64,000 nucleotides of DNA from Kribbibacterium absianum (lineage in GTDB: Bacteria > Actinomycetota > Coriobacteriia > Coriobacteriales > Atopobiaceae): contig NZ_JASJEX010000002.1 in the NCBI RefSeq assembly GCF_030067705.1, forward strand, positions 124,001-188,000. Direction: 5' to 3'. Positions 1 to 64,000 of the stretch are shown piece after piece. Made by a program: the position numbers and the translations under genes. Under the pieces are notes generated by a model. It saw nothing but the letters and a program-made list of their open reading frames with translations. It did no database searches and was not told the origin of the DNA. The stretch's first letter is position 1. Every line of letters begins with the position of its first letter.

Positions 1-70
1 TGCGGGTCTATGTTCGCAAATTGAGGGACTTCACAAAACACTGACAGAACATTTGTACGACTCAGAGGCG

Positions 71-164
71 TGGACAAACGGCTCTCTCCGAAGCGTCCAA
101 CCGTGGACAAATGGCTCTCTCCGAAGCGTCCAGGCGTGGACAAATGGCTCTCTCCGAAGCGTCC
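71..164. repeat. Three tandem copies of a 28-29 bp palindromic repeat
   Basis: Units at 71-99, 104-132 and 137-164 read TGGAC-AAA-(C/T)GG-CTCTCT-CCG-AAGC-GTCCA, with the last unit lacking the final A. Each unit can fold with TGGAC/GTCCA and (C/T)GG/CCG stems; the C-to-T change keeps a G-U pair in RNA. A second cluster of three related units lies at 21944-22037. The repeats sit downstream of the 250-762 gene and its terminator. No spacer diversity is present, so this is not a CRISPR. Confidence 0.85.
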
Positions 165-182
165 GGGAGCGGGAACGGAAAA

Positions 183-225
183 CGCGCAATGAGCCAGGGC
201 CCGACGGGTGCTGACTCATTGCGCG
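183..225 (-). terminator. Rho-independent terminator of the adhesin operon
   Basis: An 11-bp perfect stem (CGCGCAATGAG at 183-193 with CTCATTGCGCG at 215-225) encloses a partly paired inner arm. On the minus strand it is followed by a T-rich run (GTTTTCCGTT). It lies just past the stop at 250. Part of the loop, CCCGACGGGTGCTGAC, recurs in the terminator at 49687-49711. Confidence 0.75.
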
Positions 226-249
226 CTTGATGCGGATGTCCGCGAACGG

Positions 250-762
250 TTAGATCGTTGCCAGGATCTGCTGCAGCTGCTGCGGATCGTCGAACTGCCA
301 GCGGAGTGCCTGATCGCCGTCGGGCTTCACGACCTCGCCCTTCCAGGTGGTGTCGTCGCCGTCGGCCTTGAACTCACGGGTGCGGACCATGTACTCGGGG
401 GTGAACTCCTCCTCGTCGGGGAAGTCCTTGCGACCGAACCCATAGTCCAGGTCCTTGAGCAGCGCGTAGGTGGTGTCCTGCGCGGTGCGGCCGTCCATCT
501 CCACCAGGCCCTTCTCGGGATTGAAGACGGCGGGCATGGCGCCGGCCTCGCCCACGTACACGGTGCGCACGCGCTCCTTGCGCGTGTTGTCGGCGCGGAC
601 GGTGAGGTAGACGGCCACACCGATCACCGCCCACCAGGCGATGGCCACGATCAGGTCCAGCGGGTCGTCGACCAGGTACAGGCCTGTCGCATACCACACG
701 AACAGCAGCACGCCGCAGGCAACTGCCAGGAGGGCGTAGATCGCTGTGCTTGCCTTTGACAT
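250..762 (-). CDS. Small two-TM membrane protein of unknown function
   Basis: This 170-residue protein has two hydrophobic segments (about residues 7-27 and 36-56). A soluble acidic C-terminal part of about 110 residues follows and carries no motif I recognise. The start ATG at 762 is preceded by AAAGGAGAG at good spacing. The gene lies 60 bases behind the adhesin on the same strand and ends at a strong terminator, so it is probably the last gene of that transcript. A hairpin between the two genes could reduce its expression. It could be an accessory of surface display or unrelated; nothing in the sequence decides this. Confidence 0.8.
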   Translation of the reverse strand: MSKASTAIYALLAVACGVLLFVWYATGLYLVDDPLDLIVAIAWWAVIGVAVYLTVRADNTRKERVRTVYVGEAGAMPAVFNPEKGLVEMDGRTAQDTTYALLKDLDYGFGRKDFPDEEEFTPEYMVRTREFKADGDDTTWKGEVVKPDGDQALRWQFDDPQQLQQILATI

Positions 763-780
763 GTGTCTCTCCTTTGGGAG

Positions 781-807
781 GGGTGCCGGGGACGAGCCCC
801 GGCACCC
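781..807 (-). promoter_or_regulatory. Intercistronic hairpin
   Basis: GGGTGCCGGGG and its complement CCCCGGCACCC flank a 4-5 base loop between the adhesin stop (823) and the ribosome binding site of the next gene. There is no T-run, so it is more likely an RNA-processing or stability hairpin, or a weak terminator, than a full stop. Confidence 0.5.
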
Positions 808-822
808 AGCGTTACTTACGTA

Positions 823-3800
823 CTAGACGTGCTGCGTCTCGGTGACGGTGTCCGCGTCCATATCCACCACGTCGCGGCCGTCCACGAAGTCGCTCTTCAC
901 GGACTTCAGCTGGCTCGCCAGACGCTGGCGACGGCCCACGAGCACCGCGCCGCTCACCACGGTGGCGACGATGCCCACGAACATCACCCAGTGCACCCAG
1001 CACTCCTGCTCGATCAGGTTCATGAGCGGGGTCGCGTCCTCACCGATGGTCTCGGGCTCGGCGGCCTGCGGGGTCGCGTCGTCAGCGATGGTCTCGGTGG
1101 CAGCCGGGGCCGCGGGCGCCGGAGCGGGCGCCGCAGGAGCAGCAGCCGGAGCAGCCGGAGTCACGGTCGGCGTCGTCGGAGCGGCGGGCGTCGGCGGCGT
1201 GGTCGGCGGCACAGGCGCAGCCACCGGGGTCACGGTCAGCGCGCCGAGGACCCACGTCACCGCGTAGTTGCGGAGCACGTTGTCCGGGTCGTTCACCGTG
1301 GCGGTGTTCTCGGACGTGCCGACGGTCTGGCGCATGCCCGTGGCCGTGATGGTGAGCAGCGAACCCTCGCCGTTCACGAAGCCGTCGCTCGTGACGGTGC
1401 CGCTGGTGAGCGGCGTGCCATCGAACACCTTGGTCGCGGAGCCGGTGGTGATGGTCAGCGGCGCCTGGGCGATCTGGAACCCGGTCTGGAACTCGCCGGC
1501 GTAGTTGCCGATGCCGCGCACGGCCACGGTCGCAGCGCCCGCGTCGGTGTTGTTCGAGTACACCAACTCGTAGTCGGTGCCCTCAGCCAGCGGGTTGCCG
1601 TTGCGGTCCACCACCGTCGGCGCCGGGGTCTGCGCCGTGCCGTTGTACGTGACATTGCCCGGGGCGGTGACGGTCACGCCGCTGTAGACCGGCTGGTCCG
1701 GGTTGTCCGGGTCCGGGTCCACCGGGTCGGTCGGGTCGATGGACTGGGCGGTGATGGTCAGCGTGCCGGCGGCGAAGCTCACCGTGTAGTTGCCCTGCTC
1801 CGCAGCGCCACTGGCGTTGATGGCGTAGGTGCCCGTGGCCTCGCCGGCCTCACGCTCGAGGCCGTAGTTAATCAGCGAGGCGCTCTCGCCATTGACCAGA
1901 CCCTCCACCGTGGCGGAGAAGGCCGGGTCCTCGGCGCCGTACACCTTGACCGCGTCGTTGGCCGTGACGGTCACCTGGGCCGGCAGGATCCGGTAGGTGC
2001 GCTCGACGGTGCCGGTGTAGTTGCCCGTGCCGGTCACGGTCACGGTGACGGTGCCGGTGTTGGTCGCGGCGGAGTACTCCACCGTGTAGTCCGTGCCCTC
2101 GACCAGCTGCTCGCCGGCCTTGTTGAAGACCTGGACGGCCTGCCTCTGCTCGCTGCCGTTGTAGGTCACGTCGCTCGGCTGGCTGACGCCGTAGCCCTTC
2201 TTGGCGCCGTCGGGGTCGGTCGGGTCGACCGGGTCGGTCGGGTTGCTCGGGTCGAGCGTCTGCTGCGTGACCGTCAGCGTGCCGGGCAGGTAGGTCACGT
2301 TGTAGTTGCCGTTGGTGCCAGGCGTGGCCGTGATCGCGTACTCGCCCAGCTCCTCGCCGGCCTCGCGGCTCAGCGTGTAGTCCAGCTGGTCGTCACCGAA
2401 GACCTGGCCATCGGTAATCTTCGCAGTCAGCTGCGGGTCGTCGGCGCCGTACTCCTTGGTCTGGTCGTCGGCCGTGACGGTGACCTCGGCCGCCTTGATC
2501 TGGTAGCTCACGGTCACGGAGCCGGTGTAGTTGCCCTTGGCGGTGACGGTGACCTCGACGGTGCCCACGTTCACGGTATCGTCGCTGTAGGTGAGGTCGT
2601 AGTCCGTGCCCTCGACCAGCACGTTGCCCTGGCCGTCGGTCACGACCGGCTTCTCCTGCTGGCTCTGGCCGTTGTAGGTCACGTCAGCGGGGGCCTGGAC
2701 CTCGGCGCCGGTGTAGCGCGGGTCCTCCTCGCCGGTGCCCGGGTCGGTCGGGGTGATGGACTGCTGCGTGATGGTCAGGTTGGCCGGCTGGTACTTCACC
2801 GTGTAGTTGCCCTGGTCCTCGGTGCCGCTGGCCACGACCGCGTCGTAGTACACGCCCGGGGTCTCCGCGTGGCCTTCAGCGATGGCCACTGCGTACTTCA
2901 CCGCGTCGCTGCCGATCAGCCCGGTGACGGTGGCGCCGAGCGTCACGTCCGAGTCCGGTGTGCCGTAGGCCTTGGTGGCCGCGTTCGCGGAGACAATCGC
3001 GGTGGCCGGGGTGATCCGGTAGGTCACGGTCGTGCTGCCGGTGTAGTTGCCCTGACCGGTGACGGTGATGGTCACGGTGCCGACGTTGGTGGTGTTCTCA
3101 GACCACGCGACGGTGTACTCGCTGTCAAGCAGGAGCGTCTTGCCGTTCTTGTCCGTCACGGTCGGCAGCAGCTTCTGCTCGGAGCCGTTGTAGACGGTGT
3201 CGCGCGGGCCGGCCACCTGGATTCCGACGTAGTCCGGATCCTCCGGATTGACGGACTGAGCCGTGATGGTCAGCTTGCCGGTGTTGACGCTGACGTTGTA
3301 GTTGGGGTTCTCCCGGTAGGAGGCGGTCAGCGTGATGTCGTCGCCGACGTCCTCCTTGTCGGCGTCGCCCTCGGCGCGGCCGTAGGCGACGTCGCCCAGG
3401 TCGTCCTCGGCCACCAGGTCGCCCACGGTGCCGGTGAGGGCCGGGTCGTCGGCCCCGTAGACCTTGGTCTTGCTGTCGACGGTGATGGTGACGGAGCGCC
3501 TGTTGATTTCATAGGACAGACCCTTCACCGTGCCATAGAGAGAAGGATCGGTAGCAGTCAGCGTCATCGTCACCGTACCGGCGTCCTTAGTGTTGCTGCT
3601 GCCGTAGTCAAGGGTGTAATTGCCTGTCACTTCAGAACTGAATTGCGGTTTCAGCTTCTGATCGAGGCCGTTGTAGGTCACGTCATTCGGCTTCGTCACG
3701 GTCACGAACACCGGGTACAGCACATTCTCCTGCGGATTCTCGTTGTTCACGCGATAGGTCCCACCAACGGAATGCGTAGGCGAGGTCGCATTCTCGTCGG

Positions 3801-4725
3801 TGCTCCACCCGACGAACACCCTCTTGTTGCCGTCAGCCTGAACCACGGGGTCAAGAAGCTCCTTGATGTTGGAGTCGGTTGCGCCGAGCAGGGTCTCCTT
3901 GGAGTTCAAGGTGATTCCGCTAACGGTGTAAGCATTTTCGCCCACCTTATAGGTGAGAGTCGTGGTCTCAGCCACGTCACGCCAGTGCGCCGTCAGAGTC
4001 ACGTCGGCGGTCATCGTGATGCTATCGCCCGCATAGTATTGCTGACCCGAAGCGTCGGTCCAGTACAGGAACTCCTTGCCGGAAGGAGCAGCCGGGTTGA
4101 GGGCGGCCGCCTTGGCGTTGAGTTCGTACGCCCTGGAGTCAACAGGTTCCTCGGCAGTAATGTCGCCCATGTTGTACGTCACCGTGTACGTCTCGCCCTT
4201 GAGACGGAAACCCAGGGTCGTATCGTCGTAGAGTTTCTGGTGGACGTCATAGACGGTGCCGTCGGCGTTCAACCAGCAGTCGATTTCGTAGCCAGCAGTA
4301 GCGACATCGGAAAGCAGCTGCATGTACTCGTCGCTCTCGGCGATGGAGCTGCCCTTGGGGATGGTCAGCGTGCGGTTCTCGCCCAGGACAGACGGAACCG
4401 TGACGGTGATGGTCAAATACGGCTCGGCCCAGTAGGCGTAGAGCACCAGATTCTTGGCCGGCATGGTCTGACCCTCGAAGCTGAAAGGTTCGAGATCGTC
4501 AGTGACGAGCTTGGGCTCGACCGTGTACCAGCCCTTGAACTCAGCGTTCTCGGAAACATCCGCAGGACGGCCCGGCTCGCCGCCGTAACCGGCGATGGAG
4601 GCCTCGTATTTGACAGACCTCGTGTCCTCGACGCCGTAGTTGTTCAGAGTGAGATCGTAAGAAGCACGTCCGTAGTAGAGAGTCATTCCTTTAGTAGAGA
4701 TGGACTTCTTCGTCCAGGCTCCCAA
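823..4725 (-). CDS. MBG-repeat surface adhesin, C-terminal part (frameshifted from the upstream ORF)
   Basis: The reading frame is about 1300 residues. It starts with a Listeria-Bacteroides-type segment (FKGWYTVEPK, YAYWAEP). It then carries about five alternating modules of roughly 170 residues. Each module combines a DVTYNG...GNYTG strand-rich domain with an MBG-like domain (KVYGADDP or similar), separated by Asp/Pro-rich linkers. A Pro/Ala/Thr stalk follows, then twin acidic motifs (IADDATP, IGEDATP), CWVHW, one transmembrane helix and a basic cytoplasmic tail. No LPXTG is visible. There is no convincing own start: the first start codon in frame is a TTG without a ribosome binding site, and the frame is open upstream of it. 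This is therefore the continuation of the 4683-6950 ORF after a one-base shift. Role in host or mucin adhesion is inferred from the domains. Confidence 0.8.
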   Translation of the reverse strand: MGAWTKKSISTKGMTLYYGRASYDLTLNNYGVEDTRSVKYEASIAGYGGEPGRPADVSENAEFKGWYTVEPKLVTDDLEPFSFEGQTMPAKNLVLYAYWAEPYLTITVTVPSVLGENRTLTIPKGSSIAESDEYMQLLSDVATAGYEIDCWLNADGTVYDVHQKLYDDTTLGFRLKGETYTVTYNMGDITAEEPVDSRAYELNAKAAALNPAAPSGKEFLYWTDASGQQYYAGDSITMTADVTLTAHWRDVAETTTLTYKVGENAYTVSGITLNSKETLLGATDSNIKELLDPVVQADGNKRVFVGWSTDENATSPTHSVGGTYRVNNENPQENVLYPVFVTVTKPNDVTYNGLDQKLKPQFSSEVTGNYTLDYGSSNTKDAGTVTMTLTATDPSLYGTVKGLSYEINRRSVTITVDSKTKVYGADDPALTGTVGDLVAEDDLGDVAYGRAEGDADKEDVGDDITLTASYRENPNYNVSVNTGKLTITAQSVNPEDPDYVGIQVAGPRDTVYNGSEQKLLPTVTDKNGKTLLLDSEYTVAWSENTTNVGTVTITVTGQGNYTGSTTVTYRITPATAIVSANAATKAYGTPDSDVTLGATVTGLIGSDAVKYAVAIAEGHAETPGVYYDAVVASGTEDQGNYTVKYQPANLTITQQSITPTDPGTGEEDPRYTGAEVQAPADVTYNGQSQQEKPVVTDGQGNVLVEGTDYDLTYSDDTVNVGTVEVTVTAKGNYTGSVTVSYQIKAAEVTVTADDQTKEYGADDPQLTAKITDGQVFGDDQLDYTLSREAGEELGEYAITATPGTNGNYNVTYLPGTLTVTQQTLDPSNPTDPVDPTDPDGAKKGYGVSQPSDVTYNGSEQRQAVQVFNKAGEQLVEGTDYTVEYSAATNTGTVTVTVTGTGNYTGTVERTYRILPAQVTVTANDAVKVYGAEDPAFSATVEGLVNGESASLINYGLEREAGEATGTYAINASGAAEQGNYTVSFAAGTLTITAQSIDPTDPVDPDPDNPDQPVYSGVTVTAPGNVTYNGTAQTPAPTVVDRNGNPLAEGTDYELVYSNNTDAGAATVAVRGIGNYAGEFQTGFQIAQAPLTITTGSATKVFDGTPLTSGTVTSDGFVNGEGSLLTITATGMRQTVGTSENTATVNDPDNVLRNYAVTWVLGALTVTPVAAPVPPTTPPTPAAPTTPTVTPAAPAAAPAAPAPAPAAPAATETIADDATPQAAEPETIGEDATPLMNLIEQECWVHWVMFVGIVATVVSGAVLVGRRQRLASQLKSVKSDFVDGRDVVDMDADTVTETQHV

Positions 4726-6950
4726 GAGCTGAACTTCGTACCGACGCTCACGAGGTTCTTCTGATAGAAACCCGTGATCGGGAAATAATCCTCTTCGTAA
4801 GTGAGGGAACTGACGCCACGGGCCGAGCTTTGGCGGTATTGGTAGTAGCAGACCCCGTCGTGGATAACCGTCGCTGCTCCGGCGGGTGCAGTGGCGGCGC
4901 TACCGTCCATGGTTTCCACGTAGTAGTACCAGGTTTTGGAGCTATCCCGACTCGTACGCAGAGTCATTGTGAGATCCTGACCCGGCATTTTCGCCAGGTA
5001 CGCATAAAACTTGCCGGTGATGCTCGACGTGAAGGTGTACCCCTGGTCAGTCTGCGTTTTTATCTCCGGGTGTGCCCAAACCGACGAAAGGTCGGCATCA
5101 TACTTCATCTCTGCGTTGAACAGCGTTTTCGAATACCACCCCGAGCCCTGGACAAACTTCAGCGTGTAGGTGATCCGCGAGTAGTAGACGTTCACCACCG
5201 ACGAGCCGTTCTCGGCGATGGTGGCAGTCGACGACGTCTTGAACGTGAAGTGCTCGGCATCGGCCGTGCCTTTCGGCAGCGCGCCGGTGGTCGCGTCCAG
5301 CGTAATCTGGCTGGAGGCCGAGGCCTCCATTTGCCCGGTGGCAAGCACGGAGTAGTCGTTGTCGTCGGCGTTCTCGCCCCAGTACACAACGGTGTAGCTC
5401 ACCGGCTCACCCTCCCACACCGCATAGAGCGTGGTGTCGCCGGTAGGCGTGAAGGTGCCGGAGACCATGTTGCTGCCATCGGGATCAGTCGCCCAACCCT
5501 TGAAGGTGTAGTGGTTGCGCTCGGAGGTGAAGGAGTCCACGTCGACAGAACCGCCGTCCGTCACGCTCTGGGAGGCCACAGACGAACCACCTTGCGTGTC
5601 GAAGCGTACCCAGCTGCAACTGACTGTCTCGGGATAGAGCACTGTGCCGTTGGCAACGTCAGCAATCGCGCTTCCCACCGGGTAGGACTTCCCATCACCG
5701 TCCTGCCAGGCCGTGACCTTGCGGCCAACAGGCTCGTAGCCGTCATAAGCCAAGACGCTGCCCGCAGCCATCTCGTCGGCCGTGAAGACCGTCGTGTTCA
5801 CGACGGAACGAGAGCCGTTATCCTCGATGGACATGAAGTACAGGTATTGAGCCTCGTTGAAGACGGCCTTAAGAACCACGGTCTCGTCCTTCGTCAGGCC
5901 CTCCACCGTTTGGCCAAAGCCTGTGAACAGCGTGCCATTCTCGGTGGTCCACCGCGCGAACTTGCAGTTCTGCTTGGTGGGAGTCGCAGGCTGGATCAAA
6001 GCCTGGCCGTTCGCAACAATCTGCCGACTGAGAACGTCGCCCTCATCGTTTTGGAACACATAGGTCCGGTAATACGTCTGGGCATCGTCCTCAGGCACAA
6101 GCGCGTAGGGTCGCAGACCGGAATCCAGGGAGGTCGTTACCTCCGGAACGGAGCTGGCATCGGCGAAGAGGCTCTTCCTGCTCTCCTCTTGGACTTGCGT
6201 ATCGTCGACGCCCTGGTCCTTCATGCCTTCGTCGGCCGCAGGCTCGCCCTTTGCATCGGACTCGCCGGAGCCCTCCGCCGGCTTTGTATCGCCCACGTTC
6301 GCGGCATCGTCCGCACCGGTGCTCGGGGTCCCCTCGGGCTTGGTGACCTCCGGCGTCTCCGGCTCGGTGACCTGGGGGATCTCCGGCTCGGCAGGCGTGG
6401 TCGGGGCAGCGGAATCGCTCGGGTTCTCCGATGTGTTGTCAGCGGGCTCCGTGGTGGCCGGCTCCTGGGGCTCGGTCACTTGCTCTTCGAACCACGCGCG
6501 CAGCGTGGTGTCCTTGTCGATGGCGGTGTCGAAGTTGAACGCGTCGCCAGCAGTGTTGATGTTGTTGTTGGCGTCGACGAGGTACCAGCCCTTGAAGACC
6601 CAGCCGTCCCGGACGGGATCCCCGGGCTTGGAGACCTTCTTGCCGGAGGCAACCTTCTCCTTGTGGTCCTCGGAACCCTCGGCCTCAAAAGTCACCGTGT
6701 ACTCTACGGGCGCTGGCTCAGGGGTCTCGACGGCGGCGGGCTCCGCGGGGGCGGGCTGAGCGGTCTCCTCCGCGGCGGGCTGCTCGACGACGGGCTGCTC
6801 GGCCGTCTCCTGCTGCTGCTTCTCCTCCTGCGCCTCGTTCAACGTGGTTGCGATCGCGACGGGGTTCGCGGACTGGAACGTCATGAGCGCCGTCAGCGAG
6901 AACGCGATAGCGCGATACGGAATCGAATGGCGGTCGTAGAGGCTAGGCAT
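4683..6950 (-). CDS. MBG-repeat surface adhesin, N-terminal part with signal peptide (frameshifted)
   Basis: This 755-residue ORF begins at ATG 6950 after TGAGGAG. It has a signal peptide (basic start, hydrophobic stretch about residues 14-33), a Glu/Gln/Pro/Ala-rich low-complexity region, and several Listeria-Bacteroides (InlB B-like) repeats with the pattern FKGW...TTLYAVWE. The last 13 or so residues after KFSSW are basic and unlike the rest. The -1 frame continues with TLYYGRASYDLTL, the expected repeat ending. The two ORFs overlap at 4683-4725 and together would make one adhesin of about 2040 residues. Either the gene is a pseudogene, it phase-varies, or the base count here is wrong. G+C is visibly lower than in neighbouring genes. 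Confidence 0.8.
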   Translation of the reverse strand: MPSLYDRHSIPYRAIAFSLTALMTFQSANPVAIATTLNEAQEEKQQQETAEQPVVEQPAAEETAQPAPAEPAAVETPEPAPVEYTVTFEAEGSEDHKEKVASGKKVSKPGDPVRDGWVFKGWYLVDANNNINTAGDAFNFDTAIDKDTTLRAWFEEQVTEPQEPATTEPADNTSENPSDSAAPTTPAEPEIPQVTEPETPEVTKPEGTPSTGADDAANVGDTKPAEGSGESDAKGEPAADEGMKDQGVDDTQVQEESRKSLFADASSVPEVTTSLDSGLRPYALVPEDDAQTYYRTYVFQNDEGDVLSRQIVANGQALIQPATPTKQNCKFARWTTENGTLFTGFGQTVEGLTKDETVVLKAVFNEAQYLYFMSIEDNGSRSVVNTTVFTADEMAAGSVLAYDGYEPVGRKVTAWQDGDGKSYPVGSAIADVANGTVLYPETVSCSWVRFDTQGGSSVASQSVTDGGSVDVDSFTSERNHYTFKGWATDPDGSNMVSGTFTPTGDTTLYAVWEGEPVSYTVVYWGENADDNDYSVLATGQMEASASSQITLDATTGALPKGTADAEHFTFKTSSTATIAENGSSVVNVYYSRITYTLKFVQGSGWYSKTLFNAEMKYDADLSSVWAHPEIKTQTDQGYTFTSSITGKFYAYLAKMPGQDLTMTLRTSRDSSKTWYYYVETMDGSAATAPAGAATVIHDGVCYYQYRQSSARGVSSLTYEEDYFPITGFYQKNLVSVGTKFSSWEPGRRSPSLLKE

Positions 6951-7576
6951 TGCTCCTCACTTTCCGGCTTTGGGCGCCGTGCCCGCAGAGGCTCTGGGCA
7001 CAACTGTCGCCGATTCTTGTTCTTACTGTTTTGGCATTCTCAGGTGCGTTGTAACATTGGTAAAGTTAAGCGTAACTGAAATACAAACGGCACACGAATG
7101 GTGCCCGGGTGGCCCTCCGATACGCAACCAGTGGCTCAACGCGGTTCTCAGGTGAGCGGGGTGCCGAGCCCTTTGGTTTCCGTCCGTCTACATGCCACTT
7201 TATGTTGGCAAAGCGATGGAATCCAAAGAGTTGGCGCATGTCCTGCCGTGGGGATTTCAGGTTCACCGCCATTGACCTGAACTAGTTGATACATCATTTG
7301 CAACCATTTCGGTCTTCAGAAACCGTTGCGTTCATTAATTCTTTTTGCACCTATTAGTGGATTGTTCGGCAGGCGCTCTCTTGCGTTTCTCATGGGTCAC
7401 GCTGCGGCCTCTGGCACCGCGCCCCCTCGCGGTGTGCCGCAAGCGCGCGGGAAGGCGGATCGCTAACCAGTGGTAAGCAACCGAAGAGGAGCCTCGCGGG
7501 TGTCGGGCGCCCACACGAAGGCGGGGCGCCCGACACCAATGGGTTGTGCCAGATGGACACCGCAGCGGAATACAAT
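6951..7576. other. Intergenic region between adhesin and toxin-antitoxin operon
   Basis: The stretch is A+T-richer from about 7000 to 7380 and should hold the adhesin promoter, but I cannot fix its boxes. It contains a perfect 13-bp inverted repeat (7500-7512 with 7524-7536, GTGTCGGGCGCCC) and a smaller GGCACCGCG hairpin near 7415-7435. Short ORFs here lack ribosome binding sites and are not credible genes. Confidence 0.5.
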
Positions 7577-7612
7577 CCAGCGTTATGGCTATTATAATAG
7601 CTATAACGCTGG
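7577..7612 (+). promoter_or_regulatory. Palindromic operator overlapping the -10 box of the toxin-antitoxin operon
   Basis: A 36-bp inverted repeat with one mismatch (arms begin CCAGCGTTAT) is centred on TATTATAATA. A TATAAT box lies at 7593-7598, exactly at the centre. The ribosome binding site AAAGGAG follows directly. This layout fits autorepression by the antitoxin or toxin-antitoxin complex. Confidence 0.75.
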
Positions 7613-7624
7613 AAAGGAGTGACT

Positions 7625-7918
7625 GTGGAAGACCTGCTAGAGCTTGAGGAGCCCGTTTCTGTGGCAGACGCCAAGAACCGCTTCACGCAGATTGCGGCCC
7701 AGGTGCAGTCGACGGGCGTTCCTCGCCCCGTGCAGCGATACGGGGCCCCCTACGTGGTGATCGCACCCGCACAAAACCCCGAGGCCGCGCGCAAGGCCCG
7801 CATTGCAGCCGCGCGACGCCAGCGCGAAACCTGGAAGCACGAAGGGCGACGGACGTGGTCACCAGGCGCAAGTGACAAGGAGCTGCTGGAACAGGCCCTC
7901 GAGGACCGCCATGCTTAG
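7625..7918 (+). CDS. Phd/YefM-like antitoxin
   Basis: The product is a 97-residue protein. Its N-terminal part (EPVSVADAKNRFTQIAAQVQ...PRPVQRYGAPYVVIAP) follows the Phd/YefM pattern of a short DNA-binding and dimerisation domain. The C-terminal half is basic then acidic and would be the toxin-neutralising tail. GTG at 7625 is chosen because AGGAG lies five bases before it; an in-frame GTG at 7619 would overlap the ribosome binding site. The stop overlaps the toxin start by eight bases, so the two are translationally coupled. The 36-bp palindrome directly upstream is the likely binding site. Family assignment is from pattern only. Confidence 0.75.
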   Translation: MEDLLELEEPVSVADAKNRFTQIAAQVQSTGVPRPVQRYGAPYVVIAPAQNPEAARKARIAAARRQRETWKHEGRRTWSPGASDKELLEQALEDRHA

Positions 7919-8369
7919 GTTTCTCGTGGACACCAACGTGTTGCTCGACCTCGAGCTGCCCGAACGCCCCAGAAACCAGCTGGCAGAGGCTCTCTTTGCG
8001 GCAGCAGAGGATGACTACGTGCAGCTGTGCGCGTGCACGGCGGCGTATAAAGACGTGGATTACATAGTGCGAGCGTGTCTCAAGAGGGAGGGCTGGGGTC
8101 CCCTCGAGGCCAAGTCCCGAGCCTTCGAGTGTGCACGGAACGCGTTCGACTCTGTGGTGACCCTCCCGCTTACCGGCGCCATGACCGAGCTCGGGTTTGG
8201 CTATGCGGCGTCCGGATCAGAACAGAACCTCGAAGACGCACTTGTCCGCGCGTGTGCGGAAGTGGCTGGCGTGGACGCCATCGTCTCGAGCGATGCAAGG
8301 GCGTTCAAAGACGCTTCCGTGCCGGCGGTCTCCTTGGAGGAGGCTCTGAGGCTGGCCTTTGAAGAGTGA
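7911..8369 (+). CDS. PIN-domain toxin (probable ribonuclease)
   Basis: This 152-residue protein opens with LRFLVDTNVLLDLEL, the typical PIN-domain start with the first catalytic Asp. Further acidic residues fit the metal site: DVDYIV in the middle, then ALVRACAEVAGVDAIVSSD and the nearby DARAFKD. PIN toxins cleave RNA, often tRNA or rRNA. ATG 7911 overlaps the antitoxin stop (ATGCTTAG), typical of a two-gene toxin-antitoxin operon. The frame is open further upstream, but that part lies inside the antitoxin gene and has no ribosome binding site. Confidence 0.85.
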   Translation: MLRFLVDTNVLLDLELPERPRNQLAEALFAAAEDDYVQLCACTAAYKDVDYIVRACLKREGWGPLEAKSRAFECARNAFDSVVTLPLTGAMTELGFGYAASGSEQNLEDALVRACAEVAGVDAIVSSDARAFKDASVPAVSLEEALRLAFEE

Positions 8370-8418
8370 CGCCACTTTGTGTTGCGATCACAAAGCAAGC
8401 GCCCCGCGCGACAGAAAG

Positions 8419-8446
8419 GGCCCCGCGACCATCCCGTCGCGGGGCC
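8419..8446. terminator. Terminator between the convergent PIN toxin and ppc genes
   Basis: An 11-bp perfect stem (GGCCCCGCGAC with GTCGCGGGGCC) has a six-base loop. On the minus strand it is followed by CTTTCT, so it mainly serves ppc. It may also stop the toxin transcript. Confidence 0.75.
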
Positions 8447-8474
8447 TCGTGCGCACCATATGGCCCCTGCGCGA

Positions 8475-11213
8475 TCAGCCGGTGTTCTGCAGGCCGGCCG
8501 CAACGCCGGAGACGGTGCACAGCACAAGGTACGTGAGGCGCGCCTTCTCTTCCGGCGTCAGCTGCTCCTTGGCCTCGCGCAGGCGCATCAGGGCCTGCAC
8601 CTGGGCCAGGGAGAGCACGTCCACAAAGGGCAGGCGCATGCGCACCACAGGGCCGAGCACGTGGCGGTTCTCGAGCGGCCAGTGGTTGCCGGTGATCCGG
8701 AGCACCCAGCAGCGCGTGAGGGCCATCTCGTCCAGCACGGTGGCCGTGAGGTCCGGCCGGTCGCCCATGGACAGGTACATCGCCGCGATGCGCGGGTCCG
8801 TCTTGGAGAGCGACATCTCGATGTTATCGATGAACGTGGTGAAGAGCGGCCACTCGCGGTAGGCCTCGCGGAGGGCCTCCTCGTCGCCGAACTCCTCGCA
8901 CGCCGTGCCGAGCCCGTACCAGGCGGCCAGGTTGGTCCGCGCCTGGCTCCAGGAGAAAATCCAGGGGATGGCGCGGAGGTCGTCCAGCGACGTGGCACCG
9001 AGGCCGCGCTTGGCCGGGCGGCTGCCGATGGGCAACAGGCCCACCTCGTCGAGCGGCGTGACGGTGGAGAACCACTCCACGAAGCCCTCGGTGTTCAGCA
9101 GCTCGCGGAACTTGACCTCGCTCGCGGCCTCGAGGGCGTCGCCCAGCGACTCGTAGCGCTCGGTGGTGTCGGTGTTGAGCCACTCGATGGAGGGGCTGGA
9201 CTGCAAGAGCGTGGCGCCGGCGACGGACTCGATGTGACGGCGCGCCAGCACCGGGTCGCCGTAGCGGGCGAAGATGACCTCGCCCTGTTCGGTGAGCTTG
9301 AAGACGCAGTTCACGGACCCCGCCGGCTGGGCCAGCACGGCGCGGTTGGCCGGGCCGCCGCCGCGGCCCACGGCGCCGCCGCGGCCGTGCATCAAGACGA
9401 GGTCGATCTGGTTGCGCTCGGCCCAATCGGCGATGGTGGCCTGCGCGCGGTGCAGCGCGAAGGTGGCCGCGGTGGGGCCGGCCTCCTTGGACGAGTCGGA
9501 GTAGCCCAGCATGACCTCGATGCGCCGGCCGGTCTTCTCCATGCGGGCCTGCACCTCGGGGATCTTGATCATCTCGTCCAGGATGGGCACCGCGTTGTCC
9601 AGGTCCTCGATCTGTTCGAAGAGCGGGATCACGTCCAGCTCGGGCACGTCGGAGGCCTTGGAGAAGGCCAGGCGGTCCAGCTCGTAGACGTTCGCGATGT
9701 CCTGGGCGGACTGCGTGAACGAGATGATGTAGCGGCGCGCGGCGTTGAAGCCGTTCTTGCGCTGGATGGAGCGGATGGCGCGGAAGGTGTCGAGCACCTC
9801 GCGCGTCATGGGCTGCAGAGGGCCGTTCTCGCCGTGGAAGCCGTGCTCGCGGATGTCCTCGAGGGCCCGGGTGTGAACGAGCGAGTGCTGGCGGAACTCC
9901 ATCTCCACGAGACAGAAGCCAAAGGTCTGCACCTGCCAGATGAGGCGCTGGACGGGGCCGTAGGCCTCGCGGGTGGCGCCGGCCTCGGCGAGCGAGCGCT
10001 GGACCGTGCGGAGGTCCTCCAGCAGCTCGTCGGAGGAGTTGTACATGAGGTCTGCGGTGCGGGTCACGGTGGCCTTGAGGCGCTCGGACATCACGAGCAT
10101 CACGGCACGGTGCGGCTCGGACTCGCTGATGCCGGCGGCGCGGCCGGTGACGACCGCGGACATCTCCACCTGGTGGTTCCAGAGGGCCTTGAGCTCGCGG
10201 CTCGGCGTGGTGGAGGGGCTGTCGAGCGTGAGGTTGCGGCCCACGTGGTGCACGGCCTCCGAGAGGGCCCGCAGCACATGGACGCGGTACTTCTCGGCCA
10301 CCTGGCGGCTGACCTTGGCGGTGACGTTGGGGTTGCCGTCGCGGTCCGAGCCGATCCAGCTGCCCGGGTGGAAGAACGCGGGGCACACGGGCGGGACGGT
10401 GCCGGCCTTGTCGCCGAGCTGCCAGTCGTCGAAGCGGCGGTAGACGTCGGGCACGGTCTCGAACAGCGTGGAGTCGAAGAGGTCGATGACGGTGTCGGAC
10501 TCCTCCACCGGCGTGGGCTTCTTGATGGCGATGGGGCTCGTGCGGAGCATCGCGTCGACTTCCTGGAGGATCCGGCGGTCGTTCTCCGCGAGCGACGTGC
10601 CGCCCAGGCGGGGGCGCTTCGCGAGCAGGTCCGCGATGCGGCGGATTTTGCCCTCGATGGCCTTGCGGCGGGCCTCGGTGGGGTGCGCGGTGAAGACGGG
10701 GCGGAACTCGAGGCGCTTGAGCAGGCCGAGGGCCTTGCCGCGGCCGCACTCGTCCACGAGGTCGTGGAAGGCGACGGTGAGGTCGTTGACGGGGTCGTAG
10801 ACGGCGTCCGTGGGCACCTGGCGCTCGCGCTCCTCGAGGGAGGTCACGCGGTAGTTCTCCTCGCAGATGTTGGCGAGGTGGAAGTACACGGTGAACGCGC
10901 GGACCACGAGCGTGGCCTGGTCCAGGTCCAGCTCGTCGAAGGTGTCGACGGCCTGGGTGAACGCCTTTTGCGCCTCTTCCTCCGGGAGGCCCTGCGTGTT
11001 GAAGAGGATGCCGTCCATGAGGAGCTTGTCGAAGACGGCGCGGACCTGCGGGTCGCGCTCCTCGAGCACCTTGCGGACCAGGCGCAGGAAGAACGCGAGG
11101 TTGTCGCGCAGCTGGTCCGGGACGTCGAGGCGCGAGACGACCTCGTTCGCGGAGGCAAGCACCGGCGCGGCCGACGCTTGCACGGGTTGGTTGGCGGGGG
11201 TTTCGTTCTGCAC
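8475..11213 (-). CDS. ppc: Phosphoenolpyruvate carboxylase
   Basis: The protein catalyses PEP + bicarbonate to oxaloacetate + phosphate, the anaplerotic entry to the C4 branch, in the cytoplasm. The 912-residue length is normal. Signatures are FTAHPTEARR (about residue 175, catalytic His), GYSDSSKEAG, the glycine loop GRGGAVGRGGGP, and the conserved C-terminus QNTG. The GTG at 11213 is chosen because AAAGGAG stands seven bases before it; the frame is open 41 codons further but without a ribosome binding site. It is divergent from recR. A perfect 14-bp palindrome lies about 55 bases upstream of the start and may be an operator. It appears monocistronic with its own terminator. Confidence 0.97.
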   Translation of the reverse strand: MQNETPANQPVQASAAPVLASANEVVSRLDVPDQLRDNLAFFLRLVRKVLEERDPQVRAVFDKLLMDGILFNTQGLPEEEAQKAFTQAVDTFDELDLDQATLVVRAFTVYFHLANICEENYRVTSLEERERQVPTDAVYDPVNDLTVAFHDLVDECGRGKALGLLKRLEFRPVFTAHPTEARRKAIEGKIRRIADLLAKRPRLGGTSLAENDRRILQEVDAMLRTSPIAIKKPTPVEESDTVIDLFDSTLFETVPDVYRRFDDWQLGDKAGTVPPVCPAFFHPGSWIGSDRDGNPNVTAKVSRQVAEKYRVHVLRALSEAVHHVGRNLTLDSPSTTPSRELKALWNHQVEMSAVVTGRAAGISESEPHRAVMLVMSERLKATVTRTADLMYNSSDELLEDLRTVQRSLAEAGATREAYGPVQRLIWQVQTFGFCLVEMEFRQHSLVHTRALEDIREHGFHGENGPLQPMTREVLDTFRAIRSIQRKNGFNAARRYIISFTQSAQDIANVYELDRLAFSKASDVPELDVIPLFEQIEDLDNAVPILDEMIKIPEVQARMEKTGRRIEVMLGYSDSSKEAGPTAATFALHRAQATIADWAERNQIDLVLMHGRGGAVGRGGGPANRAVLAQPAGSVNCVFKLTEQGEVIFARYGDPVLARRHIESVAGATLLQSSPSIEWLNTDTTERYESLGDALEAASEVKFRELLNTEGFVEWFSTVTPLDEVGLLPIGSRPAKRGLGATSLDDLRAIPWIFSWSQARTNLAAWYGLGTACEEFGDEEALREAYREWPLFTTFIDNIEMSLSKTDPRIAAMYLSMGDRPDLTATVLDEMALTRCWVLRITGNHWPLENRHVLGPVVRMRLPFVDVLSLAQVQALMRLREAKEQLTPEEKARLTYLVLCTVSGVAAGLQNTG

Positions 11214-11266
11214 GTGCGCTCCTTTTGGGGTGGCCCGGGCGATGTGCCTGGTTTCTGCAGAGTGCA

Positions 11267-11280
11267 GGGAACTTGTTCCC
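11267..11280. promoter_or_regulatory. Perfect 14-bp palindrome in the ppc-recR divergent region
   Basis: GGGAACTTGTTCCC lies upstream of ppc in the 179-base gap between divergent genes. The half-site GGGAAC resembles several repressor sites, but the two-base gap differs from the LexA-type GAAC-N4-GTTC box. The regulator is unknown. Confidence 0.5.
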
Positions 11281-11392
11281 TTCTTTTGGGTGCCCACTAG
11301 GGTAGCCCATGGTGCGTTACGCCCGAGAAACGTCACATGGACCGGGCGGTATCATGGTGGGCCGGTTCGAGCGTTGCGAGAGGGGTCTGGGC

Positions 11393-12010
11393 ATGGGGAA
11401 CGGCGCGCATCTGGACAGCGACCGCCACGCGCTGCAGCGGCTGCTGGACGAGCTGGGGCGGCTGCCGGGCATCGGGCCCAAAAGCGCGCAGCGCATCGCG
11501 TACCACCTGCTAGAGGCGGACGCCGAGGAGGCGCGCCGGCTGGCGCAGGCCATCCTGGACGTGAAGCGCGTGGTGCACTTTTGCCCGGTGTGCTTCTCGT
11601 ACGCGACGGACGAGCTGTGCGAGGTGTGCGCGGACGCGGGGCGCGATCGGTCGCAGATCTGCGTGGTGGCCGAGCCCCGGGACGTTACGGCAATTGAGCG
11701 CACAGGTGCCTATCACGGCCTGTACCACGTGTTGGGCGGCGTGATCAGCCCGATGGACAAGATCGGGCCGGAGCAGCTGCACGTGCGCGAGCTGATCGCG
11801 CGCCTGGCCGACGGCGAGGTGCGCGAAGTGATTTTGGCCACGAATCTGGACGTGGAGGGCGAGACCACGGCCACGTACCTGGCGCGGGCCATCAAGCCGC
11901 TGGGCGTGGACGTGACGCGCATCGCGAGCGGGCTGCCCATCGGCGGGGACCTGGAGTACGCCGACGAGGGGTCGCTTGCCCGCGCGATGGAGGCCCGCCG
12001 GGGGATGTAG
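11393..12010 (+). CDS. recR: Recombination protein RecR
   Basis: RecR acts with RecO/RecF in loading RecA at gaps. The 205 residues contain the helix-hairpin-helix LGRLPGIGPKSAQRIAYHLL (residues 21-40), a four-cysteine zinc finger (C64, C67, C76, C79) and a Toprim domain (ICVVAEPRDVTAIERTGAYHGLYHV). ATG 11393 follows GAGAGGGG; the open frame upstream has no better start. In many bacteria the order is dnaX-ybaB-recR on one strand. Here recR is convergent to ybaB-dnaX and separated from them by a repeat-rich spacer, suggesting a local inversion. Confidence 0.95.
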   Translation: MGNGAHLDSDRHALQRLLDELGRLPGIGPKSAQRIAYHLLEADAEEARRLAQAILDVKRVVHFCPVCFSYATDELCEVCADAGRDRSQICVVAEPRDVTAIERTGAYHGLYHVLGGVISPMDKIGPEQLHVRELIARLADGEVREVILATNLDVEGETTATYLARAIKPLGVDVTRIASGLPIGGDLEYADEGSLARAMEARRGM

Positions 12011-12590
12011 GGGGCGATTTGACCCCCAACCCTACATGTGACCCCTGTTTTGGTGCCCTCCGTGGAGGGTTGGGGGTTGTTCTGCTGGGGCACCAACCCC
12101 CAACCCCTCTTTGGACCGGCGAAACCGACCCCGTTTCGCGGGTTTGGGGGGTAGTGCCAGGGTCTGGCACCCCCCAACCCTACTCGACGGGACGTTTTTC
12201 ACGGGTTTGGAGCGGGGTTGGGGGTTGCGGAGCGCCGCTATTCGGGGCGAATCTGCAAATCCGCGCAGTTTCGCGCGGAACGGCGGCGCGTGCGGGGCGC
12301 CACGCACCGCGATTCGGGGCGAACCTGCGGGTCTGCGCGCGCTCGCGCGGAACGGCGGCGCAAAACAAGGGGCCCGCGGCCAGGTTAGGGCTCTCGGCGC
12401 ACCGCCTTTCGAGGTGAATCTGCGAGCTTGCGCGTGTTCGCGCGGGTTGGCGGCGCGTGCGGGGTGCCACGCACCGCGATTCGGGGTGGATCTGCGGGCT
12501 TGCGCGCCTTCGCGCGGAACGGCGGCGCAAAACAAGGGGCCCGCGGCCGAAATCGGCCGCGGTCCCCTGCGCGTTGCTCTAAACGTGCGC
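12011..12590. repeat. Non-coding spacer with G-run hairpins and a duplicated 70-170 bp unit
   Basis: The first part (12019-12230) holds several runs GGGTTGGGGGTTG and their complements. They form two strong inverted repeats: 12067-12079 with 12094-12106, and a hairpin at about 12145-12180 built on GTGCCAG/CTGGCAC plus a six-G/six-C stem. The second part (about 12236-12560) is two diverged copies of one sequence, each ending GGCGGCGCAAAACAAGGGGC. Long ORFs run through on both strands, but they have no ribosome binding sites and low-complexity translations. I see no gene here. Confidence 0.7.
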
Positions 12591-12968
12591 CTAGAACAGC
12601 CCCGGGATACCCATGCCGCCCATGGAACCGAGGCCGGTCGCGTCCGCGACCTCCTTGTTCGCGGCCTCGCTGGCCATGGTCAGCGCGTCGTTGACGGCCG
12701 CGAGCACCATGTCCTGCAGCAGCTCCACGTCGTCCGGGTCCACGGCCTCGGGGTCGATCTGGATGGACGTGATCTGCATCTCGCCCGTGGCCTCGACCTT
12801 GACCATGCCGCCGCCGGCGCTGGCGGACACCTTGATGTCCTTGGTCTTCTCCTGGGCCTCGGCCAGCTGCTGCTGCATCTTCTGAGCCTGCGCCATGAGC
12901 TGGTTCATGTTCATGCCGCCCATGCCGCCGGGCATCTGGTTACCGCGGGGGTAGCGGTTCTTCGCCAT
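12591..12968 (-). CDS. ybaB: YbaB/EbfC nucleoid-associated protein
   Basis: This 125-residue DNA-binding protein of the YbaB/EbfC family has a Met/Gly-rich N-terminus, the helix MNQLMAQAQKMQQQLAEAQE, and the core GGGMVKVEATGEMQITSIQID with ELLQDMVLAAVNDAL. It binds DNA as a dimer and is associated with nucleoid organisation or repair. ATG 12968 follows AAAGG at eight bases. It lies 94 bases behind dnaX on the same strand, the classic dnaX-ybaB pair. The glycine/methionine-rich ends are longer than in enteric homologues. Confidence 0.93.
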   Translation of the reverse strand: MAKNRYPRGNQMPGGMGGMNMNQLMAQAQKMQQQLAEAQEKTKDIKVSASAGGGMVKVEATGEMQITSIQIDPEAVDPDDVELLQDMVLAAVNDALTMASEAANKEVADATGLGSMGGMGIPGLF

Positions 12969-13062
12969 GATGTCTGCCTTTCTTTCTGTGCGCCGCACGG
13001 CGCGTGAGTCCTACTCACTCTAGAGGTTGCGGCAGGTCCGGGACAGGAGGCCCTCAGAGCGC

Positions 13063-15213
13063 TCACTTCTTGGCGCGCGGATCCTCCGGCGGCGCCCCGA
13101 CGCCCAGCACGCGCACGCCCGGGAACACCTCTTGGACCTCCTCGACCTTTGCACGGCGCGCGGCGTCGAGGCCCCCGAGCGCGGCCTCGGTGCCCGGATC
13201 CAGCGGCGCGGGTGCGGGCGGCGTTGATGCGATGTCGTCCGGCGTGGACGGCGCGGGGTCGGGCGCGGGAGGCTCTTCCCAGGGCGGCGTGGGCGCATCG
13301 ACCGGCGCGGGAGGCTCAGCGAAAGGGGCGTCGTAGGATTCGAGGTCGGGCGGCACGTCGTCGTAGGGTGGGGCGTCGTCGTAGGGAGGCTCGGGCTCAG
13401 GAGCAGGCGGCTCGACCGGCGCGGGCGCGGGAGTCGGAGTCGGCGTTGGCGCTGGCGCCGTTGCGGGCGCTGGCGTTGTCGCCGAGACGGGCGTTGAAGC
13501 CGCAGGTGCTGGCGCTGCTGCAACAGCGGGCGCGGGAGTCGGGCTGGGAGCCCCTTGCGTCACCACCTCGCGCGGGCCGATCACGTGGCTCACTGCATCG
13601 GCCAAAGGCCCGCGCACGTCGTGACGCAGCAGCAGCCCTTTGATGAAAGCCGAGTTGCCGTCCACGGCCAGCGTGAGCGTGGCGCCGTCGTCCGAGACGA
13701 GCCGCGTGGAGCCCAGCGGCATCGCGAGCATCGGCACCTGGGCGCTGACCCGCTGGACCACCTGGCGCCACAGGGATGTGAGGTCGCCGTCGTCCGCAGG
13801 CTGCGGGGACGGGCCCGCCCCCGCCGACTTCGCAGCGGGCGCCTCGGGAACGGGCGCTGGGGGCGCAGGCTCTGTGACGGGCTCGGGCGCCGGGGGCACG
13901 GAGGCGGGAGGCCGGTCCTCAACGGCGGGCGAAACCGGCGCGGGCTGCGGGCGCGACCCCGCGGGCCGCTCGTCGGCAGCAGCCGGAGCCGCCGGCTGCT
14001 CGGCAGCGCTCGCCGGCGCGGGGGCCGGCCCCACGCTCGCTGCCGCCGCCACGGCGACCGTCCCGCTCGCCAGACCGCGCTCGAGCTGCCCGAGCCGCTC
14101 GGCCAGCCCCTCGAGCGACAGATCCGCCGCCGGGCGCGCGACCTTGGTCAGGGCCACCTCGAGCGTGAGCCGCGGGTTCGGCGCAAAGCGCATCGCGCTC
14201 GCGGCGTCGCCCAGCGTGGCCAACGTGCGGGCCAGCCGGTCGGGAGACCCGAAGGCGCGCGCCTCCTCGGCCAGGGCCGCCACCTCGTCCGACGTTCCGG
14301 ACACCACGCCGGGCGCCGCCCCGGCAAGGCTCAGCACGTAGAGGTCGCGCAGCCGCGCCGTGAGCTCGTTGGCCAGCACCGTGAGGTCGCGGCCCGCCTC
14401 GGAGCGCTCGGCCACCAGCCCGAACAGCGCCGCCGGGTCGCGCCGCGCGATGGCGCCCGTGATGAGCGCCAGCTCGTCGTCGCTCTCCTGGCCGAACAGG
14501 TCGCGCGCGTCCGCGGCCGTGATGGCCCCGTCGCCGAACACCGAGAGCTGCTCCAGCGCGGAGAGCGCGTCGCGCATGCCGCCGCGGGCGTGGCGCGCCA
14601 CGAGGTCCAGCGCCTCCGGCTCGGCCGAGAAGCCCTCCCGCTGGCACACGAAGGCCAGGTGCTCGCGGATCTCTGCCTGCGAGATGCTATGGAACTCGAA
14701 GCGCTGCACGCGCGACAGGATGGTGGCCGGCACCTTTTGCGGGTCGGTGGTGCACAGGATGAAGACCACGTGCGCCGGGGGCTCCTCGAGGGTCTTGAGC
14801 AGCGCGTTGAAGGCGGCGGTGCTCAGCATGTGGACCTCGTCCACGATGTAGACCTTGCGGCGGCCGGCCACCGGCGCGTAGTCCACGCGGTCGATGATCT
14901 CTTCGCGGACCGCGTCGACGCCGGTGCGGCTCGCGGCGTCCAGCTCGTGGACGTCCGGGTGCTCGCCGCGGGCCACCTCGCGGCACGTCTCGCAGGTGCC
15001 GTCGGGCAGGCGCCCCTCCCCCTGCTCGCAGAGCAGCGCCTTGGCCAACAGGCGGGCCATCGTGGTCTTGCCCGTGCCGCGCGGCCCGCAGAACAGGTAC
15101 GCGTGGCCCACGCGGTTCTCTTGGACGGCGCGCTCCAGCGTCGCGACCACCGGGCGCTGGCCCACGACCTGCTCAAAGGTCTGGGGCCGGTATGTGCGGT
15201 AGAGCGATTCCAT
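13063..15213 (-). CDS. dnaX: DNA polymerase III subunit gamma/tau
   Basis: This is the clamp-loader ATPase that opens the beta clamp and, as tau, tethers polymerase cores. The 716 residues begin MESLYRTYRP, the family's usual start, after GGGAGG. The Walker A motif is GPRGTGKTT (43-51). A zinc-binding Cys cluster lies between about residues 65 and 80, DEVHM is the Walker B, and a sensor region follows. The C-terminal half has a very long Ala/Pro-rich low-complexity linker (roughly residues 370-470 and 560-690). A short tau-like domain (SLWRQVVQRVSAQVPMLAMP) lies between them. I see no obvious slippery heptamer for gamma production. Confidence 0.95.
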   Translation of the reverse strand: MESLYRTYRPQTFEQVVGQRPVVATLERAVQENRVGHAYLFCGPRGTGKTTMARLLAKALLCEQGEGRLPDGTCETCREVARGEHPDVHELDAASRTGVDAVREEIIDRVDYAPVAGRRKVYIVDEVHMLSTAAFNALLKTLEEPPAHVVFILCTTDPQKVPATILSRVQRFEFHSISQAEIREHLAFVCQREGFSAEPEALDLVARHARGGMRDALSALEQLSVFGDGAITAADARDLFGQESDDELALITGAIARRDPAALFGLVAERSEAGRDLTVLANELTARLRDLYVLSLAGAAPGVVSGTSDEVAALAEEARAFGSPDRLARTLATLGDAASAMRFAPNPRLTLEVALTKVARPAADLSLEGLAERLGQLERGLASGTVAVAAAASVGPAPAPASAAEQPAAPAAADERPAGSRPQPAPVSPAVEDRPPASVPPAPEPVTEPAPPAPVPEAPAAKSAGAGPSPQPADDGDLTSLWRQVVQRVSAQVPMLAMPLGSTRLVSDDGATLTLAVDGNSAFIKGLLLRHDVRGPLADAVSHVIGPREVVTQGAPSPTPAPAVAAAPAPAASTPVSATTPAPATAPAPTPTPTPAPAPVEPPAPEPEPPYDDAPPYDDVPPDLESYDAPFAEPPAPVDAPTPPWEEPPAPDPAPSTPDDIASTPPAPAPLDPGTEAALGGLDAARRAKVEEVQEVFPGVRVLGVGAPPEDPRAKK

Positions 15214-15300
15214 GGGGCCTCCCGTCCGGATGGGCCTTTCAGTATAGGCGGGGCCTCCGGGCGCGACCGAGCGCGCACGCCGCCGGGGCGCGGCAGGGCA

Positions 15301-15308
15301 GGAAAAAG
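15301..15308. repeat. Left 8-bp target-site duplication of the ISL3-family element
   Basis: GGAAAAAG directly outside the left inverted repeat is identical to 16875-16882 directly outside the right one. ISL3-family elements usually make 8-bp duplications. Confidence 0.8.
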
Positions 15309-15384
15309 GGCTCTTCGGTGGTTTCTGTGGGAGAGATTCCGGCATAGGCCCAGCTCAGCGGGCGAAAACAACGATCTGGAACTG

Positions 15385-15408
15385 AAACGGCCCCGGGAGG
15401 GGCCGTTT
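15385..15408. terminator. Hairpin terminator inside the IS left end
   Basis: AAACGGCCCC and GGGGCCGTTT form a perfect 10-bp stem with a GGGA loop, with T/A tails on both sides. It lies between the left inverted repeat and the transposase start. It would block read-through from outside into the transposase or from the element toward dnaX. Confidence 0.65.
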
Positions 15409-15466
15409 CCGCGTCATCCGCCTATGACTGCTAAGCCAAATTCAGACAACCGAAGAGGTGTGGCGC

Positions 15467-16840
15467 ATGAAGAGTCTGCTGCTTCTCGCCCTCGGTCTGG
15501 CCCGCACGGTCGTCCTGGGCGCGCGCATCGAGGCCGAGCGCATCGTCGTGAGCGTCCGGCCCTACAAGCGCGAGCAGCGCCGCTGCCCCGTATGCGGCAG
15601 GGCCTGCGACTTCTACGACATGGCGAACCGCGGGGCCCCCAGGCTGTGGAGGGCGATGGACCTGGCGCGCTCGGCCTGCTACCTGGAGTACGCGCCCTGC
15701 AGGGTGCGCTGCCCGGAGCACGGCGTGCGCACCGAGGCCGTCCCCTGGGCGCGGCACGGGGCGCGCTTCACGCGCGACTTCGAGGACTGGGTGGCGTGGC
15801 TGGCGGTCCGCTGCACCGCCCCGGCGGTCTCCGAGCTCGCCCGCGTCGAGTGGCACGGCGTGGGCGGCGTGTGCAGGCGCGTCTACGCCGAGCTGGAGGC
15901 CGCGCGCGGCGCCTCGAGGTTCGGCGGCGTGCGCCGCATCGGCATCGACGAGACGTCGTACAAGAAGGGCCACAAGTACGTCACGGTGGTCGTCGACCAC
16001 GACCGCGGCTGCCTCGTCTGGGCGCACGAGGGCACCGGCAAGGACGTGCTCAACCTGTTCCTCGACGAGCTCACGCGCGAGCAGAGGCGCGCCGTAGAGG
16101 TGGTGACCGCCGACGGCGCGAGGTGGATAAGGCAGCTGGTCAAGCGCCGCTGCCCCAACGCGAGGTGGGTCATGGACCCCTTCCACGTGGTCCAGTGGAT
16201 GAACGACGCGCTCGACGCCGTGCGCTGCGAGGAGTGGAACGCCGCCAGGGCCGCCGCCAGGGCCGCCAGGCCCAGGCCCGAGGGCAAGCGCGGCAGGCCT
16301 GCCAAAGGCGAGCTGCCGCCCGAGGAGGTCAGGGCGCTCGAGGAGGAGGCGGCCTCCATCAAGGGCAGCCGCTACGCGCTCGTGAAGAACCCCGAGGACC
16401 TCACCGACGGCCAGAGGGCGAGGCTCGAGGCGCTCAAGAAGAGGGCCGGCTCGCGGCTGGTCGGGGCCTGGGAGCTCAAGGAGGACCTGCGGGCCGTCTT
16501 CCGGGCAGCCGACGGCTCCGAGGCCGCCGAGCTGCTCGACGACTGGATGCACAGGGCCGCCTACTGCAAGATCGCCAAGGTCGTCGCCGTGGAGAAGAAG
16601 GTGCGCCGCCGGCGCGACGACATCATCGCCGCAGTCGAGCTCGGCATCAGCAACGGGCGCGTAGAGGCCATCAACAACAAGATCAAGGTGACGGTGAGGA
16701 TGGGCTACGGCTTCCGCAACACCGACAACCTCGTGGCCCTGCTCATGCTCAGGTGCGGCGACTGCCAGCCCCAGCTCCCGGGTCGCCCGGTGAAGGCGAG
16801 GAAGAAGGGCGTGAAGGGAGCGAAGAGCGTTGCCGCCTAG
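15467..16840 (+). CDS. ISL3-family transposase
   Basis: The 457-residue transposase begins with a zinc finger (RRCPVCGRACDFYDM...CRVRCPEHG). A helix-turn-helix part follows, then the DDE catalytic domain. The first Asp is in RIGIDETSYKKGHKY, the second in VTADGARWIRQLV / MDPFHVVQW, and the Glu is near the C-terminus in SNGRVEAINNKIKVTVRMGYGFRN, all family signatures. ATG 15467 follows GAAGAGG at eight bases. The gene appears intact. Its G+C-rich codon use matches the host, so the element probably circulates among related genomes. Confidence 0.93.
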   Translation: MKSLLLLALGLARTVVLGARIEAERIVVSVRPYKREQRRCPVCGRACDFYDMANRGAPRLWRAMDLARSACYLEYAPCRVRCPEHGVRTEAVPWARHGARFTRDFEDWVAWLAVRCTAPAVSELARVEWHGVGGVCRRVYAELEAARGASRFGGVRRIGIDETSYKKGHKYVTVVVDHDRGCLVWAHEGTGKDVLNLFLDELTREQRRAVEVVTADGARWIRQLVKRRCPNARWVMDPFHVVQWMNDALDAVRCEEWNAARAAARAARPRPEGKRGRPAKGELPPEEVRALEEEAASIKGSRYALVKNPEDLTDGQRARLEALKKRAGSRLVGAWELKEDLRAVFRAADGSEAAELLDDWMHRAAYCKIAKVVAVEKKVRRRRDDIIAAVELGISNGRVEAINNKIKVTVRMGYGFRNTDNLVALLMLRCGDCQPQLPGRPVKARKKGVKGAKSVAA

Positions 16841-16874
16841 GCTAGCCCCTTGTCACACAAACTACCGAAGCCTC

Positions 16875-16882
16875 GGAAAAAG
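16875..16882. repeat. Right 8-bp target-site duplication
   Basis: GGAAAAAG repeats 15301-15308. Its A-run is, on the minus strand, the T-run of the terminator at 16877-16905. Confidence 0.8.
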
Positions 16883-16905
16883 GCGCCCCGGGAAGAGCGC
16901 CTTTT
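16877..16905 (-). terminator. Rho-independent terminator of the candidate small RNA
   Basis: AAAAAGGCGC and GCGCCTTTT surround a ten-base loop. On the minus strand the stem is followed by TTTTTCC. It is the end of the structured region upstream and was the ISL3 target. Confidence 0.7.
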
Positions 16906-17090
16906 GACCGACGGCGGAGAGGGCCGTCCGGCCGAGTGGGCGCGCCCTGCGAGGAGAGGGCATGCGTGGAACTCGGGGCCGGTGCCTCGACGGGCCCCGA
17001 GCGCCTGCGACCATATCTGAGGAGAAGGGAGGTTGCAGGGCGCGCTGTTATCGGACTTGTACCAGCGGTGTCCCTTGTTATTTCACGGCG
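16877..17090 (-). ncRNA. Candidate structured small RNA, 6S-like architecture
   Basis: There is no gene in 16906-17164. The DNA folds as one long rod: an 11-bp closing stem (16940-16950 with 17035-17045, GCGCGCCCTGC), a large asymmetric and, on the minus strand, pyrimidine-rich internal loop, then a CATGCG/CGCCTG stem and a 9-bp CTCGGGGCC/GGCCCCGAG stem with a terminal loop. Outside, a GTCCG/CGGAC stem extends the helix. A terminator follows on the minus strand, and a TTGACG -35-like box lies upstream near 17115. Rod shape, central bubble and about 200-base length resemble 6S RNA, but I recognise no conserved sequence. Boundaries and strand are inferred. Confidence 0.42.
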
Positions 17091-17164
17091 CTGCCGCGAG
17101 ATGCCCCGTCAACGATCCCTGCAAAACTAAAGGACCAGCCTGAACCCGCTGGACCCCAGCGCGG

Positions 17165-17848
17165 CTAGTCCTCGACCTCTTCCGGCTGAGCCGCGGCGCG
17201 CTTGGACTTCATGCGCGCCTTGACCGCGGCGACGATCGCCGGCACCACCGAGACGGCCACGATGCCCACCACCACCAGCTCGAAGTGCTCCTGCACGGCG
17301 GGGATGGTGCCAAAGAAGTAGCCGAGCAGGGTGAAGAGGCTCGACCACACGATGCCGCCCAGCACGTTGAAGCCGAAGAAGTGGTGCCACCTCATGCCGC
17401 CCATGCCGGCGAGGAACGGCACGAAGGTGCGGATGAACGGGAAGAAGCGGCCGAGAAAGACCGAGAGGCCACCCCACTTGGCCATGAAGTTCTCGGACTC
17501 CTGGATGCGCTCGGGGGTGAGGGCGCGGATCTTGCCGCTGTCGACGATCCGGCGGCCCAAGAAGTGCCCGATCATGAAGTTGGACTGGTCGCCGAGAATC
17601 GCGGCCGCCCACACGCACAGGAGCAGCTCCCAGAGCGGCAGCACCTCGCCGGCCGCGCCGTGGCAGAGCACGCCGGCCGCGAAGAGCAGCGAGTCGCCCG
17701 GGAGGAAGGGCATCACGACGACGCCCGTCTCGATGAAGATCACAAGGAAGATGAGGCCCACAGCGACCATCGGGCCCTGGGCGATCCATCCCTGGATGAC
17801 GCCCATGGGGTCCTGGAGCAACGTGACAAGGAAGTTGATCAGATCCAT
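17165..17848 (-). CDS. DedA family membrane protein
   Basis: This 227-residue polytopic membrane protein has the DedA/SNARE-associated signatures FLPGDSLLFAAG and GRFFPFIRTFVPFLAGMGGM with the conserved Arg residues. Members act in envelope lipid (undecaprenyl phosphate or phosphatidylethanolamine) translocation or membrane homeostasis. The substrate here is not predictable. About five membrane segments are visible, and the C-terminus is charged. ATG 17848 follows GGAGG. It lies downstream of the SRP RNA gene and its terminator on the same strand, and upstream of the candidate small RNA. Confidence 0.9.
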   Translation of the reverse strand: MDLINFLVTLLQDPMGVIQGWIAQGPMVAVGLIFLVIFIETGVVVMPFLPGDSLLFAAGVLCHGAAGEVLPLWELLLCVWAAAILGDQSNFMIGHFLGRRIVDSGKIRALTPERIQESENFMAKWGGLSVFLGRFFPFIRTFVPFLAGMGGMRWHHFFGFNVLGGIVWSSLFTLLGYFFGTIPAVQEHFELVVVGIVAVSVVPAIVAAVKARMKSKRAAAQPEEVED

Positions 17849-17874
17849 GGGTCCTCCGGGATCTGGCGCTGGAG

Positions 17875-17902
17875 AAAAAAGCCCCCGCTCGGGGGGCTTT
17901 TT
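17875..17902. terminator. Terminator of the SRP RNA gene
   Basis: AAAAAAGCCCCC and GGGGGGCTTTTT form a near-perfect hairpin with T-runs on both strands, immediately 3' of the SRP RNA on the minus strand. Confidence 0.85.
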
Positions 17903-18011
17903 GAGTGCGCTGGGCGGATGCGGGCGCCCGCCAGAGGCCCCTTATGGCTGCTACCTCCCGGTCCTGACCAGGTTCGGGACATGACGTCGCCCACACCCGC
18001 TCAACGCGCTC
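17903..18011 (-). ncRNA. ffs: Signal recognition particle RNA (4.5S, small bacterial type)
   Basis: The minus strand carries the universal SRP domain IV sequence CCTGGTCAGGACCGG, GGAGGTAGCAGCCA: a GGTCAGG-type loop, a GGAG tetraloop-like turn and AGCAGCC. Flanks pair to close the hairpin (GTGGGCG with CGCCCAGCGCAC). The RNA binds Ffh and targets membrane and secreted proteins to the translocon. Length about 109 bases fits the small Alu-less form. A TATACT -10 box lies at 18018-18023 and a terminator directly follows. Exact ends are estimated. Confidence 0.9.
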
Positions 18012-18017
18012 GTGGCC

Positions 18018-18023
18018 AGTATA
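18018..18023 (-). promoter_or_regulatory. -10 box of the SRP RNA gene
   Basis: TATACT on the minus strand stands about seven bases before the presumed 5' end of ffs. No good -35 box is visible. Confidence 0.5.
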
Positions 18024-18157
18024 CACGGCCGTGCGGTGCGACCCGGGGCGCCGCCGTTTTCCGTGCAATCCCTAGAAGGGCCTGCGTCCCCTGATAACCG
18101 AAACGCCGCTTGCGCCATCGGGACGCTCGGGTGCGGCACGGGCGTCCCTGCGTTCTT

Positions 18158-18163
18158 TAGAAT
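18158..18163 (+). promoter_or_regulatory. -10 box of adenine deaminase
   Basis: TAGAAT followed by CGTTGAA gives a likely start about 40 bases before the ade start codon. The same 13 bases TAGAATCGTTGAA stand before purB (52283-52295). No TTGACA-like -35 is clear at either place. Confidence 0.5.
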
Positions 18164-18211
18164 CGTTGAACAATGCCTTGAGACCGCACCGGACCGCCAA
18201 GGAGGCGCCCC

Positions 18212-20029
18212 ATGATCAACACCTTTTGCAAAACGCCGCTCTGGGAGTGCCACGGGACGCTCGTGAAGGTGGCGCAGGGCATCGAGCCGGCCGACCTCGT
18301 GATCCGCGACTGCCGCTGGATCAACGTCAACACGGCCGAGGTCATCGAGGGCACGGACATCGCCGTCGCGGCCGGGCGCATCGCCTACGTGGGGCCGTCG
18401 GCCGAGCACTGCATCGGCCCGGACACCGAGGTGGTGGACGCCGCGGGCGCCTTCGCCACGCCGGGGCTGCTCGACGGCCACATGCACGTGGAGAGCGCGA
18501 TGGTGGGCGTCTCCGAGTACGCTCGGGCCGTCATCCCCCACGGCACGACTGGCATCTACATGGACCCGCACGAGGTGGCGAACGTGCGCGGGCTCCGCGG
18601 CGTCTCGGTGATGATGGACGACGCGCGCCGCACCCCGCTCAAGGCCATGCTCACCACGCCCAGCTGCGTGCCGGCGGTGCCGGGCTTTGAGGACACGGGC
18701 GCGAGCATCGACGTCCGCGACGTCGAGGAGACCATGGCGTGGGACTGCTGCGTGGGTCTCGGCGAGATGATGAACTTCCCGGGCGTGCTGGCCGGCGACG
18801 AGAACGCGCTGGGCGAGGTCGCCGCGACCCTGGCCGACGGCAAGACGGTGACCGGCCACTATGCTGTGCCGGAGACGGACCGCGGGCTCAACGCCTACAT
18901 CGCGAGCGGCGTCTCCGCCTGCCACGAGTCGGTGCGGCCCGAGGACGCGCTGGCCAAGATGCGCCTGGGCATGTACGCGCAGCTGCGGGGCGGCTCAGCG
19001 TGGTGCAACCTGCCGGACCTGGTGCCGGCGGTGGCGGACGGCTCGTTGGACACGCGCTTCTGCTGCATCGTGACCGACGACAACCACCCCCACACCCTCA
19101 TGGCCGACGGCCACATGGACCGCAACCTGCGCGAGGCCGTGGCGCTCGGGCTCGACCCGGTGACGGCGGTCCAGATGTGCACCATCAACACCGCCACGTG
19201 CTTCGGCCAGCAGAGCGACCTCGGGTCCATCGCGCCGGGCAAGTGCGCGGACATCGTGCTGTGGGAGGACCTCACGGACTTCCGCGCGCTCAAGGTGTGG
19301 ATCGACGGCGAGCTGGTGGCGGACGCCGGCGCGGTGACCTTCGAGCTGGACGAGTTCTCGTGGCCGGACTTCATGACCGCGACGATGAACGTGGGCAGCG
19401 AAATCACGCCGGAGAGCTTTGCGGTGCCGGCCCGCGACGCCCACGGTGAGACGCTGCCGGATGGCCCTGTGACGGTGCGGGCCATCGAGGTGACGCCCGG
19501 GCAGACCATCACGAAGGAGCTGCTCGTGCCGATGGAGGTGCGTGACGGGCTGCTCGAGGCGGACCGGGAGCGCGACCTGCTCAAGGCCTTTGTCTTTGAG
19601 CGCCACCACGCGACCGGGACCTGGGGCTCCGGGTTCGTGAGGGGCTTTGGCGTTCACGGGGCGCTGGCGCAGACAGTGGGGCACGACGCGCACAACCTCG
19701 TGGTGATCGGCGACAACGACGGCGACATGGCGCTGGCCGCCAACACGCTGATCAGCTGCGGCGGTGGCGAGGTGGCCGTGGTCGACGGAGAGGTGAAGGG
19801 GCTCGTGGAGCTGCCGGCGTGCGGCCTCATGAGCGACAAGCACGTGGCCGAGGTGTCCGACGAGGTGGGCGCCCTGGAGCGCGTGTGGGAGGAGATGGGC
19901 TGCCAGATGCCGTCGCCGTTCATGACGCTGTCGGGCATCAGCCTGGCCTGCATCCCGGAGCTGCGGCTGACCAACCAGGGCTACGTGGACTGCCGCACGT
20001 TCTGCTCGGTGCCGCTCGTGTGCGAGTAG
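18212..20029 (+). CDS. ade: Adenine deaminase
   Basis: The enzyme converts adenine to hypoxanthine and ammonia for purine salvage. The 605 residues fit the AdeC amidohydrolase family. They include the metal site GHMHVES (H90, H92, with E94), TTGIYMDPHEVANV, GLGEMMNFPG, GHYAVPE, ACHESV and TDDNHPHTL. The C-terminal part contains the family's GFGVHGALAQTVGHDAHNLVVIGDND block. ATG 18212 follows AAGGAGG. It is transcribed alone and ends at a strong bidirectional terminator. No purine riboswitch consensus is found in the 200-base leader. Confidence 0.95.
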   Translation: MINTFCKTPLWECHGTLVKVAQGIEPADLVIRDCRWINVNTAEVIEGTDIAVAAGRIAYVGPSAEHCIGPDTEVVDAAGAFATPGLLDGHMHVESAMVGVSEYARAVIPHGTTGIYMDPHEVANVRGLRGVSVMMDDARRTPLKAMLTTPSCVPAVPGFEDTGASIDVRDVEETMAWDCCVGLGEMMNFPGVLAGDENALGEVAATLADGKTVTGHYAVPETDRGLNAYIASGVSACHESVRPEDALAKMRLGMYAQLRGGSAWCNLPDLVPAVADGSLDTRFCCIVTDDNHPHTLMADGHMDRNLREAVALGLDPVTAVQMCTINTATCFGQQSDLGSIAPGKCADIVLWEDLTDFRALKVWIDGELVADAGAVTFELDEFSWPDFMTATMNVGSEITPESFAVPARDAHGETLPDGPVTVRAIEVTPGQTITKELLVPMEVRDGLLEADRERDLLKAFVFERHHATGTWGSGFVRGFGVHGALAQTVGHDAHNLVVIGDNDGDMALAANTLISCGGGEVAVVDGEVKGLVELPACGLMSDKHVAEVSDEVGALERVWEEMGCQMPSPFMTLSGISLACIPELRLTNQGYVDCRTFCSVPLVCE

Positions 20030-20058
20030 GCCTTGGCGCACCGGCGCGCCCTTGACGC

Positions 20059-20097
20059 GAAGAACCGCAGCGCAGAGGTCTGGCGCTGCGGTTCTTC
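20059..20097. terminator. Bidirectional terminator between ade and the ABC transporter operon
   Basis: GAAGAACCGCAGCGC and its perfect complement GCGCTGCGGTTCTTC form a 15-bp stem with a nine-base loop. It serves both convergent transcripts. Confidence 0.85.
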
Positions 20098-20127
20098 TCG
20101 GTTCGCGGCGGGAGGGGCGCTGAGGCG

Positions 20128-20952
20128 TCAGGCCTTGAGCAGCACCTTGTCGTCGGCCAGGTCCTCGCCGGCGGAGGCGCGGAACAGGGCGAGCAGGCCG
20201 TCCACGTCCATCGCGTCGCGCTCGGGGCCGGAGACGTCGGCGACGATCTTGCCCCCGTGCATCACGAGGGTGCGGTCCCCGTAGCGCAGGGCGTCGCCGA
20301 GGTCGTGCGTGACCATGAGGGTCGCGATGCCCTGCTCGCGCACGACGCGGTCCGTGAGCTGGAGCACGCGCTCGGTGGCCTCCGGGTCCAGGGCGGCGGT
20401 GTGCTCGTCCAGCAGCAGCAGGTGCGGCTGGCCGATGGTGGCCATGAGCAGCGTGACCGCCTGGCGCTGGCCACCGGAGAGCGCGCCCACCTTGACGTCC
20501 ATGCGGTCCTCGAGGCCGAAGCCCAGCGTCGCCAGCCGCTCGCGGATCAGGTCGCGCTTCTCTTTGCGCATCGCGAAGCGCAAGGACGCGCCCTTCTGGG
20601 AGCGCCCGAGGGCGAGCGAGACGTTCTCGGCCACGGTCAGGTGCGGGGCGGTGCCCTTGAGGGGGTCCTGGAACACGCGGCTCAGGCAGCGGGCGCGGCG
20701 GTAGTCCGGGTCGAACGTGACGTTCTTGCCGGCGATGCGGATAAGCCCCGCGTCGGGGATCACGGAGCCGGCCACCGCGTTGAAGAGCGTGGACTTGCCG
20801 GCGCCGTTGGAGCCCACGATGCACGCGAACTCGCCGGGCGCGAGGGTGAGGTCCACGCCGTCGAGCGCTCGGTGCGCGACGGTGGTGCCGGGGTTGAAGG
20901 TCTTGGAGAGGGCACGGACCTCGAGCGTGGGGGTCGCGTTGTTATCGGTCAT
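20128..20952 (-). CDS. ABC transporter ATP-binding protein, tryptophan-type (TrpZ-like)
   Basis: This 274-residue ABC ATPase has Walker A GSNGAGKST, Q-loop FQDP, signature LSGGQRQA, Walker B HLLLLDEHTA (the Glu precedes a His, as in this LivF/TrpZ-like group) and the switch His in VTHDLGDAL. It energises the permease encoded just upstream, whose stop overlaps its start by 11 bases. A tryptophan substrate is inferred from the UGG T-box that controls the operon and from the family organisation substrate-binding protein/permease/ATPase. It is the last gene of the operon, facing a terminator shared with ade. Confidence 0.87.
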   Translation of the reverse strand: MTDNNATPTLEVRALSKTFNPGTTVAHRALDGVDLTLAPGEFACIVGSNGAGKSTLFNAVAGSVIPDAGLIRIAGKNVTFDPDYRRARCLSRVFQDPLKGTAPHLTVAENVSLALGRSQKGASLRFAMRKEKRDLIRERLATLGFGLEDRMDVKVGALSGGQRQAVTLLMATIGQPHLLLLDEHTAALDPEATERVLQLTDRVVREQGIATLMVTHDLGDALRYGDRTLVMHGGKIVADVSGPERDAMDVDGLLALFRASAGEDLADDKVLLKA

Positions 20953-21916
20953 TGGCGGCCTCCTTCTGGCCGGCGCCCACGAGCGCCTCGGCGTCCTCGG
21001 CCAACAGGCGCTCCATCACGTTTCTGGCGGCGGCACGGGTCGAGCGGTCCCTCATGGCCTTCTGCACGGCCGGGAGCGCCATAAAGACGGCAACGATAAC
21101 GGCCGAGACCAGCTTGAGCGCGTTGGCGTCGAGCAGGTTGATGGCGAGCGCGAACTGGATGATCAGGCGGTACACCACCGAGCCGATCACCGCGCAGGCA
21201 AGGCCCCAGGTGACGGACCGGTGGCCGCCGAAGACCTCGCCGATGATGACGCTCGCGAGGCCCACCATCACCATGCCGGTGCCGCTGGAGAGGTCCGCGA
21301 AGCCCTGGTACTGAGCGAGGATCGCGCCCGTGAGGCCCACGAGCCCGTTGCCGAGGGCGAGGCCGCCCACCTTGATGGCGTCGGTGTTGATGGAGCTGGC
21401 GCGGCTCATCTCCTCGTTGTCGCCGACGGCGCGGACCGCGAGGCCGCTCTCGGTGTGGAAGTAGCAGGCCAGGATCGCGACGGCCGCAGCAGCGATGAGG
21501 ACGACGAGGCCCATCTTGACGACGTCGTCGGGGAGGCCGGTGGCCTCGATGATGGGGTCGAACACGCGGGTCACGCCGAGCAGGCTCACGTTGGGCGCGC
21601 CGAGCACGTAGATGTTCACCGAGTAGAGGCCGGTCATCGTGATGATGCCCGCGAGCAGCGGGTTGATCTTTGCCTTGGTGATGAGGAGGCCGGTGGCGCA
21701 GCCGGCACAGGCGCCCGCGATGGCGCCGACGACGAGGCCGAGCACCGGGTGGCCCGCGACGGTGAGGACCGCCGAGCAGGCCAGGCCGAGGCCGAAGGAG
21801 CCGTCGACGGTGAGGTCCGCCATGTCGAGGATGCGGAACGTGATGAAGACGCCGACGGCAAGGAGCGAGTACTCAAAGCCGAGCGTCACGGCGTCGAAGA
21901 AGACTTGCGGGGTCAT
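20942..21916 (-). CDS. ABC transporter permease, tryptophan-type (TrpY-like)
   Basis: This 324-residue integral membrane protein has about nine hydrophobic segments. It carries the typical start of this permease family (LGFEYSLLAVGVFITFRILDMADLTVDGSF) and the loop VGDNEEMSRASSINTD. It forms the channel for the binding protein and ATPase encoded on either side. The start ATG 21916 is preceded by AAAGGAA at somewhat long spacing. A cluster of palindromic repeats separates it from the binding-protein gene, which could alter the ratio of the two proteins by RNA processing. The last 11 bases overlap the ATPase gene. Confidence 0.87.
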   Translation of the reverse strand: MTPQVFFDAVTLGFEYSLLAVGVFITFRILDMADLTVDGSFGLGLACSAVLTVAGHPVLGLVVGAIAGACAGCATGLLITKAKINPLLAGIITMTGLYSVNIYVLGAPNVSLLGVTRVFDPIIEATGLPDDVVKMGLVVLIAAAAVAILACYFHTESGLAVRAVGDNEEMSRASSINTDAIKVGGLALGNGLVGLTGAILAQYQGFADLSSGTGMVMVGLASVIIGEVFGGHRSVTWGLACAVIGSVVYRLIIQFALAINLLDANALKLVSAVIVAVFMALPAVQKAMRDRSTRAAARNVMERLLAEDAEALVGAGQKEAANDR

Positions 21917-21943
21917 GGGGAGGTCGGGTTCCTTTCATGGATC

Positions 21944-22037
21944 GGACGCTTCGGAGAGAGCTTATTGTCCACGGTTGGACAAACGGCTCTGACCGAAGCG
22001 TCCAGGTGCGGACAAATGGCTCTCTCCGAAGCGTCCA
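21944..22037. repeat. Three palindromic 28-29 bp repeats within the transporter operon
   Basis: Units at 21944-21971 (inverted), 21976-22004 and 22010-22037 belong to the same family as 71-164. The inverted first unit has a changed centre. The second has CTCTGA in place of CTCTCT. They lie between the binding-protein stop and the permease start. Confidence 0.85.
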
Positions 22038-22039
22038 GG

Positions 22040-23065
22040 CTAGCCGATCAGGCGATAGTCGCCGTCGGCGGACACGGGGATGCCGAGCGCCTCGGCCGTG
22101 GCCTTGTTCACCGCGTAGTCGTCGCTCGCCAGCACCTCGACCGGCATGTCCTCGACCTTCTTGCCGTTGAGGCACTCGATGGCCATGTCGGCGGACTTGG
22201 CGCCGAGCGTCGTGTTCGAGCAGCTCACCGACTCGAGCGCGCCGGACTGTACCATCACGGGGTCGGTGCCGAGCACGGGCACGCCGGCCTTGGTGGCCGT
22301 GTCGGTCAGCTGCGTCATGGCCGACTGCACCACCGAGTCCACCGGCACGTAGATGCAGCCCACCTCGCTCGCCAGCTGGGCGCCGGTCTGCTGCACCTCG
22401 GAGCTATTGGAGACGGTCTTGATCACGACGTCGTAGCCCTTGTCCTTGAGGTACTCCTCGGCGGCATTAGCCGTGACCTCGGCGTTCTTCTCACCGGAGC
22501 AGTACAGGACGCCCACCTTGTGGTCGAGCATGTCGGACTTCAGCTTCTGCCCGAACTCGAAGATGGCCTGCACGTCCGAGACGTTCGACGTGCCGGTGAT
22601 GCCCTTGTCCGGCGCGTTGAGGTCGTCCATCAGGCCGGCGGCGACGGGGTCCGTGACCGACATGAAGATCATCGGCTGCGTGAGGCCGGCGTTCGCGCAG
22701 GCCTGGGCGCCGGGCGTCGCGATGGGAACCACCACGTCGTAGTCGGTCCCCTTGAGGCCGGCGGCGATCTGGTTGAGGGTGCTCGTGTCGCCCTGGGCGT
22801 TCTTGACGTCGTAGGTCACGTTGTCGTAGCCCTGGGCGGCCATCTCGTCCTTGAAGCCGTTCATCATCGTGACGAAGGCGTCGTTCTCGACCACCTCCAC
22901 GAAGCAGATCTTGACCGGCGCGCTCTTGTCGCCCGTGGTGTCGCCCGTGGCGGTGGTGTCCGTGACGTCCGCAGAGCCGCCGGAGTTGCCGCAACCGGCC
23001 AGAAGGAGGCTCGCGGCGGAGGCGCCCATGATCGAGAGGAACTGACGGCGGTTGGTGAGCTGCAT
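22040..23065 (-). CDS. Substrate-binding lipoprotein of a tryptophan-type ABC transporter (TrpX-like)
   Basis: This 341-residue lipoprotein has an N-terminal RRQFL twin-arginine-like motif, a hydrophobic core and a lipobox LLAGC with Cys25. It would be anchored outside and deliver substrate to the permease. The mature part has the two-lobe periplasmic-binding fold of the TrpX/LivJ-like group (VPIATPGAQACANAG, IFMSVTDPVAAGL, ITGTSNVSD, VGVLYCSGEKNAE, GTDPVMVQSG). ATG 23065 with AGAAAGGAG is the real start. The frame continues 81 codons upstream, but that is the T-box leader. Operon order is binding protein, permease, ATPase. Confidence 0.88.
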   Translation of the reverse strand: MQLTNRRQFLSIMGASAASLLLAGCGNSGGSADVTDTTATGDTTGDKSAPVKICFVEVVENDAFVTMMNGFKDEMAAQGYDNVTYDVKNAQGDTSTLNQIAAGLKGTDYDVVVPIATPGAQACANAGLTQPMIFMSVTDPVAAGLMDDLNAPDKGITGTSNVSDVQAIFEFGQKLKSDMLDHKVGVLYCSGEKNAEVTANAAEEYLKDKGYDVVIKTVSNSSEVQQTGAQLASEVGCIYVPVDSVVQSAMTQLTDTATKAGVPVLGTDPVMVQSGALESVSCSNTTLGAKSADMAIECLNGKKVEDMPVEVLASDDYAVNKATAEALGIPVSADGDYRLIG

Positions 23066-23113
23066 GGTGGTGCTCCTTTCTCCGGGGTCGGCCGCCCCGG
23101 TGGGGCGCGGCAT

Positions 23114-23395
23114 GAAAAAACGCCTGCCCCTGGTCTGGATGAGACTCAAGGACAAGCGCTTCGTGGATGCGAATTGCCTGCGGTGCCACCTTGATTGGCA
23201 ACGGTGTGTTGCCCACTTTACGGGAGCTGACACTCCCTGGCCGGTAACGGGGCCTTCCGTCGCGGCTTCCGCAGCGTCGCTGCTTCTCCGCGCCCTCAGC
23301 GGGTCCATTATGCCGAGGGGCCACCGCTCGCATCTCAGCCGCGCGAGCTCTCTGTAGGTGCCGGGACTCGGTTTTACTTCCGCTTCATCGGTTTG
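23114..23395 (-). promoter_or_regulatory. T-box leader with UGG specifier (tRNA-Trp sensing)
   Basis: On the minus strand the leader has the stem I motifs in order: an AGCGG lower-stem strand, AAGTAAAA (the AGUA part of the specifier loop), AGAGAGC...GGCTGAGA distal elements, a CTCGG return strand, then ATAATGGAC with UGG at 23307-23305 and CCGCT closing the lower stem. The antiterminator sequence AAGGTGGCACCGC lies near 23180-23195. A terminator with a GC-rich stem and six T's is at 23115-23160. Uncharged tRNA-Trp would favour antitermination and transporter expression. AUG (Met) in the overlapping register is the main alternative. Confidence 0.85.
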
Positions 23396-23506
23396 ACGAG
23401 CTATTCGATTGATGGGGAGCCTACCCCTCCGGGCCGAGAAGCGTCAACCCGCCGCGGAACTGCGTTTAACGGAGGGAAACACAACGGGGCCGCGCGGCGC
23501 CTGTGC

Positions 23507-24205
23507 CTAGGCGCGGTGGCCCAGCTTGCGCTGCAGGAACTCCACCAGCTCATCCGGGGTGCCGCCCGCGAGGTCGGCCTTGGAGAAGACCATGTCCTCC
23601 AGGTCCGCGCGCTGCTCGAGCCGCTCGGCGTAGCTGCTCGAGAACAGGTTGTGCAGGATGCTCCCCACCTCCACGTCGCCGGCCACGAGCACCACGAGGC
23701 GCTCGGTGACCTCCACGTGCGAGAACTGCTGGTAGCGCTTGGCGATGGACTCCTTGGGGCGGCCGTCGCGGAGCACGCAGGCGCGCACCTCCGAGAGGCA
23801 CGCGCTCGTGCGGAGCGTGAACGGCTCGCCGTTCGGGGAGCCGTGGCGCGCGAAGTAGTGGCGCCGCGTCTTCTCCCACGAGCGGCGAGGCCAGTGCAGC
23901 GTGAACCCGGTGACGGCCAGCACGATGCCGTAGACCAGCAGGGCGAGGATGACGAGCCCGCACACGATGCCCCACGGGGTCATGAGCCACACGCTGACGG
24001 TGCCCCAGATGTAGCAGAGCATCACGACGCCGAAGACGACGGACCACACAAGGCCGTCGCGCCTGTTGAGGGAGCGGTCGCGGGCGTCGAAGTACTCCTG
24101 GAAGAGGGCGTCGTCCATCGAGAACGTCGACTCGAAGCGCACGTCGCCGGCGGACGGGGCGGGCGCGGAAGGGCGCGGGACGGGCGCGCCGGCTCGGTCG
24201 CTCAT
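23507..24205 (-). CDS. YcxB-like membrane protein (third of three)
   Basis: The 232-residue product has two membrane helices (about residues 55-100) followed by a PH-like soluble domain typical of YcxB-like proteins: FTLRTSACLSEVRACVLRDGRPKESIAKRYQQFSHVEVTERLVVLVAG. ATG 24205 overlaps the TGA of the preceding gene (ATGA), indicating translational coupling. The three neighbouring genes share this layout and are probably duplicates that diverged. No biochemical function is established. It could form a hetero-oligomeric membrane complex with the other two. Confidence 0.75.
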   Translation of the reverse strand: MSDRAGAPVPRPSAPAPSAGDVRFESTFSMDDALFQEYFDARDRSLNRRDGLVWSVVFGVVMLCYIWGTVSVWLMTPWGIVCGLVILALLVYGIVLAVTGFTLHWPRRSWEKTRRHYFARHGSPNGEPFTLRTSACLSEVRACVLRDGRPKESIAKRYQQFSHVEVTERLVVLVAGDVEVGSILHNLFSSSYAERLEQRADLEDMVFSKADLAGGTPDELVEFLQRKLGHRA

Positions 24206-24948
24206 GCGCGGGGCCCCTTGCCGCTCTTCTTGGCGCCCTCTTTGGCAGCCTTTTTCGCGGCCTTTGCCTCGTCCTGCTCGGCCTTCTTCTGCTGCTGGAT
24301 GGACGACCAGTTGTCGAGCGTGCGGCACGTCTTGTCGCACCACTTCTGGAAGCCGTTGCGGTCCTCGGGCGCGATGTGCTCGGCGAGGAACACGGCGAAG
24401 TCGCCCGGCGTGCCGCGCAGGAAGCCCTTGTTGTCGAGGATGAACAGCACCGACTGCTGCGCGGTGGTGAGGCACATGACGTCCATCGTCGCGACGGCGC
24501 GCGAGAAGTCGCCCCACGGGAACGTGCGCGCGGTGCCGTCCGGCATCACGACGCCGAAGGCCTGCTCGGTGGCGAACGTCACGCGGGTGCGGGCCTCGGG
24601 GTTCTGCTTCTCGGCCTTCATCAGCTGGCTGATCATCGAGCGGGCGCTCTCCATCGGGAGGCGCGAGCCCTGCCACACGGTCATGAGGCCGAGGAGCAGC
24701 ACGAGCACGGTGATGAGGGTGTCGACGCCAAAGAACACGCGGCCGACCACGGCCGCGATGCCCATCAGGATGCCGATCGCGAAGTACAGAACGCGCAGCA
24801 CGCTCGAGACGGTGATGGAGCAGCCCTTCTTGACGATGGCGTTGGTGAGCTCGGTGCGGTTGACGAAGAGGGCGTCGCTCGGGACGCCGGGGGGCATCAG
24901 GGGCTCGATGGCGTTCTTCTTGCGCTTGCGTTGCTTGGTGGAGGCCAC
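24202..24948 (-). CDS. YcxB-like membrane protein (second of three)
   Basis: The 248-residue product has a basic start (KQRKRKK), an N-terminal cytoplasmic segment and two membrane helices (about residues 48-90). A soluble domain then contains VVMPDGTARTFPWGDFSRAVATMDVMCLTTAQQSVLFILDNKGFLRGTP, the YcxB-type PH-like pattern. A Lys/Ala-rich C-terminal tail follows. ATG 24948 follows AAAGG after a 46-base gap from the preceding gene, and the stop overlaps the next start by four bases. Function is unknown. Confidence 0.75.
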   Translation of the reverse strand: MASTKQRKRKKNAIEPLMPPGVPSDALFVNRTELTNAIVKKGCSITVSSVLRVLYFAIGILMGIAAVVGRVFFGVDTLITVLVLLLGLMTVWQGSRLPMESARSMISQLMKAEKQNPEARTRVTFATEQAFGVVMPDGTARTFPWGDFSRAVATMDVMCLTTAQQSVLFILDNKGFLRGTPGDFAVFLAEHIAPEDRNGFQKWCDKTCRTLDNWSSIQQQKKAEQDEAKAAKKAAKEGAKKSGKGPRA

Positions 24949-24994
24949 ACGGGTCCTTTCGCTGAGGTCGGGCGGGGCGCCCGGTTTCTTGTCG

Positions 24995-25564
24995 CTAGTG
25001 CTTGGGGGACTTGCCCGTCGCTTCCTGCAGCAGGGCCTTGCAGGCCGTGAACCGCTGGAGCGAGAGGGCCTTGCGCGGGATGATCACGAGGCCGCCGTCC
25101 TTCATCGAGAGGACGATCATCTGGTCGCTCGAGAGGATCTTCTTCACGTCGGTGAGCGGGTAGGCCTCCATCTCGCCGAAGCCGTCGGTCACCTCCACGC
25201 GGTCGCTCCAGACGTTCACCGTGAAGCGGCGGCGGTCGCTCGGCAGGCGCACGGCGTCGAGGCCGTTGTTGTAGAGGCGCTTCTGCTGCGACTCGCGATA
25301 GTGGGAGCCCATATAGATGAGCGCGAACGCGATGCCCGCGCCGGCGAGGCACGCCAGCGTGTTGGCGCTGTCGCCCATGATCACGATGTAGAGGATCAGC
25401 ACCACGAGGACGCCGGCGGACGCCAGGTACGGCGGGTTGGACGCGCCGCCGGGGGTGATGAGCGAGATGCACTCCTCGGTCATGAGGCTCGTGAGCTCGT
25501 AGGTGGCGGTGTACTCGGCGTCGGTCTCCGGGGTCTCCGGGGTTTGGTTCTTGGGACGGGCCAT
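24995..25564 (-). CDS. YcxB-like membrane protein (first of three)
   Basis: The 189-residue product starts with a short Glu/Thr-rich cytoplasmic part. Two membrane helices follow (about residues 48-85), then the YcxB-like domain (RRRFTVNVWSDRVEVTDGFGEMEAYPLTDVKKILSSDQMIVLSMKDGGLVIIPRKAL). ATG 25564 follows AAGGAG. It opens a three-gene minus-strand operon with a likely TAGAAT -10 box about 40 bases upstream. Function is unknown; the best description is a PH-like domain on a two-helix anchor. Confidence 0.8.
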   Translation of the reverse strand: MARPKNQTPETPETDAEYTATYELTSLMTEECISLITPGGASNPPYLASAGVLVVLILYIVIMGDSANTLACLAGAGIAFALIYMGSHYRESQQKRLYNNGLDAVRLPSDRRRFTVNVWSDRVEVTDGFGEMEAYPLTDVKKILSSDQMIVLSMKDGGLVIIPRKALSLQRFTACKALLQEATGKSPKH

Positions 25565-25602
25565 GGGGCTCCTTGGGCAAAGGGGTGCGCAAACGTTGCA
25601 GG

Positions 25603-25608
25603 ATTCTA
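25603..25608 (-). promoter_or_regulatory. Putative -10 box of the YcxB-like operon
   Basis: TAGAAT on the minus strand, 39 bases before the start codon of the first gene. The -35 region is weak. Confidence 0.4.
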
Positions 25609-25663
25609 GGTTATGCCAAGGTGCCGTGACTAGTGTCTTGGTTTGCGGGGGCGGCCGGGCGGC

Positions 25664-26926
25664 TCACGCCTCGAGCATGTCGTCCGTGCGGGGCACGGCG
25701 CCGAGCATCGCGAGAACGCAGCGGGCCACGTGGTAACCGAGGTTCACCGGCACCGCGTTGCCTATTTGGCGGTACTGCTGCGCGAGGTTGCCCTGGAAGT
25801 CCCACGCGTCCGGGAAGGTCTGGATGCGAGCGTACTCGCGCACGGTGAGCGGGCGCGTCTCCGAGGGGTGGCAGCGCTCGGTCTGCTTCTGCGCCGGCGC
25901 GCAGGTGAGGGTGAGGCAGGGCTCGTCCCAGGCCATGCGGCGGGCCATGCCGGTGCGGCCGCCCGGCAGCGTCCACGAGCCGCCCATGAACTCGCGCGCG
26001 ACGCCCTCCGGCAGGTCGCGCCAGTTGCCGCCCTCGGGCACCAGCTCCATCACGCGGCGCTTCTTCTCGGGATAGCGCTGGCCCGGGCTCTCGGGCACGC
26101 CGTCCAAGGCCTGGCGGAGCGAGATCAGGTAGTCGCGCTCCTGGGGGAAGAGGATCGGCGCGTCGAGGTCCTTGCGCACGGCGATCATGATGAGGCGCTC
26201 GCGCTTTTGGGGGACGTCGAGGTATTGGGCGCGCAGGATGCGGTAGGCCACTCGATAGCCCAGCTCGTCGAGGGTGTTGAGCATCGTCGTGAGCGTGCGG
26301 CCGCCGTCGTGCTTCTCGAGGCCGCGGACGTTCTCGCCCACCGCCACCGCCGGCCGCACCTGCTCGATGGCGCGCGCGAACTCAAAGAACAGCGTGCCGC
26401 GCGTGTCCTCGAACCCCATGGACTTGCCCGCGTACGAGAAGGCCTGGCACGGGAAGCCCGCCTGGATCACGTCCGCCCTAAGGCCCGAGAAGTCGAGCCT
26501 CCGCACGTCGCCCTCCGCGATGTTCCAGCCCAGCCCGAGACGCTCGGAGTTCTCGCGCAGCGTGGCGGCCGCGGCGGGGTCGAACTCGCTGAGCAGCCCG
26601 TGGCGGAAGCCCGCGTTGTGGAAGCCGAGCGCGGTGCCGCCGGCGCCGGCGAACAGGTCGATGCACGTGACGGGGAGCGTCTCGGCGGGCGGGAGCACCT
26701 GCTCCGGCCGCTCGCGGCCGTTGCCCAGAAGCACGCGATAGCGGGTGTCGTCCGGCTCGCCGGCGAGCTTGGCGCGGACGGTCGCGACCTCGTGCGGCTG
26801 GTAGAGCCGGGTGCCCCGGGTGCTGCGCTGCGTTTTGACGAGCGACGACTTGCCCCAGCGTCGCAGCGTGGCCACCGGTACGCCGGTTGTTTGCGCGACC
26901 TGCTCGGCTGTCTGCCACTCCGCCAC
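25664..26926 (-). CDS. DNA cytosine-5 methyltransferase with N-terminal MerR-like HTH
   Basis: The 420-residue enzyme has residues 2-55 as a MerR-type winged helix (EWQTAEQVAQTTGVPVATLRRWGKSS). The C5-methyltransferase core follows: motif I IDLFAGAGGTALGF (89-102), motif IV GFPCQAFSYAG with catalytic Cys160, motif VI GENVRGL, motif VIII QKRERL, a variable target-recognition region, motif IX REYARIQTFPD and motif X QYRQIGNAVPV. GTG 26926 follows GGGAGG. No restriction endonuclease is adjacent, so it is an orphan methylase or solitary regulator. HTH-fused methylases such as M.SsoII repress their own genes; the repeat array upstream (27020-27133) is a candidate site. Confidence 0.93.
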   Translation of the reverse strand: MAEWQTAEQVAQTTGVPVATLRRWGKSSLVKTQRSTRGTRLYQPHEVATVRAKLAGEPDDTRYRVLLGNGRERPEQVLPPAETLPVTCIDLFAGAGGTALGFHNAGFRHGLLSEFDPAAAATLRENSERLGLGWNIAEGDVRRLDFSGLRADVIQAGFPCQAFSYAGKSMGFEDTRGTLFFEFARAIEQVRPAVAVGENVRGLEKHDGGRTLTTMLNTLDELGYRVAYRILRAQYLDVPQKRERLIMIAVRKDLDAPILFPQERDYLISLRQALDGVPESPGQRYPEKKRRVMELVPEGGNWRDLPEGVAREFMGGSWTLPGGRTGMARRMAWDEPCLTLTCAPAQKQTERCHPSETRPLTVREYARIQTFPDAWDFQGNLAQQYRQIGNAVPVNLGYHVARCVLAMLGAVPRTDDMLEA

Positions 26927-27019
26927 CGGCGCCTCCCGTGATTGCGTGTCTTGCGGCTTTACGGTAGCACGAGCCTCGGCCCTGGGCCAGCGCAAAGGAA
27001 CTTTTGTTCTCAACGAAAC

Positions 27020-27133
27020 GCCGTGAGACAATCTAAAGAGACAGGACTGTCTCACGGCATCGATGAGACACTTTCGTCTCTTTGAACTGTCTCGCGGCGT
27101 GGGATGCGACGATCTCGTCTCTTTACAGTGTCT
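27020..27133. repeat. GAGAC/GTCTC palindromic repeat array upstream of the methyltransferase
   Basis: About 115 bases contain eight GAGAC or GTCTC pentamers in two and a half roughly 40-base units. The strongest structure is a perfect 11-bp inverted repeat GCCGTGAGACA/TGTCTCACGGC (27020-27030 with 27048-27058), with a nested GAGACAG/CTGTCTC. It lies between the 27133 gene and the methyltransferase. It may be an operator for the HTH domain, a terminator of the upstream gene, or both. Confidence 0.75.
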
Positions 27134-27735
27134 CAGTCGGCGAGGATGCGGGCCGTGACCTTGTCGAAGCCCACGGGCCCGAGCAGCGCCAGCATGAACA
27201 GGCCGAAGAGCGCGCCCGTGGCGTCCGTGTCGGCGAACTTCTCGTACAGCTGCACCGCCTTGCGCACGTACGGGCTGTCGAGGTTCGCGACGGACAGCAT
27301 GTGGATGATGTAGTTGGCGTTGAAGTGGAACACCACGGTGTTGGCGTTCTTCATCAGGGCCTGGCAGCGGGCGTAGATCTCCTCGCAAGCGTCGCCCTCG
27401 TCCTCGGCCATCTGGGCGGTGACGGTCTCGAGCAGCTCACGGGGCCACACGCCGTCGCGGATCTTGTCGATGTCGGCCTCGTTGGCCGTGATCTCGGAGA
27501 GGATCTGCGGCGGGAGCAGCGCGGCCAGGATGTCGTCGCCGCCCTGGCCCAGCGAGCCCTTGATCGTGGGGATGTACGCGTTCTCGAAGACGTCGCCGTC
27601 GCCGATCTGCGCGAAGCGCGCCGCCCAGTTGACGCCGAGCACGTTGCCGCCGGTCAGCATACCGGCCAGGATGCGCGGGGTCAGTGCGATGCCGGTGGAA
27701 ACGGTCTCGGTCGCGGGGGTCTCATTCTCTGCCAC
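27133..27735 (-). CDS. Protein of unknown function
   Basis: The product is a 200-residue mostly helical protein that I do not recognise. Notable stretches are GGNVLGVNWAARFAQIGDGDVF, HFNANYIIHMLS and the hydrophobic GALFGLFMLALLGPVGFDKV near the C-terminus. There is no signal peptide. GTG 27735 follows AGAAGAGG. It lies between the double-HTH regulator gene (174 bases upstream) and the repeat array before the methyltransferase, all on the minus strand. Whether they form a unit is unclear. Confidence 0.7.
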   Translation of the reverse strand: MAENETPATETVSTGIALTPRILAGMLTGGNVLGVNWAARFAQIGDGDVFENAYIPTIKGSLGQGGDDILAALLPPQILSEITANEADIDKIRDGVWPRELLETVTAQMAEDEGDACEEIYARCQALMKNANTVVFHFNANYIIHMLSVANLDSPYVRKAVQLYEKFADTDATGALFGLFMLALLGPVGFDKVTARILAD

Positions 27736-27909
27736 AGTGCCTCTTCTCGATTGGGGCTTCTCGGCCGTCGTTCGCGGCCGTTGCATCTGATGTCGGTGTC
27801 TGCCGGGATGGATTCTACCCTGAGACCGACTGAACGCAGACGCGATTGGCCGGACACAGCGCCCCGCGCGACGGCGCGCCCACGGACGGGACGCGGCCCC
27901 CGAACGGCT

Positions 27910-28521
27910 TCAACCACGGTTCCTGTTGAGCGCCTCGAGCAGCATCGCGCACTGGGCCTCGTCCAACGAGTCGACCCCGCCGACCACCGACCGGACCGAC
28001 TCATCAAGCCGGTCTGCGAGCCGGTCCGCAAGCCCGTCCGCGAGCGCATCCGGCGTCTCGATGCCGAGCAGCCGATCCGCCGACACCCCGAGCCCTTGGC
28101 AGAGCGCGGCGAGGCTCGACGCGCGCGGCTCGCGCAGCCCGGCGGCGTACCGTGAGACCATGGGGGCGCAGATGCCGCACCGGGCCGCGACGCCGTGCAC
28201 CGAGAGGCCCCGCTCGTCCATGACCGCGCGCAAACGCCTGGCGAACGAGGCGAGAAAGGCCTCGTGGTCCGGCACGCGGCGGGGCGTCTCTGAGACATGC
28301 CGACGCGCACCGGGCGGGTCCGGCAGCTCCTCCTCGGAGCAGCCCAACACGGCTCGGAGCCGCTCGGCCGTTTCCCGCGACGGCCGTCGCGAGCCGTTGA
28401 GGTACGAGATCATGGAGCTCCTGGACACGCCCGCCCGTTCGGCCACGTCGTATTTGTTGAGCCCGCGCGCGTCGAGCACCCCCGCGAGCCGTCGGCCAAA
28501 GGCAGAGGGCCGCCCCGTCAT
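27910..28521 (-). CDS. Transcriptional regulator with two XRE-type HTH domains
   Basis: The 203-residue protein has two Cro/CI helix-turn-helix domains in tandem. The first is at about residues 8-62 (GLNKYDVAERAGVSRSSMISYLNGSRRPS) and the second at about 88-150 (GLSVHGVAARCGICAPMVSRYAAGLREPRASSLAALCQGLGVS). A short acidic, repetitive tail (ADGLADRLADRLD) follows. Two HTH units in one chain let a monomer bind two half-sites. ATG 28521 follows TAAGGGA. A long leader with several GGGTCATT-type inverted pieces lies upstream. The target genes are unknown; the gene on its 3' side (27133-27735) is a candidate. Confidence 0.85.
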   Translation of the reverse strand: MTGRPSAFGRRLAGVLDARGLNKYDVAERAGVSRSSMISYLNGSRRPSRETAERLRAVLGCSEEELPDPPGARRHVSETPRRVPDHEAFLASFARRLRAVMDERGLSVHGVAARCGICAPMVSRYAAGLREPRASSLAALCQGLGVSADRLLGIETPDALADGLADRLADRLDESVRSVVGGVDSLDEAQCAMLLEALNRNRG

Positions 28522-28918
28522 CGCGGTCCCTTAGAGGCTCGGGCCGGGGACAGGGCATAGACGCCCCTCCCCCCGATCTTTTCGGGGTCATTCCGGTTTT
28601 GATCTGATGTGCCTGGGTCATCGGCGAGCCTCTCCGTAGCCCCACCGGGGCTTCAATGACCCTCCCACTGTTGAATCAGAATCTTAAAACTGCAAGGCGC
28701 GATTAACGGCATCCATAAGGTGTCGAGCCACGGTGCACCCCGCCCGCGCCCTAGACCACGGCAAAGGTGCCGTGTTCTCATTCAAAACGTGAGCCATACG
28801 CACAGTTGCCAGACGGCACGAACTGTGTCCGGCAATGGAGCGCCCCGGAAGCCCCGACCTCCACGCTGGCGGTTCCTCGGGAGCGCCCGCAAGCCCTTCG
28901 CCCTTCCGTCAGGGCACG
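28522..28918. other. Intergenic leader between the double-HTH regulator and pgi
   Basis: About 400 bases hold no credible gene. On the minus strand it is the leader of the regulator. It has a GGGTCATT/AATGACCC inverted pair (about 28585 and 28653) and a CCCCGGTGGGG hairpin between them. The fold could be an attenuator or operator, but I recognise no riboswitch consensus. Confidence 0.4.
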
Positions 28919-28920
28919 AA

Positions 28921-28953
28921 AAGGCCCCGGGGCCGGCTCGCAGCCCCGGGGCT
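28921..28953 (-). terminator. Terminator of pgi
   Basis: A stem of GGCCCCGGGG with CCCCGGGGCT surrounds an 11-base loop. On the minus strand it is followed by CCTTTTCG, shortly after the pgi stop. Confidence 0.75.
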
Positions 28954-28975
28954 CACAGACGTGCTGACGGCGCGG

Positions 28976-30673
<1,698 letters not shown>

Positions 30674-30813
30674 GGGCGGGTCCTCTCTCTTATTGCGCGC
30701 CATAGGAGTCTTTAGCGTAACCGTCGCTCGTGGGTTTGGTGTGGGTGATGGGGGTTGGCGCGCGATTGCGGGACGGGGTGCGGGGTTCGCGGAGCGCGAG
30801 GGCTTGCTGGGGC

Positions 30814-30996
30814 TTGCGGAGAAACGTTTCCCCACATGTCCGGCGGCGTCGTTGCGGAGAAACGTTTCCCCACAAGACCCTCCGACGACAAAACCGCAGG
30901 TGTTCCTCCTGAGCTCCTCGAGAAGGCGCACGTTTCCCCGCAAGCGGTTGCGAACCTTTGCGGGGAACCACTTCCCCGCAACGATTTCTCCGCAAG
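30814..30996. repeat. Dispersed palindromic repeat, copy 1 (GCGGAGAAACG family)
   Basis: The near-palindrome GCGGAGAAACGTTTCCCC occurs twice in tandem. It is followed by ACGACAAAACCGCAGGTG, a half-box ACGTTTCCCCGCAA, CGGTTGCGA, then TTTGCGGGGAACCACTTCCCCGCAA. Copies 2 and 3 lie at 32288-32418 and 42601-42768 in the same orientation. It sits between pgi and the nuclease gene. The rest of the 30674-31226 gap holds nothing else I can name. Confidence 0.85.
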
Positions 30997-31226
30997 GGTT
31001 CGCGCACAGCCCCGCGTGGCGGCTCCTTTCACGAAGCGGTCGTGGAGTATTCGTGGACGCCGCACCATCTCATTGCTAGCTTGATGCTGTAACCACAGCA
31101 TTCATCCAGCTCAGAGCCCGTGGTCGAAAACTCTGGTCAGAGTCTGTGACAGCGGGTCAGATTGGTGTCAGCGATCGGCCAGGCCCCTCTGGCACGCTCG
31201 GCGCGCCGATCGTTAGAGGAGCGCCC

Positions 31227-32267
31227 ATGCACGTCATTGTCTCCCATGGAAGTGTGCTTCGGCTGTTGCGCCGTGGAGGCCGCCTGGCGCCCGCAAACCC
31301 TGCGGACGTGCCGGCAGCGCCGTCCGAGAGGCCCCCGCGCGGCGAGACGGCTGCCGCCATCCGGAGGGCGCGCGCCGCTCTGGAGAAGGCCCGTCTCTTG
31401 GACGCGCACCACGTCTTGGACGTCCTGGTGCGGCCCGGCGACACTCGACCGCATCAGCCGCTCGTGCGCGAGCACCAGTGGACGAGCCCGACCGACCCGC
31501 CCCTCCGAAGGCTCGTCCTCCCCCTCGACGAGGGGGCGCCGGCCATCTACGTCGTGGCCCCGGAGCTGCTGTTCGTGCAGGCCGCAAGCCGCCTGACGCT
31601 CGAGCGCACCGTGCTGCTCGGGTGGGAGCTCTGCGGTCGCTACGGAAAGGTCATGAAGGGCGACGTGCGCGAGGAGCTGGTTGCCCAGGGGTTCGAGAAG
31701 CGCGACCCCCTCACCCGCGTGGAACGGCTCCAAGGGTTTCTCGGCAGCATGCCCAACGGCCTGTACGGCAGCAAGCGGGCGCGCGAGGCCCTGACCTATG
31801 TGCGCGACGGAGCGCGGTCACCGATGGAGGCCGCAGTGGCGTTTCTGTTGTGCGCGCCGCCCGAGCTGGGAGGATTCGGGCTCCCCGCGCCGCTCGTCAA
31901 CCACTCCGTGCCGCTCTCTCCTCGCGCGGCCGCCCTCACGCTGGAAGCGAGCCTGGAGCTGGACCTCTATTGGGAGGACCCTCCGTTGGACGTCGAGGTG
32001 GACGGCCACGCGTGGCACGGCGGCTCCAAGAGCAAGAAGCAGGCCGCCCGCGACGCCGTGAGGAACAACGAGCTGGAGCGCCAGAAGATCCCCCGCATCC
32101 ATCTGGCCGGGGAGGAGCTGACCAACTGGCGGCGCTTCAAGCTCAACGCGCTGAACATCGCCGCGGAGTTGCAGGTGGTCCCACAGATCGAGGACCCCGC
32201 CTGGGAGCAGAGGTACCGAGACCTGCACGCCGTTGCGATGAACCTCGTGCGTCCTGCGGTGGCCTAG
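31227..32267 (+). CDS. DUF559/AbiEi-like protein with Vsr-type nuclease fold
   Basis: The 346-residue protein has an N-terminal part (HVIVSHGSVLRLLRR, VVAPELLFVQAAS) resembling the non-HTH part of AbiEi-like proteins. Its C-terminal domain has the PD-(D/E)XK-like pattern of DUF559/Vsr endonucleases: LDVEVDGHAWHGG followed by ARDAVRNNELERQKIPRIHLAGEEL. The Glu-Val-Asp and the spaced Arg/Glu residues would form the catalytic site. ATG 31227 follows AGAGGAG. It stands alone, with no antitoxin or methylase beside it, and is bracketed by two copies of a palindromic repeat. It could be a defence or repair nuclease; function is not proven. Confidence 0.7.
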   Translation: MHVIVSHGSVLRLLRRGGRLAPANPADVPAAPSERPPRGETAAAIRRARAALEKARLLDAHHVLDVLVRPGDTRPHQPLVREHQWTSPTDPPLRRLVLPLDEGAPAIYVVAPELLFVQAASRLTLERTVLLGWELCGRYGKVMKGDVREELVAQGFEKRDPLTRVERLQGFLGSMPNGLYGSKRAREALTYVRDGARSPMEAAVAFLLCAPPELGGFGLPAPLVNHSVPLSPRAAALTLEASLELDLYWEDPPLDVEVDGHAWHGGSKSKKQAARDAVRNNELERQKIPRIHLAGEELTNWRRFKLNALNIAAELQVVPQIEDPAWEQRYRDLHAVAMNLVRPAVA

Positions 32268-32287
32268 CTGCGGGGGGGGGACGCTCG

Positions 32288-32418
32288 TTGCGGAGAAACG
32301 TTTCCCCGCAAGCGCGCCAGGACGCAAAACCCCAGGTGAGCGTGTCTCGAATGGGTGAGACGGGCACGTTTCTCCGCAACCGGTTCAACGACTTTGCGGA
32401 GAACCGTTTCCCCGCAAC
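32288..32418. repeat. Dispersed palindromic repeat, copy 2 (GCGGAGAAACG family)
   Basis: It contains GCGGAGAAACGTTTCCCCGC, then GACGCAAAACCCCAGGTG, the half-box ACGTTTCTCCGCAA, CCGGTTC, and the closing box TTTGCGGAGAACCGTTTCCCCGCAA. Orientation is the same as copy 1. It follows the nuclease gene by 20 bases. Confidence 0.85.
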
Positions 32419-32493
32419 GCCTCGGCTCCAGCGCCGCCCCGACCTCGGCTCCAGCGCCGCCGCAACGCCCGCGCGACCCCGCCGCCGCAACGA

Positions 32494-32519
32494 AAAAGGC
32501 CCCCGTTGCCGGAGGCCTC
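32494..32519 (-). terminator. Terminator of tRNA-Leu
   Basis: GGCCTCC and GGGGGCC around a six-base loop, followed by TTTTTCG on the minus strand, ten bases past the tRNA 3' end. Confidence 0.75.
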
Positions 32520-32529
32520 TCACATTCGA

Positions 32530-32616
32530 TGGTGCGGGCGAAAGGACTTGAACCTTCATGAGGGAACCCTCATACGGACCTGAACCGTACGCGTCTGCCA
32601 ATTCCGCCACGCCCGC
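32530..32616 (-). tRNA. tRNA-Leu (CAG)
   Basis: The 87-base minus-strand gene has acceptor GCGGGCG/CGCCCGC, D-loop GGCGGAATTGGCAGACGC, and anticodon CAG in a TTCAGGT loop. It has a long class II variable arm (GAGGGTTCCCTC), T-loop GGTTCAAGTCC and encoded CCA. Confidence 0.97.
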
Positions 32617-32741
32617 GTAGGTCAGCATTCTGTCATTCCCGACCGCGCGGCGCAAGGGCCATTCTTCAGTTCCTTGCGCTGCGCTACACTGCACCCACTC
32701 GCACCCAGGATCGCACCCCAAACGCAGCACCGAGGACCACC

Positions 32742-34478
32742 ATGGTGAACCAGCCCACACAGCCCCAGCTCCTGCTGGGCCGCTATCGCGCCATCGAAGA
32801 GCGCGACCGCGGCGGCTTCGGCGCGGTGCTCGTGTGCTGGGACGTGCGCCTGCAGCGGCGCGTGGCCATCAAGTGCCTGCCGCTCGACGTGGACGAGGGC
32901 GCGACGGCCGCCATCCACGAGGCCCTCGCCGAGGCCCGCGCCAGCTCCAACCTCACGCACCCCAACATCGTCACGATCCACGACTTCGAGGTGGACGAGC
33001 AGTTCGCCTACCTCGTGATGGAGTACGTGGACGGCCTGACCCTCGCCGAGCTGATCGCCCGTGTGGAGGGCGGCGTCCTGGTCTACGACGAGGTCGCGAA
33101 CGTGCTGGACTCCGTGGCCTCCGCGCTCGCCTACGCGCACGAGAACGGCGTGCTCCACCTCGACATCAAGCCGGGCAACGTGATGATCGACCGTTCCGGC
33201 GCCGTCAAGCTCGGGGACTTCGGCATGGCCACCCTCATGTCCGCGGCCGGCTGGGGCGGGGCGCGCGGCGGCACCGTGGGCTACATGCCGCCCGAGCAGC
33301 TCACGGGCGAGCTGGTGGACGAGCGCACGGACGTCTTCGCCCTCGCCACCGTGTGCTACGAGGCCCTCACCGGCGTCTCTCCGTTCGCGGCGTCCACGGC
33401 CGCCCAGTCGCTCAAGCTCATCGAGAAGGGCCCGGCGCCCCTCTCCGATAAGGAGCCCGAGCTTGCCGGCCCCGTGGAGCTCGCGTTCATGAGCGCGCTC
33501 AGCCCGAGCCCCGCCGGCCGCATGAGCTCGCCGGAGGAGTTCGCGGGCGAGGTGCTCCCGAGCCTCGGCGACCCGCGCGACGGCAAGGCCTCGCTCGCGC
33601 AGCTGATCAACGACGAGCCCTCCGCCCAGGACGACTTCGACGAGAGCCCCTGGCGCGCGATGGACCCGCCGGGGCGCCGCGCGCCGTGGGTCGCCCCCGC
33701 ATGCACGCGCGCCGCCAACGGGCTCGCCTGCGCGCTCCTGGCATGGCACTGCGCGCCGGCCGTGGGCCTCTCGTCGCTCGTGCTCCAGGGTGCCGCGGTC
33801 CTCGTCGCCGGCGGTGCGGCCGCGCTCTGGGCACCAGCCGGCGCCGCCGTGGCCTCCGGGCTGCTCGTGCTCGCCGTAGTGACCCCCGATGTCACGCCGG
33901 TCAGCGTGTTCGCCGCCGTGGCGGTCGGCGGCCTCGCAGGCCTGTGGCTCGGCCGCGCCTCCACAAGCTCGCGCCTCTCGGCGGCCTCTCTGCTCGCGGC
34001 CCCGGCCCTCGGGTGGACCACGTTCACGCCGGGCCTCGCGGGGTACGCTTTCGCGCCCGCCCGCGCGGCGGCCACGGGCGCCCTCGCGTGCTTCCTGGCA
34101 CTGGTGGCAGAGCTGCTCGCGACCGCGCACTCCTCGCTCGACGCCCCGGCTTTTTCCCAAGGTTTTCTGAACCTTTTGAGTAATCCGGGGAACTGGGCCC
34201 TTCTGGCCGGCGCGACCCTTGGCGCCGCCGCCTGCTCAAGGATCGGCAGCTCGGGCGCGCCTGACTCCCAGGCCTCCCGAGTTCGCGCGCTCATTGGGCA
34301 GGTGGTTGCGTTTATCCTGCTTGGATGCGGCATCGCGGTGCGCGCCGCTCTGGAGAATGACGGGATCGTGTCGTCCGGCTCCGGGGGCGCCTGGGCCGTT
34401 GCAGTAGGCTCGTTGGTACTTATGACTGTTGTCGTTGGACTGTTCGGCGCGCCCGAGCGGGATTGGGAAGAGGGTTAG
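32742..34478 (+). CDS. Membrane serine/threonine protein kinase
   Basis: The 578-residue kinase has its catalytic domain at about residues 12-285: Gly loop ERDRGGFGAV, VAIKCLPLDV lysine, catalytic loop HLDIKPGNVMI (Leu replaces the usual Arg of HRD), DFGMA, and TVGYMPPEQL. The C-terminal 250 residues are Ala/Gly/Leu-rich with eight or so membrane segments and no PASTA repeats. It is the first gene of the cluster, with ATG 32742, and ends three bases before fhaA. Such kinases phosphorylate FHA partners and cell-wall proteins. It takes the place of PknA in mycobacterial-type clusters but has a different membrane region. The non-RD catalytic loop may mean different activation. Confidence 0.85.
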   Translation: MVNQPTQPQLLLGRYRAIEERDRGGFGAVLVCWDVRLQRRVAIKCLPLDVDEGATAAIHEALAEARASSNLTHPNIVTIHDFEVDEQFAYLVMEYVDGLTLAELIARVEGGVLVYDEVANVLDSVASALAYAHENGVLHLDIKPGNVMIDRSGAVKLGDFGMATLMSAAGWGGARGGTVGYMPPEQLTGELVDERTDVFALATVCYEALTGVSPFAASTAAQSLKLIEKGPAPLSDKEPELAGPVELAFMSALSPSPAGRMSSPEEFAGEVLPSLGDPRDGKASLAQLINDEPSAQDDFDESPWRAMDPPGRRAPWVAPACTRAANGLACALLAWHCAPAVGLSSLVLQGAAVLVAGGAAALWAPAGAAVASGLLVLAVVTPDVTPVSVFAAVAVGGLAGLWLGRASTSSRLSAASLLAAPALGWTTFTPGLAGYAFAPARAAATGALACFLALVAELLATAHSSLDAPAFSQGFLNLLSNPGNWALLAGATLGAAACSRIGSSGAPDSQASRVRALIGQVVAFILLGCGIAVRAALENDGIVSSGSGGAWAVAVGSLVLMTVVVGLFGAPERDWEEG

Positions 34479-34481
34479 GCC

Positions 34482-35636
34482 ATGAACTTCCTCAACGTGT
34501 TCGAGGAGCGCATCAGCGGGGTGTTCGGCTCCGCCTCCTCTGCGGCGGCGCCCTTCTCCTTCAAGAAGCTGGCCAAGAAGGCCGCCTCCGAGATGGAGAA
34601 GGAGACCTACGTGATCAACGGCGTGGACACCGCGCCCGCCCTGTTCACCGTGCTCGTGGCCCAAGACGACGACGCGGCCATGCGCCCGCTCTACCTGAAC
34701 CTCACCGAGGAGACCTCGCTCTTCCTCGAGGCCCACGCGCAGCGCCGCGGCTACACCTTTGTGGGCAAGCCGCTCGTGCGCTTCATGGTGGACCCGTCCC
34801 TGAAGCACGGGAAGTTCTCGGTCTTTGCCGAGAACGTCGACGCCCGCACGCTCGACCGCCTGCGCGAGGAGGAGCTCCGTTACGCGAGCACCGCCTCCGG
34901 GGCCGCACAGCCGCCCGTCCAGCCGTCCGTTCAGCCGGCGCCGCAGCCCATCGACCTGGGCCTCGGCCCCATCGGCTCGCCGGACGCCTCGGACTCCGCC
35001 GGCCTCACCTCGATGCCGGCCGACATGGCCCTCGACGTGATCCAGGACGCCTTCGCGATGGAGCAGCAGGCCGTCGCGCCGCAGCCCGTGATGCCGAGCC
35101 AGCCCGCCGTGCAGCACAACGCGCACGTCCCGGCCCCCGCGCCTATGCCGGCCGGCAACGTGCCGCTCGTGAACCCGCGCCCGGACTACTACCAGCAGGT
35201 CCAGCACCTGAGCCGCGAGGAGGCCCTGGCGCAGGACGACCGCCAGCTGGCCATGACGCCGCAGCCGGCCCCCCAACCTGTGCAGCAGCCCCAGACGCAG
35301 CTGCGCAACGTGCCGCTCGTCGGCAGCCGTCAGCAAGCGCCCCAGCCCCAGGCCACGGCGCTCCTCATCGACCGCCAGACCGGCCGCACGTACCCCTGCG
35401 CCGGCGAGCGCACGGTCATCGGGCGCGAGCGCACCACCGGCGGCATCGTGCTGCACGACCCCAACGTGAGCCGTCGCCACGCGCAGCTCACGCGCCACCA
35501 CGGGTACTGGACCATCACGGACCTCAACTCCACCAACGGCACGCTCGTGAACGACGTGGACGTGGACGAGTGTGCCCTCCGTGACGGCGACCTCGTCACC
35601 CTCGGTCTCACGAACCTCGAGTTCCGGGAGGGCTGA
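34482..35636 (+). CDS. fhaA: FhaA-like protein (DUF3662 and FHA domain)
   Basis: The 384-residue protein has an N-terminal DUF3662-type domain (FEERISGVFG, KEMEKETYVINGVDTAP-like segment, LYLNLTEETSLFLEAHAQRRGYTFVGKP). A Pro/Gln-rich linker runs over about residues 145-285. A C-terminal FHA domain follows, with RTVIGRERTTGGIVLHDPNVSRRHAQL and LNSTNGTLVND. FHA domains bind phosphothreonine, so it reads out the kinases of this cluster. In mycobacteria FhaA links peptidoglycan precursor export to PknB. ATG 34482 starts three bases after the kinase stop, and its TGA overlaps the next ATG. Confidence 0.9.
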   Translation: MNFLNVFEERISGVFGSASSAAAPFSFKKLAKKAASEMEKETYVINGVDTAPALFTVLVAQDDDAAMRPLYLNLTEETSLFLEAHAQRRGYTFVGKPLVRFMVDPSLKHGKFSVFAENVDARTLDRLREEELRYASTASGAAQPPVQPSVQPAPQPIDLGLGPIGSPDASDSAGLTSMPADMALDVIQDAFAMEQQAVAPQPVMPSQPAVQHNAHVPAPAPMPAGNVPLVNPRPDYYQQVQHLSREEALAQDDRQLAMTPQPAPQPVQQPQTQLRNVPLVGSRQQAPQPQATALLIDRQTGRTYPCAGERTVIGRERTTGGIVLHDPNVSRRHAQLTRHHGYWTITDLNSTNGTLVNDVDVDECALRDGDLVTLGLTNLEFREG

Positions 35637-36049
35637 TGATCGACATCGTCCTCTTCGTCGGCCGCATCCTGCTGGTCGTGATCCTGTACCTGTTCCTGTT
35701 CGCCGTGATGCGGACCGGGATCGGCCTGGTGAAAGGCCAGCGAAAGGACACCGCGATCTGGACGCTGGACCTGGAGAAGGGCCCGCGCAACCTCCGCGGC
35801 CTGCACGTCGACATGCTCGGGCCGGTCGTGATCGGCCGCTCCCCCAGCTGCGACATTCAAATCAACGAGCCCTACGTGTCCGCCAACCACGCGCGGCTGA
35901 CGATCCAGGGCCCCGCGCTCGTGCTCGAGGACCTCGGCTCCACCAACGGCACCACCGTGAACGGCCACGCCGTGGTCGAGCCGGTCACGCTGCGCGACGG
36001 CGACGACGTGCAGGTGGGCGACGCCGTGCTCCGGGTGAGCCGCCGATGA
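35636..36049 (+). CDS. fhaB: FhaB/FipA-like protein (membrane helix and FHA domain)
   Basis: The 137-residue protein has one N-terminal membrane helix (residues 3-24) and a C-terminal FHA domain (GPVVIGRSPSCDIQINEPYVSANHARL, LEDLGSTNGTTVNG). It is a membrane-anchored phosphothreonine reader, as in the mycobacterial FhaB/FipA that couples PASTA kinases to division proteins. The start ATG shares its A with the fhaA stop (TGATG), and its own stop overlaps the phosphatase start (ATGA). Confidence 0.9.
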   Translation: MIDIVLFVGRILLVVILYLFLFAVMRTGIGLVKGQRKDTAIWTLDLEKGPRNLRGLHVDMLGPVVIGRSPSCDIQINEPYVSANHARLTIQGPALVLEDLGSTNGTTVNGHAVVEPVTLRDGDDVQVGDAVLRVSRR

Positions 36050-37416
36050 CCCACCAGCACGATCAGCTTCAGCCCGAGACGGCCGAGCCAAGCGCCGCCC
36101 CGGTGTCTGAGGCCTCGCCACAACCCGCGCCACAGCCGGCGGCCGTCGACGCGCACACGGGGCCGATTCCTGCCGAAACGCCGGACAGGACGGACGTGAC
36201 GCAGGCCATCGCGCCGGACCGCGCGCTGCTCGACCTCGCCAGCCGGCCGGACTCGGACTCCGACGAGGGCTCCAACGGCCGTCTGTCCTGGGGGTCGCGC
36301 TCCGACGTCGGCCTGATCCGCGGCCACAACGAGGACTCCTACCTGATCCGTCCGCCCCTCTTCGCGGTGTCGGACGGCATGGGGGGCCACGCCGCCGGCG
36401 AGGTCGCGAGCTCCATCGCGATCCACACCCTCGCACAGCAGGCGCCGGCCACTGCGGACTCCGCCGCCCTGGGCGCCGCCATCGAGGCCGCGAACACCGA
36501 CATCATCGTCGCGCCCGAGACCGGTCGCGGCCGCGAGGGCATGGGCTGCACGCTCACCGCCTGTCTCATCGAGAACGACAAGATGGCCGTGGCCCACGTG
36601 GGCGACTCGCGCCTCTACCTGCTGCACAAGGGCACGCTCGTGCGCGTGACCCACGACCACTCCTTTGTGGAGGAGCTCGTGGACGCCGGCGAGATCACCC
36701 CCGACGAGGCCCGCGTGCACCCGTCCCGCTCGGTGATCACCCGCGCCCTGGGCTCGGACCCGGACATGTACGCGGACCACTTCACCCTGGACGTGGAGGC
36801 CGGCGAGCGCGTGATCCTCTGCTCGGACGGCATCAGCTCGATGATCCCCGACGCCGAGCTGGAGGACATCTGCGTCACGTCGGCGAGCCCGCAGGTCTGC
36901 GCCGACGCGCTCGTCTCGGCGGCCCTCGTCGCCGGCGGCCACGACAACGCGACGGTGATCGTCGTGGACATCCTCGACGACGGCAAGGAGGTCGTCCGCA
37001 GGCGCACGCTGCGCCGCAACGTGACCGCCTGGGCGCTCGCGCTCGTGGCCGTGGTCGCGCTCGTGGCGGGCATCGTCGCGCTCATCGTGAACACCAGCTG
37101 CTACCTCTCGGTGAGCGACGGCAAGGTGGCGCTCTACTCCGGCATCCCAGACGTGGGCCTCGGCCATTTGGAACAGACCACCGACGTGGATGTGAGCCTC
37201 CTGCCCGAGACGATCCAGAACCAGCTCCGCGACGGCATTCAGATGCCGAGCCAGCGGGACGCCGAGAGCACCATCCAGTCCTACCGGACCCAGATCGCGG
37301 ACGCCCAGGCCAAGGCCGCCGAGACCGCCGAGTCCGTCAAGGACGCCGCCGAGTCCGCCGCCGATCAGCCCGCCGGCGCCCCGAGCGGCACCGAGACCGG
37401 AGGTGACGCCGCATGA
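36046..37416 (+). CDS. pstP: PP2C-family protein phosphatase (PstP-like)
   Basis: The 456-residue phosphatase has a disordered Pro/Ala-rich N-terminal extension of about 75 residues. The PP2C domain has [16 protein letters not shown], the metal site [35 protein letters not shown] and [13 protein letters not shown] membrane helix (about residues 325-348) and an extracytoplasmic Ala/Glu-rich tail follow. It removes phosphates placed by the cluster's kinases on FHA proteins and wall enzymes. ATG 36046 overlaps the fhaB stop, and its end overlaps the next start by four bases. The N-terminal extension is longer than in mycobacterial PstP. Confidence 0.93.
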
Positions 37417-40304
37417 GCCCTGTTGCCGCCGCCTACAAGCAGGCCACCGAGCGCGGAGCCGACCGCCGCACCACCGAGCTTTTGCTGCTCATCGCCGGCG
37501 CCGTGCCGGTGCTCCTCATCTACGCGATGTACGTGGTGAACTCCGGCGCGGCCCTGTCCGCCGAGACCCTCGCCGTGCCCCTCGGGCTCATCGGCGCGTT
37601 CGCGGCCGCCCATGTGGGCGTCCGGCTGCTCGCGCCCGGCGCGGACCCGGCCATCCTGCCCATCGTCTTCGTGCTCTCCGGCATCGGCATCACCTTTGTG
37701 ACGCGCCTCGCGCCCACGTTGGCGGTGAACCAGGTGCTCTGGCTCTTCATCTCCGTGGTGGCGATGGTGGCGACGCTCTTCTTTGTGCGGAACCTCGACC
37801 GGCTGGCGGACTACAAGTACACGATCGGCGCCGTCGGCATCGCCCTCATCGTGCTGCCGATGATCATCGGCACCGAGATCTCGGGCTCCAAGCTCTGGGT
37901 CAAGGTGGGCGGCTTCACGTTCCAGCCGGGCGAGCTGGCAAAGATCTGCGTGGTGCTCTTCCTTGCCAGCTACCTGGCCGAGAACCGCGAGCTGCTCTCG
38001 GTCTCCTCCCGCAAGTTCGGCCCTGTCACGGTGCCGCGCTTCAAGATGCTGCTGCCGGTCTTCGTGATGTGGGGCCTGTCGCTGCTCATCGTCGTGTTCG
38101 AGCGCGACCTGGGCTCGGCGCTCCTCTTCTTCACGATCTTCGTCGTGATGCTCTACGTCACCACCGGGCGCGTGAGCTACGTGGTCATCGCGATCGCGCT
38201 GCTCGCCGCCGGCGGGGCCCTGTGCTACCAGCTCTTCAACCATGTGCGCGTGCGCGTGCAGATCTGGGTGGACCCCTTCGCGGACGCCCAGGGCGGCGGC
38301 CTGCAGATCGTGCAGTCGCTCTACTCGCTCGCCGACGGCGGCCTCTTCGGCGCGGGCGTCGGCAACGGCCTGCCCAAGCTCATCCCGGTGGTGGAGTCCG
38401 ACTTCATCTTCAGCGCCATCGGCGAGGAGATGGGCCTGCTCGGCGGTTCCGCGGTGCTCCTGCTGTTCATGCTGCTCGCAGTTCGCGGCTTCGCCACCGC
38501 GGCCCGCGCCAAGAGCGACATGGCGGCCTTCACCGCCGTGGGCCTCACCACGTCGCTGTGCTTCCAGGCCTTCCTCATCGTGGCGGGCGTCACCAAGTTC
38601 ATGCCGCTCACGGGCGTCACGCTGCCCTTCATGAGCCAGGGCGGCTCATCGCTCCTCTCGAGCTTCATCATCATCGGCCTGCTCCTGCGCTGCGGCGACC
38701 AGGGCACCGGCCACCATGTCCTCATGAGCGGCTCCGGCGTGGCCAACGGCACGGTGACCCCGGCCCTCGCCGCCGACGGCCGCTCCCAGCAGAGCCAGGC
38801 GCTCAAGACGAGCCCCTACGCCAAGGTGTCCTTCGGCATGGGCTCCGCCGAGTCCGGCGTCCTCGGCCGCGTGGCGCTCTCCAACCGCCTCACCGTGCTC
38901 GTGACCTTCTTCACGGTCCTGTTCGCCCTGCTCATCGCCAACCTCACCTACATCCAGGTGATCAAGGCGAGCGACTACCAGTCCATGCCGAGCAACAACC
39001 ACACGCTCTACAAGTCGAGCAAAGTGCAGCGCGGCGCGATCATCACGAGCGACGGCGTGACCCTCGCCGAGTCCCTGAAGCAGGACAACGGCACCTTCGT
39101 GCGCAGCTATCCCGCCGGCACCCTGGCGTCCCATCTGGTGGGCTACCTGTCCACGCAGTACGGCGCCACGGGCGTGGAGTCCACGATGAACACCACGCTC
39201 ACCGGCCATACCGACTACACCAGCTGGATGAGCGCCCTGAACTCGCTCGCCGGTGTCGAGCAGCCGGGCGACTCCGTGGTGCTCACGGTCAACTCGCAGA
39301 TGCAGCAGGCCGCCGAGAACGCGCTCTCCGGGCGCACCGGCGCCATCGTGCTGCTCGACCCCTCCACGGGCGCCGTGCTCGCGATGGCGAGCGCGCCCAC
39401 CTACAGCTACGACCAGCTGCCCTCGATCATCTCCGGCGAGAACACCACGGCCTCGCTCGTGAACCGCGCGACGCAGTCGCTCTACGCGCCCGGCTCCACG
39501 TTCAAGACGGTGACGCTGGCGGCGGCGCTCGAGAGCGGCACGGCCACGCTCGACACCACCTACGAGGCCCCGGCCGAGATGACCATCGGCAACGCGTCCG
39601 TGACCAACGTCAACGACAACGAGTACGGCACCATCACGCTGCGCGAGGCCTTCGCCGTCTCGGCCAACACGGTCTTCGGCCAAGTGGCGGCCCAGGAGGG
39701 CGCCGACACCCTCGTCAAGTACGCCAAGGCCTTCGGCTTTGGGTCCACGCTCGGCCAGGACTTCTCGTGCGTCTCCTCGCTCATGCCCAACCCCTCCGAG
39801 ATGACCGAGTGGGAGACGGCCTGGGCCGGCTGCGGGCAGCCGGTGGGCGAGCACGAGAGCCCCGCGGGTCCGCAGGCCACCATCATGCAGCTGGCCGTGA
39901 TCGCCTCGGCGATCGCCAACGGCGGCGTCGCGATGAATCCCTACGTGGTGGACCACACGCTGTCGCCGGAGGGCGTGATCGTCTCGACCACCACGCCCCG
40001 CTCCCTCGGCCAGGCCATCAACAAGTCCACCGCCGAGCAGGTGGGCGAGGCCATGCTCGAGGTGACCACCTCCGGCACCGGCACCGCCTCGGACGTCGCG
40101 GGCGTCCGGGTGGCCGGCAAGACCGGCACCGCCGAGACCGGCTCCTCCATCAACTCGCTCTTCATCGGCTATGCGCCGTACGACCGCCCGACGCTCGCCA
40201 TCGCCGTGTGCATCGAGGGCAACGGCGAGAACGTCTCGGGCGTCGCCACGCGGATCGCCGGCCAGGTGCTGGCCCAGGCGCTCGCAGTGCAGGCGGGCGC
40301 CTGA
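37413..40304 (+). CDS. RodA/FtsW-PBP fusion: SEDS glycosyltransferase joined to a class B penicillin-binding protein
   Basis: One 963-residue chain carries both wall-polymerising activities. Residues about 20-445 are a SEDS protein ([59 protein letters not shown]). After a linker of about 60 residues a further membrane helix starts the PBP part, ending in a transpeptidase. That domain has S695-T-F-K698, S750-A-N752 and K903-T-G905. In mycobacterial-type clusters rodA and pbpA are adjacent separate genes; here they are in frame with no stop. Start ATG 37413 overlaps the phosphatase stop. The PBP pedestal is short. Polymerase and crosslinker would be locked 1:1. Confidence 0.95.
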
Positions 40305-40424
40305 TGAGGGGAAGGGGCGACCCGGCGCCGAGAACCACCGGGACATGTCCGGCCACAGGAACGGCCGCAGGAGAGAGCAGACGGACCGACGCGCGCGCAG
40401 ACGCGCTGTAGATAGGAGAGACAG

Positions 40425-42350
40425 ATGCCAGAGCAGGTCCTGGGCGGGCGCTACCGCATCCAAGGAAAGATCGGCATCGGCGGCATGGCCACCGTGTACC
40501 GCGGCACCGACGAGGTCCTCGGCCGTACCGTCGCCATCAAGACCATGCTGCCGCAGTACGCGGCCGACCCGTCGTTCGCGGCGCGCTTCAAGCAGGAGGC
40601 CCAGGCGGCCGCGGCGCTGCAGAGCCCCTACATCGTGAGCATCTTCGACTGGGGCAAAGAGGGCGACACCTACTACATCATCATGGAGTACCTCCGCGGC
40701 ACCGACCTCAAGAGCGGCATCCGCTCCCACGGCGCGCTGGACTCCCGCAAGGTGGCGCAGATCGGCTCGCAGATCTGCCAGGCGCTCTCCGTGGCGCACA
40801 AGCACGACATCATCCACCGCGACATCAAGCCGCAGAACATCATGGTGCAGCCGGACGGCAACATCAAAGTGATGGACTTCGGCATCGCGCGCGCCAAGAA
40901 CAGCCATTTGACGGCCGACAACTCGGTGCTCGGCACGGCGCACTACGTCTCCCCCGAGCAGACCCAGGGCAAGCCCCTCGGCCCCACCTCCGACATCTAC
41001 TCGCTCGGCATCGTGATGTACGAGGCCGCCACCGGGAAGGTGCCCTTCGACGGCGACGACGCCATCTCGGTGGCCCTCAAGCAGGTGAACGAGCAGCCGG
41101 TTCCCCCGAGCCAGATCAACCCGGACGTGGACCCGGCCCTTGAGGCCATCATCCTCACCTGCATGGCCAAGGACCCGGGCGCGCGCTTCCAGACGGCCGA
41201 CGAGCTGCGCCGCGCGCTCACGGACTTTTTGGCCGGCCGCGTGGTGAACATCGCGAGCAACGGCACCACCCAGATGATGGCCGCGACGAGCCGCATCAAG
41301 CCGGGCGCCAACGGCGCCACCCAGGCCATCAAGCCGGTCACCCCGCGCAGCGGCTCCACGCGCGTGCAGACGCAGGTGCCGCAGGACGACGAGCCCGAGG
41401 AGGAGAAGCGCTCCGGCCGCAAGGTGGGCGTCGTCATCGGCGTGCTCGCGGCCATCGCGGCCATCGCCGCCGTCGTGTACTTCGTCGCGACGGGCACCCC
41501 AAGCTCCCAGATGGTGCCCAACTTCACGAACAAGCCCCAGGACGAGGCCGTCGCGGCCATCGAGGCCACCAACTACTTCCAGGTGGGCAACGTCTCCGAG
41601 CAGTACAGCGACACCGTGGACAAGGGCGTGGTGATCAGCCAGGACCCGGAGGCCGGCACCCTGCAGTCCAAGGACACGAAGATCAACCTCGTGGTCTCCA
41701 AGGGCGAGAAGCCCGCCGAGGAGGTGACGGTGCCAGACCTCGTGAACAAGTCCTCCACCGAGGCGCAGCAGGCGCTCGCGAAGGCGGGCCTCAAGGGCGA
41801 CGCCCAGACCAAGCCCTCGGACACGGTGGCCAAGGGCTACGTGTGCGAGCAGAGCCCGGCCGCCGGCACCACTGCCAAGGAGGGCGACACCGTCACCTAC
41901 TACATCAGCACCGGCACCGAGGCCGTGGACGTGCCCGACGTGCAGGGCTACTCGCAGAGCAGCGCCGCGACGATCCTGCAGAACGCCGGCTTCAGCGTGT
42001 CGGTGAGCGACCAGCAGTACAGCGACTCCTACAGCGAGGGCACCGTGATCTCCTACAGCCCGAACGGCTCCCAGGCCAAGGGCACCACGATCTACCTGAT
42101 CGTGAGCCTGGGCCCCAAGCCGGAGGAGAACACGAACAACACGCCCACGACCCCCAGCACGAACGGCTCGGGCAACGAGGGCGGCTCGGGCAACACGGGC
42201 GGCAATGGCGGCACAGGTGGCTCGGGCAACACGGGCGGCAATGGCGGCACAGGTGGCTCGGGCAACCCCTCCGGCGGCGGTGACACCGGCTCCGGCGGCG
42301 ATGCGGGCGACTCGGGCGACCCCAATACGGAGGGCAGGGCCAACTCCTGA
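40425..42350 (+). CDS. pknB: PASTA-domain serine/threonine protein kinase
   Basis: The 641-residue kinase has its catalytic domain at residues 8-275: IGIGGMATVYRG, VAIK39, HRDIKPQNIMV, DFGIARA, GTAHYVSPEQ. A juxtamembrane linker and membrane helix (about 340-360) follow. Three PASTA repeats (VPNFTNKPQDEAVAAI, VPDLVNKSSTEAQQAL, VPDVQGYSQSSAATIL) sense muropeptides or lipid II outside. The C-terminus is an unusual Gly/Asn/Ser-rich tail of about 70 residues encoded partly by a 36-bp direct repeat. ATG 40425 follows ATAGGAGAG. It lies 120 bases after the RodA-PBP fusion, the usual last place in this cluster. Confidence 0.95.
   Translation: MPEQVLGGRYRIQGKIGIGGMATVYRGTDEVLGRTVAIKTMLPQYAADPSFAARFKQEAQAAAALQSPYIVSIFDWGKEGDTYYIIMEYLRGTDLKSGIRSHGALDSRKVAQIGSQICQALSVAHKHDIIHRDIKPQNIMVQPDGNIKVMDFGIARAKNSHLTADNSVLGTAHYVSPEQTQGKPLGPTSDIYSLGIVMYEAATGKVPFDGDDAISVALKQVNEQPVPPSQINPDVDPALEAIILTCMAKDPGARFQTADELRRALTDFLAGRVVNIASNGTTQMMAATSRIKPGANGATQAIKPVTPRSGSTRVQTQVPQDDEPEEEKRSGRKVGVVIGVLAAIAAIAAVVYFVATGTPSSQMVPNFTNKPQDEAVAAIEATNYFQVGNVSEQYSDTVDKGVVISQDPEAGTLQSKDTKINLVVSKGEKPAEEVTVPDLVNKSSTEAQQALAKAGLKGDAQTKPSDTVAKGYVCEQSPAAGTTAKEGDTVTYYISTGTEAVDVPDVQGYSQSSAATILQNAGFSVSVSDQQYSDSYSEGTVISYSPNGSQAKGTTIYLIVSLGPKPEENTNNTPTTPSTNGSGNEGGSGNTGGNGGTGGSGNTGGNGGTGGSGNPSGGGDTGSGGDAGDSGDPNTEGRANS
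42183..42266 (+). repeat. 36-bp direct repeat encoding the Gly-rich tail of PknB
   Basis: Units at 42183-42218 and 42219-42254 are identical and encode GGSGNTGGNGGT. A third partial unit follows. Slippage here could vary tail length between strains. Confidence 0.85.
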
Positions 42351-42362
42351 CGGGCCTGATGG

Positions 42363-42368
42363 TAGAAT
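42363..42368 (+). promoter_or_regulatory. -10 box of tRNA-Arg
   Basis: TAGAAT 12 bases before the mature tRNA start. The -35 region overlaps the end of pknB and is not clear. Confidence 0.5.
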
Positions 42369-42380
42369 GGCGGACTATCA

Positions 42381-42456
42381 GCCTCCGTAGCTCAGGGGAT
42401 AGAGCACTGCTCTCCTAAAGCAGGTGTCGACGGTTCGAATCCGCCCGGGGGCACCA
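42381..42456 (+). tRNA. tRNA-Arg (CCT)
   Basis: The 76-base gene has acceptor GCCTCCG/CGGGGGC (one G-U pair), TAGCTCAGGGGATAGAGC D-arm, and anticodon CCT in CTCCTAA. The T-arm is CGGTTCGAATCCG, with encoded CCA. Confidence 0.97.
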
Positions 42457-42467
42457 GACTTTTCGCA

Positions 42468-42507
42468 GGTCAGAGGGTATGCACGCGCCCTCTGACCTTC
42501 TTTTTTT
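42468..42507 (+). terminator. Terminator of tRNA-Arg
   Basis: AGGTCAGAGGG and CCCTCTGACCT form a perfect stem, followed by TCTTTTTTT, 12 bases past the tRNA. Confidence 0.9.
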
Positions 42508-42600
42508 GGCTCAGGGGGCACACGTGGTGCACGCTCTCGCGCGGGACACGGCCAGGGCCGTCGCGCAGCAAGGGCGGCCAACTCGCACGCCCAGTCGCCG

Positions 42601-42768
42601 TTGTGGGGAACCGTTTCTCCGCAAGTTCTCGCGACAGTTTGTGGGGAACCGTTTCCCCGCAACGTGTCCTAACGACAAAACCGCAGGTGGGCGCGAGACA
42701 ACCTCATGAGCGCCCGACGTTTCCCCGCATCCGGTTGCAGGTCTTTGCGGAGAACCGTTTCCCCGCAA
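42601..42768. repeat. Dispersed palindromic repeat, copy 3 (GCGGAGAAACG family)
   Basis: Two tandem boxes (GTGGGGAACCGTTTCTCCGC and GTGGGGAACCGTTTCCCCGC) are followed by ACGACAAAACCGCAGGTG, the half-box ACGTTTCCCCGCAT, CCGGTTGC, and TTTGCGGAGAACCGTTTCCCCGCAA. A further partial box ends near 42792. It is in the same orientation as copies 1 and 2. The rest of 42508-42903 shows nothing else. Confidence 0.85.
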
Positions 42769-42903
42769 AGCCCGGTCGCCGATTCCCCGCACAATCCTTC
42801 GAACGTAGGCAGGGAGAGGCGCCTCCACGCGCCGCCAGAACGCCCACGGCCCCGAAGGAGTACGGTTTCGCTGTGGAACGCGCCGTCGGCCGAGAGGAGC
42901 GCC

Positions 42904-43581
42904 ATGCAGCTGGACGGACGCACCGTCACCGTTGTCCCGGCTCCGGTGGCCAATGCCCCGGTGGTGTACGTGCCCTCGGTGTCCGACAACGCCGAGGCGC
43001 TTGCCGCTGCGTGCCACGGCCTCGGGGCGCCGGGGTTCTCGCTCGTGTGTGTCTCGGGACTCGACTGGGACGCCGAGCTGTCGCCCTGGCCTGCCGAGAA
43101 CGTCTTCAAAGGACAGCCTCCGTTCGCAGGGAGGGCCCCGGAGTTTCTCGGCTGGATGGAGCACAGGCTCATCCCAACCGCCGAGGAACAGCTACCCTCC
43201 CCCGACACGAGCCATCGCATCGCTGCGGGCTACTCGCTCGCCGGTCTCTTTGCGCTCTGGGCGCCCTATCACACGGACGCGTTCTGCTCGGTGGTCTCGG
43301 CGTCGGGCTCGTTGTGGTTCCCGGGGTTCCTTGCGATCTGCGAGCGGCTGCCCTTTGTGCGCAAACCGCGGCGCGCGTACCTGTCGCTCGGCAAGAAGGA
43401 GAGCCGGTCGCGAAACCCCCTGCTACGAGAGACGCAGGGCGCCACCGAAGCGCTGGCCCGACGGCTCGTCGACGAGGGCGTGGACGCGACCTTTGTGCTC
43501 AACCCCGGTGGCCACTTCGACAACCCCACCGGCCGACTCGCGGCAGGCATCGCGTGGGCGCTCGCACGACCCACGCCGTGA
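42904..43581 (+). CDS. Alpha/beta-hydrolase esterase (IroE/Fes-like fold)
   Basis: The 225-residue cytoplasmic protein has the nucleophile elbow GYSLAGLFALW (Ser in G-Y-S-L-A-G), an acidic residue in the region after YLSLGKKES, and the likely catalytic His in NPGGHFDNPTGR. This order matches the esterase-D/IroE-like group that hydrolyses siderophore or other esters. There is no signal peptide and no siderophore genes nearby, so the substrate is open. ATG 42904 follows GAGAGGAG; the frame upstream runs into the repeat and is not used. It is convergent with the 43676 gene. Confidence 0.8.
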   Translation: MQLDGRTVTVVPAPVANAPVVYVPSVSDNAEALAAACHGLGAPGFSLVCVSGLDWDAELSPWPAENVFKGQPPFAGRAPEFLGWMEHRLIPTAEEQLPSPDTSHRIAAGYSLAGLFALWAPYHTDAFCSVVSASGSLWFPGFLAICERLPFVRKPRRAYLSLGKKESRSRNPLLRETQGATEALARRLVDEGVDATFVLNPGGHFDNPTGRLAAGIAWALARPTP

Positions 43582-43597
43582 GGCACGGTGTGACGCA

Positions 43598-43640
43598 AAA
43601 GGCCGCCCGTCCCCCGGAGGGACAGACGGCCTGGTCGAGA
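43598..43640. terminator. Terminator between convergent genes
   Basis: GGCCGCCCGTCCC and GGGACAGACGGCC pair with small mismatches. On the minus strand the stem is followed by CTTTTGCG, serving the 43676-44287 gene; it may also stop the esterase transcript. Confidence 0.65.
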
Positions 43641-43675
43641 GCATCCGGAGCACGAACGAGCGCGTCCGAGCGCGG

Positions 43676-44287
43676 CTACTTGGAGGAGCGCTTGCCCTTC
43701 TTGGCCTCCTCCTTGGCGGCGCGGGCGGCGGCCTCTTCCTCGTAGTCCTTGTCGATCACCTGCTGCATGCGCTTGTCCGTCATGCCGGCCACCTCGGTGT
43801 CGGCGCGCTTGCGATAGGGGCGCACCTTGACCCAGTCGAAGATGAACGCGCCGATGATGCACACGTAGGCCAGCACGAGCGCGACCACCGATGCCATCCC
43901 GAGCGGCTCGGTGACGTCGCTCGACGCGCCCGGGAACACGAACATGCAGAGCCACGCGACGGCCGTCAGCACGAGACCGGCGCCCAAGAGGACCCACCAG
44001 AAGCGGCGGTACTTGCGGTACTCGGGGCTCTGCTTGAGGAGGATGTTGCTCACGACGACCTGACGGTCGCGGGCGTCGCGCTCACGGCGCTTGAGCTCCT
44101 TCTTCTCCTCCTTGGTCATCTGAGCTGCCGGCTTGCCGCCGCCGGTCGCGTTGGCCTTGACCACGCGGACGGAGCCGCCGGCCTCGCGGACGGGCTTCGC
44201 GCGGGAAGCCCCTTTGCGGGTCATGCCGGGCAGCCCTTCGGTCTGCTGCTTGCGGCTGCGGTCGTTCTGCGGGTTGCGAATGCTCAT
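43676..44287 (-). CDS. Two-TM membrane protein of unknown function
   Basis: The 203-residue protein has a long basic N-terminal cytoplasmic part (RSRKQQ...EEKKELKRRERDARDR, probably helical). Two membrane helices follow (about residues 95-118 and 128-152), then a charged Lys/Glu/Ala-rich C-terminus. The arrangement resembles small actinobacterial membrane proteins often found near purine or wall genes, but I cannot name a family with certainty. ATG 44287 follows AAGGAG and lies 25 bases behind the purC stop, so both are probably on one transcript. Confidence 0.75.
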   Translation of the reverse strand: MSIRNPQNDRSRKQQTEGLPGMTRKGASRAKPVREAGGSVRVVKANATGGGKPAAQMTKEEKKELKRRERDARDRQVVVSNILLKQSPEYRKYRRFWWVLLGAGLVLTAVAWLCMFVFPGASSDVTEPLGMASVVALVLAYVCIIGAFIFDWVKVRPYRKRADTEVAGMTDKRMQQVIDKDYEEEAAARAAKEEAKKGKRSSK

Positions 44288-44312
44288 GAAGCTCCTTAGC
44301 GGGTGGTGCGGG

Positions 44313-45194
44313 TTACTCGGATTGCTCGGCGGCGGGCACGAACGGCTCGCCGGTCAGGATCTGGTAGGCCTCCTGGTAGCGCTCGGAGGTGCCATCGAGC
44401 ACCTCCTGAGGCAGGTGCGGCGGCTCGCCGGTGAAGTCCCAGTTGGCCTTCAGCCAGTCGCGTACGAACTGCTTATCATAGCTGGGTTGCACCTGGCCGG
44501 GCTGCAATCCACGAGCGGGCCAGAAGCGGCTCGAATCCGGGGTCAGGCACTCGTCGATCAGGATCACCTGGCCATCGAGCAGGCCGAACTCGAACTTGGT
44601 GTCCGCGATCACGATGCCGCGCTCCGCCGCGTAGGCCGCCCCCTCCGAGAAGAGCCGGACGGACAGGTCGCGCAGCTGCTCGGCGACGTCCTCGCCCACG
44701 ATCTGGACCACCTGCTCAAAGGTGATGTTCTCGTCGTGGTCGCCGATGGCCGCCTTGGTGGACGGCGTGAAGATGGGCTCGGGCAGCTCGGAGGCCTCGA
44801 GCAGGCCGTCGGGCAGCTTGATGCCGCAGACGGTGCGGTCCTCGTCGTAGGTCTTCTTGCCGGAGCCCGTGAGGCGGCCGCGCACGATGCACTCCACCGG
44901 CAACGGCTGGGCCTTCTTGACGAGCATCGCGCGGCCGTTGAGGTAGTCCGCGTAGGGTTGGAACTGCTCGGGGAAGTCCGCCGGGTCGAGGCTCAGCAGG
45001 TGGTTGGGCACGATGTCGGCGAACTTGTCAAACCAAAAGGCCGAGAGGCGCGTGAGCACCTCGCCCTTGGACGGGACCTCGTCGGGCAGCACGTAGTCAA
45101 AGGCGCTGATGCGGTCGCTTGCCACCATCAGCAGCGTGTCGCCGCAGTCGTAGATGTCGCGCACCTTGCCCGAGCTGTCCGGACGCATCTCCAT
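44313..45194 (-). CDS. purC: Phosphoribosylaminoimidazole-succinocarboxamide synthase (SAICAR synthetase)
   Basis: The enzyme joins CAIR and aspartate with ATP in purine synthesis. About 293 residues, the longer form of the family. Motifs are GKVRDIYDCGDTLLMVASDRISAFD, VECIVRGRLTGSGKKTY, IADTKFEFG and LIDECLTPDSSRFW. The start is uncertain. GAGGGGG suits a TTG six bases downstream, while ATG (45194) lies two codons further and is chosen here. It is transcribed with the membrane-protein gene behind it and is not linked to other pur genes. Confidence 0.95.
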   Translation of the reverse strand: MEMRPDSSGKVRDIYDCGDTLLMVASDRISAFDYVLPDEVPSKGEVLTRLSAFWFDKFADIVPNHLLSLDPADFPEQFQPYADYLNGRAMLVKKAQPLPVECIVRGRLTGSGKKTYDEDRTVCGIKLPDGLLEASELPEPIFTPSTKAAIGDHDENITFEQVVQIVGEDVAEQLRDLSVRLFSEGAAYAAERGIVIADTKFEFGLLDGQVILIDECLTPDSSRFWPARGLQPGQVQPSYDKQFVRDWLKANWDFTGEPPHLPQEVLDGTSERYQEAYQILTGEPFVPAAEQSE

Positions 45195-45318
45195 AGCCAA
45201 TGGAATCCCCCTCGTGAACACCAATCGGAACCTACACCCGGGGACGAAGCGCCCATGCGGGCTCGACAGGCACGACTGCGCCCACGGACACCGCTCCGTC
45301 CTCCTGCGCCTGTCTCAG

Positions 45319-46917
45319 TCAGCTTTTGATTGTAGAGGAAGGTTCCTGAGCATGGCCGGTGTGGTGGCGCGGCTCGCGGGTCGCGGGGATGTGCACCGTG
45401 AACGTGGTGCCGTTGCCCAGCTCGGACTCCACGCCCACAAAGCCGCCGTGCTTGTTCACGATCTCCTTCACGAGCGCGAGACCCACGCCCAGGCCGCCGC
45501 TCACGCGCTCGCGGCTCGCGTCCGAGCGCCAGAAGCGCGAGAACACGCGCGGCAGGTCCTCCTCGGCGATGCCGATGCCCGTGTCCTTCACCGAGACGGC
45601 CACGTCCTTGCCGTCGCGGCCCACCGTGACGAGCACGTGGCCGCCCTCCGGCGTGTAGCGCATGGCGTTGGACAGCAGGTTCACCACCACCTGCTTCATC
45701 GTGTCCTGATCCACGTTGCAGTACAGCTCGGAATCAGGCGCCTTGACCAGCAGCTTGAGGTCGAGCCCCTGGTCCTCGAAGAGCTGCTCCTGGGCCTCGA
45801 CGATGTCGCCCACCAGCACGGCCATGCACGTGGCCCGAGGGTTCATCTGCGTCGTGCCGTTCTCGATGCGCGAGAGGCGCAGCATCGCGTCCACCAGGCG
45901 CGACAGGCGCCGCACCTCGCTCGCCACGAGCGCCAGGTGCTCGTCGTCCGCCGGCAGCACGCCGTCCTGCATGGCCTCCACGTTCACGAGCATGGCCATC
46001 AGGGGAGTGCGGAGCTCGTGGGCCACGTCGCTCGTGAGCCGGTGCTCCATCTTGAGGTCGCCCTCGAGCGTGGTGGCCATGTCGTCGAAGGTCTCGCCCA
46101 GCTGGCCCAGCTCGTCGTCGCCGGTGAGGTGCGTGCGCGCGGTGAGGTCGCCGTTGTTGATGGCCCGGGCGGTGGTGGTGATCTTCTTGATGGGCCGTGT
46201 GAGCGACTTGGAGACGAACACGCCCATCACGCACGCGAGCACCACGGCGGCCCCTGCCGCGCCGGCGATGGCGCCGTAGGAGTTCTGGCGGAAGGCCGCA
46301 TCGCTCTTGGTGAGCAGCGCGTCGGAGCCGAAGGCCCACACGCGCACCTCTCCCACCTTGACGCCGTCGTCGGTGATGTTGGCGCGCACAAGGGAGTCCG
46401 GGTCCACCGGCGCCAGCGAGACGGACGGCGTGCCGAGGGGCGCGGCATCGGTGCCGGTGGCCCAGGTGTCGTCGTACACGATCACGGAGTCCGCGTTCAG
46501 CACCTGGATGCCCACGTCGGTGACCTGCGACGACGCGGCGGCAGCGGCAGCGAGGGTCTGCTCGGTCCAGCCGCCGTTCTCCTCGTAGGCGATCGAGAGG
46601 GAGTTCGCGATGTTGGTCACGAGGTTCTGCATGTTGGTGCGCGTGTAGAACTGGAACTGGCTCTCCCACACGATGGCGAGCACCGCGACGAGCAGCGCCG
46701 CCGTCATCACGGCCACGAGCACAAAGGAAAGGGTCAGACGGCTCGCGAAGCTTGGCACGGGGCCGGTGTTCGCGCGGGGCGTCTGCCACGAGGCCGTCTG
46801 GCCGGCATCGAACCCAGGGCCGATCCCGTTGGCGCTGGATGGTGATCGGCCCTGGGTCGTTTGGTCGTTCTTGGCGTGCCCGCCCTGGGGGGACGCGGAA
46901 CCCTGCGCCTTCGTCAC
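45319..46917 (-). CDS. Sensor histidine kinase
   Basis: The 532-residue kinase has a disordered N-terminal segment of about 55 residues, TM1 (61-84), an extracytoplasmic sensor of about 130 residues and TM2 (about 214-237). A HAMP domain (RPIKKITTTARAINNGDL), HisKA with H300 in SDVAHELRTPL, and HATPase (NLLSNAMRY, VKDTGIGIAEEDLPRVFSRFWR, GGLGVGLALVKEIV) follow. It autophosphorylates and passes the phosphate to the regulator encoded four bases upstream. The signal is unknown. The long cytoplasmic N-terminal extension before TM1 is atypical. Confidence 0.95.
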   Translation of the reverse strand: MTKAQGSASPQGGHAKNDQTTQGRSPSSANGIGPGFDAGQTASWQTPRANTGPVPSFASRLTLSFVLVAVMTAALLVAVLAIVWESQFQFYTRTNMQNLVTNIANSLSIAYEENGGWTEQTLAAAAAASSQVTDVGIQVLNADSVIVYDDTWATGTDAAPLGTPSVSLAPVDPDSLVRANITDDGVKVGEVRVWAFGSDALLTKSDAAFRQNSYGAIAGAAGAAVVLACVMGVFVSKSLTRPIKKITTTARAINNGDLTARTHLTGDDELGQLGETFDDMATTLEGDLKMEHRLTSDVAHELRTPLMAMLVNVEAMQDGVLPADDEHLALVASEVRRLSRLVDAMLRLSRIENGTTQMNPRATCMAVLVGDIVEAQEQLFEDQGLDLKLLVKAPDSELYCNVDQDTMKQVVVNLLSNAMRYTPEGGHVLVTVGRDGKDVAVSVKDTGIGIAEEDLPRVFSRFWRSDASRERVSGGLGVGLALVKEIVNKHGGFVGVESELGNGTTFTVHIPATREPRHHTGHAQEPSSTIKS

Positions 46918-46921
46918 GGCG

Positions 46922-47641
46922 CTACTTGTCGGCGTCCGCCGGCTTCTCGGAAGCCTCGAAGCGGTAGCCCACGCCGTGCACCGTGTAGAGCCACTTGGGG
47001 TTGCGCGGGTCGTCGCCGAGCTTGGCGCGGAGGTTCTTCACGTGGCTGTCGATGGTGCGCTCGTAGCCCTCGAAGTCGTAGCCGAGCACCTTCTCCACCA
47101 GCTCCATGCGGGTGTACACGCGACCGGGGTACCGCGCGAGGGTCGTGAGCAGCTTGAACTCGGAGGCGGTGAGGTCCACTTCCTTGCCCTCCACCATGAC
47201 CTTGTGGCCGGAGATGTCGATGACGAGGTCGCCGAAGTCGAGCACCTCGATCTGCGGCTCGGCCTCCACGCGGGCACGACGGAGCAGGGCGCGCACGCGG
47301 GCGACAAGCTCGCGCGGGCTGAAGGGCTTGATCAGGTAGTCGTCGGCGCCCAGCTCGAGGCCGATGATGCGGTCCTCCACCTCGCCCTTGGCGGTCAGCA
47401 TGATGATGGGCACGTCCGAGGTGTCGCGGATGGCGCGGCACACGCGCTCGCCCGACAGCTTGGGGAGCATGAGGTCGAGGATGATGAGGTCGAACGTGTG
47501 CTTCTCGAACTCCTCCACGGCGCTCTGGCCGTCGCCGACGCTCCGGACCCAGTAGCCCTCGCGCTCGAGATAGGCCTGCACGGCGTCGCGGATGACCTTC
47601 TCGTCCTCCACCAATAGAATTCGCTTTGCGTCTGAAGCCAT
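46922..47641 (-). CDS. OmpR/PhoB-family response regulator
   Basis: The 239-residue regulator has a receiver domain (residues 6-120) with acidic pair ED12-13, phospho-acceptor D56 in LIILDLMLP, Thr in MLTAKG and Lys in LIKPFSP. A C-terminal winged helix (LTASEFKLLTTLARYPGRVYTRMELVEKVLGYDF, RTIDSHVKNLRAKLGD, VHGVGYRF) follows. ATG 47641 follows GGGGAGG. The frame is open upstream but without a ribosome binding site. It is the first gene of the two-component operon. Confidence 0.96.
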   Translation of the reverse strand: MASDAKRILLVEDEKVIRDAVQAYLEREGYWVRSVGDGQSAVEEFEKHTFDLIILDLMLPKLSGERVCRAIRDTSDVPIIMLTAKGEVEDRIIGLELGADDYLIKPFSPRELVARVRALLRRARVEAEPQIEVLDFGDLVIDISGHKVMVEGKEVDLTASEFKLLTTLARYPGRVYTRMELVEKVLGYDFEGYERTIDSHVKNLRAKLGDDPRNPKWLYTVHGVGYRFEASEKPADADK

Positions 47642-47884
47642 AAAGGCCTCCCCACTGTCGTTGTGCTCCCGAGGCAGCGTCGAGTGACAGATGTCCCGTT
47701 TTCCAGAGTCTACCCCAGTTTCTGCCGTTCCCCTGCAAAGGCGGGCCACCGACCCCGCAGAGGGCGCGCCCTGGTACCGTCGGCCCTCGTCACATCGTCA
47801 GTTCTTGCAGACCAAGGAACCGTAACGCAACCTGTTGCCGATACCGGGACGCGCACACGAGAATCGGCGCCCCTCGATGCGGCC

Positions 47885-49324
47885 TCAGCCGAGCTTGTAG
47901 GCGCGCACCTGCACCGAGGCGGGATAGGTGGTCGCGGGGTCCTTCACGGTGGCGAAGGTCACGAACGTGGAGCAGGTGCCCACGCGCGCCGGGTACTCTC
48001 CGTAGTCCACCGCGCGGCTCGCAGCCACCAGCGTGTTGTACTCCTCGTCCGGGATGTCGAAGTAAAGGTACGAGGCGCGGGTCTTCACCAGGAAGAGGTC
48101 GCTCGTGCCCGCCGGAGCGGCGATGGGCTCGCGGGACAGCGCGACAAAGTTGTCGTCGTCCATCTGCACGTAGGTGCCCATCTGGCCGAGCAGGCCGCCC
48201 GAGCTGTAATTGGCCTCGATCTGGAACACAAGCCGGCCGCCCATCGACACCGCCGAGAACGGCTTCACACTCTGGGGCAGCACGAGCTGTGCCGTGCGGG
48301 TGGCCAGGTTGTCGCTCAGCTGGTACGAGCTGATGCCGTAGTACATGCCCTCCTCGTTGCGGACGCGGGGCACGAGCGTGACGACGCCGTCGGAGATGGT
48401 GGGCTCGCACGCGAACCGCCCGTGCGACGTCACCACGGCCGTGGCGTTCGACTGGCCGCTCCGCCACAGGTAGCAGTGGGAGTCCTCCGCGCTGTGGGAG
48501 CCGGTGGCCGTGGGCATGCCGAGCCACACCACCGCGTCGCCCGAGACGGCCACCTGTGGGATGTCCCACTCGGCGTCGCCGGTGGCCAGCGTGGAGACGC
48601 CCCCAGTGAGCGCTCCTGCCGAGAACGGCGCGGCGTAAAGGGCCCAGTCGCCGGCCACCGTGTCGAGCTCCACCCAGGCGTAGAGGGAGTCCGAGCAGCG
48701 GGTCTGGTAGATCACGTAGTTGGTGCCGGTGGTCACGGGCTCCTTGACCACCGTGGCGAGCGAGCCGTCGGACACCGAGAAGGCCGCGCCGGTCACCACC
48801 GGGTTGGCCGACTCGCCGGCCGCCAAGGCCGGAATCCACGTGCCCTCGCCGGGGAACAGCACGGTGCCCAACGGGAGCGTCCAGGTGCCCGCCTCGGTGA
48901 GGCCGGCCATCTGCTCGTTGTAGGTGTAGGAGTCCGTGACGCTCGTGGCCTGGTTGTCATCGACCACCGTGGGCGTGGCGTCGGACTCCTCCTCGCTGGA
49001 GGAGCAGCCCTGGAGCGAGCTCAGCGCGCTCGCCGTGACGCCGATGGCGCCGGCCGCCCCCACGCCCTTGAAGAGCGTGCGGCGGTCCACGTTCGCGAAG
49101 GGCTTGGGCTTCGGCTGGCGCGGGATAGTCGGCGTCGCATAGCGCCCCGCGCCGTTACGGGCGGGCGTGGTGGGGCGCGCCTTGAGCGGCCGGCCGGATC
49201 CAGCGTGGGCCGGCGCGGGCGTTGCGGGCTTCTTGGTTGCGGTGGTGCGCGGCGTGGCCGAGGCGCGCGGGGTGGCACGCCGAGCAGAGCCCGGGCGGCG
49301 CGAACGCGATGAGGAACGGTTCAT
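47885..49324 (-). CDS. Secreted Tat-type lipoprotein with beta-propeller-like repeats
   Basis: The 479-residue protein has an unusually long basic Ala/Pro/Thr-rich N-terminus (about 78 residues). A twin-arginine signal DRRTLFKGVGAAGAIG ends in SSLQGC, a lipobox-like site. The mature part is rich in short strands with recurring aromatic and Asp/Gly residues (VVWLGMPTATG, CYLWRSGQSNATAV, LVFQIEANY), suggesting a TolB/propeller-like extracellular domain. ATG 49324 is preceded by CGGAG; an in-frame GTG at 49330 overlaps the stop of the upstream gene. It is probably co-transcribed with the TSCPD gene. Function is unknown. Confidence 0.8.
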   Translation of the reverse strand: MNRSSSRSRRPGSARRATPRASATPRTTATKKPATPAPAHAGSGRPLKARPTTPARNGAGRYATPTIPRQPKPKPFANVDRRTLFKGVGAAGAIGVTASALSSLQGCSSSEEESDATPTVVDDNQATSVTDSYTYNEQMAGLTEAGTWTLPLGTVLFPGEGTWIPALAAGESANPVVTGAAFSVSDGSLATVVKEPVTTGTNYVIYQTRCSDSLYAWVELDTVAGDWALYAAPFSAGALTGGVSTLATGDAEWDIPQVAVSGDAVVWLGMPTATGSHSAEDSHCYLWRSGQSNATAVVTSHGRFACEPTISDGVVTLVPRVRNEEGMYYGISSYQLSDNLATRTAQLVLPQSVKPFSAVSMGGRLVFQIEANYSSGGLLGQMGTYVQMDDDNFVALSREPIAAPAGTSDLFLVKTRASYLYFDIPDEEYNTLVAASRAVDYGEYPARVGTCSTFVTFATVKDPATTYPASVQVRAYKLG

Positions 49325-49326
49325 GG

Positions 49327-49599
49327 TCACTCCGCGGCTCCGACGCGTTCCTGGGCCTCGATGAGCGCACGGGTCATCTGGTCGGCGCAGGAGGTGGGGC
49401 GCGGGCCGCAGGTGTTGCCCTGTAGCAGGCTCACGACCTCGTCCACCGGCCGGCCAGCAACCAGCTTGCCGATGGCCTTCAGGTTGCCGTTACAGCCACC
49501 AACGAACGAGACGGACTCGACCGTGCGACCGTCGTCGGACAGGGCTATGGAGATCTCCCGCGCGCAGACGCCGCGGGGCTTGAACGTGCTCGTAATCAT
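49327..49599 (-). CDS. TSCPD-domain protein (TIGR03905-like)
   Basis: The 90-residue protein has the signature of the small TSCPD family: TFKPRGVCAREISIALSDDGRTVESVSFVGGCNGNLKAIGKLV...NTCGPRPTSCADQMTRAL. The domain is also found at the C-terminus of class II ribonucleotide reductases; the free form has no proven role. Three conserved Cys may bind metal. ATG 49599 is chosen by family start, although its ribosome binding site is weak. The longer frame upstream is not supported. Its stop lies three bases before the lipoprotein start. Confidence 0.85.
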   Translation of the reverse strand: MITSTFKPRGVCAREISIALSDDGRTVESVSFVGGCNGNLKAIGKLVAGRPVDEVVSLLQGNTCGPRPTSCADQMTRALIEAQERVGAAE

Positions 49600-49686
49600 G
49601 CCAGCCAGTATACGGCGCTGCCTTGTACCCCGTTTATGGCCGAACAAGTATTCAGCGGTCCGTCACATACCATCAATTGAGAAATT

Positions 49687-49711
49687 GGTCAGCACCCGAC
49701 GGGTGCTGACC
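49687..49711. terminator. Terminator behind the dipeptidase gene
   Basis: GGTCAGCACCC and GGGTGCTGACC form an 11-bp perfect stem with a GAC loop. On the minus strand CAATTTCTC follows. The same core appears in the terminator at 183-225. Confidence 0.75.
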
Positions 49712-49728
49712 CATGGTTCGCCTGACGA

Positions 49729-51129
49729 CTACAGCTGCTGCAGCCTCGCGATCGCGTCGATGTAGATGGCCAGCGCTTCTTTCATGCGCTCCTCGGAGAC
49801 GGCCTCGTTGGGGCCGTGGATCGCGCCCACCCACGCCGGCGCGTCCGGGTCCGGGCGCTCCGGGCCAAAGCTCAGGCCGTTCGCGAAGTGCCGCGCGTAG
49901 GTGCCCCCGCCCATCGTGTACGGCTCGGCCGCCTCGCCGGTCGCGTCCCCGTATGCGCCGAGCAGCGCCTCCACAAAGGGGCTGTCCGCGTCCTGGTAGT
50001 ACGGCTCCTGCACCTCCGGCCTCGCCATCGTGCACCCGTGGAGCTCCGCCGCCCGGAAGAGCTTCGCGTGCAGGTGCTCGGCGGTGGTCTCCTCGGGATA
50101 GCGGATGTCGACGGTCTGCGTGAACCGGCCGTCCTCCGTGCGCACGACGCCCGCGCAGGTCGTCAGGGCGCCCAGGCGCTCGTCCTCGCAGGCGATGTCC
50201 AGGTGCTCGCCGGTGGTGTCCGAGCACAGCAGCCGCTCAAAGGCCAGGAAGCGCTCCTGGTGCGGCCCGTACAGGTGGTTCTCCCACAGGAAGTCCGCGA
50301 GCAGCCCAATCGCGTTCACGGTGCCCTCCGGCATAGCCGCGTGCCCGCCGATGCCCGTGGCCACGACGCGCGTGGTGCCCGGCTCGTCCCCGGGGAGCAC
50401 CTCGATGCAGTCCGGAATCTCGAGCCCTGCCAGGCTCTCCGGCGCAACGGATAGCAGCGCCTCTGCCTTTCTCGGCACCGCGTTGCGCACCGTGCCGCCC
50501 GTCAGCGCCAGAAGCGGCGCGCCGGCGATGTCGCTCGTGGAGAACACGCTCGTGAAGGTGCCCTTCTCACCGTGGCCCACCGGGAAGTCCGCGTCCGGCG
50601 TGAAGAGGAACCACGGCTCGCCCACCTGCGTCAGGTAGGTCTCGACGTCGCCCATGCCGGTCTCCTCGTTGGCGCCGGCGATCACGTGGATCGGGTGCCG
50701 GAGCGGCGCGCCCTGGCGCCGGAAGAACTCAGCGGCATAGAGCGACAGCACCCAGGGGCCCTTGTCGTCGAGCACCCCGCGCCCCACCAGGTAGCCGTCA
50801 CGTTGCTGCAGGTCAAAGGGGTCGGTGTCCCAGCCGTCGCCGCCCGGCACCACATCCACATGGGCGATGGTCGCGAGGGGCTCGTCCGCCTTCTCACCCG
50901 GCAGCTCGGCGTACCCGATGGCACCGTCCAGGTTGTGCGTCTCGAAACCCAGGCGCCGGGCGATCCTCATGGCCTCTTTAAGCGCCTCCGCAGGGCCGTC
51001 GCCCCAGGGCTTGCCAGGCGCCGCCGTGGACGGGTCCTCGACGGAGTCGATGGCCACCAACGACGCGATGTCGTGCACCACGTAGGGCCACACCTCGTCG
51101 ACATAAGCCTGCACCTGCGTCTTGTCCAC
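49729..51129 (-). CDS. M20-family dipeptidase (PepV-like)
   Basis: The 466-residue zinc peptidase hydrolyses dipeptides in the cytoplasm. Metal ligands and catalytic residues are visible: AHVDVVPGGDGWDTDPF (His and Asp), VGRGVLDDKGP, the catalytic Glu pair in GANEETGMGDV, and the C-terminal His in AIHGPNEAVSE. A lid domain (about residues 180-300) interrupts the catalytic domain, as in PepV. GTG 51129 with GAGGA upstream is chosen; the frame extends further but enters the intergenic region. It is monocistronic with its own terminator. Confidence 0.92.
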   Translation of the reverse strand: MDKTQVQAYVDEVWPYVVHDIASLVAIDSVEDPSTAAPGKPWGDGPAEALKEAMRIARRLGFETHNLDGAIGYAELPGEKADEPLATIAHVDVVPGGDGWDTDPFDLQQRDGYLVGRGVLDDKGPWVLSLYAAEFFRRQGAPLRHPIHVIAGANEETGMGDVETYLTQVGEPWFLFTPDADFPVGHGEKGTFTSVFSTSDIAGAPLLALTGGTVRNAVPRKAEALLSVAPESLAGLEIPDCIEVLPGDEPGTTRVVATGIGGHAAMPEGTVNAIGLLADFLWENHLYGPHQERFLAFERLLCSDTTGEHLDIACEDERLGALTTCAGVVRTEDGRFTQTVDIRYPEETTAEHLHAKLFRAAELHGCTMARPEVQEPYYQDADSPFVEALLGAYGDATGEAAEPYTMGGGTYARHFANGLSFGPERPDPDAPAWVGAIHGPNEAVSEERMKEALAIYIDAIARLQQL

Positions 51130-51277
51130 GGCGTCCTCGCAATCGGTCGCGCTCTGACGAGCGAAAGTCCTTTGTTTTTCTGCTGGTAGATGCCCCACAC
51201 TGCGCCACGGGAAACGCGGCAGGCCCACCGAAAGCGTTCAGCCTCCGTTGGGCGCCCCCGCATCCGGGTGTCGACAG

Positions 51278-52192
51278 CTAATCGCGGATGCCGCTCAACC
51301 CGATGCCATAGAGGATCCCGAGCAGGCACATCTCGAGCACCCAGACGCCCGAGATCCGGTAGGTCGCGTAGGACAGGCTGTAGGAGCCGTGCAGCGTGAG
51401 GGTGTCCAGGAAGGCGTTGGCAATCGTGAGCAGGAACAGGCCGAGCGGCACCCAGACCAGAATCCGATGGGACCACTGGTGCTCCGGGAAGCTCGCCTGG
51501 GTCCAGCCGATCGCGGCAACGAAAGCGGTGACAAAGAAGGCCGCCATGGGCGCCGCAACGGACTGCGAGATGAAATAGGTGAGCGCGCCGTGGGCGTAGG
51601 GGCCCACCACGTACGGCGCGAGCAGGTAGACCAGCTGATAGACGGACCCGGCCCAACCGAGGGCGCCGACGGTCGCAATGTCGCGGGCACGGCGCGGGCG
51701 CTCCCAGAGTGGCTTCTCGGGATGGGGCGTGTCCGCGACGGGCAGGCTGAGGCCGAGGCACGCGCCAAGCACCACGAGACCGCCGCAGAACCAACCGACG
51801 CCGTTCTTGAGCACCGAATAGGCCACCTGGGCGCCCTGACTGTCCGTCTCGGAGACGCAGGCCATGAACATGATGCAGAACGGCACCGATGCCCCCACCA
51901 AGGAGATCAGCGCGAGCGCGTAGCGCACCGGACGCGGCACTTCGAAGTTGGCCATCACGACGACCACGATCGCCGTCACACAGGGCACGCAGAACGACAG
52001 CACCATGAGCGCCGCCAGGGGCCACGCGCCGACCGTGGCAAGGTCCCAGCGAGCGTGCACGGCGGAGGGGATGAGCACGATGACCGACAGAATGGCAACG
52101 GCGATGAGCCCCACGCCCGCAGTCATGATGGGGCGGCGGCGCAATGGCGGGACATCGGCGACCGTCAGGCGCTCCTCCGGGCTCTTGGCCAC
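51278..52192 (-). CDS. Polytopic membrane protein of unknown function
   Basis: The 304-residue protein has a charged cytoplasmic start and seven or eight hydrophobic helices from about residue 20 on. No transporter signature, catalytic motif or lipobox is visible. Stretches such as LKNGVGWFCGGLVVLGACLGL and WAGSVYQLVYLLAPYVVGPYAHGALTYF are typical bilayer segments. GTG 52192 follows GAGGAAGG; an ATG at 52228 is a weaker alternative. It is divergent from purB with a 138-base shared promoter region. I do not recognise a family. Confidence 0.75.
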   Translation of the reverse strand: MAKSPEERLTVADVPPLRRRPIMTAGVGLIAVAILSVIVLIPSAVHARWDLATVGAWPLAALMVLSFCVPCVTAIVVVVMANFEVPRPVRYALALISLVGASVPFCIMFMACVSETDSQGAQVAYSVLKNGVGWFCGGLVVLGACLGLSLPVADTPHPEKPLWERPRRARDIATVGALGWAGSVYQLVYLLAPYVVGPYAHGALTYFISQSVAAPMAAFFVTAFVAAIGWTQASFPEHQWSHRILVWVPLGLFLLTIANAFLDTLTLHGSYSLSYATYRISGVWVLEMCLLGILYGIGLSGIRD

Positions 52193-52282
52193 GACACCTT
52201 CCTCTCTCCAAGCTGATTCCTGAACCATCCTAGCTGTCCCCTGGAGTTTCCCGTGCGGTTTCGGAGCGGCCACAGCTCTCGG

Positions 52283-52288
52283 TAGAAT
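52283..52288 (+). promoter_or_regulatory. -10 box of purB
   Basis: TAGAAT followed by CGTTGAA, identical over 13 bases to the region before ade (18158-18170). It lies 43 bases before the GTG start. Confidence 0.5.
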
Positions 52289-52330
52289 CGTTGAAAGGGA
52301 ACCGACACGACCGCGACTAAGGGGAGCCCT

Positions 52331-53674
52331 GTGATCGACCGCTACACGCGCCCGGAGATGGGCCACATCTTCTCGCTCGAGAACAAGTACGCCATCTGGC
52401 AAGAGGTGGAGGTGCTCGCGTGCGAGGCCTGCGCGCAGCTGGGGATCGGCGACATCACGCCCGAGGAGGCCGCCTACATCCGCGAGCACGCGGCCTTCGA
52501 CGCCGCCGAGGTGGACGCCATCGAGGCCGTCACCAACCACGACGTGATCGCGTTCCTCACGGACCTCGGCAAGCACATCGACGCGGACGTCCCGGAAGGC
52601 AGCCCGAAGCCGAGCCGTCACGTCCACTACGGCATGACGAGCTCCGACCTCGGCGACACCGCCCTCTGCCTGCAGCTGGTCCAGGCCACGGACATCATCA
52701 TCGAGGACGTCCGGCAACTGGGCCGGATCTGCAAGGACCGCGCCCTCCAGGAGCGCGCCACCCTGTGCGTGGGCCGCACGCACGGCATTCATGCCGAGCC
52801 CATGACCTTTGGCATGAAGTTCGCCAGCTGGGCCTGGGAGCTGGAGCGCGACCTCGAGCGCCTGCAGGAGGCCCGCAACGGCGTGGCCGTGGGCGCGATC
52901 TCGGGCGCGGTGGGCTCCTACAGCTCCATCGACTCCGGCGTCGAGGCCTACGTGTGCGAGAAGCTCGGCCTTGTCCCGGATCCCCTGTCCACGCAGGTCA
53001 TCAGCCGCGACCATCACGCGGCATTGGCCGCGACGCTCGCAGTGGTCGCCGGCACCTGCGAGCGCATCGCCACCGAGATCCGCAACCTGCAGCGCACGGA
53101 CACCCTTGAGGCCGAGGAGCCCTTCCGTGCCGGGCAAAAGGGCAGCTCCGCGATGCCGCACAAGCGCAACCCCATCACCGCCGAGAAAGTCTGCGGCCTC
53201 GCGCGCGTGGTGAAGGCCAACGCCCAGGTGGAGTTCGACAACATGGCGCTCTGGCACGAGCGGGACATCAGCCACTCGAGCGCGGAGCGCGTGGCCATGG
53301 CGGACTCGTTCATCGCCCTCGACCACATGCTGCAGTGCCTCATCCGCATCGTGGGCGGTCTGATCCTCTATCCGGCCCGCATGCTCGCCAACCTCAACAA
53401 GACGCGCGGGCTCGTGTACAGCTCCAAGGCGCTGCTCGCGCTCGTGGACACCGGCATGAGCCGCGAGGACGCCTACGCCGTCGTGCAGCGGAACTCGATG
53501 GAGGTGTGGGACGACGTGCACGCCGCGGTGCCCGGCCCCACCCTGCGCGAGAAGCTGGAGGCGGACCCGGCGTGCCCGCTCGACGCCGAAACGCTCGACA
53601 AGGTCTTCGACCCGTGGGCGTTCCTCGGCCGCATCGACGAGCTGTTCGAGCGGGTGGAGGCGTTGGAGTTCTAG
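52331..53674 (+). CDS. purB: Adenylosuccinate lyase
   Basis: The enzyme cleaves SAICAR to AICAR and adenylosuccinate to AMP, releasing fumarate. The 447 residues are of normal length. Signatures are RYTRPEMGHIFSLENKYAIWQEVE, HYGMTSSDLGDTAL, GRTHGIHAEPMTFGMK and the lyase loop GQKGSSAMPHKRNPITAE with the catalytic Ser. GTG 52331 follows AAGGGGAG. It completes, with purC at 44313, two purine steps in the window, each transcribed apart. Confidence 0.97.
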   Translation: MIDRYTRPEMGHIFSLENKYAIWQEVEVLACEACAQLGIGDITPEEAAYIREHAAFDAAEVDAIEAVTNHDVIAFLTDLGKHIDADVPEGSPKPSRHVHYGMTSSDLGDTALCLQLVQATDIIIEDVRQLGRICKDRALQERATLCVGRTHGIHAEPMTFGMKFASWAWELERDLERLQEARNGVAVGAISGAVGSYSSIDSGVEAYVCEKLGLVPDPLSTQVISRDHHAALAATLAVVAGTCERIATEIRNLQRTDTLEAEEPFRAGQKGSSAMPHKRNPITAEKVCGLARVVKANAQVEFDNMALWHERDISHSSAERVAMADSFIALDHMLQCLIRIVGGLILYPARMLANLNKTRGLVYSSKALLALVDTGMSREDAYAVVQRNSMEVWDDVHAAVPGPTLREKLEADPACPLDAETLDKVFDPWAFLGRIDELFERVEALEF

Positions 53675-53694
53675 GGGCGGGCGCAGGCCGGCAC

Positions 53695-53812
53695 GGTGAG
53701 TTTGCTTGGTGCTTGCAAACTCACCGTGATTCAAGGAAGCAATCATCGCTTTACCAGCGGTTTTGCGGGCGCCCCGAGCGCCCGCAATGTTTTGCTTTGC
53801 ATTTGCAAGCTA
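53695..53812. repeat. Dispersed repeat of the GAGTTTGC family, copy A
   Basis: It starts with a perfect 11-bp inverted repeat (GGTGAGTTTGC at 53695-53705 with GCAAACTCACC at 53715-53725), probably also the purB terminator. About 40 bases later GCGGGCGCCCCGAGCGCCCG forms a second hairpin, and TTTGCATTTGCAAGCTAG ends it. The parts recur at 54863-54925 and 57150-57270. An A+T-rich stretch with a GAAACAG/CTGTTTC pair (53869-53890) follows and may hold the promoter of the next gene. Confidence 0.8.
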
Positions 53813-53932
53813 GACGGGAAGGCACCCGCGCCCCGGCTCCCTCCCTGAGAAACAGATACCTAAAATTAATCTTAGAAACTGTTTCTGATAGCATCATGCA
53901 GGACCTGCACCGGACTGTCCCCGGGAGACCTC

Positions 53933-54856
53933 ATGAAGCGCGCGCTCACGCTCCTCGTTGCCACGACCCTGTCCGTCGGAATGGTTGGCTGCTCGGCGAT
54001 ACCGAGCGCGGGAACGCCAAACCCCACCGCGCAGGCACCCAAGGCGGAGGAGACCCAGCTCCAGCAACTCGAGGGGGACGCAGTCACGCTGCAGGTTCCC
54101 GCGTCGTGGACCGTGGACGAGACCTACGACGTCTCTGCGGTCCTCGTCACGCCAGACACGTTTGACGGCTATCTGATGTACAACGCGAAGATCAGACCCC
54201 TCAGCATGTTTTCTAACGCTGACGAGTGCCTGGAGAGCCTCAGGTACCTCGACCCTTCCGTTGGGGACGTGGTGACGTCCGAGGTGCTCCCTTCCGGAGC
54301 GGAGACGTTCCTTTGTGAGACCCAGGCGACCGACGACAAGCAGAGCAGGGGTTTCGTTGCGGTGCTTATGTCTGGCGACCGGGCCGACGTGGTCCATATC
54401 GGTTGCGCCGGCGACGAGTACGAGGCCCACAAGGACGAGATGCTCAAGGTGATGAGCAGCATCGCTCTAAAGGATGGCCAGAAGCCCAGCTTCAAACCTG
54501 CCGGTGAGACCGAGAGTGAGGGCTCGGCTCAGGAACCAACAGCCCCTGCCACCCCAGAGCAAGAGCAGGCGCTGGAGTTGGCCGAGGGCTACCTGAGGGT
54601 CAAGGGCTACTCAAAGAAGCGGCTGCTCCACCAGCTCACCTCGGAGCATGGCGAGGGTCTGCCGGAGGACGTCGCTCAATACGCCGTTGACCATCTCAAC
54701 GTGGACTGGAAAGAGCAGGCATACCGGGCAGGAGGGACGATTCTCACCTACGGTTCGTATTCCAAGCAGGAGCTCTATGACCGACTGACCTCCGAAACCG
54801 GTGACCAGTTCACCCCCGAGGAGGCACAGTACGCGGTGGATAAGCTCTTCTCGTAG
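53933..54856 (+). CDS. Lipoprotein with two C-terminal Ltp repeats
   Basis: The 307-residue lipoprotein has a signal peptide ending VGMVGC (Cys20). The central domain (about residues 45-190, VTLQVPASWTVDE...) resembles PsbP/lipoprotein-like folds. After a Pro/Glu linker, two Ltp-type helical repeats follow: ALELAEGYLRVKGYSKKRLLHQLTSE...YAVDHLNVDW and AYRAGGTILTYGSYSKQELYDRLTSE...AQYAVDKL. The Ltp family (PF07553) includes a phage TP-J34 lipoprotein that blocks DNA entry of superinfecting phage. A role in phage exclusion is inference. ATG 53933 follows GGGAG. It is bracketed by two copies of an intergenic repeat. Confidence 0.85.
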   Translation: MKRALTLLVATTLSVGMVGCSAIPSAGTPNPTAQAPKAEETQLQQLEGDAVTLQVPASWTVDETYDVSAVLVTPDTFDGYLMYNAKIRPLSMFSNADECLESLRYLDPSVGDVVTSEVLPSGAETFLCETQATDDKQSRGFVAVLMSGDRADVVHIGCAGDEYEAHKDEMLKVMSSIALKDGQKPSFKPAGETESEGSAQEPTAPATPEQEQALELAEGYLRVKGYSKKRLLHQLTSEHGEGLPEDVAQYAVDHLNVDWKEQAYRAGGTILTYGSYSKQELYDRLTSETGDQFTPEEAQYAVDKLFS

Positions 54857-54862
54857 GGTCCA

Positions 54863-54925
54863 GCGAATCCGCGGTCGCCCCGAGCGCCCGCAACGCGTTG
54901 CTCTTCATTTGCAAAGCAAACTCAA
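54863..54925. repeat. Dispersed repeat of the GAGTTTGC family, copy B (partial)
   Basis: Contains CGCGGTCGCCCCGAGCGCCCG and CATTTGCAAAGCAAACTCAA, matching the second half of copies A and C. The first hairpin is missing. Confidence 0.75.
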
Positions 54926-54988
54926 CCCCAGAGCGCCGATACACAGAGAAGGGCGGTCGACCATCACGCGGTATGCCACAAGAGGGTG

Positions 54989-55255
54989 TCAGGCGATGTC
55001 GCGCTCCACCAGAGAGCGCAGATACTCGCTGCGCTTTCCACGGCCAGCCTTGGCGTCCATCTTCCGTGCCATGGAGACAGGCACCTTGAAGGTGACCGTC
55101 ACAAGCTCCTCGTCGCACAGGGCTGGGCGCCCCTGCGGGCGCACAATCCAACGACCGGGTTCGCCGGGATAATCGCCGCGGGCAGCGGCATCCGCCATTC
55201 GGTCCAGCTCCTCGTCGGTGATCACTGCACCCGACTTGGTGATGATGTCTGCCAT
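54989..55255 (-). CDS. Ribbon-helix-helix antitoxin-like protein
   Basis: The 88-residue protein has an N-terminal acidic segment (TDEELDRMADAAARGDYPGEPG) and a C-terminal ribbon-helix-helix (ELVTVTFKVPVSMARKMDAKAGRGKRSEYLRSLVERDIA). This order, toxin-binding part first and DNA-binding part last, occurs in several antitoxins. ATG 55255 follows TTAGGAG. Its likely partner is the small protein at 56821-57078, which would have preceded it on the same strand before the IS110 element inserted between them. It now lacks its native promoter unless the element supplies one. Confidence 0.75.
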   Translation of the reverse strand: MADIITKSGAVITDEELDRMADAAARGDYPGEPGRWIVRPQGRPALCDEELVTVTFKVPVSMARKMDAKAGRGKRSEYLRSLVERDIA

Positions 55256-55306
55256 TGCCGCTCCTAACTTCTAGTTGTTGCACTTGGGTGCCGAATACCG
55301 GGTCAT

Positions 55307-55518
55307 TCAGGCTGCACGCAGTACTGGCGAGGCAGGCACGCCGACATTTCCGATGGGGCGAGGAGACCCCGCAGAAGGAGAGTGGCGGCCTGCCCCATTC
55401 GGGGCCGTCCACGGATTAGCTGGATGGGGGCGCCGGAGGCGCACCCCGGTTCTCTTGTAGGAGGTTGTGGGCCCGGGTGGTCCGGCAGGGTGCCTGCCGT
55501 CTGCAAGGAGGTGGCACC
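55307..55518 (+). ncRNA. Candidate bridge RNA of the IS110-family element
   Basis: The left non-coding end before the transposase holds several G+C-rich hairpin-forming stretches (GGCGGCCTGCCCC, GGGGGCGCCGGAGGCGCACCCC, GGCAGGGTGCCTGCC). IS110 elements are known to express a structured bridge RNA from such an end that pairs with target and donor DNA. Presence is inferred from position and family; I have not assigned the loops. Confidence 0.45.
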
Positions 55519-56715
55519 ATGCTGCACGTCGGTATCGACATAGCCAAGCACGACCACTGGGTCGGGGCCGTGGGCGACGACGGGCGCCGCGCCGCGAGGC
55601 CGACGCCCTTCCGGAACTCCCGGGAGGGGTTCGGGGAGCTCGTGGCCCACATCGAGGGGCTCGGGGGCGACCCCGCATCGGTGCAGGTCGGCATGGAGGC
55701 CACGGGGCACTGCTGGCCGGCCTGCTTCCGCGCCCTCCGGGAGGCCGGCTACGAGGCGGCCGCGATCGACCCCATGCAGACCAACGCCGTGCGCAGGCTC
55801 AGGAACCTCGGCAAGGTGAAGACGGACGCCGTGGACTGCGAGCTGGTGGCCGAGACCGTGCGCATCGGCGCCTTCGAGCCCAGCCGGCTCGCGGACGACG
55901 ACCTGCTGTCCCTCAGGCAGCTGGTGCGGCTGCGCCAGTCGATGTGCGAGAGCGCGAGCGACCTGAAGCGGCAGCTGCTGTGCGTCCTCGACCAGGTGTT
56001 CCCCGAGTACGCGGCGCTGTTCAGCGACCCGTTCGGCGAGTCGTCGCTGGCGCTGCTCAGGCGCTGGGGCACCCCCGACGCGCTGGCGCGCGCCCGGGAG
56101 TCCACCCTGGCCGCCGAGCTGCGCCGGGCCAGCCACGGCCGGCTGGGCGAGGAGAGAGCCCGACAGGTCAGGGAGGCGGCCAAGGGCACCTGCGGCGTCA
56201 AGCTCGCGCTCGGCTCCTTCTCGCTGGAGGTCTCCATGCTCGTTGCCCAGCTGGACTTCATCAGCGGCCAGTGCGACGAGCTCGAGGGGCGCATAGGGGC
56301 GCTGCTCCGGGAGATCGAGCCGCTGGTGCTGACCGTCCCGGGCGTGGGGGTCCTCACCGGCGCCCAGATCGTGGCGGAGGTGGGCGACGTCTCGCGGTTC
56401 CGCAACGCCAAGGCCCTCGTCAGCTACGCGGGGCTCAACCCGTCGGTGTCCCAGTCCGGCAGGTTCGAGGGCTCGGACGCCCACATAACCAAGCAGGGCT
56501 CCCCCTACCTGAGGCGCGCCCTCTACCTCGTGGCCATGTCCAGCCTGCGCGTCCCCGGCCCCTTCCGGGACTTCTACGACAAGAAGAGGTCCGAGGGCAA
56601 GAGGCACCGGGAGGCGCTCGTGGCCACGGCGCGCAAGGCCGCAGCGGTCGTGTACGCCGTGCTCAGGAACCAGGAGCCCTACGACGGCTCGAGGGTGGGC
56701 GCGCGGCCCGCATGA
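55519..56715 (+). CDS. IS110-family transposase (DEDD recombinase)
   Basis: The 398-residue transposase has a RuvC-like N-terminal domain. D6 is in HVGIDIAKHDHWVG, Glu in VGMEATGHCW, and paired Asp in VKTDAVDCELVAE. A coiled-coil middle follows, then the Tnp20 C-terminal domain VPGVGVLTGAQIVAEVGDVSRF, LVSYAGLNPSVSQSG and the catalytic Ser in KQGSPYLRRALY. ATG 55519 follows AAGGAGGTG; the frame upstream belongs to the non-coding end. The stop lies inside the right inverted repeat. It appears intact. Confidence 0.93.
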   Translation: MLHVGIDIAKHDHWVGAVGDDGRRAARPTPFRNSREGFGELVAHIEGLGGDPASVQVGMEATGHCWPACFRALREAGYEAAAIDPMQTNAVRRLRNLGKVKTDAVDCELVAETVRIGAFEPSRLADDDLLSLRQLVRLRQSMCESASDLKRQLLCVLDQVFPEYAALFSDPFGESSLALLRRWGTPDALARARESTLAAELRRASHGRLGEERARQVREAAKGTCGVKLALGSFSLEVSMLVAQLDFISGQCDELEGRIGALLREIEPLVLTVPGVGVLTGAQIVAEVGDVSRFRNAKALVSYAGLNPSVSQSGRFEGSDAHITKQGSPYLRRALYLVAMSSLRVPGPFRDFYDKKRSEGKRHREALVATARKAAAVVYAVLRNQEPYDGSRVGARPA

Positions 56716-56820
56716 TCCGGTATTCGGCTCTCAAGGTGCAAATGCTCATCGGGGGTTGCAATCAAAAACCGGAAGAGCGCCCATCCTCACGGGGGTTGAC
56801 TTCCCATAGCTGGTCTCCTC

Positions 56821-57078
56821 TCACATCAAATCTAGCTCGCGGGCCATCTTCTCCGTCAGCCTCATCGCGTGGAACACAGACACCAACCCGTCCAGCGTCA
56901 CCACGCCGATCATCTCTATCATCCGCCCGTGTGTATCTGGGCCGGCCGCGCACACAAGATCGGGAGGCCCGTAATCCCGTGTGCGCATCGCCCGCGCGTT
57001 GTTCCAGGCGCATACGACATCGGCCTTAGATACTTCCGGGTGGCGCTGTTGCACTCGATCCTGGACCTCGACTCGCAC
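56821..57078 (-). CDS. Small toxin-like protein, putative partner of the RHH antitoxin
   Basis: The 85-residue protein is one I recognise only by pattern: RVQQRHPEVSKADVVCAWNNARAMRTRDYG..., then VCAAGPDTHGRMIEMIGVVTLDGLVSVFHAMRLTEKMARELDL. Helix, three or four strands and an HAMxxTxKM ending are seen in BrnT-like and DUF4258-like small toxins. GTG 57078 follows GGAAGAGGAG, and a TATAAT box lies upstream. The RHH gene on the same strand is now 1.56 kb downstream, behind the IS110 element; removing the element would leave about 100 bases between them. Toxicity is inferred. Confidence 0.6.
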   Translation of the reverse strand: MRVEVQDRVQQRHPEVSKADVVCAWNNARAMRTRDYGPPDLVCAAGPDTHGRMIEMIGVVTLDGLVSVFHAMRLTEKMARELDLM

Positions 57079-57097
57079 GGCTCCTCTTCCTTTCGTC

Positions 57098-57118
57098 GTA
57101 CTATATTATAATACAAAA
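57098..57118 (-). promoter_or_regulatory. Promoter/operator of the split toxin-antitoxin operon
   Basis: TATTATAATA on the minus strand is a -10 box embedded in a short palindrome, about 25 bases before the GTG start. The same ten bases form the centre of the operator at 7577-7612. Confidence 0.5.
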
Positions 57119-57149
57119 AAGTGCCGTCATCAGTCGCGACGGCGGAGGC

Positions 57150-57270
57150 TTGAGTTTGCGTTGTGTTCGCAAACCCATCGCTATTCAATCGTCAAACCAT
57201 CAATCTAACTGCGGGTTCATGGGCGCCCCGAGCGCCCGTGGCTCTCTGTGTTGTAAATGCAAAGCTAACC
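57150..57270. repeat. Dispersed repeat of the GAGTTTGC family, copy C
   Basis: TTGAGTTTGCG...CGCAAAC (57150-57174) forms the first hairpin. GGGCGCCCCGAGCGCCCG (about 57221-57238) is the second, and GTAAATGCAAAGCTAACC ends it. Order and spacing equal copy A. It separates the toxin-like gene from tRNA-Lys. Confidence 0.8.
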
Positions 57271-57359
57271 GCCCCGCACATGCAAAGCAAAACGAGAAGC
57301 ACCACCAAACACAAAAGCAGGTGGTTGCCGTTTACCAGCAACCACCTGCCATTTCACAC

Positions 57360-57435
57360 TGGTGGGCCCTGTGGGGTTCGAACCCACGACCTTGGGATTA
57401 AAAGTCCCCTGCTCTGCCAGCTGAGCTAAGGGCCC
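57360..57435 (-). tRNA. tRNA-Lys (TTT)
   Basis: The 76-base minus-strand gene has acceptor GGGCCCT/AGGGCCC, D-arm AGCTCAGCTGGCAGAGC, and anticodon TTT in CTTTTAA. The T-arm is GTGGGTTCGAACCCCAC, with encoded CCA. It marks the right border of the accessory island. Confidence 0.97.
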
Positions 57436-57462
57436 GCGCACCATCTTAACGCACCCGCGCGC

Positions 57463-58737
57463 CTACTCCCACGCCCACTGGCCGTGGGTGAACACCGGCA
57501 CCTCCTTGCCGTCGGGCTTGATGCCCGTGATGTCGAGGTCGTCCGTGCCGATCATGAAGTCCACGTGCTGCGAGCTCTGGTTCACGCCATGGGTGAGCAG
57601 CTCGTCGGGCGACAGGTCAAACCCGCCCTCGAAGCACTCGGGGAATCCCATGCCGAGTGCCAGGTGGCAGCTGGCGTTCTCATCGTAGAGCGTGCTGTAG
57701 AAGAGCAGCCCGCTCTCGCGGATGGGCGTGTTCTTGGAGATGAGGGCGCATTCGCCGAGGTAGGCAGCTCCGTCGTCGGCCTTGATGATCGACGCCAGCA
57801 CGTCGCGCCCCTCCGCCGCGTCGAACTCCACCACGCGACCGCCCTCAAAGCGGAACCAGAAGTCGCGCACCACCTTGCCGGCGTGGACAAGCGGCAGCGC
57901 GGAGTGCACGATGCCCTCGGTCTTGCTGCGGTCCGGGGTGGTGAAGATCTCCTCGGTGGGGATGTTGGGGAAGAAGCGCACGCCGCCCACCGTGGTGGCC
58001 GCGCCGCCCTCCCAGATGTGCTTGGACGTGAGGCCCACCGTGAGGTCCGTGCCGTTGCTCGCCTGATACCGCAATGCCGAGAAGTGCGCAGCGTTCAGGC
58101 GCCGTTTGCTCTTCTCGAGCATCGCGTTGTGGGTCTCCCACTCGCTCTGGGGGTCGCTCGTCACGCGGGCCACCTCGAGCACGGCGTCCCACAGGGCGAG
58201 GAGCGCGTCGCCCGGCTCCTTGTCGGGGAACACCTTGGTCGCCCAGGCCTGCGTCGGCACCCCACCGATGGACCAGGCGTTGCGGCCGAAGTCGAGGCCG
58301 CTCCGCCAGATGTCGCACTGGGTGTTGACGGCCCGGCTCCCGGTGGCGATCTTCACCGGGTCGATTCCCTTGAGGCCGTCCGGGTCGTCGCCATCGAGCC
58401 ACAGGAAGCAGGCGCCCTTCTCGGCAAGGCCGTTGAGCTGCACCCGGCGCCACTCCGGGACCTTCTCGAACCACGAGGTCTCGACGTTCTCGTACTCCAA
58501 GCGGGAGAGCTCGTCGTCCTTCCACATCACCGTCACGTGACCGGCACCGGCCTTGTAGGCCTCCTCGACCACCATGCGCACAAAGGGCAGCGCCGCAGCC
58601 GGCGCGGTGACGGCCACCTCTTGGCCGGGCTGAACGTTCACGCCCTCACGGAGCAGCAGCTCAGCGTATTTGCGTTGGCGCGGTCTGAGGCCGGTCATCA
58701 CCACGCCCAGCTCGTCGAAGTCCATGGGCTTGGCCAT
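57463..58737 (-). CDS. M29-family aminopeptidase (AmpS/PepS-like)
   Basis: The 424-residue metallo-aminopeptidase removes N-terminal residues from peptides in the cytoplasm. Family segments are LRPRQRKYAELLLREGVNVQPGQEVAV, RFFPNIPTEEIFTTPDRSKTEGIVH (metal-binding Glu), ECALISKNTPIRESGLLFYSTLYDENASCHLALG (Glu and His ligands) and NQSSQHVDFMIGTDDLDITG (His and Asp). Cobalt or zinc use is known for the family. ATG 58737 begins MAKPMDFDELG; the ribosome binding site is GGAG about 11 bases upstream. It lies behind tRNA-Lys on the same strand. Confidence 0.93.
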   Translation of the reverse strand: MAKPMDFDELGVVMTGLRPRQRKYAELLLREGVNVQPGQEVAVTAPAAALPFVRMVVEEAYKAGAGHVTVMWKDDELSRLEYENVETSWFEKVPEWRRVQLNGLAEKGACFLWLDGDDPDGLKGIDPVKIATGSRAVNTQCDIWRSGLDFGRNAWSIGGVPTQAWATKVFPDKEPGDALLALWDAVLEVARVTSDPQSEWETHNAMLEKSKRRLNAAHFSALRYQASNGTDLTVGLTSKHIWEGGAATTVGGVRFFPNIPTEEIFTTPDRSKTEGIVHSALPLVHAGKVVRDFWFRFEGGRVVEFDAAEGRDVLASIIKADDGAAYLGECALISKNTPIRESGLLFYSTLYDENASCHLALGMGFPECFEGGFDLSPDELLTHGVNQSSQHVDFMIGTDDLDITGIKPDGKEVPVFTHGQWAWE

Positions 58738-58837
58738 AGGGCATCACTCCTCCACACACCAGCGCCCAACGGCCATGCCGCCGGGCGACTCGTCGTTTGA
58801 GTTGGAACCGCTGCGCCATAGGTCGCCGCTCTCGACC

Positions 58838-59350
58838 CTAGCAGCGGAAGAGTGTCCCGTCGTCCTCGGCGGTCTCGTAGCCCAAGCAAAAGTCCAAAGC
58901 CTCGACCAGGCAGGGCGCAAAAGAGTCCGCCTTGGCCGCCGACAACTTGGGGACAGGAACGACCTTACGCCAGAAGGAGGTGTTGCGCGCCATCAGCGCG
59001 GACGTGGCGTAGAAACTCCGCAGCGTGCGTTCGTCGAAGCCGCGCTGGCGATACCAGTCCTCTGCGTTCTTGACGCCGTACTCGCTGAGGAACTCCTTGG
59101 CGTCGCCGCGCGAGGCCACGGGGCACGCGGGAATCACGTAACCCTGGTGTCGCGCGACGTTCCACACCAGCTGGTCCGCCTCGGGATAGAAGGACAGCTC
59201 GTCACCCAGGGCCTCTTGGGCGAGTTTGATGAGGGCATCGGACGTAACGGCGGGGGGCAGGTGGTACGCGCCCTCCTCGTCGCGATTGAGGACGAGCATC
59301 GCACGCACGGCCTCAGCCAGTGGGCGGTTGATTCTCTCTTTGCGAGCCAT
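58838..59350 (-). CDS. Protein of unknown function
   Basis: The 170-residue soluble protein has no signal peptide or membrane helix, and I do not recognise it. Notable parts are AEAVRAMLVLNRDEEGAYHLPPAVTSDALIKLAQEALGDELSF and GVKNAEDWYRQRGFDERTLRSFYATSALMARNTSFWRKVVPVPKLS. It is rich in aromatic residues and helices. ATG 59350 follows AAAAGGAG; an in-frame ATG seven codons upstream has no ribosome binding site. It stands alone between the aminopeptidase and tRNA-Gly. The 255 bases upstream hold no other gene. Confidence 0.75.
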   Translation of the reverse strand: MARKERINRPLAEAVRAMLVLNRDEEGAYHLPPAVTSDALIKLAQEALGDELSFYPEADQLVWNVARHQGYVIPACPVASRGDAKEFLSEYGVKNAEDWYRQRGFDERTLRSFYATSALMARNTSFWRKVVPVPKLSAAKADSFAPCLVEALDFCLGYETAEDDGTLFRC

Positions 59351-59605
59351 CGACACTCCTTTTGCGAACACGACGGCATCCGAAGAACAAACGCGCGAAA
59401 TCGCGGATCTGTGAGGCGATTCTTCTCCTCTTTTCCCTTCGCGCGCACGAGTTTACGCCGACAGAAACGCAGGAGGCCCCGAGCAACAAACCTCTAAGCG
59501 GGGCACACAGAGCATCGTGCACACCTGTGGCCCGGCACAGCGACGCACAATCGAGCCAATTAAAAAGGTAGCGACCATTTACGGCCACTACCTCGGTATT
59601 TGCGC

Positions 59606-59680
59606 TGGAGCGGGTGACGGGACTCGAACCCGCGGATGCCAGCTTGGGAAGCTGGAGCCTTACCACTTGGCGACACCCGC
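59606..59680 (-). tRNA. tRNA-Gly (CCC)
   Basis: The 75-base minus-strand gene has acceptor GCGGGTG/CACCCGC, D-arm GCCAAGTGGTAAGGC, and anticodon CCC in TTCCCAA. The T-arm is GCGGGTTCGAGTCCCGT, with encoded CCA. Confidence 0.97.
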
Positions 59681-59813
59681 AACGCGAGAGCCCAGTATAG
59701 CAGAAGGACCCTCGGTGACGATTGGGCCGCTCCGGGCCTCCGTCGTTGGGAGGGATGGTTTTCGGGGACAGAACGACCAGTACGTGGTTTTCGCGCCTAT
59801 CGATTGGAGAGCC

Positions 59814-60092
59814 ATGGCCGAGAAAAAGGTCCCGCAGCTCGAGCTGTTCTACCGGCCCACCTGCCCCTATTGCGTGAAGGTCCTCACCTGGATGAAGAAC
59901 GAGGGCGTCGACAACGTGACGCTCTACGACATCTCCTCCGACAGCGAGGCCGTGAAGCGCCTCGTCGCCGAAGGCGGCAAGAAGCAGGTGCCCTGCCTGT
60001 TCGTGGACGGCCAGCCGATGTACGAGAGCAACGACATCATCGCGTTCCTCGACAAGCTCCGCCACGAGCCGTTCGACGACATCGCCCGATAG
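59814..60092 (+). CDS. Glutaredoxin-like protein (CPYC)
   Basis: The 92-residue thioredoxin-fold protein has active site FYRPTCPYCVKV, cis-Pro region KKQVPCLFVDGQPMYESNDI and a C-terminal helix. It probably catalyses thiol-disulphide exchange in the cytoplasm. ATG 59814 is preceded by GGAGA; the frame upstream crosses the tRNA and is not used. A second glutaredoxin-like gene starts 24 bases after its stop, so both form an operon. Confidence 0.9.
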   Translation: MAEKKVPQLELFYRPTCPYCVKVLTWMKNEGVDNVTLYDISSDSEAVKRLVAEGGKKQVPCLFVDGQPMYESNDIIAFLDKLRHEPFDDIAR

Positions 60093-60116
60093 CCATCCCA
60101 AACCAAGGGAGAGATT

Positions 60117-60353
60117 ATGACGCTGTTCTATCTGCCCACCTGTCCCCATTGCCACAAGGTCATCACCTGGATCGAGGGGCACGGCATCACCGACAAGTTC
60201 AACTATGTGGACGTGAGCGCGTCCGACGAGGCGGCCACCGAGCTGGAGCAGGTCTCCGGCCAGGACTCCGTGCCCTGCCTGCAGCTGGGCGACGGCACGT
60301 GCCTCGTGGGTGACACGCCCATTATCGAGTGGCTCGAGAAGACCTACCAGTAA
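60117..60353 (+). CDS. Glutaredoxin-like protein (CPHC)
   Basis: The 78-residue thioredoxin-fold protein has active site FYLPTCPHCHKVITWIEGHG, cis-Pro QDSVPCLQLGDGTCLVGDTPI and the final helix EWLEKTYQ. It is paralogous to the preceding gene, but the active site has His in place of Tyr, closer to thioredoxin reductase-coupled or DsbA-type redox pairs. ATG 60117 follows AAGGGAGAG. It is the second gene of a two-gene operon ending at a strong terminator. Confidence 0.88.
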   Translation: MTLFYLPTCPHCHKVITWIEGHGITDKFNYVDVSASDEAATELEQVSGQDSVPCLQLGDGTCLVGDTPIIEWLEKTYQ

Positions 60354-60386
60354 GGCTTCCGCTGGATGCGGCACTCGTGAGTGCAC

Positions 60387-60426
60387 GGGCCGGGCGCGTT
60401 TCCACCTGAGGAAGCGCGCCCGGCCC
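60387..60426. terminator. Bidirectional terminator between the glutaredoxins and the M28-like gene
   Basis: GGGCCGGGCGCG and CGCGCCCGGCCC form a 12-bp perfect stem, followed by TCTTC on the plus strand. Confidence 0.75.
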
Positions 60427-60440
60427 TCTTCATGCCGGTG

Positions 60441-62819
60441 CTAGCTCCGGCGGATCAGCTCGCTCACGAGGCGGTTGACCTCCACGAGCTTCTCCGGCTC
60501 CACGTTCTCGGGCACGTTCTGGGCGGTGTGCGAGAGCGCGGGGACGGTGCCGAAATCGCAGCCCATCAGGGTCGCGGAGCGAATGGACTGGCGCATGGCC
60601 GGCGTCGCATCGGTGTCCGCCCAGCCGCGAGGCTCCTCGGCCAGCTGGATGTGCAGGTCGCGCGCGATCCTGTCGAACATGCGGAGCAAGCGGCGGTCCA
60701 CGTGACGCTTGGTGCCGAATCCCTCCTCGGTGAGGAGCGTCAGGTCGCCGGCGCCGATGCAGCTCAGGTTCACGAGGAACGCCCCGCGCAGGTCCTTGCG
60801 GTGAGCGTCGAGGAAGGCCTTCGCACCAGCGTGGTCCAGCTCGCTCGCGCCCGTGGCGACGAACCAGATGTCATGGGCCACAAGGTTCACGTAGTCCATG
60901 TCGAGGATGGCGTCCTCGAGCTCCTCATCGGAGACGTCGGCATCCGGTGCCTTGGCCGCGCCGCCCTTCCAGCTGTCGTCGTCGAAGTGGTCCCAGCTGC
61001 CGATGGACTCACCCCCGGACTTGGCGTCGAAGTCCTTGTCGACGCCGAGCCACTCGCTCATCGACTCCTCCTCCTCCTGCTTGTGGCGCCCAAGGTGCAG
61101 ACGCTCGCGGAGGCTCTTCTTGCCGGCCCTGCCGGCGTCGGGGTCGTGGTGGGTCACGGCGGGGTCGGGGGCCACAACCTCGTCCTCGGTGAACGTCTCG
61201 GCCTCGATCACGGCCGGACGCGGGCGTGGCTGGGGCACCTGCTGCGGGCGCGAGACAGGGCCCAAGGGGTCCTCGTCCACAGAGGACGGGTCGGGAAGGT
61301 CGAAGAGCGACACCCGGTTGCCGCGCGCCTGGGGACGCATGGCCTGAGGCGTGAAGGTGCTCTCGCCCCAACCGGGTGCGACGTCCTCTCCGGCCGCCTG
61401 CATCGGCATCTCGACGGTGGAGTCGGAGTCCCCCACGGTGGCCATCGCGGCGGTGTCCTGCTCGGAGACGTCCTCAGCCCTCGCGGCGACGCTCACGGCC
61501 TGCCACATCTTCTCCGCTTCTGCGTCGAGGGAGTTCTGGGCCGGAGCGGCAGGTGACTCGTCGGTGGCCTTCGCGTCCTGGCGCGTCGCGGCCTCCCGCT
61601 GGAGCACGCGGCCGGTGCTCTGGAACTGATCGCTCAGCGGGTGCTCCTTCTTGCGAGCAGATCGCGGAGTGGGCACGCCAACGGACGACGGCTCCTGCTC
61701 TTCGGAGACCGACACGATACGGGCGCCGGACGCGGTGGTGCGACGCGGCGACGTCAGGAAGTCGGGAATCACGACGGACGGCTCGGGCTCGGGTTCTGGT
61801 TCCGGCTCAGGCTCAGCCACAACAGCCGGCTCCTCGGCCACCACGACGGGCTCGGGCTCGATGTACTCGATCTCGCAGGTCTCCGGGAGCATGCCGAGGG
61901 CCTCGAGCACCGCCTTGCCGTGACGGACGCCCTCCACCTGCTGTGGGACGACCCGCTCGGTCACAACGGTGCCCGTGGAATCGACGACGGTCGGAGTCTC
62001 GACGATGCCCAGCTCTTCCAACTCCTCGTCGGCCAGTGCCTGCTCCTCCTCGGCCACCTGCAGGGCGGCCATGCGCGCCGCCTGGGTCTCGGGATCGGAG
62101 CTCGCGACGTCCTCGGCAACACCGAGCATCGCAGCAAGCGAGGCGTTGTTGTCGTTCGCGGCACCGGAGAGGGGCATGAAGCGCGAGGCGATGTTGGTGA
62201 CGCCGACCACGAGCATCGGCAGTGAGCACACGATGCCCACCACCCAAACGATGCGGAGGAACGGCTCGGGCATCCCGACGAACAGCTCGAGCAGCGAGCA
62301 CACGGCCGCGACGGCCGCACCGATTGGCGCGGCAGTGTAGATGGGCCCCTGGAAGCGCGCCACCGATGGGTTGGCGAGCAGGTCCTCGTGACCGGTGTCG
62401 TAGTGCGCCATCACGACGATCGGACGCACGCCCTTGCCGGCATGGGGGCCGCAGCCGCGGTGCACGGCGATGACGTTCTGGCTCCGCGCGGGCGGAAGGA
62501 GCGACGCGATGATGTCGCGACCGGTGTAACGAAGGGCGAGGAGCGCGAAGCACACGACGGCCAGGATGAAACCGATAACCGCGCAGGCGATGCCGCCGAT
62601 GCCGGCCACGACCACGCCGAGGAACATGACCACCATGAGGATGCCCGCCACGAGCGACGTGTCGTTGGGGCACTCGAAGTCCTGCTGGGAGGTCTCCAGG
62701 TCGCCGCTCTGGAGCAGCTGCTCCAGCAGGTGGGCCGCCTGCACCTCCTCCTCACTGTTCGCCGGGGCAATCTCGACGTGCTGGTTGAGGTACGCGAGGT
62801 ACCGGTCGCTCATGGACAT
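60441..62819 (-). CDS. Membrane protein with an M28-like peptidase domain split by a long disordered insert
   Basis: The 792-residue protein has two membrane helices at about residues 56-98. The first half of an M28-like fold follows: VVMAHYDTGHEDLL with metal-binding His/Asp and GAANDNNASLAAML with a bridging Asp. A further hydrophobic pair lies between these two motifs (about 165-205). An acidic, Pro/Glu/Ser-rich, probably disordered stretch of about 400 residues comes next. The second half of the fold follows (HDIWFVATGASELDHAGAKAFLDAH with the Glu, LVNLSCIGAG, FGTVPALSHTAQNVPENV with the last His). ATG 62819 follows GGAGG at nine bases. Activity is plausible but unproven. Confidence 0.75.
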   Translation of the reverse strand: MSMSDRYLAYLNQHVEIAPANSEEEVQAAHLLEQLLQSGDLETSQQDFECPNDTSLVAGILMVVMFLGVVVAGIGGIACAVIGFILAVVCFALLALRYTGRDIIASLLPPARSQNVIAVHRGCGPHAGKGVRPIVVMAHYDTGHEDLLANPSVARFQGPIYTAAPIGAAVAAVCSLLELFVGMPEPFLRIVWVVGIVCSLPMLVVGVTNIASRFMPLSGAANDNNASLAAMLGVAEDVASSDPETQAARMAALQVAEEEQALADEELEELGIVETPTVVDSTGTVVTERVVPQQVEGVRHGKAVLEALGMLPETCEIEYIEPEPVVVAEEPAVVAEPEPEPEPEPEPSVVIPDFLTSPRRTTASGARIVSVSEEQEPSSVGVPTPRSARKKEHPLSDQFQSTGRVLQREAATRQDAKATDESPAAPAQNSLDAEAEKMWQAVSVAARAEDVSEQDTAAMATVGDSDSTVEMPMQAAGEDVAPGWGESTFTPQAMRPQARGNRVSLFDLPDPSSVDEDPLGPVSRPQQVPQPRPRPAVIEAETFTEDEVVAPDPAVTHHDPDAGRAGKKSLRERLHLGRHKQEEEESMSEWLGVDKDFDAKSGGESIGSWDHFDDDSWKGGAAKAPDADVSDEELEDAILDMDYVNLVAHDIWFVATGASELDHAGAKAFLDAHRKDLRGAFLVNLSCIGAGDLTLLTEEGFGTKRHVDRRLLRMFDRIARDLHIQLAEEPRGWADTDATPAMRQSIRSATLMGCDFGTVPALSHTAQNVPENVEPEKLVEVNRLVSELIRRS

Positions 62820-62889
62820 CGGCGTCATCCTCCGAGGGGCGGTTTCGTTTAATGCGCGTTGTGGCCGCTAGAGGCCATGGTAATGAAAA

Positions 62890-62895
62890 AGTATA
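62890..62895 (-). promoter_or_regulatory. -10 box of the M28-like gene
   Basis: TATACT on the minus strand, about 70 bases before the start codon, in the only A+T-rich part of this intergenic region. Confidence 0.5.
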
Positions 62896-62982
62896 CGCAC
62901 TTGTCCGCGCCGGCCGGAGAAGGGCGCGCGCCGGCGCAGAAAGAGGCCACATGCGTAAGGTTCCGGCACCGAGGAGAGCCAG

Positions 62983-63023
62983 CTGGGAGCCACGCGCGAA
63001 GAAGCGACACGTGGCCCCCAGCC
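62983..63023 (-). terminator. Terminator behind the helicase gene
   Basis: GCTGGGAGCCACG and CGTGGCCCCCAGC pair with one bulge around a 15-base loop, eight bases past the stop. No strong T-run, so efficiency is uncertain. Confidence 0.5.
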
Positions 63024-63031
63024 GGCAGGCT

Positions 63032-64000
63032 TCAGCGCGAATGCGAGCGACGCCACATCTCGATATAGGGCGTGAGGTGCTGCGCCTGGAGCGTCGTCAC
63101 GTTCCTGCTGGGCAGCGAGTTGAGGAACTGCTTGCCATAGCGCTTTGTGAGCAGGCGATTGTCTCCCAGCACAAGGATGCCGGCGTCCGTCGACGAGCGC
63201 ACGAGCCGTCCCGCCGCCTGCTTCACCTCGAGCACCGCGTCGGGCAGCGAGTGACGCCACCACGACCGACGGTCCTGGGCCTCGCGCTCCCGCACGAGCG
63301 GGTCGTTGGGGTTGGCGAAGGGCAGCTTGGGCACCACGACGCACCGCAGCGTGTCGCCGGCGGCGTCGAACCCCTCCCAGAAGGACTTGAGCGCAAAGAG
63401 CGACGAGGCCTCCTCCTCGATGAACTGGCGGCGGAGCCGCGCCATGTTCGAGCGACGCTCTTGCTGGTAGAGGGTCAACCCCGCGTCACGGAGGCGCGGC
63501 TCAAGGATCGCGAAGACTCGCTCCATGTCGCGACGGTTGGTGAAGAGCGTGAGCACCGAGCCGTCCATGGCCACGTGGATGTCGTAGAGCGCGTCGGCGA
63601 GCTTGGGGATGTAGGCGCGGTCGTAGGGGTCCGGCAGGTCCGTGGGGACGAGCACCGCCATCGCGTCGTCGAAGTCGTAGCCGCTCGGCAGTTGCAGATG
63701 GCGCACCGCGCCCTCCGGCAGCCGGTCGAGGCCGAGGTTCTCGTCGAAGTGCTTGAAGTCCTCGCCCACGGCCATCGTCGCGGAGCAGAACGTCGCGCTC
63801 ATCGTCTCCGGGTACCAGCGTTGCGCCAGCTCGGCGCCCACGTCCAGGCGCTCAGCGCTCAGGCGCTCCTCTCCCTGGCGGCGCTTGCCCAGGTTGGCCG
63901 AGACCGAGCACACGTAGCCCTCCTCGGAGCCGTTGAGCACCACGAGCAACGCGTCGCGCACCTCCTCGAGGTCGCGAAGGGGCTGCCCGAGGTCGGTCTT
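63032..64000 (-). CDS. DinG-type ATP-dependent DNA helicase, C-terminal part (runs off the window)
   Basis: About 323 C-terminal residues are present and the start lies beyond 64000. Seen are MSATFCSATMAVGEDFKHF (motif like SATL), LVPTDLPDPYD, VLTLFTNRRDMERV (motif IV-like), FWEGFDAAGDTLRCVVVPKLPFANPNDPL, and the final QAAGRLVRSSTDAGILVLGDNRLLTKRYGKQFLNSLP (motif VI with the Arg finger). These are the order and spacing of DinG/XPD-like superfamily 2 helicases, which unwind DNA in repair. Any exonuclease domain or iron-sulphur cluster would be outside the window. Confidence 0.88.
   Translation of the reverse strand, partial: KTDLGQPLRDLEEVRDALLVVLNGSEEGYVCSVSANLGKRRQGEERLSAERLDVGAELAQRWYPETMSATFCSATMAVGEDFKHFDENLGLDRLPEGAVRHLQLPSGYDFDDAMAVLVPTDLPDPYDRAYIPKLADALYDIHVAMDGSVLTLFTNRRDMERVFAILEPRLRDAGLTLYQQERRSNMARLRRQFIEEEASSLFALKSFWEGFDAAGDTLRCVVVPKLPFANPNDPLVREREAQDRRSWWRHSLPDAVLEVKQAAGRLVRSSTDAGILVLGDNRLLTKRYGKQFLNSLPSRNVTTLQAQHLTPYIEMWRRSHSR

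Follow-up and report, generated by a model that had tools for sequence, protein, structure and literature searches.

6S RNA binds RNA polymerase and templates a product RNA, and some bacteria carry two 6S RNAs. Coriobacteriia are common gut and oral actinobacteria and, to our knowledge, their small RNAs are little described. Among small RNAs with C-rich loops, mycobacterial B11/6C pairs through these loops with ribosome-binding sites (PMC10470900). In PmaR of Agrobacterium, a long stem carries a C-rich loop that pairs with mRNA, and the action of this RNA is mostly positive and away from the Shine-Dalgarno site (PMC6234868).

Here we describe an RNA, probably real and uncatalogued, that lies before dnaX in a 64,000-nucleotide stretch of Kribbibacterium absianum DNA (the window; genome G000, contig C2, 124001-188000) and is very likely a free-standing structured small RNA. 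Its expression and function are inferred from sequence and predicted structure. A structured RNA fixed before dnaX in three genera offers a handle for testing post-transcriptional control in Coriobacteriia, and we document alongside it the order's 6S RNA, which mostly falls under the Rfam cut-off.

A structured RNA element between dedA and dnaX

On the minus strand, ffs is followed by dedA, the RNA element, an ISL3 transposase gene on the opposite strand, and dnaX. The surrounding genes are:

17908-18003, minus strand: ffs, near the RNA element
17165-17848, minus strand: dedA (Pfam VTT_dom)
15458..16840, plus strand: ISL3-family transposase gene (Pfam DDE_Tnp_ISL3, 6.1e-66), between the RNA and dnaX, given as context only

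Among named genomes, the most similar dedA genes are those of Olsenella and other Atopobiaceae. Clear terminal inverted repeats could not be resolved at the ends of the insertion sequence that carries the transposase gene. The position of ffs agrees with a preliminary description of this DNA, which had noted a housekeeping RNA nearby and no gene between dedA and a terminator; we likewise found no minus-strand open reading frame of at least 60 aa between dedA and the terminator, and with none inside the element a protein-coding reading was dropped.

The small RNA is made up of P1 (17045-16940), then P2 (16933-16906), and finally a terminator hairpin (16905-16878) plus U tract, with the following features:

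16876..17049, minus strand: proposed small RNA of about 174 nt (fold z -5.0; homologues before dnaX in G046, G022 and G020; match to model R3)
17035..17045, minus strand: P1 closing helix, 5' arm GCGCGCCCUGC (sequence, fold, two-sided changes at 4 pairs)
16940..16950, minus strand: P1 closing helix, 3' arm GCAGGGCGCGC (sequence, fold, two-sided changes at 4 pairs)
17019..17032, minus strand: unpaired C/U-rich strand CCUCCCUUCUCCUC (alignment A5, fold)
16951..16960, minus strand: second C/U-rich strand CCCUCUCCUC, directly before the P1 3' arm (sequence, fold)
16906..16933, minus strand: P2 hairpin with loop CCUCUCC at 16922-16916 (fold; G046 and G020 have equivalent hairpins, also C/U-rich in the loop)
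16877..16905, minus strand: intrinsic terminator hairpin AAAAGGCGCUCU-UCCC-GGGGCGCCUUUU with a U5 tract (fold; same terminator type in homologues)

The 3' end was placed at the terminator and the 5' end was inferred; model R3, which was built partly from this same sequence, matches 16876-17049. The terminator was missing from the list of a simple terminator scan, probably because its A and U tracts pair. The preliminary description had seen one long rod of about 200 bases on the minus strand. The strand stands, but the RNA probably starts downstream of positions 17050-17090, and the fold places P1, P2, and the terminator hairpin in series. Within P1, the perfect 11-bp closing helix (arms 17045-17035 and 16950-16940) and the largely open, pyrimidine-rich interior that it surrounds are both as first described, and of the compound terminal stem an inner GC-rich stem is present in the window, but the same stem does not recur in homologues. 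The predicted fold of the 174-nt RNA has an energy of -87.7 kcal/mol versus -68.6 ± 3.8 kcal/mol in dinucleotide shuffles (z -5.0); the 214-nt span first proposed gave z -2.7.

A reading of the opposite strand as a CsrA sponge, with GGA in plus-strand loops, was rejected: no CsrA gene was found in the four genomes that carry the element, the plus-strand fold is weaker (z -1.6), and the U tract is on the minus side.

Homologues precede dnaX in three genera

When the window sequence was used to search the DNA of 100 relatives, no homologue was returned; homologues surfaced on inspection of the sequence flanking dedA and dnaX in relatives, in genus g23 (G046 and G022 = Olsenella sp. KGMB02461, L129) and genus g21 (G020). 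The dedA-dnaX interval of G046 and G022 holds GCGCGCGCCUGU...GCAGGCGCGCGC enclosing a C/U-rich interior, followed by a hairpin with loop CUCCCCUCUCUCU and a GGCGCC terminator. Before dnaX of G020 we found GGCGCGCC-U-CGCC...GGCGGGCGCGCC, then a hairpin in which CGGUCGU...ACGACCG closes a C/U-rich loop, and lastly a terminator; here the upstream gene is not dedA. Linkage to dedA was consequently dropped as an anchor, and the common anchor of the RNA is dnaX.

These sequences are much diverged, yet they retain the three-part plan directly before dnaX: P1, the C/U-rich strands, P2, and the terminator all recur on the same strand. The P2 stem sequences differ among genera, with a pyrimidine-rich loop in each, and folding z values are -5.0, -5.1, and -4.8 in the three genera. 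Local alignment scores were 84 for window-G020, 67 for window-G046, and 87 for G020-G046, while the background, taken from 4000 chunks, averaged 28 ± 7 and peaked at 67, so that the window-G046 similarity is weak by score alone and it is position and architecture that carry the homology.

The preliminary description had proposed looking for compensatory changes in the dedA-dnaX interval of relatives. P1 pairing is kept in all three genera, and both partners have changed in 4 of its 11 shared pairs in a hand-fitted alignment with N padding at indels, a fit that favours structure and covers three independent sequences. The two-sided changes vanish when the partner strand is slid, and we regard them as good, not overwhelming, evidence for the helix. 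Together with the three-genus homologues and the lack of a matching Rfam family, they bear out the earlier suggestion of a new or unannotated structured RNA.

We then assessed distribution with models of P1 (R1 and R2) and with a further model, R3, that spans the whole RNA and includes the pairs of both P1 and the terminator. R1-R3 gave clear matches in only four of the genomes searched, which numbered 140 for the family and 397 for the order; in the 397-genome search these four matched at E <= 1.3e-13 and the next match at 3e-6, although the models were built from these or near-identical sequences and their own scores are not independent. Weaker model matches beyond the four genomes were rejected as terminator-only or, among those inspected, as apparently unrelated, and weak BLAST matches in other Atopobiaceae look like chance, mostly in coding sequence. 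Diverged members outside the four genomes may escape the models, and the comparison suggests that the RNA is probably restricted to three related Atopobiaceae genera.

Most of the family thus lacks the element, and the RNA is predicted from sequence, not from expression, both of which would suit a non-functional, GC-rich intergenic stretch whose chance stems accompany the terminator of the dedA transcript. We consider this highly improbable given the conserved architecture with compensatory changes and the z values of about -5 in three genera. Moreover, the G020 element precedes dnaX without dedA, and is therefore not simply dedA's terminator.

Elsewhere, loci L246 (G320) and L249 (G319) of genus g99 have in common what is possibly another small RNA, an intergenic element in which a GGAACCG hairpin and a GGAGCCC-type terminator are accompanied by pyrimidine-rich linkers.

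Promoter elements and the relation to dnaX

The position of the RNA just before dnaX in three genera raises the alternative of a cis-acting dnaX leader or attenuator, in which a long folded leader would precede dnaX and its terminator would set how much transcription continues into the gene. In every case, however, a -10-like element (TATACT, TAGAAT, or TACAAT) separates the terminator from dnaX, and most relatives without the RNA also have a TATACT-type element there. These motifs suggest a separate promoter for dnaX. In the window, the opposite-strand ISL3 transposase gene additionally breaks the continuity between RNA and dnaX, and no alternative antiterminator fold was noticed among predicted folds, which were inspected unsystematically. 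The apparent separate dnaX promoter and the intervening transposase gene together make a leader unlikely, and we judge this explanation improbable, though it may yet hold in the other genera.

A promoter scan found no consensus promoter for the RNA. One weak candidate lies immediately upstream:

17050..17065, minus strand: possible promoter region with -10-like TACAAG (weak; upstream comparison, TATAAG at equal distance in G020)

A promoter belonging to the RNA itself is thus only hinted at, by TACAAG and TATAAG in two genera.

The RNA is distinct from the 6S RNA of the order

Because the preliminary description had likened the element to 6S RNA and proposed a covariance-model comparison, we examined its relation to Rfam. 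No family of Rfam 15 matches the RNA, and the 6S model (RF00013) gives no match in the element even at E <= 10. A separate RF00013 match is present in the same genome at C4:90136-90307 (L003:1501-1672; 35.1 bits, E 1.5e-5, below the 46.4 cut-off), and 6S-type matches, one each, occur in 46 of 60 genomes. The 15 aligned members have long invariant stretches, and in 14 of 36 predicted pairs both partners have been replaced in one or more of the sequences. Judged by these alignments, the order's 6S is a different, conserved RNA.

The 6S of this genome and of nearly all its relatives in the order misses the Rfam cut-off despite strong conservation and covariation, and the Rfam 6S model seems poorly tuned to Coriobacteriia.

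With no RF00013 match and a separate 6S in the genome, 6S identity was rejected, although the separate copy is not decisive by itself, as some bacteria have two. The window RNA does have the length of a 6S RNA, and its closing stem is long and its interior open, as would fit a second 6S RNA binding RNA polymerase. Against this reading, which we consider the least probable of all, stand the lack of a covariance-model match, the absence of a conserved terminal stem, the additional P2, and the presence of a separate 6S here and throughout the order. The 6S-like shape first noted thus reduces to a closing stem and an open bubble.

Putative pairing through C/U-rich loops

We next considered what the open strands might do. 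Just past the P1 5' arm by a few bases, CUUCUCCU (17027-17020) is invariant across the three genera (alignment A5) and is complementary to AGGAGAAG. In predicted folds of the RNAs of the three genera, the mean unpaired probability is 0.48-0.59 for pyrimidines versus 0.23 for purines. Unpaired CUCC/CCUC bases exceeded those of shuffles in 200/200 comparisons for the window and 197/200 for G046; in G020 the excess was not significant (159/200). By unpaired probabilities and folds, exposed C-rich single strands are predicted to be held by stable stems in all three genera.

As the unpaired probability of pyrimidines is at least double that of purines and CUUCUCCU is invariant, a trans-acting pairing small RNA is the simplest reading. 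The P1 and P2 stems would present single-stranded CUCC/CCUC-rich stretches, which could base-pair in trans with purine-rich mRNA sites; the simplest targets would be Shine-Dalgarno regions, where CUUCUCCU complements AGGAGAAG, and pairing would block or modulate translation, as with the C-rich loops of mycobacterial 6C/B11. We give even odds to pairing of the C/U-rich loops with mRNA as the mode of action, and regard the composite proposal, a lineage-specific free-standing small RNA before dnaX whose exposed C/U-rich loops pair with purine-rich sites in mRNA, as evenly poised.

Target searches yielded no particular mRNA. A pattern search for exact complements gave nothing convincing, its matches falling mostly in lysine/glutamate-rich coding sequence; one match lies ahead of a possible start codon (L233). 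Within the window, loops matched gene upstream regions at 6 nt or more in 10/38 cases and reversed loops in 13/38. This outcome would suit a structured RNA, likewise free-standing, in which the open C/U-rich strands bind a protein or have a role other than mRNA pairing, a reading that the structural evidence fits equally well. No particular protein is indicated, however, and the actinobacterial C-rich loops of proven function pair with mRNA (PMC10470900), and we hold such an action to be unlikely, if the most credible of the alternatives to pairing.

A hairpin of CCGCGCCCCGG/CCGGGGCGCGG with loop CUCCCUUCCUCCC was also noted near position 1500 of L126 (G145), before an apparent transporter permease gene. 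A complementary purine stretch, GAAGGGAGAAGGAAGG, is just downstream, and this is possibly a separate cis-acting element.

Comparison with known C-rich-loop RNAs

The best Rfam look-alike is ar14 of alphaproteobacteria (RF02344), in which hairpins with CUCC-rich loops are likewise followed by a terminator, but the match is at chance level (17.2 bits, E 0.41, where the gathering score is 58.8). 6C/B11 (RF01066) is also a free-standing small RNA with stems presenting C-rich single-stranded loops, for which ribosome-binding-site pairing is proposed. Its covariance model found no match at E <= 0.001 in G000 and 39 relatives, with a Corynebacterium control genome matched, and 6C identity was rejected for these 40 genomes of the group. 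Whereas 6C has two loops with runs of about six or more C, the window RNA has mixed C/U strands and no C6 run. At about 174 nt versus 75 model positions it is also longer, and its P1 is long and its interior open.

PmaR has a similar outline, a spoon shape in which a long stem closes a single-stranded loop with C-rich regions (PMC6234868). The organisms are unrelated, the window RNA adds a second C/U-loop hairpin, and the likeness drawn here is one of shape. The window RNA is likely one of a broad kind of C/U-rich-loop small RNAs and not a member of 6C. More tentatively, and with the balance somewhat against it, it may represent an undescribed Atopobiaceae family exerting broad translation control through several Shine-Dalgarno-complementary C/U-rich strands that a long closing helix keeps open; no 6C is detectable in this group.
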